NCBI GenBank assembly: GCA_027064085.1
Contig: JAMOQH010000067.1
Span: 1 to 14,142, forward strand
Direction of reading: 5' to 3'
Source: a bacterium
Lineage (GTDB): Bacteria > UBP6 > JAFGXH01
DNA length: 14,142 bases
Shown: positions 1 to 14,142 of the stretch, piece after piece
Layout: each line of letters starts with the position of its first letter
Numbering within the stretch: position 1 is the stretch's first letter
Notes under the pieces: generated by a model
What the model was told of the DNA's origin: nothing
The model's database searches: none
The model's input: only the letters and a program-made list of their open reading frames with translations
Program-made: the position numbers and the translations under genes

Positions 1-5
1 TAATA

Positions 6-154
6 TTACTTATTTTCTACATTTAACTCTTTTTGTAATTCTTTAACTTTTTAATAGATAATTTAGTATATTTTTGTACAAATGCTATTTCGGCACCATC
101 TTTTAACATCTCAATTGCTGTTTCTATTTTACCCTTTTCTATACCCTTTTGCAT
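6..154 (-). pseudogene. C-terminal remnant of an Rpn-family (PD-(D/E)XK nuclease/transposase-like) gene
   Basis: On the minus strand an ATG at 154 opens a 43-codon frame ending at 23. Its start MQKGIEKGKIETA followed by EMLKDGAEIAFVQKYTKLS is the typical tail of Rpn-family proteins: a charged EKGxxEGK stretch, then a helix-turn-helix-like end, comparable to the tail of the Rpn gene at 4819-5757. Near the end the frame appears to slip: adding one A to the A-run around 46-50 would give a longer, more family-like ending (VKELQKELN) stopping at 6-8. Nothing nuclease-like is readable upstream (155-400), and no Shine-Dalgarno site precedes the ATG. I read it as a decayed fragment; a short expressed peptide cannot be excluded. 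Confidence 0.55.
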
Positions 155-401
155 AAAAGAAAAACAAACTTAGTGAATTAAACTAACAACAGTAACACAA
201 ATAACTATATTTTGAAAATTAAAATTATTTTTAGTGTCTGAGAATAATTTTATCATTTATCAATACATAATTAACAGCAATTTGTCAAAGATTTTTATAA
301 AAAAAATAAAAAATAAAAAATTATAAAAATAAAGTAAAATTTCTTGATTTTTATTTCATTTTATATGATTAAGTAAGTAATTTTTTTTATTAGGAGAATA
401 T
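155..401. other. AT-rich non-coding region upstream of the phosphate operon
   Basis: About 250 bases with long A and T runs and no credible coding frame. It separates the Rpn remnant from the DUF47 gene and must contain the operon promoter. No palindrome resembling a Pho box could be recognised with confidence. Confidence 0.5.
341..369 (+). promoter_or_regulatory. Weak candidate promoter for the DUF47-pit operon
   Basis: TTCTTG (341-346) and TATGAT (364-369) are separated by 17 bases and would start transcription around 376, just before the AGGAG ribosome site at 392-396. The -10 is good and the -35 poor. In DNA this rich in A and T such matches arise by chance, so this is only a candidate. 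Confidence 0.27.
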
Positions 402-1085
402 ATGAGTGTATTTACAAGCTTTAACAAACTATTTGGCAAATCCCCATTCATTCCATTGATTGAACACATGGAAAGCGTTAAAAGATCAGTTGGTTTTGTT
501 CCGGAGCTTCTTGACTCATTTATAAGTGATAATAAAGAAACAATAGTTTCTTCCATAAAAAATATATCAGAAAAAGAACATGAAGCAGATATAATAAAAA
601 ATCATTTAAGAGACAACCTACCATCCTCTCCATTTAATGGTAGTATTAATCAAGATATTCTAAATATTTTACATTCACAAGATAGTATTGCTGATTGTGC
701 AGAAGATTTAGCTCACTTAATTGAAATAAAGCCAATGGGTGTAATAGATGAAATGAAAAAACCTTTAAAAGACTTTTATGAGAAAGTCATGGAAACTGTA
801 GAAATGATTCATAATATAGTAATAAAATTAGATTCTTTATCAAAAGCAACATTTTCTGGCCCATTGGCAAAAAAATTATTAAAAGATATTAATGAATTAT
901 GTGAACAAGAACATATTGCTGATGTTGCTCAAATTAAAGCAGCAAAAATACTTTTTGCAAATGAAGACAAAATATCTGCAACAGAAATATTTATATGGTC
1001 AAAAATATTAAATAAATTAGGAGATATTGCTAATAATGCTGAAAAAACTGGTAATTTAATCAGACTATTATTAATTTTAAAATAG
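402..1085 (+). CDS. DUF47 / PhoU-like phosphate transport regulator (Pit accessory protein)
   Basis: A 227-residue all-helical protein of the DUF47 (TIGR00153-type) family, soluble PhoU relatives usually encoded next to Pit phosphate carriers and thought to modulate them. Visible family marks are the two metal-binding E-x-x-x-D type motifs, EKEHEAD (57-63) and EQEHIAD (168-174), in the two halves, and the SQDSIADCAEDL (92-103) and GDIANNAEKTGNLIR (207-221) segments. Length is normal for the family. The start is set by AGGAG at 392-396, 5 bases before the ATG. The pit gene follows after 7 bases, so the two are surely co-transcribed and probably translationally coupled. Function is inferred from the family and the neighbour; the identification itself is strong. 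Confidence 0.92.
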   Translation: MSVFTSFNKLFGKSPFIPLIEHMESVKRSVGFVPELLDSFISDNKETIVSSIKNISEKEHEADIIKNHLRDNLPSSPFNGSINQDILNILHSQDSIADCAEDLAHLIEIKPMGVIDEMKKPLKDFYEKVMETVEMIHNIVIKLDSLSKATFSGPLAKKLLKDINELCEQEHIADVAQIKAAKILFANEDKISATEIFIWSKILNKLGDIANNAEKTGNLIRLLLILK

Positions 1086-1092
1086 GTAGTAT

Positions 1093-2352
1093 ATGCAAAT
1101 ATTAGAACAATACTCTACAATTTTAATTACAATAACTGTTTTAGTAGGCTTATTTCAAGCATGGAATATTGGAGCAAATGATGTTGCTAATGCAATGGGC
1201 ACATCTGTTGGAAGTGAGGCAATTTCATTCAAACAAGCGATTATTATTGCAGGAGTTTTTGAATTTTTAGGTGTAGTTATCGCAGGAGGAAGCGTTACTT
1301 CTACAATAAAAAAAGGTATTATCTCCCCTACTCTTTTTGAACATACTCCCGAAATTTTTGTATTTGGAATGATAGCCTCTCTTTTAGCTGCAAGTATATG
1401 GCTTTTTATTGCAACAATATCAGGACAACCAGTATCAACCACTCATTCTATAGTTGGTGCTATTATGGGCTTTGCTATTACTTCTGTTGGATGGGGAAGT
1501 GTTTCTTGGAGCAAAGTGAGTATGATAGTCGCTTCTTGGATTATTTCACCATTAATGGGCGGTATACTTGCTTTTTTAGTTTTTATTTATATAAGAAAAC
1601 ATATTTTAAATTCGGAAACACCAATTAGTTCAACAAAAAAGCATACTCCTTATATATTATTTTTTAGCTCATTTATTTTAACTATATTACTTTTTAAAAA
1701 AGGATTAAAAAATTTACATTTAAACAACTCTATACTAATGGTTTTACTGTATTCTACCATTGTTGGAATTATAATATTTATTATTGCAAAGTATTTTTTA
1801 AATAAAATGCAAGAAAATGATGATGAATATTATAAAAAAATAATAAAAGTAGAAAAAATATTTGGATTTTTTCAAATTGCAACAGCTGCATTTGTCGCTT
1901 TCGCCCATGGCTCTAATGATGTTGCAAATGCAGTTGGTCCTATGGCTGCCGTTGTTGAAACAATGAAACATGGAGTTTCTGGTAAAGCAAGCTTACCCTC
2001 TTGGGTACTACTTTCAGGAGGTATTTTTATCGTTATAGGGCTTGCAACTTATGGATATAAAGTTATTAAAACAGTTGGAAGTAAAATTACAGAAATAACT
2101 CCAACAAGAGGTTTTGCCGCAGAAATAGGAGCAGCAACAACAATAATTATAGCGTCAAGTATAGGATTACCTATTTCTACAACTCATGTTTTAATAGGTG
2201 CTGTTATTGGAATAGGCTTTGCAAGAGGTGTAAGTGCATTAAATTTAAATATTCTAAAAAAAATTGTTGCATCTTGGGTAATAACACTTCCAGTTTCTGC
2301 AATTATTTCTTCTATTGTGTTTATAATATTAAAAGCTATTTTTTTAAAATAA
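1093..2352 (+). CDS. pit: Pit-family inorganic phosphate transporter
   Basis: A 419-residue integral inner-membrane protein of the PHO4/Pit family, which imports inorganic phosphate (as metal-phosphate with protons, or with sodium) at low affinity. The two inverted halves each carry the signature: GANDVANAMG (27-36) plus GQPVSTTHS (111-119) in the first, and GSNDVANAVG (273-282) plus GLPISTTH (358-365) in the second. About ten hydrophobic helices surround a charged central loop at about 170-255. It begins 7 bases after the DUF47 stop; the only ribosome-site-like sequence (TAGGT, 1083-1087) overlaps that stop, which suggests coupling. Whether the ion is H+ or Na+ cannot be told from the sequence. 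A hairpin terminator follows at 2378-2416. Confidence 0.95.
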   Translation: MQILEQYSTILITITVLVGLFQAWNIGANDVANAMGTSVGSEAISFKQAIIIAGVFEFLGVVIAGGSVTSTIKKGIISPTLFEHTPEIFVFGMIASLLAASIWLFIATISGQPVSTTHSIVGAIMGFAITSVGWGSVSWSKVSMIVASWIISPLMGGILAFLVFIYIRKHILNSETPISSTKKHTPYILFFSSFILTILLFKKGLKNLHLNNSILMVLLYSTIVGIIIFIIAKYFLNKMQENDDEYYKKIIKVEKIFGFFQIATAAFVAFAHGSNDVANAVGPMAAVVETMKHGVSGKASLPSWVLLSGGIFIVIGLATYGYKVIKTVGSKITEITPTRGFAAEIGAATTIIIASSIGLPISTTHVLIGAVIGIGFARGVSALNLNILKKIVASWVITLPVSAIISSIVFIILKAIFLK

Positions 2353-2377
2353 TAATTATTTAAATATTAATAAAATT

Positions 2378-2416
2378 AAAAGCAAGATCCAGTTTTTTAA
2401 AACTTAGCTTGCTTTT
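2378..2416 (+). terminator. Hairpin terminator after pit
   Basis: AAAAGCAAG (2378-2386) pairs with CTTGCTTTT (2408-2416), and inside it AGTTTT (2391-2396) pairs with AAAACT (2399-2404), giving a long two-part stem ending in TTTT. It lies 25 bases after the pit stop codon. The flanking A and T runs would let it act on both strands, helped by the next hairpin. Confidence 0.65.
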
Positions 2417-2420
2417 GTGA

Positions 2421-2443
2421 AGAAAACACTGTTTTAGACAGTG
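2421..2443 (-). terminator. Hairpin terminator for the minus-strand lipoprotein gene
   Basis: Read on the minus strand, CACTGT and ACAGTG (2427-2443) form a 6-bp stem with a 5-base loop, followed at once by TTTTCT (2421-2426). It lies 17 bases past the stop codon of the lipoprotein gene and back to back with the pit terminator, as expected between convergent operons. Confidence 0.65.
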
Positions 2444-2460
2444 GTTGATGAACAACATAA

Positions 2461-3696
2461 CTAATTCATAGTATCCCATAATACTGTTTGAACCTCTATA
2501 CACTCTCCATTAGCTACAACTGTTGATTCCATACTATCACTTAAGGTAACTTCAACTAACTTTAAATTTGTAACTTCTGCTTTAGATTTAGGAGTATATG
2601 CATCTCCTGAAATCACTTTTATAACTCCTGATTTTTGAAAGTATCTTTTATCATTATTTTTGATTAAAACACATTGGTCACAATTTACATAATTACTATT
2701 ATTTTGTGCAGATAAATCATAAGAACCCATTGCAGTATTAGTATAAAACTCAAATGAAATGTCATAATCACCATTTACACTATTATAAGTTGTCGCTAAA
2801 TCAGTATTTACAGTTATGGTATCAAAAGAAAGTCCTATGCAACCGCTAGTATTAACACATACTTTTTTAGTTTCATCACAAGTAGCTCCAGTTAAAGAAC
2901 AATCATTAGTAAGTTTCCATACATGAGCCTCGCAGGTTTCAACTTTGCCATTATTACATCTAGTTTCATTGTTTTCACAAGAAATATTATCTGTTGTATC
3001 CCAAGTACTATTTTCTATTTTAATACAAGAACCACCCTCTACAACGGTAGATTTATAACCATTATTTTCATCTAGAGTAACTTCAACTAATTCAGTATCT
3101 AAAATACTACCACTACTCTTCCCTGTAAAAGCATCTCCAGAAAGTATTTTTAAACTTCCTAGTTTAGGATAATAATATTTATCATTATTTTGAACTAAAA
3201 CACATTGTTTACATGTTTTATAATTATCATTAATTCCTACAGATACTAAATCATAATCTCCAACTAAAGAAGACTCATAAAATTCAAGAATTAACTTATA
3301 ATTTCCAAGTACAGAATTATAAACACTAGCTCCATTATCAAAACCATCTAACACTATATTATCAAAATTAACAATTTCACATTCTTTTTCTATTAATACA
3401 CATTTATTATCTTTTTTTCTATAATTACTCTTACAAGTCCATTCACAGTTTGTAGCCTCTGACCATTTATTATTTTCCCATTTTATATCAACTTCAGCTT
3501 GTACAGTATTTGAATTTTCAGGTGAATTATCTTTACAACTAACTTTCTTAATATTATTTATACATTTATTATTTTCTATATGTTCATTTTCTTTACATTC
3601 ATTATTTTTATTATCTCTATCTTCTGAACATCCATTTAACATAAAAAATATACTTAACAGAATAATAATTACACTATAGTTCATTAATTTGCTCAT
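2461..3696 (-). CDS. Lipoprotein with two copies of an unrecognised ~125-residue domain
   Basis: A 411-residue predicted lipoprotein: hydrophobic signal at 8-20 and lipobox LNGC with the acylated cysteine at 23, followed by an acidic/Asn-rich stretch. Residues 34-100 are Cys-rich, with spacing like CEWTC and C-x-N-x-x-C motifs. Two homologous modules follow, 106-234 and 286-409, both built as YNSVxGxYxxxxEFY, NYxxCxQCVL, NNDKxYxxK, SGDAxTxKS, VEVTL, STVV and ending in TWDT or LWDT. Between them lies a Cys-rich linker (240-280) with RCNNG and W-x-x-x-x-x-C. I do not recognise the repeated domain; similar Cys-rich layouts occur in lipoproteins of myxobacteria-like organisms. Start fixed by AGGAG at 3702-3706 and a good promoter at 3716-3744. 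Probably envelope-anchored; function unknown. Confidence 0.82.
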   Translation of the reverse strand: MSKLMNYSVIIILLSIFFMLNGCSEDRDNKNNECKENEHIENNKCINNIKKVSCKDNSPENSNTVQAEVDIKWENNKWSEATNCEWTCKSNYRKKDNKCVLIEKECEIVNFDNIVLDGFDNGASVYNSVLGNYKLILEFYESSLVGDYDLVSVGINDNYKTCKQCVLVQNNDKYYYPKLGSLKILSGDAFTGKSSGSILDTELVEVTLDENNGYKSTVVEGGSCIKIENSTWDTTDNISCENNETRCNNGKVETCEAHVWKLTNDCSLTGATCDETKKVCVNTSGCIGLSFDTITVNTDLATTYNSVNGDYDISFEFYTNTAMGSYDLSAQNNSNYVNCDQCVLIKNNDKRYFQKSGVIKVISGDAYTPKSKAEVTNLKLVEVTLSDSMESTVVANGECIEVQTVLWDTMN

Positions 3697-3715
3697 TTTC
3701 TCTCCTAAAAATTTG

Positions 3716-3744
3716 ATTATAGTTTATTTTATTTATCTTTTCAA
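3716..3744 (-). promoter_or_regulatory. Promoter of the duplicated-domain lipoprotein gene
   Basis: On the minus strand TTGAAA (3739-3744) and TATAAT (3716-3721) are exactly 17 bases apart, 11 of 12 consensus positions. Transcription would begin near 3709, leaving a leader of about 13 bases that still includes the AGGAG site. This makes the lipoprotein gene its own transcription unit, separate from the C2-like gene upstream. Confidence 0.65.
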
Positions 3745-3759
3745 ATTATGAAAATTATT

Positions 3760-4377
3760 TTATTGTTTTTTATTATTGTTTTTTATTTTTTCCTTATTAT
3801 TATATAAATAAATTATCAATGTGAAAAAGGCAACAAGACCTAGAAATACTAAGTTGCCAAATGTAAAAAACACATTAAAATCAGATATTTTACCTACTGC
3901 GTGACTAGCTCTGTAATGAGTATTCATACTTAATATAGCAGCTGCAAGAGATACAATAGTTAAAATTGTAAGAATAAATTCAACACTATCTGCTTTTTTT
4001 CTTTGCTTGTGATTATAAATATCTTCGATATTATCTTTAATTTTTGAGTTAACTAGTTCTATTTCTAATACATTTTTAAGCTTAGTGTAAACAATATTAG
4101 GCTGAATAGAATCATTTACTTTTACATCTTTATCCACAACAGTAATCGTAGAAGACTTTTTAAGGTCTGTCACCATAAATTCACAAGTATAACTATTTTT
4201 ACAAACCTGACTTTTATAACTAACTCCATTTATCACGATATAAATATCAGGCTTTCCTCTAAAAATATCCCAAGACTTACCATTTGGCTTCTTTTTATTT
4301 GCTGTTACTTCAATTATTGTCTTAGAATATAAGGCAAATGATGATAAAACTAATACTAAAATTAAAAACCTTTTCAT
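3760..4377 (-). CDS. Secreted C2-like domain protein with two C-terminal membrane helices
   Basis: The frame is open to 4443, but AAGGAG lies 8 bases before the ATG at 4377 and the protein then begins with a clean signal peptide (MKRFLILVLVLSSFALYSK), so I choose 205 residues. Residues 20-105 look like a C2-type beta sandwich: GKSWD, GKPDIYIVI (41-49) and VVDKDVKVND (80-89) place Asp residues (38, 44, 82, 84, 89) as in calcium-binding C2 loops. Cys59 and Cys65 could form a disulphide. After a charged stretch (112-130) come two hydrophobic helices (about 132-151 and 169-192) and a Lys/Asn-rich tail. The C2 assignment is pattern-based, with no strong family name. The likely arrangement is a C2 domain held on the periplasmic face of the inner membrane. 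Neighbours give no functional clue. Confidence 0.75.
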   Translation of the reverse strand: MKRFLILVLVLSSFALYSKTIIEVTANKKKPNGKSWDIFRGKPDIYIVINGVSYKSQVCKNSYTCEFMVTDLKKSSTITVVDKDVKVNDSIQPNIVYTKLKNVLEIELVNSKIKDNIEDIYNHKQRKKADSVEFILTILTIVSLAAAILSMNTHYRASHAVGKISDFNVFFTFGNLVFLGLVAFFTLIIYLYNNKEKIKNNNKKQ

Positions 4378-4430
4378 ATTTATATCTCCTTTTATATAAA
4401 AATTAATCTCAACTAGTCCATTCCCCTCCA

Positions 4431-4450
4431 CAAGGGGTTGCAACCCCTTG
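4431..4450. repeat. Perfect 20-bp GC-rich palindrome
   Basis: CAAGGGGTTG immediately followed by its exact reverse complement CAACCCCTTG, 60 percent GC in a region near 30 percent. It lies between the C2-like gene and the small coiled-coil gene, 9 bases past the stop of the latter. On either strand it would fold into a strong hairpin but no T-tract follows, so it is not a classical terminator. It could be a REP-like repeat, an RNA processing or stability element, or a protein-binding site. No second copy is in this window. Confidence 0.8.
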
Positions 4451-4459
4451 CTTAGTCTC

Positions 4460-4771
4460 CTATTTCTTATCCGCTATACCAAAAGCCTTCCAACTCCCCT
4501 TATCAACTTTAATCTTAATCAACTTCTTATACTCAGCATAAACCTTCACTGCCTCATCTTTCTTCTTTTCCAATGCCTCTGTTTTAAGTTTCAATTCAGT
4601 TTTCAATTTCTCCTGCTCAGAATCCAATTTTTCTAATTCAGCCTTAAATTCTTTTAATTTTGTACCTGCCTCTGCTGTCATTCCTACAGTTGAAAGAATT
4701 TCCACATAATCAGGGATTGCTTCACCCATTAAATTCAAATTTGTTAATAATTCGTTAAAACTTGTATTCAT
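4460..4771 (-). CDS. Small coiled-coil protein of unknown function
   Basis: A 103-residue protein starting MNTSFNELL. An ATG at 4783 is in frame, but it forms part of the ribosome site (GGAGGAC, 4775-4781), so the ATG at 4771 is the start. Residues 1-40 include a hydrophobic N-terminal part (LLTNLNLMG, IPDYVEIL). About 41-92 is a strongly charged Lys/Glu heptad-rich helix, very likely a coiled coil. The end is WKAFGIADKK. I recall small proteins with this architecture (a coiled coil ending in W-x-x-F-G-I-x-D-K) recurring in several bacterial phyla, but no function that I know. It is divergent from the Rpn gene, 47 bases start to start, and followed by the 20-bp palindrome. Cytosolic; no signal peptide. 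Confidence 0.8.
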   Translation of the reverse strand: MNTSFNELLTNLNLMGEAIPDYVEILSTVGMTAEAGTKLKEFKAELEKLDSEQEKLKTELKLKTEALEKKKDEAVKVYAEYKKLIKIKVDKGSWKAFGIADKK

Positions 4772-4805
4772 AATGTCCTCCATTAATTAAAAAAATAAAA
4801 TTTGT

Positions 4806-4830
4806 ATCTAGGATATCTTTGATCCTAGAT
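4806..4830. repeat. 9-bp inverted repeat at the start of the Rpn gene
   Basis: ATCTAGGAT (4806-4814) pairs perfectly with ATCCTAGAT (4822-4830) across a 7-base loop. The loop contains the TTG that opens the Rpn frame (4819-4821). It lies in the intergenic region between divergent genes and shares the core TAGGAT with the neighbouring palindrome at 4850-4870. Confidence 0.75.
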
Positions 4831-5757
4831 GATTTTGTGATTATTATAGATAGGATATACAATATCCTATTTGTAAAAGAACTTGATTTTAGAACTTTAA
4901 GAAGGGTTGACAGACGGGGCGTGTCTGAATATGATAAAGATAAAACTACTGATGTTTTATGGAAAATTAAATATAAAGGTCAATTTATTTATATAGGTAT
5001 TTTAATAGAAGTACAATCAACCAATGATAATACTATGCCTATTAGATTTTTAGATTATATTGGTTTATTTTATGAAAATCAGTACCAATCTTTAAAAATG
5101 AATGAGAAAATTATACCAATAATTCCAATATTATTATATATTGGTAGTGAAAACTGGAATGCAAAAATTAAATTTCATGATTTAGTTAATATACCTGATG
5201 AAAGTTTAAATAAATTTATCCCTGATTTTGAGTATATTCCAATAATATTAAATGATATTACTAAAGAAAAGCTTACAAAAGCAGAATCAATGCTGACAAG
5301 GTTACTTTCTTTAAATAAAAGTGAAAGCTTAGATGATTTCAGAGAATTATCAGAAAATATTTTTAATCTAATACTTACATTTACTGATAAAACGAGGCAA
5401 GAAAAGTATTCTAAACATTTTCTAAAATATGTACAACAAGTTTTAGGTAAAAAAATAGATCAAAAAAGAACTAAAGAAATAATAGAAGATATTGAACAAG
5501 GAGGTGATATGTTTTTTGTAACATTAGAACATTTGTTTGAAGATGATAAAAAAGCACTGGAAGATGCAAATAAGGCTAAAGAAAAAGCCTTAAAAAAAGA
5601 GGAAAAAGAGAGGAAAGCCAAAGAAAAGGCCTTGAAGAAAATAGAAAAGAGTGTTTTAAAGATGCTTAAAAAAGGTCTTTCTGTTGACGAAATAGCTGAT
5701 TTTCTTGATTTAAGTAAAAAAGAAATAGAGAAAATAAAAAAAGATAATAAAGTATAG
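4819..5757 (+). CDS. Rpn-family recombination-promoting nuclease / PD-(D/E)XK transposase-like protein, N-terminus apparently short
   Basis: The 312-residue frame matches the Rpn/YhgA-like (Transposase_31-type) family: ELDFRTLRRVD (21-31), DVLWKIKYKG (45-54), the PD-(D/E)XK core with D45 and IEVQS (E64, Q66), then MPIRFLDYIGLFYE (73-86) and IPILLYIG. The tail (about 245-312) is a Lys/Glu-rich helix with two 14-residue repeats and a helix-turn-helix-like end (LSVDEIADFLDLSKKEIEKI). Family members usually have some 30-45 further N-terminal residues (with an FKxLF-type segment) that are absent here. The only starts are TTG (4819) or GTG (4837), both without a ribosome site and lying among palindromes, so the 5' end may be truncated. 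An internal ATG with a perfect Shine-Dalgarno site lies at 5509. Rpn proteins are DNA endonucleases linked to recombination and phage defence. Confidence 0.8.
   Translation: MILDDFVIIIDRIYNILFVKELDFRTLRRVDRRGVSEYDKDKTTDVLWKIKYKGQFIYIGILIEVQSTNDNTMPIRFLDYIGLFYENQYQSLKMNEKIIPIIPILLYIGSENWNAKIKFHDLVNIPDESLNKFIPDFEYIPIILNDITKEKLTKAESMLTRLLSLNKSESLDDFRELSENIFNLILTFTDKTRQEKYSKHFLKYVQQVLGKKIDQKRTKEIIEDIEQGGDMFFVTLEHLFEDDKKALEDANKAKEKALKKEEKERKAKEKALKKIEKSVLKMLKKGLSVDEIADFLDLSKKEIEKIKKDNKV
4850..4870. repeat. 9-bp inverted repeat inside the 5' end of the Rpn frame
   Basis: ATAGGATAT (4850-4858), three-base loop, ATATCCTAT (4862-4870): a perfect, tight hairpin that encodes residues 11-17 of the Rpn frame. 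It shares the TAGGAT core with the palindrome at 4806-4830. Together they put four half-sites of one motif within 65 bases. Confidence 0.78.
5498..5508 (+). promoter_or_regulatory. Perfect Shine-Dalgarno sequence inside the Rpn gene
   Basis: AAGGAGGTGAT is the full complement of the canonical 16S rRNA 3' end and sits directly in front of an in-frame ATG (5509), with 4 bases between AGGAGG and the ATG. It is the best ribosome site in the whole window, and the main Rpn start has none. It is the main evidence for the internal small protein. Confidence 0.7.
5509..5757 (+). CDS. Predicted gene-within-gene: C-terminal short form of Rpn (RpnS-like)
   Basis: An ATG at 5509, in frame with the Rpn gene (residue 231), would give an 82-residue protein sharing the Rpn stop codon. 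It begins MFFVTLEHLFEDDKKALED, continues into a Lys/Glu-rich coiled-coil stretch with two copies of KAKEKALKK 14 residues apart, and ends in the helix-turn-helix-like DEIADFLDLSKKEIEKI. A perfect Shine-Dalgarno sequence precedes it. For E. coli Rpn proteins, small C-terminal forms translated from inside the gene are known to block the toxicity of the full nuclease; this layout fits that model. The sequence shows the ribosome site and frame; translation and antitoxin activity are inferred. Confidence 0.55.
   Translation: MFFVTLEHLFEDDKKALEDANKAKEKALKKEEKERKAKEKALKKIEKSVLKMLKKGLSVDEIADFLDLSKKEIEKIKKDNKV
5572..5655 (+). repeat. Tandem 42-bp (14-residue) repeat in the Rpn tail
   Basis: Two adjacent units encode KAKEKALKKEEKER (5572-5613) and KAKEKALKKIEKSV (5614-5655). 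The first nine residues are identical, with synonymous base changes. The period of 14 residues, two heptads, would preserve coiled-coil phase when units are gained or lost. Confidence 0.7.
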
Positions 5758-5766
5758 CTTTATTAT
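5744..5766 (+). terminator. AU-only stem-loop spanning the Rpn stop codon
   Basis: ATAATAAAG (5744-5752) pairs with CTTTATTAT (5758-5766), with the TAG stop in the 5-base loop. The stem has only one G-C pair and no clear T-tract follows, so termination here would be weak. No better terminator is seen before 6102. Confidence 0.3.
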
Positions 5767-6046
5767 TGTACCTATCTTTTTGAAAATTAATTTCAGTTTC
5801 TATTGATTTTAAATTTTCTTCTCTTCGTTTGGTTTTAATTTAATATTTCACGAAACTTCATTCAAAAACAAGGATTATCAGAACTTATTGATGTTTCTAT
5901 TGCAAATTATTATATTTTTTAGCCTTTCATAATCCATAAATGGTTTATTACAGGCAAATTTTAACTAATTTTGCATTTGCAAAATGGATTTAAAATTTTA
6001 TATATTTTATGTGATAATTTTATTTTCAAGTCAAATTTTGCAAAAT
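5767..6046. other. Intergenic region with no gene between Rpn and the permease
   Basis: No credible coding frame on either strand. The first half is AT-rich without recognisable structure apart from a short CCATAAATGG inverted repeat at 5934-5943. The second half contains two larger related palindromes (5968-5985 and 6032-6049), the second of which runs into the -35 of the permease promoter. Confidence 0.5.
5968..5985. repeat. Palindrome (distal) upstream of the permease gene
   Basis: ATTTTGCA, two bases, TGCAAAAT: a perfect 8-bp inverted repeat. It shares the TTTTGCA/TGCAAAA core with the palindrome at 6032-6049; their centres are 64 bases apart, about six helical turns. It may be a regulator-binding site. 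Confidence 0.6.
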
Positions 6047-6049
6047 TTG
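6032..6049. promoter_or_regulatory. Palindrome overlapping the -35 of the permease promoter, candidate operator
   Basis: CAAATTTTG followed directly by its reverse complement CAAAATTTG, a perfect 18-bp palindrome. Its last three bases are the first three of the candidate -35 (6047-6052). A protein bound here would block RNA polymerase. Operator function is inferred from position and symmetry only. Confidence 0.5.
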
Positions 6050-6075
6050 CTCTAAAAACAATTTTGTTATATAAT
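6047..6075 (+). promoter_or_regulatory. Promoter of the cation-chloride-cotransporter-like gene
   Basis: TATAAT at 6070-6075 is a perfect -10; 17 bases upstream TTGCTC (6047-6052) is a partial -35. Transcription would start near 6082, about 20 bases before the GTG start codon. Confidence 0.5.
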
Positions 6076-6101
6076 GCAATTTATATTTTTTAGGTTTACT
6101 T

Positions 6102-8375
6102 GTGTTTTTTATAAAAAATAAAAAAAATAACTCAATATCGGGAGTAAAAAAGTTTGGAATGTTTGAAGCCGTTTACACTCCTTCAATCCTAACAATTCTT
6201 GGTGTAATAATGTATCAAAGATTGGGCTGGATTGTAGGCGAAGCAGGTTTAGTTAAAGCCTTAGGAATTATATTCTTAGCTCATGTTATTTCAATTGCAA
6301 CGGGACTTTCCATTGCATCAATTGCAACAAACAGAACAGTTAAAGCAGGAGGTAATTATTATATAATAAGCCGTTCACTAGGGCTTTCTATTGGAGGAGC
6401 AATTGGTGTTGCTTTTTATTTAGCATTAACAATAAGTATTGCATTATATCTAATTGGTTTTGCAGAAAGTTTTAATGGTTACATTGGTTTAAATACGGGA
6501 ATTTGGTGGCTTAGAATAGTTGCGATTATTGCCTTAATATTACTTACAATTTTAACATTTATATCTACTTCTTTAGCTCTAAAATCACAATATTTTATTT
6601 TAGTTGCCATCGTTTTATCTATAGTATCATTATTTTTGGGAACAACAGGAGATTATAGCAATACAACAGGAAATATTGTACTTTGGGCAAATAAGAGCAG
6701 TACTCAAAACTTTGAAATGCTTTTTGCAATATTTTTCCCTGCAGTAACAGGTTTTACAGCAGGTGTAAATATGAGTGGAGACTTAAAAAACCCTAAAAAA
6801 GCTATACCAAAAGGAACAATTTTATCAATAATAACAGGAATGCTCGTTTATATCATTATTGCAATATATTTATCTTATTTTATAGATTCTGATTTTTTAA
6901 GAAATCCTGAAAATCAAAATGGATTATGGTACAAAATTTCAAAATATCCACTACTAGTTGCTTTTGGAGTATGGGGAGCAACAATTTCATCAGCATTAGG
7001 TTCAATACTTGGAGCAGCAAGAACACTACAAGCATTAGCATTTGATGGAGTTGTTCCTAAGTTTTTTGGCAAAGGCCGTGGTGAATTAAACGAACCAACT
7101 TATGCCCTATTTTTAACAGTAGCTATTGCCATAACAGCAATTATCCTAGGAGAGCTAGATTTTATTGCTAGAATTTTAACTATGGCCTTTTTAACAGTTT
7201 ATGCCTTTATAAGCTTATCCTATGCAATTGAGAGTTGGGCAAATAATCCAGCCTTTAGACCAACATTTAAAGTACCGTATCAAGTAGGCCTTATTGGAGC
7301 ATTAGTATCATTTCTAATAATGTTTAAACTTGATATGCTTGCAATGATAGCAGCAACATTATTTATGGCTTTAATATATTTTATTTTAAAAAGAAAACGA
7401 TTTCATGTTACTGTAGATGACACTTGGGTAGGTTTTTGGAGTGCATTTATTAGATTTGGATTAATTAAATTAAAAAGTTTTGATGAACAAAAAGGTCGTA
7501 ACTGGCGTCCGAATTTAGTTTTAATGGGTGGAGATCCTGAAAAAAGAAAACATTTAATTGAATTTGCAAGGTCACTTGTGCAAAACAGTGGAATAATCAC
7601 ATATTTCAATTTAATCAAAGGTAAAATAATAGATAAATATGAAGATTTTCAAAAAAAAGAAAAAGAATTAACTAAACTCATGAATGAAAAGTATCCTGAA
7701 GTTTTTGTAAAAAATGAAATTTCTGAAGATATTTATGAAGGAATTAAAGCCGCAACTCAATCCTATGGTATTCCAGGAATGACATCTAATACAGTTTTAA
7801 TGGGTTGGGTAACAAAAATTAATAGGTCTGTAAGTTACTCAAATATGCTTTTAGATTTGATTTTATTAAATAAAAACCTCTTATTATTAGATGTTAAAGA
7901 TAGTAAATTTGGTCTAAAAAATTCTATAGATATTTGGTGGGGAGGATTAGAACATAATGGTATTTTAATGCTCACAATTACAAATCTACTAAAATCATCT
8001 AATAATTGGGCTAAAGCTAGAGTTAGATTAATAATGATAGTCCATACAAAAGAACAACAAGCGGAAGCTCAAATACAATTAAAAAAAGTTATTAAATCAA
8101 GTAATTTAGATGGTAATGAATTAGTGATTTTAAAAGAAAATGATAAAACAATTATAGAAACAATAACAGATATATCAAAAATGACAAATTTAACTATATT
8201 AGGAATGAGAAAACCTGATTTAGATGATAAACTTTTTATATCAAATAATAATAAATTAGCAAAAAATCTAAATACTGTTTTATTTGTAAAAGGAAGTGAC
8301 GATTTTAATAACGACTATCAAGTTGTATTCCAAGAAGAACACCCTGATGATTTAAAATGTGATAAAGATAAGTAG
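6102..8375 (+). CDS. Bacterial cation-chloride cotransporter (SLC12-like) / APC superfamily permease
   Basis: A 757-residue membrane protein closely following the SLC12 (Na-K-Cl / K-Cl cotransporter) pattern: KKFGMFEAVYTPSILTILGV into IMYQRLGWIVGEAGL (first helix), NYYIISRSLG (85-94) and GFAESF (119-124), a segment like FFPAVTGFTAGVNMSGDLKNPKKAIPKG, then about 12 helices to residue 425. After residue 430 a soluble cytoplasmic domain of about 330 residues follows, starting near WRPNLVLMGGDPEKR (468-482), as in the C-terminal domain of these carriers. Expected role: coupled movement of Cl- with K+ and/or Na+; the ions cannot be fixed from sequence, and an amino-acid permease role remains possible. 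The start is GTG with a weak TAGGT site; an ATG at residue 20 lies inside the conserved region and is unlikely. Confidence 0.87.
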   Translation: MFFIKNKKNNSISGVKKFGMFEAVYTPSILTILGVIMYQRLGWIVGEAGLVKALGIIFLAHVISIATGLSIASIATNRTVKAGGNYYIISRSLGLSIGGAIGVAFYLALTISIALYLIGFAESFNGYIGLNTGIWWLRIVAIIALILLTILTFISTSLALKSQYFILVAIVLSIVSLFLGTTGDYSNTTGNIVLWANKSSTQNFEMLFAIFFPAVTGFTAGVNMSGDLKNPKKAIPKGTILSIITGMLVYIIIAIYLSYFIDSDFLRNPENQNGLWYKISKYPLLVAFGVWGATISSALGSILGAARTLQALAFDGVVPKFFGKGRGELNEPTYALFLTVAIAITAIILGELDFIARILTMAFLTVYAFISLSYAIESWANNPAFRPTFKVPYQVGLIGALVSFLIMFKLDMLAMIAATLFMALIYFILKRKRFHVTVDDTWVGFWSAFIRFGLIKLKSFDEQKGRNWRPNLVLMGGDPEKRKHLIEFARSLVQNSGIITYFNLIKGKIIDKYEDFQKKEKELTKLMNEKYPEVFVKNEISEDIYEGIKAATQSYGIPGMTSNTVLMGWVTKINRSVSYSNMLLDLILLNKNLLLLDVKDSKFGLKNSIDIWWGGLEHNGILMLTITNLLKSSNNWAKARVRLIMIVHTKEQQAEAQIQLKKVIKSSNLDGNELVILKENDKTIIETITDISKMTNLTILGMRKPDLDDKLFISNNNKLAKNLNTVLFVKGSDDFNNDYQVVFQEEHPDDLKCDKDK

Positions 8376-8378
8376 TAA

Positions 8379-9380
8379 TTACATTTTTGCAGCTTTTAGC
8401 ATTAAGTCAACAACTCTATTTGAATATCCCCACTCGTTATCATACCATGTAACTATTTTCACAGTATTTCCAATAGCCATAGTTGATAATGAATCAAAAA
8501 TTGATGAATGAGGATTATGAATAACATCAACAGAAACAATAGGGTCTTCTGTGTATTCTAAAATACCTTTCATTGGACCTTCAGCAGCAGCTTTAACAGC
8601 AGCATTTACTTCTTCTTTTGTTACTTCTTTTTCTAAAACAACTGTTAAATCAACTAATGATCCTGTAGGAGTTGGAACTCTAACAGCCATACCATTAAGT
8701 TTACCGTTTAATGATGGCATAACTTTACCAACAGCAACAGCGGCACCTGTTGTAGTAGGAATAATACTAACAGCAGCAGAACGAGCTCTTCTTAAGTCAG
8801 AGTGAGGACCATCTAAAATAACTTGATCATTTGTATATGAATGAATTGTAGTCATTAATCCATTAACTATACCAAAACTATCATGTAAAACTTTAGCTAC
8901 AGGAGCTAAACAATTAGTAGTACAAGATGCATTAGAAATACATAAATCCTCAGCTTTTAGATCTTCATCATTAACACCTAAAACAACCATTCTATCGATT
9001 GCATCTTTTGCAGGAACAGATAAAATAACTTTTTTAGCATTTTTTAAATGATCACCATATCCACCTCTTGGACCTTCTTTAGTTCTAAAAACACCTGTTG
9101 ATTCAACAACAAAGTCTAGTCCAGACCAAGGAATATTAGCAGGATTTCTTTCTTCACTAACTTTAACCAATTTACCATTAACAATTAGTCCTTCTTCATT
9201 ATATTCAACAGTTCCGTCAAATTTACCTTGAGTTGAATCATATTTTAATAAATGAGCCAAAGTTTTATTACTTGTTAAATCATTTATCCCAACAATTTCA
9301 AATTCAGGGTGTTCAAGAGCAATTTTGAATACATTTCTACCTATTCTACCAAAACCGTTAATACCTATCTTTACTGTCAT
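8379..9380 (-). CDS. gap: Glyceraldehyde-3-phosphate dehydrogenase, type I
   Basis: A 333-residue glycolytic enzyme oxidising glyceraldehyde 3-phosphate with NAD and phosphate to 1,3-bisphosphoglycerate. Residues 1-20 hold the nucleotide-binding fingerprint INGFGRIGR; D34 of GIND favours NAD. The active site is SNASCTTNC with nucleophile Cys153, paired with His180 (TTIHSYT). Further marks are DLRRARSAA, the substrate-binding loop PTTTGAA, RVPTPTGS and WYDNEWGYSNR near the end. Length is normal. A TTG at 9392 is in frame, but GGAG (9387-9390) overlaps it and sits 6 bases before the ATG at 9380, which I take as the start. The KEGPRGGYGDHL insertion-like segment (101-112) is a mild variation. 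Transcribed from its own strong promoter; converges with the permease, 3 bases between stops. Confidence 0.97.
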   Translation of the reverse strand: MTVKIGINGFGRIGRNVFKIALEHPEFEIVGINDLTSNKTLAHLLKYDSTQGKFDGTVEYNEEGLIVNGKLVKVSEERNPANIPWSGLDFVVESTGVFRTKEGPRGGYGDHLKNAKKVILSVPAKDAIDRMVVLGVNDEDLKAEDLCISNASCTTNCLAPVAKVLHDSFGIVNGLMTTIHSYTNDQVILDGPHSDLRRARSAAVSIIPTTTGAAVAVGKVMPSLNGKLNGMAVRVPTPTGSLVDLTVVLEKEVTKEEVNAAVKAAAEGPMKGILEYTEDPIVSVDVIHNPHSSIFDSLSTMAIGNTVKIVTWYDNEWGYSNRVVDLMLKAAKM

Positions 9381-9409
9381 AATTTTCTCCAAAAAAAATT
9401 CACAAAAAG

Positions 9410-9438
9410 AATATAATCATTTTATTGAGTAGTGTCAA
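9410..9438 (-). promoter_or_regulatory. Strong sigma70-type promoter of gap
   Basis: On the minus strand a perfect TTGACA (9433-9438), a 17-base spacer and TATATT (9410-9415). Transcription would begin near 9403, giving a leader of about 23 bases with the GGAG site. The best promoter in the window, as expected for a highly expressed glycolytic gene. Confidence 0.78.
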
Positions 9439-9526
9439 GGTTTGTAAAAATTATTTTATTATTTTTCACAATAAGTTCAAGATTACTAAAAGAAATAAAT
9501 AAATTTAACAAGTGGAGTAAATTATT

Positions 9527-10303
9527 TTAATCTTTTTTTAAATATGGATTAGGATTAATAGCTTTTACGCCCTTTCTAAGCTCAAAATGAAGCTGATACC
9601 TCTGTGCATTTCCACTATTACCAACTTTTGCAATCTCTTGCCCTTTTTTAACTTTTTGCCCCTTTTTAACAAGATTTTGAGAATTATGAGCATAAATTGA
9701 AATAATTTTATCAAGATGCTTAATAATTACAATATTCCCATAGCCAGGTTGATTTCCAGAATAAATAACAGTACCCCCCATTATCGCAATTACATTAGTA
9801 TTGAGAGGAGCTGCAATATCCATTCCATCAGATTTAAATCTCCCATTTTTACTAAATTCAGTTATAACTAAACCATCAACGGGCCAAGGCATGGTATTTA
9901 AGTACTTTTTATTAAGAGATAAGTTTTTATTACTAGATTTTTGTTTATTTTTATATTTAGCTTTTCTATATTTTAACTTATTACTCTTCTCCATATTTAT
10001 AGGCTCTTTTGAAACAATAGACTTAGTTATTACATTTTTTGCATTTGGTATAAAAATTTCATCATTTGGGTAAAGAATACTATTTGGATTCAAGTCGTTT
10101 ATTTCAATAATATCTTCAAGTGAAACATTATATGCTTTTGAAATTCCCCAAAGAGATTCCCCTTCTTTTATTTTATGAAATACACCCCCAAGTTTTACAG
10201 AAGAAGTATTATTATTTTTTACTACTTTACTGTTATTTCCACAACTTACAACAAAAAACACTAATAATATTACTAAAATAAACCTATTAAACATTCTCAA
10301 CAT
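9527..10303 (-). CDS. LysM and degenerate M23 (LytM) lipoprotein, NlpD-like
   Basis: A 258-residue lipoprotein: signal with lipobox VVSC (Cys21), LysM peptidoglycan-binding domain at 42-86 (HKIKEGESLWGISKAYNV), a basic Lys-rich linker (about 100-135) and an M23/LytM domain at 138-256 (PWPVDGLV, GMDIAAP, GYGNIVIIKH, YAHN, LHFELR). Two zinc/catalytic histidines are replaced: the HxxxD motif reads S158-x-x-x-D162 and the HxH motif reads Q237-x-H239, while H206 remains. It is therefore probably not a peptidase but, like E. coli NlpD, an activator of cell-separating amidases at the outer membrane; that role is inferred. The start at 10303 (AAGG 6 bases upstream) overlaps the end of the DedA gene by 17 bases; an ATG at 10294 is an alternative. 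Its place in one operon with surE matches the surE-nlpD neighbourhood of other proteobacteria. Confidence 0.87.
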   Translation of the reverse strand: MLRMFNRFILVILLVFFVVSCGNNSKVVKNNNTSSVKLGGVFHKIKEGESLWGISKAYNVSLEDIIEINDLNPNSILYPNDEIFIPNAKNVITKSIVSKEPINMEKSNKLKYRKAKYKNKQKSSNKNLSLNKKYLNTMPWPVDGLVITEFSKNGRFKSDGMDIAAPLNTNVIAIMGGTVIYSGNQPGYGNIVIIKHLDKIISIYAHNSQNLVKKGQKVKKGQEIAKVGNSGNAQRYQLHFELRKGVKAINPNPYLKKD

Positions 10304-10913
10304 TTTGAACCTTAATTTTCTTCTTTTTATTATAAAAAATATAAATAAATACCAATATTACTGATAATAATACAACAGTAATAAGAGCCGTAGTAGAATA
10401 TTTATGTATTAATTCTTTATTATTACCAACTAAATAGCCAATAAAAGCTAATATCGTTGTCCAAAGACCTGCCCCTAAACTTGTATAAAGTATAAACTTA
10501 GGCATAGATAATTTGGATAACCCCGCAGGAAATGAAATATATTGCCTTACCCCTGGAATTAATCTTCCAATAAATGTTGAAATTGCACCATGTTTTAAAA
10601 AGAAATTATTTAATTTATCAAATCTTTCTTCTGTTAATTTAAAATACTTTCCATATTTTAATAAAAATGGCTTTCCTAATAAGTATGCAATATAATAATT
10701 TAGCAAAGAACCAAGTATTGAACCTATAATCCCAAATAATATTACCAAAACCATATTCATTTCGCCTTTAAAAGCTAAATATCCAGCTGGAATAATCACA
10801 ATTTCACTAGGAAAAGGGAAAAATGAGCTTTCTAAGAACATCATTATAGTGATGCCTATATACCCTAAAGAAGAGACTATTTCAACTATCCATTGTATTA
10901 TGTCTGTAAACAT
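10287..10913 (-). CDS. DedA family membrane protein (VTT domain)
   Basis: A 208-residue inner-membrane protein of the DedA/SNARE-associated family, whose members move lipid carriers such as undecaprenyl phosphate across the membrane and support proton-motive-force homeostasis. Family marks: LESSFFPFPSEIVIIPAGYLA (in two parts, 27-36 and 37-47), G-x-x-x-G helices at 61-68, and GRLIPGVRQYISFPAGLSKLS at 116-136 containing R117 and R123, the pair spaced like the essential arginines of E. coli DedA proteins. The hydrophobic C-terminal helix (175-194) ends in a Lys-rich cytoplasmic tail. The ATG overlaps the surE stop by one base (TAATG) and lacks its own ribosome site, so it is probably translated by coupling. 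It sits naturally with the cell-wall gene that follows. The exact lipid substrate is not known. Confidence 0.9.
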   Translation of the reverse strand: MFTDIIQWIVEIVSSLGYIGITIMMFLESSFFPFPSEIVIIPAGYLAFKGEMNMVLVILFGIIGSILGSLLNYYIAYLLGKPFLLKYGKYFKLTEERFDKLNNFFLKHGAISTFIGRLIPGVRQYISFPAGLSKLSMPKFILYTSLGAGLWTTILAFIGYLVGNNKELIHKYSTTALITVVLLSVILVFIYIFYNKKKKIKVQNVENV

Positions 10914-11638
10914 TATTTGTCTTTATTAAAAAAATCTATGTAAGTGTAATTATCAGATAAGGGAGTAACTGAAATAATTCCTTTATTTATAATGTCAGCA
11001 TCACTACCCTCTTCAATACCCATAGTACTTTCATAACCACCAATAGTATAGTATTGGTGGTTATTTTGTTTAACCAATAAAGAAACTTCTTCTTCCCACT
11101 TTCTTGTAGAAAGATGAGTAAAGGCGATCGCTTCTGTTATTTTAGCATTATCAGGAATATTAACATTAAAAAAATACTTGTCTAATGGATACATAGACAA
11201 TTTTAACAATAAAGAGGCCGTAATATGAAACATTTTAGAAATATCAAGTTCGTTACCATATACTTTTGATATTGAAATAGATTTATATCCTTTCATATAT
11301 GCTTCTCTTGCCGCTCCAATAGTTCCAGAGTAAATAATATCTTCTCCAAAATTTGGCCCATCATTTATTCCAGATATAACTAAATCAGGTTTTTCTTCTA
11401 AAAGAGCATTCAAAGCTATATAAACACAATCAACAGGTGTTCCATCTACAGCAAAAACATCTATTCCTTTTGGTTCTACAGAAATGGGTTTGTGTAGTGT
11501 AATACTATGTGATACAGCTGATTTGTTTTTTAATGGTGCAATAATTGTAACTTTATGACCCAAAAACTTTAAAGTCTCGGCAAGCCCAACAATATATGTT
11601 GAATCAAAACCATCATCATTAGTAAGAAGAATATTCAA
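10913..11638 (-). CDS. surE: 5'/3'-nucleotidase SurE
   Basis: A 241-residue metal-dependent phosphatase that removes phosphate from nucleoside 5'- and 3'-monophosphates (and short polyphosphate in some species). Visible active-site features: NILLTNDDG with D8 and D9, APLKNKSAVSHS with S40, FAVDGTPVDCV (62-72), and the segment SGINDGPNFGEDIIYSGTIG (89-108) with N92 as metal ligand. Length is normal. The start codon is TTG (11636-11638), made certain by AAGGAG (11644-11649) 5 bases upstream and by the conserved N-terminus. First protein gene of the tRNA-surE-dedA-nlpD unit; only about 34 bases separate it from the tRNA. Cytoplasmic, stress and nucleotide-pool housekeeping by family knowledge. 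Confidence 0.95.
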   Translation of the reverse strand: MNILLTNDDGFDSTYIVGLAETLKFLGHKVTIIAPLKNKSAVSHSITLHKPISVEPKGIDVFAVDGTPVDCVYIALNALLEEKPDLVISGINDGPNFGEDIIYSGTIGAAREAYMKGYKSISISKVYGNELDISKMFHITASLLLKLSMYPLDKYFFNVNIPDNAKITEAIAFTHLSTRKWEEEVSLLVKQNNHQYYTIGGYESTMGIEEGSDADIINKGIISVTPLSDNYTYIDFFNKDK

Positions 11639-11643
11639 AGAAA

Positions 11644-11666
11644 CTCCTTAGAAAAGGTTAAAGGAG
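11644..11666 (-). promoter_or_regulatory. Hairpin that can hide the surE ribosome site
   Basis: In the leader between the tRNA and surE, CTCCTT (11661-11666 on the plus map, read on minus) is complementary to the surE Shine-Dalgarno AAGGAG (11644-11649), 11 bases apart. The 6-bp pairing would mask the ribosome site. The match is seen; a regulatory role is inferred. Confidence 0.4.
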
Positions 11667-11672
11667 AAAATA

Positions 11673-11746
11673 TACACCCGAAGGGATTCGAACCCCTAAC
11701 CCACAAGTTCGTAGCCTGTTACTCTATCCAATTGAGCCACGGGTGC
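11673..11746 (-). tRNA. tRNA-Arg(ACG)
   Basis: A 74-base cloverleaf: acceptor GCACCCG with CGGGTGT, D arm GCTC/GAGT, anticodon stem ACAGG/CTTGT around the loop CTACGAA (anticodon ACG), T arm AGGGG/CCCTT around TTCGAAT, discriminator A73. In bacteria this A34 is normally edited to inosine by TadA to read CGU, CGC and CGA. The first pair is an unusual G1-U72 wobble. CCA is not encoded. The 5' end lies only about 5 bases after the predicted transcription start, and surE follows on the same strand. Confidence 0.93.
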
Positions 11747-11757
11747 ATACACAATGA

Positions 11758-11786
11758 TAAATATCAAATTTTTATAATTAAGTCAA
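11758..11786 (-). promoter_or_regulatory. Promoter of the tRNA-Arg / surE unit
   Basis: On the minus strand TTGACT (11781-11786), 17 bases, TATTTA (11758-11763). Transcription would begin near 11751, just ahead of the mature tRNA 5' end. The -35 is strong and the -10 mediocre; position supports it. Confidence 0.55.
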
Positions 11787-11890
11787 GTAAATTTCAGAAA
11801 TCAATGCTGACCTTTTTCGTTAAAAAACATAAAAACAGTAATTATCTACATAAAAAAACCTAATTTCAAGATAAATTTTCTCACCTACTC
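11787..11890. other. Divergent intergenic spacer
   Basis: About 100 AT-rich bases between the tRNA promoter and the promoter of the secreted mosaic gene. No coding frame, repeat or clear operator seen. Confidence 0.5.
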
Positions 11891-11919
11891 TTGATTATGG
11901 GAATGTTTTTTGCTATATA
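11891..11919 (+). promoter_or_regulatory. Promoter of the lectin/EGF mosaic gene (extended -10)
   Basis: TTGATT (11891-11896), 17-base spacer, TATATA (11914-11919) preceded by TGC, an extended -10. Transcription would start near 11926; the GGAGG ribosome site (11949-11953) follows 5 bases before the ATG at 11959. Confidence 0.65.
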
Positions 11920-11958
11920 TTTAGTGTGTATTTTTTTTTAGAATAATTGGAGGATTTT

Positions 11959-14142
11959 ATGATAAAGTTAACATTAGTATTTTTGTCTTTTATGCTAGCA
12001 GGTAGTTTATTTTCTGCTAATTCTGAAGTTGGAACCGATTCTCCAATGAAAGTTTTTGTTTCAAATGGCCATTATCAGGTTTTTTATGATGAAGACTCTA
12101 ATGTTTACCCAAGAGGAACAAATAATGATAGTGATTCTGGCCCTGTATTATCACTTGATGGTGCGGTATATGGTTATAATGTTCAAGGCCCTAATACTGA
12201 TCTTTCAAATAATGGTGGAGTTGATTGGACTCAAAGCTCTCAAGTATCAACTAATTCAACTATAATAGACACTTTGGATTTAGGTAATAATGTTTATATA
12301 CAACAAAGAACGGTCTACGAAGAAGGAAAGTCTTATTTTTGGATTTATTATACCATTGCAAACCTCAGTACAACAACATTTAACGATGTAAAATTTATTT
12401 TAGCTTTAGATGCTTATACCAATAATGACGACAATGGTAATGGAGAGAACTCGGATACCATGAAAGTAATTGGTGATATAGAAACTAATGGGGGAAAAAC
12501 AATCAGGCAATCTCTATCTGGTTATTTCATGAACAATAATTCTTCTATATCTGATATTAAATATTATGAAAACACTTTCGATAGAGTATGGGATAAAGTT
12601 AAAGACTTTAGTTTTGATGATACGATAAGAACAAATAATCATGATTCTGGTTTTGGTTTACAAGCCCAAAAATTAACAGCTTTAGCTCCAGGCGAAACAT
12701 GGAAGTTTAAAGTATTATGGCAAATTATGCCCGATACAGTAACACAAGATTGCTTATTTCAAGATGCAGATAATGATGGTATAGTAAATGTAGAAGATAA
12801 CTATGATTGTTTTAATCAAGTTGACACAGATGGAGACGGTAACAATGATAATGAAGATACAGATAGCGATAATGATGGTATCTTAGATACAACTGATAAC
12901 TGCAGATTAGTTGCTAACCCTACTCAAGAAGATGCCGATAATGATGGTGTTGGTGACGCATGTGATAATTGTATAAATAAAATAAATCCAGAACAATTTG
13001 ATGCAGATAACGATGGCTTAGGTGATATTTGCGAAGACTTAAATAATAATGATGATTTAACTGATGATGATACAGATAATGATGGTACTCCAAACTACCT
13101 AGACGATGACGATGACGATGATGGAGACCCAACAATAACAGATTGTTCCTATTTAGATAACAGTGTTTACCATGGGGCATCTGAAGTTTGTGATGCCAAA
13201 GATAATAATTGTGATTCTTTTATTGATGAAGGAAATACATGTAATAATTGCGAAACAAAAACTTACAATGGTCATACCTATTTGTTTTGTGATGAATTAA
13301 AAAATTGGAATGAAGCAAAAACAATATGTAATGGATATGGTTATACTCTTGTTTCAGTTGAAAACAACGAAGAAAACTCTTGGTTGGTTTCTATGTTACA
13401 AACCCTATTTAGTGAAAGAACTGCTTGGCTTGGGTATACCGATGAAGCACAAGAAGGAACTTGGCTTTGGAGTAATAATTCTATAGCTACTTTTGAAGAT
13501 TGGCATATAGGAGAGCCAAACAACTCAGGAACTGAAAATTGTGCTCATATATGGGAAAATCAAGGTGGTGATTGGAATGATATAAGTTGCAATAATAATT
13601 ATAGATATATTTGTGAATTAGGAACAGATTTTACAACTTGTCAAAGCGGTGATATGGATAATGATGGTTACTGTAATGATACCGACCCAGATATAGATGG
13701 AGATAATGTAAATAACAATGTAGATACTGACCCTAATAACCCTAATGTATGTAGTGATACCGATAATGATACATGCGATGATTGTTTAAATGGTATTTAT
13801 GACCCTGCTAATGATGGCACAGATACCAATGGTGATGGAATTTGTGATGCTGGTGATGAGTGTACTCCTAACCCTTGCCAAAACGGTTCAACTTGTACAG
13901 ATGGAGATAATTCTTATACTTGTGACTGTACAGGAACTGGTTATTCTGGTACGAATTGTGATACTGATATAGATGAATGCTCAGCAGGAACAGATAATTG
14001 TGATAACAATGCCTCCTGTACAAACACAGATGGTTCTTTTACTTGTGCATGTAATAGTGGCTACACAGGAGACGGAGTAACATGTACAGATGTTGATGAA
14101 TGTGCAAACAATACTGATAACTGCGACAGTAATGCTACTTGT
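11959..14142 (+). CDS. Large secreted mosaic protein: TSP3-like calcium repeats, MopE-type motif, C-type lectin, EGF modules (3' end beyond window)
   Basis: Open for 728 codons with no stop, so incomplete. Signal peptide at 1-20 ([15 protein letters not shown]). Residues 25-250 form an unrecognised, probably beta-rich domain. From 269 (DADNDGI) to about 390 run thrombospondin type 3-like Asp/Asn calcium repeats, including seven Asp in a row at 382-388. At 395-430 is a MopE-like motif ([17 protein letters not shown]). A complete C-type lectin domain spans 431-553 with both sugar/calcium motifs, EPN (519-521) and WND (539-541), and paired cysteines. A second acidic repeat block covers 562-634. 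EGF modules begin at 635; the second (670-710) and the cut third (from 711) start DxDEC, the calcium-binding type. Start fixed by GGAGG (11949-11953). Expected to be exported and calcium-stabilised, perhaps an adhesin for glycan surfaces; ligand unknown. Confidence 0.9.

Follow-up and report, generated by a model that had tools for sequence, protein, structure and literature searches.

A truncated Rpn nuclease gene with a conserved internal ribosome site for a putative RpnS-type antitoxin

An antitoxin translated within a nuclease gene has been published for the Rpn systems of Escherichia coli and Clostridioides difficile (Zhong et al., 2023, PMC10327210). In this family one frame encodes the nuclease, RpnL, and translation from a ribosome site in its interior separately yields the C-terminal short form, RpnS, that binds and blocks RpnL. 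The RpnS of E. coli RpnA starts at Met244 and disappears when K240, E241 and M244 are mutated, and internal transcription starts also exist in the E. coli rpn genes (PMC10327210). On the nuclease side, the RpnA substitution D11A abolishes recombination, toxicity and SOS induction alike, as do D63A, E82A and Q84K (PMC5350276). The C. difficile RpnS was shown upon expression of the gene in E. coli (PMC10327210), so that an occurrence outside E. coli, which the original prediction for the present locus had put forward as a new extension of the principle, is no longer novel.

The stretch analysed here (the window) is a whole contig of 14 142 nucleotides (C67) from an AT-rich, 3.65-Mb bacterial genome (G000), and the features of its Rpn locus are collected in Table 1. 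The frame matched PF04754 well above the curated cut-off (E = 4.9e-21; 75.7 bits vs 21), the match spanning profile positions 30-202 of 203. Like E. coli RpnA (RpnAL/RpnAS), it is a PF04754 nuclease gene in which an internal Shine-Dalgarno sequence (SD) and its ATG occupy the corresponding alignment position, with a short, helical predicted C-terminal product with a helix-turn-helix (HTH)-like end. Unlike RpnA, its nuclease lacks the N-terminal helix, its tail is 82 rather than 49 amino acids long, and where RpnAS has EKG-type four-residue repeats this tail has a charged coiled coil. The C. difficile gene is likewise an rpn gene of a distant bacterium, with an RpnS proven in E. coli, but it is used as a toxin-antitoxin gene with no truncation reported, whereas the window copy is truncated. 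In stand-alone rpnS genes (E. coli ypaA; DUF4351 proteins), as predicted for the window, RpnS is encoded in a frame that contains no active nuclease; those are separate short genes, whereas the putative antitoxin of the window is embedded in a truncated nuclease frame. The window gene is a new Rpn member in an unusual state, its nuclease half broken and its antitoxin start intact.

Table 1. Features of the Rpn locus, in positions of the window.
Feature	Position	Strand	Remarks
Rpn (Transposase_31, PF04754) open frame	4819-5757	+	TTG start; 312 amino acids; N-terminally truncated PD-(D/E)XK nuclease and C-terminal tail
Two 19-nt quasi-palindromes, TAGGATATN5ATCCTA, 42 nt apart	4805-4869		At the truncation junction
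Remaining nuclease domain	4873-5403	+	D (TTD-V) and E-x-Q (EVQ) kept; N-terminal helix with the Asp11 equivalent absent
Promoter-like TTGACA-N17-TATGAT	4907-4935	+	11 of 12 consensus match only; inside the open frame, 5' of the internal start
Internal SD, AAGGAGGTGAT	5498-5508	+	Rank 1 of 256 candidate starts (-10.9); kept in 44 homologues
Predicted RpnS-type short form, 82 amino acids, long helix and HTH-like end	5509-5757	+	ATG at the RpnA Met244 position; AlphaFold; PF00196

The internal SD lies immediately upstream of ATG 5509-5511 (reading GAA CAA GGA GGT GAT ATG), which is codon 231 of the frame and leaves 82 amino acids plus the stop, exactly as had been predicted. SD strength was expressed as duplex energy with CACCUCCU, and the ranking took in every start codon, on either strand of the window, that is followed by an open frame of 30 codons or more. 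The site had been called the best in the window by far; the rank stands, the margin was overstated, given that the start codons of two other ORFs, at 4771(-) and 11959(+), each reach -9.3. The accompanying statement that the frame's own start has no ribosome site was slightly too strong, as TTG 4819 is preceded at 5 nt by a weak AGGA (-3.7). The AGGAG-5 nt-ATG spacing at 5509 is the same as at gene starts 402(+) and 3696(-), and RNA structure around the internal start showed nothing unusual (z -0.9). Two other ORFs of the window may be mentioned: a coiled-coil-like, 107-amino-acid ORF (4460-4783, reverse strand), divergent from the rpn gene and with a strong SD at ATG 4771, and a long secreted-looking protein identified by eye (11947-14142, forward strand), whose 3' end is lost at the contig edge and in which calcium-type repeats rich in Asp occur alongside a stretch resembling C-type lectins and EGF-like Cys repeats. 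When synonymous codons were resampled from the gene's own usage, an SD of equal strength arose in about 9% of draws (p ~0.09), because GGA, GGT and GAT are common codons; a single gene is therefore weak proof, and the comparison of homologues is decisive.

Rpn genes were gathered from the genome of the window, its phylum, hundreds of other genomes and E. coli K-12 (rpnA, rpnB, rpnC and rpnE). The test set comprised 44 non-redundant PF04754-type genes, the four of E. coli among them, which grouped into 22 clusters at a threshold of 50% identity; genes cut by contig ends, truncated, frameshifted or belonging to the TIGR01784-only branch lay outside it, branches being assigned by the places listed in PF04754 searches. 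ATG 5509 fell within two alignment columns of E. coli RpnA Met244 (PMC10327210), which, together with the PF04754 membership, supports the RpnS-type reading originally proposed. The set had been restricted beforehand to genes in which an SD could be detected at that start, and two sites misplaced by the large alignment (L021 and L045) were placed by hand. In it, all 44 genes carried an SD of -7 or better before the aligned start (ATG in 41, GTG in two and TTG in one), a strength reached by 4% of 563 control internal starts in the same genes. No intact PF04754 gene was seen to fail the SD criterion in the genome scans; weaker sites were found in three named plasmid genes, from Arsenophonus (-5.4), Acetoanaerobium (-6.3) and Citrobacter (-6.4). 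Members of the TIGR01784-only branch mostly had no start at the Met244 column, and five of them (L057, L084, L085, L058 and L059) displayed a strong SD and ATG at other positions, e.g. AAAGGAGGTCATGAAA ATG.

Within the 44-gene set the residues encoded over the SD vary (GGD, EED, KED, QED, GGE, EEV and EV) and its core is found in each of the three codon phases. Of the 51 Glu, Lys and Gln codons that stand at -4 and -3, 49 ended in G, against approximately 17 expected from each gene's own codon usage (24/25 vs 9.0 at codon -4, z 7.1; 25/26 vs 8.3 at codon -3, z 7.7; Stouffer Z over clusters, 5.3), and no other codon from -15 to +11 showed an excess above z 3.2. Paralogues in the genome of the window swap K, Q and E at one position and keep AGGAG, and in one of them (L003) Met is replaced by Val with the start codon retained as GTG. 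The nearest relative of the window protein (L016, 47% identical) reads GAG GAG GAG GAT ATG against CAA GGA GGT GAT ATG in the window, different in residues and phase but with the same SD. Because the SD is kept over differing amino acids, in three phases and with a G-ending bias, these alignments indicate selection at the nucleotide level, i.e. that the constraint across the PF04754 branch falls on the nucleotides of the ribosome site and not on the protein alone. The comparison of homologues at synonymous positions, proposed along with the original prediction, has therefore come out in its favour, and these statistics carry further an earlier published proposal that the arrangement is widely conserved. 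The aligned-site test took the place of a first null that compared the strongest SD of the whole C-terminal zone with whole-gene synonymous shuffles and proved too blunt (median p 0.28). A peptide-pattern search of the genome and viral collections gave no close homologue of the window protein, phage records gave no match, and an alignment search returned two loci, with Rpn frames identical to loci known from genomes G001 and G002.

Modelled alone and without an alignment, the 82-amino-acid short form folded into two helices (residues 4-54 and 59-80; AlphaFold, pLDDT 75), and residues 44-74 matched PF00196 (GerE) just above its cut-off (24.6 vs 23.5 bits), in agreement with the coiled coil and HTH-like end foreseen from the sequence. 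E. coli RpnAS (7TH0) is a dimerising three-helix bundle; the single-sequence model of the window tail gave two helices, a profile of related tails matched RpnAS marginally (E = 0.075), and a fold search with the short form gave no fold match and was uninformative. The four-residue repeats that are common, but not universal, in the first helix of RpnS are absent from the window tail, in which TRF found no 12-nt repeat array; many paralogues in the same genome carry EKGI repeats. A full-length model, also made without an alignment, was too poor for use (pLDDT 53).

The nuclease half is damaged, a feature new to this analysis and absent from the original prediction. TTD and EVQ align with homologues and provide the equivalents of Asp63, Glu82 and Gln84, but the N-terminal helix bearing the Asp11 equivalent is missing from the frame. 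Other PF04754 matches away from contig edges mostly start at profile position 1-7, against 30 in the window, and two members of the window's own subfamily (L016 and L030) have a full N-terminus with the Asp (...NPLDKFFKRVF... or ...HPIDKFFRRFF...). A stop at 4771-4773 closes the frame upstream, leaving no space for the missing helix. The first 30-45 nuclease residues are gone, with palindromic DNA in their place. The two quasi-palindromes occupy 4809-4827 and 4851-4869, the first being terminator-like; a mobile-element origin was rejected, since the assembly contains no further exact match to the motif. As for the promoter-like sequence, the L016 homologue has no match of 10 of 12 or better at the corresponding position. 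Because the Asp11 equivalent is gone, though those of Asp63 and Glu82-x-Gln84 stay, the long form is most likely an inactive nuclease; the window protein is an Rpn homologue that probably lacks RpnL activity.

We consider it reasonably likely that ATG 5509 is an RpnS start, its ribosome site maintained by nucleotide selection in the PF04754 branch, that the 5' loss of the Asp11-equivalent helix has left a dead long form, and that the 82-amino-acid RpnS, a putative helical oligomerisation domain, is the chief functional product, if not the sole one. The original suggestion that mainly the short form is made gains strength because the nuclease half lacks both the N-terminal helix and the Asp11-equivalent residue. 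The same absence of an N-terminus, together with the weak TTG start, the mere ~48 bp separating it from the divergent start codon at 4771(-) and the numerous Rpn fragments in these genomes, would also suit a decaying pseudogene that lost its 5' end and makes nothing useful, the internal ribosome site being a relic of a complete rpn gene. The 312 codons that are still open, an internal SD that is the strongest of the window and an intact tail with its HTH-like end speak against such decay, which we regard as unlikely; recent decay would nevertheless give the same open frame, SD and tail.

A complete and active RpnL/RpnS pair, in which the long form started at TTG still works as a nuclease whose N-terminus has diverged, would fit the retained D and E-x-Q core residues, the open frame and the AGGA 5 nt before TTG 4819. 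It is hard to reconcile with the additional N-terminal residues, in most cases including the helix Asp, of all full-length relatives examined, with the loss of all RpnA phenotypes in D11A (PMC5350276) and with the upstream stop that leaves the missing helix no room, and we hold it to be quite improbable. Least credible of all, to the point of being very improbable, is that the SD-like string arises by chance from Gly-Gly-Asp encoded in common AT-rich codons and that no internal initiation takes place: the chance level of synonymous draws in the window gene would allow it, but 44 homologues with an SD and start at the same place, over varied amino acids and in three phases, and a G-ending bias confined to the SD codons argue otherwise.

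Related loci show comparable damage. A copy of an L016-like rpn gene in genome G001 (L019, contig C252; 95% identical upstream and 85% downstream) carries an out-of-frame deletion of 424 bp near its start, which spares both the tail and the internal ribosome site. In a single-contig genome (L131, G121:C1), a frameshift just before the site separates the nuclease from a GTG-started tail preceded by GGAGG, GGAGGCGAGATCGTG being intact downstream. Antitoxin-only genes may arise by truncation at the 5' end, as in the window, by an out-of-frame deletion, as in L019, or by a frameshift, as in L131, RpnS and its ribosome site being kept in each. It is a tentative and rather doubtful proposal that Rpn loci repeatedly decay in this way to antitoxin-only genes, the embedded RpnS persisting as an orphan blocker of related Rpn nucleases of the same genome. 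The reverse loss was also found, two loci (L047 and L049) being without a tail, which makes retention of the antitoxin a pattern for testing and no established trend. In the genome of the window, the PF04754 and TIGR01784 branches together account for at least 15 Rpn genes or fragments; many of these lie at contig ends, which suggests that near-identical Rpn copies broke the assembly. Three loci of this genome (L013, at 1491-1833 on the reverse strand, L012 and L014) hold short ORFs matching Rpn tails only, with KEK/QKEKEKA repeats and an HTH-like end, and possibly represent stand-alone RpnS genes or remnants.

By this sequence-only test, embedded Rpn antitoxins would be a trait conserved in the PF04754 branch and no peculiarity of E. 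coli, and codons ending in G at -4 and -3, ahead of an aligned start, may serve as a simple signature by which to find them in genomes without annotation. Should the truncation reading be right, the window would hold a toxin-antitoxin gene that has lost its toxin and kept its antitoxin within one frame.
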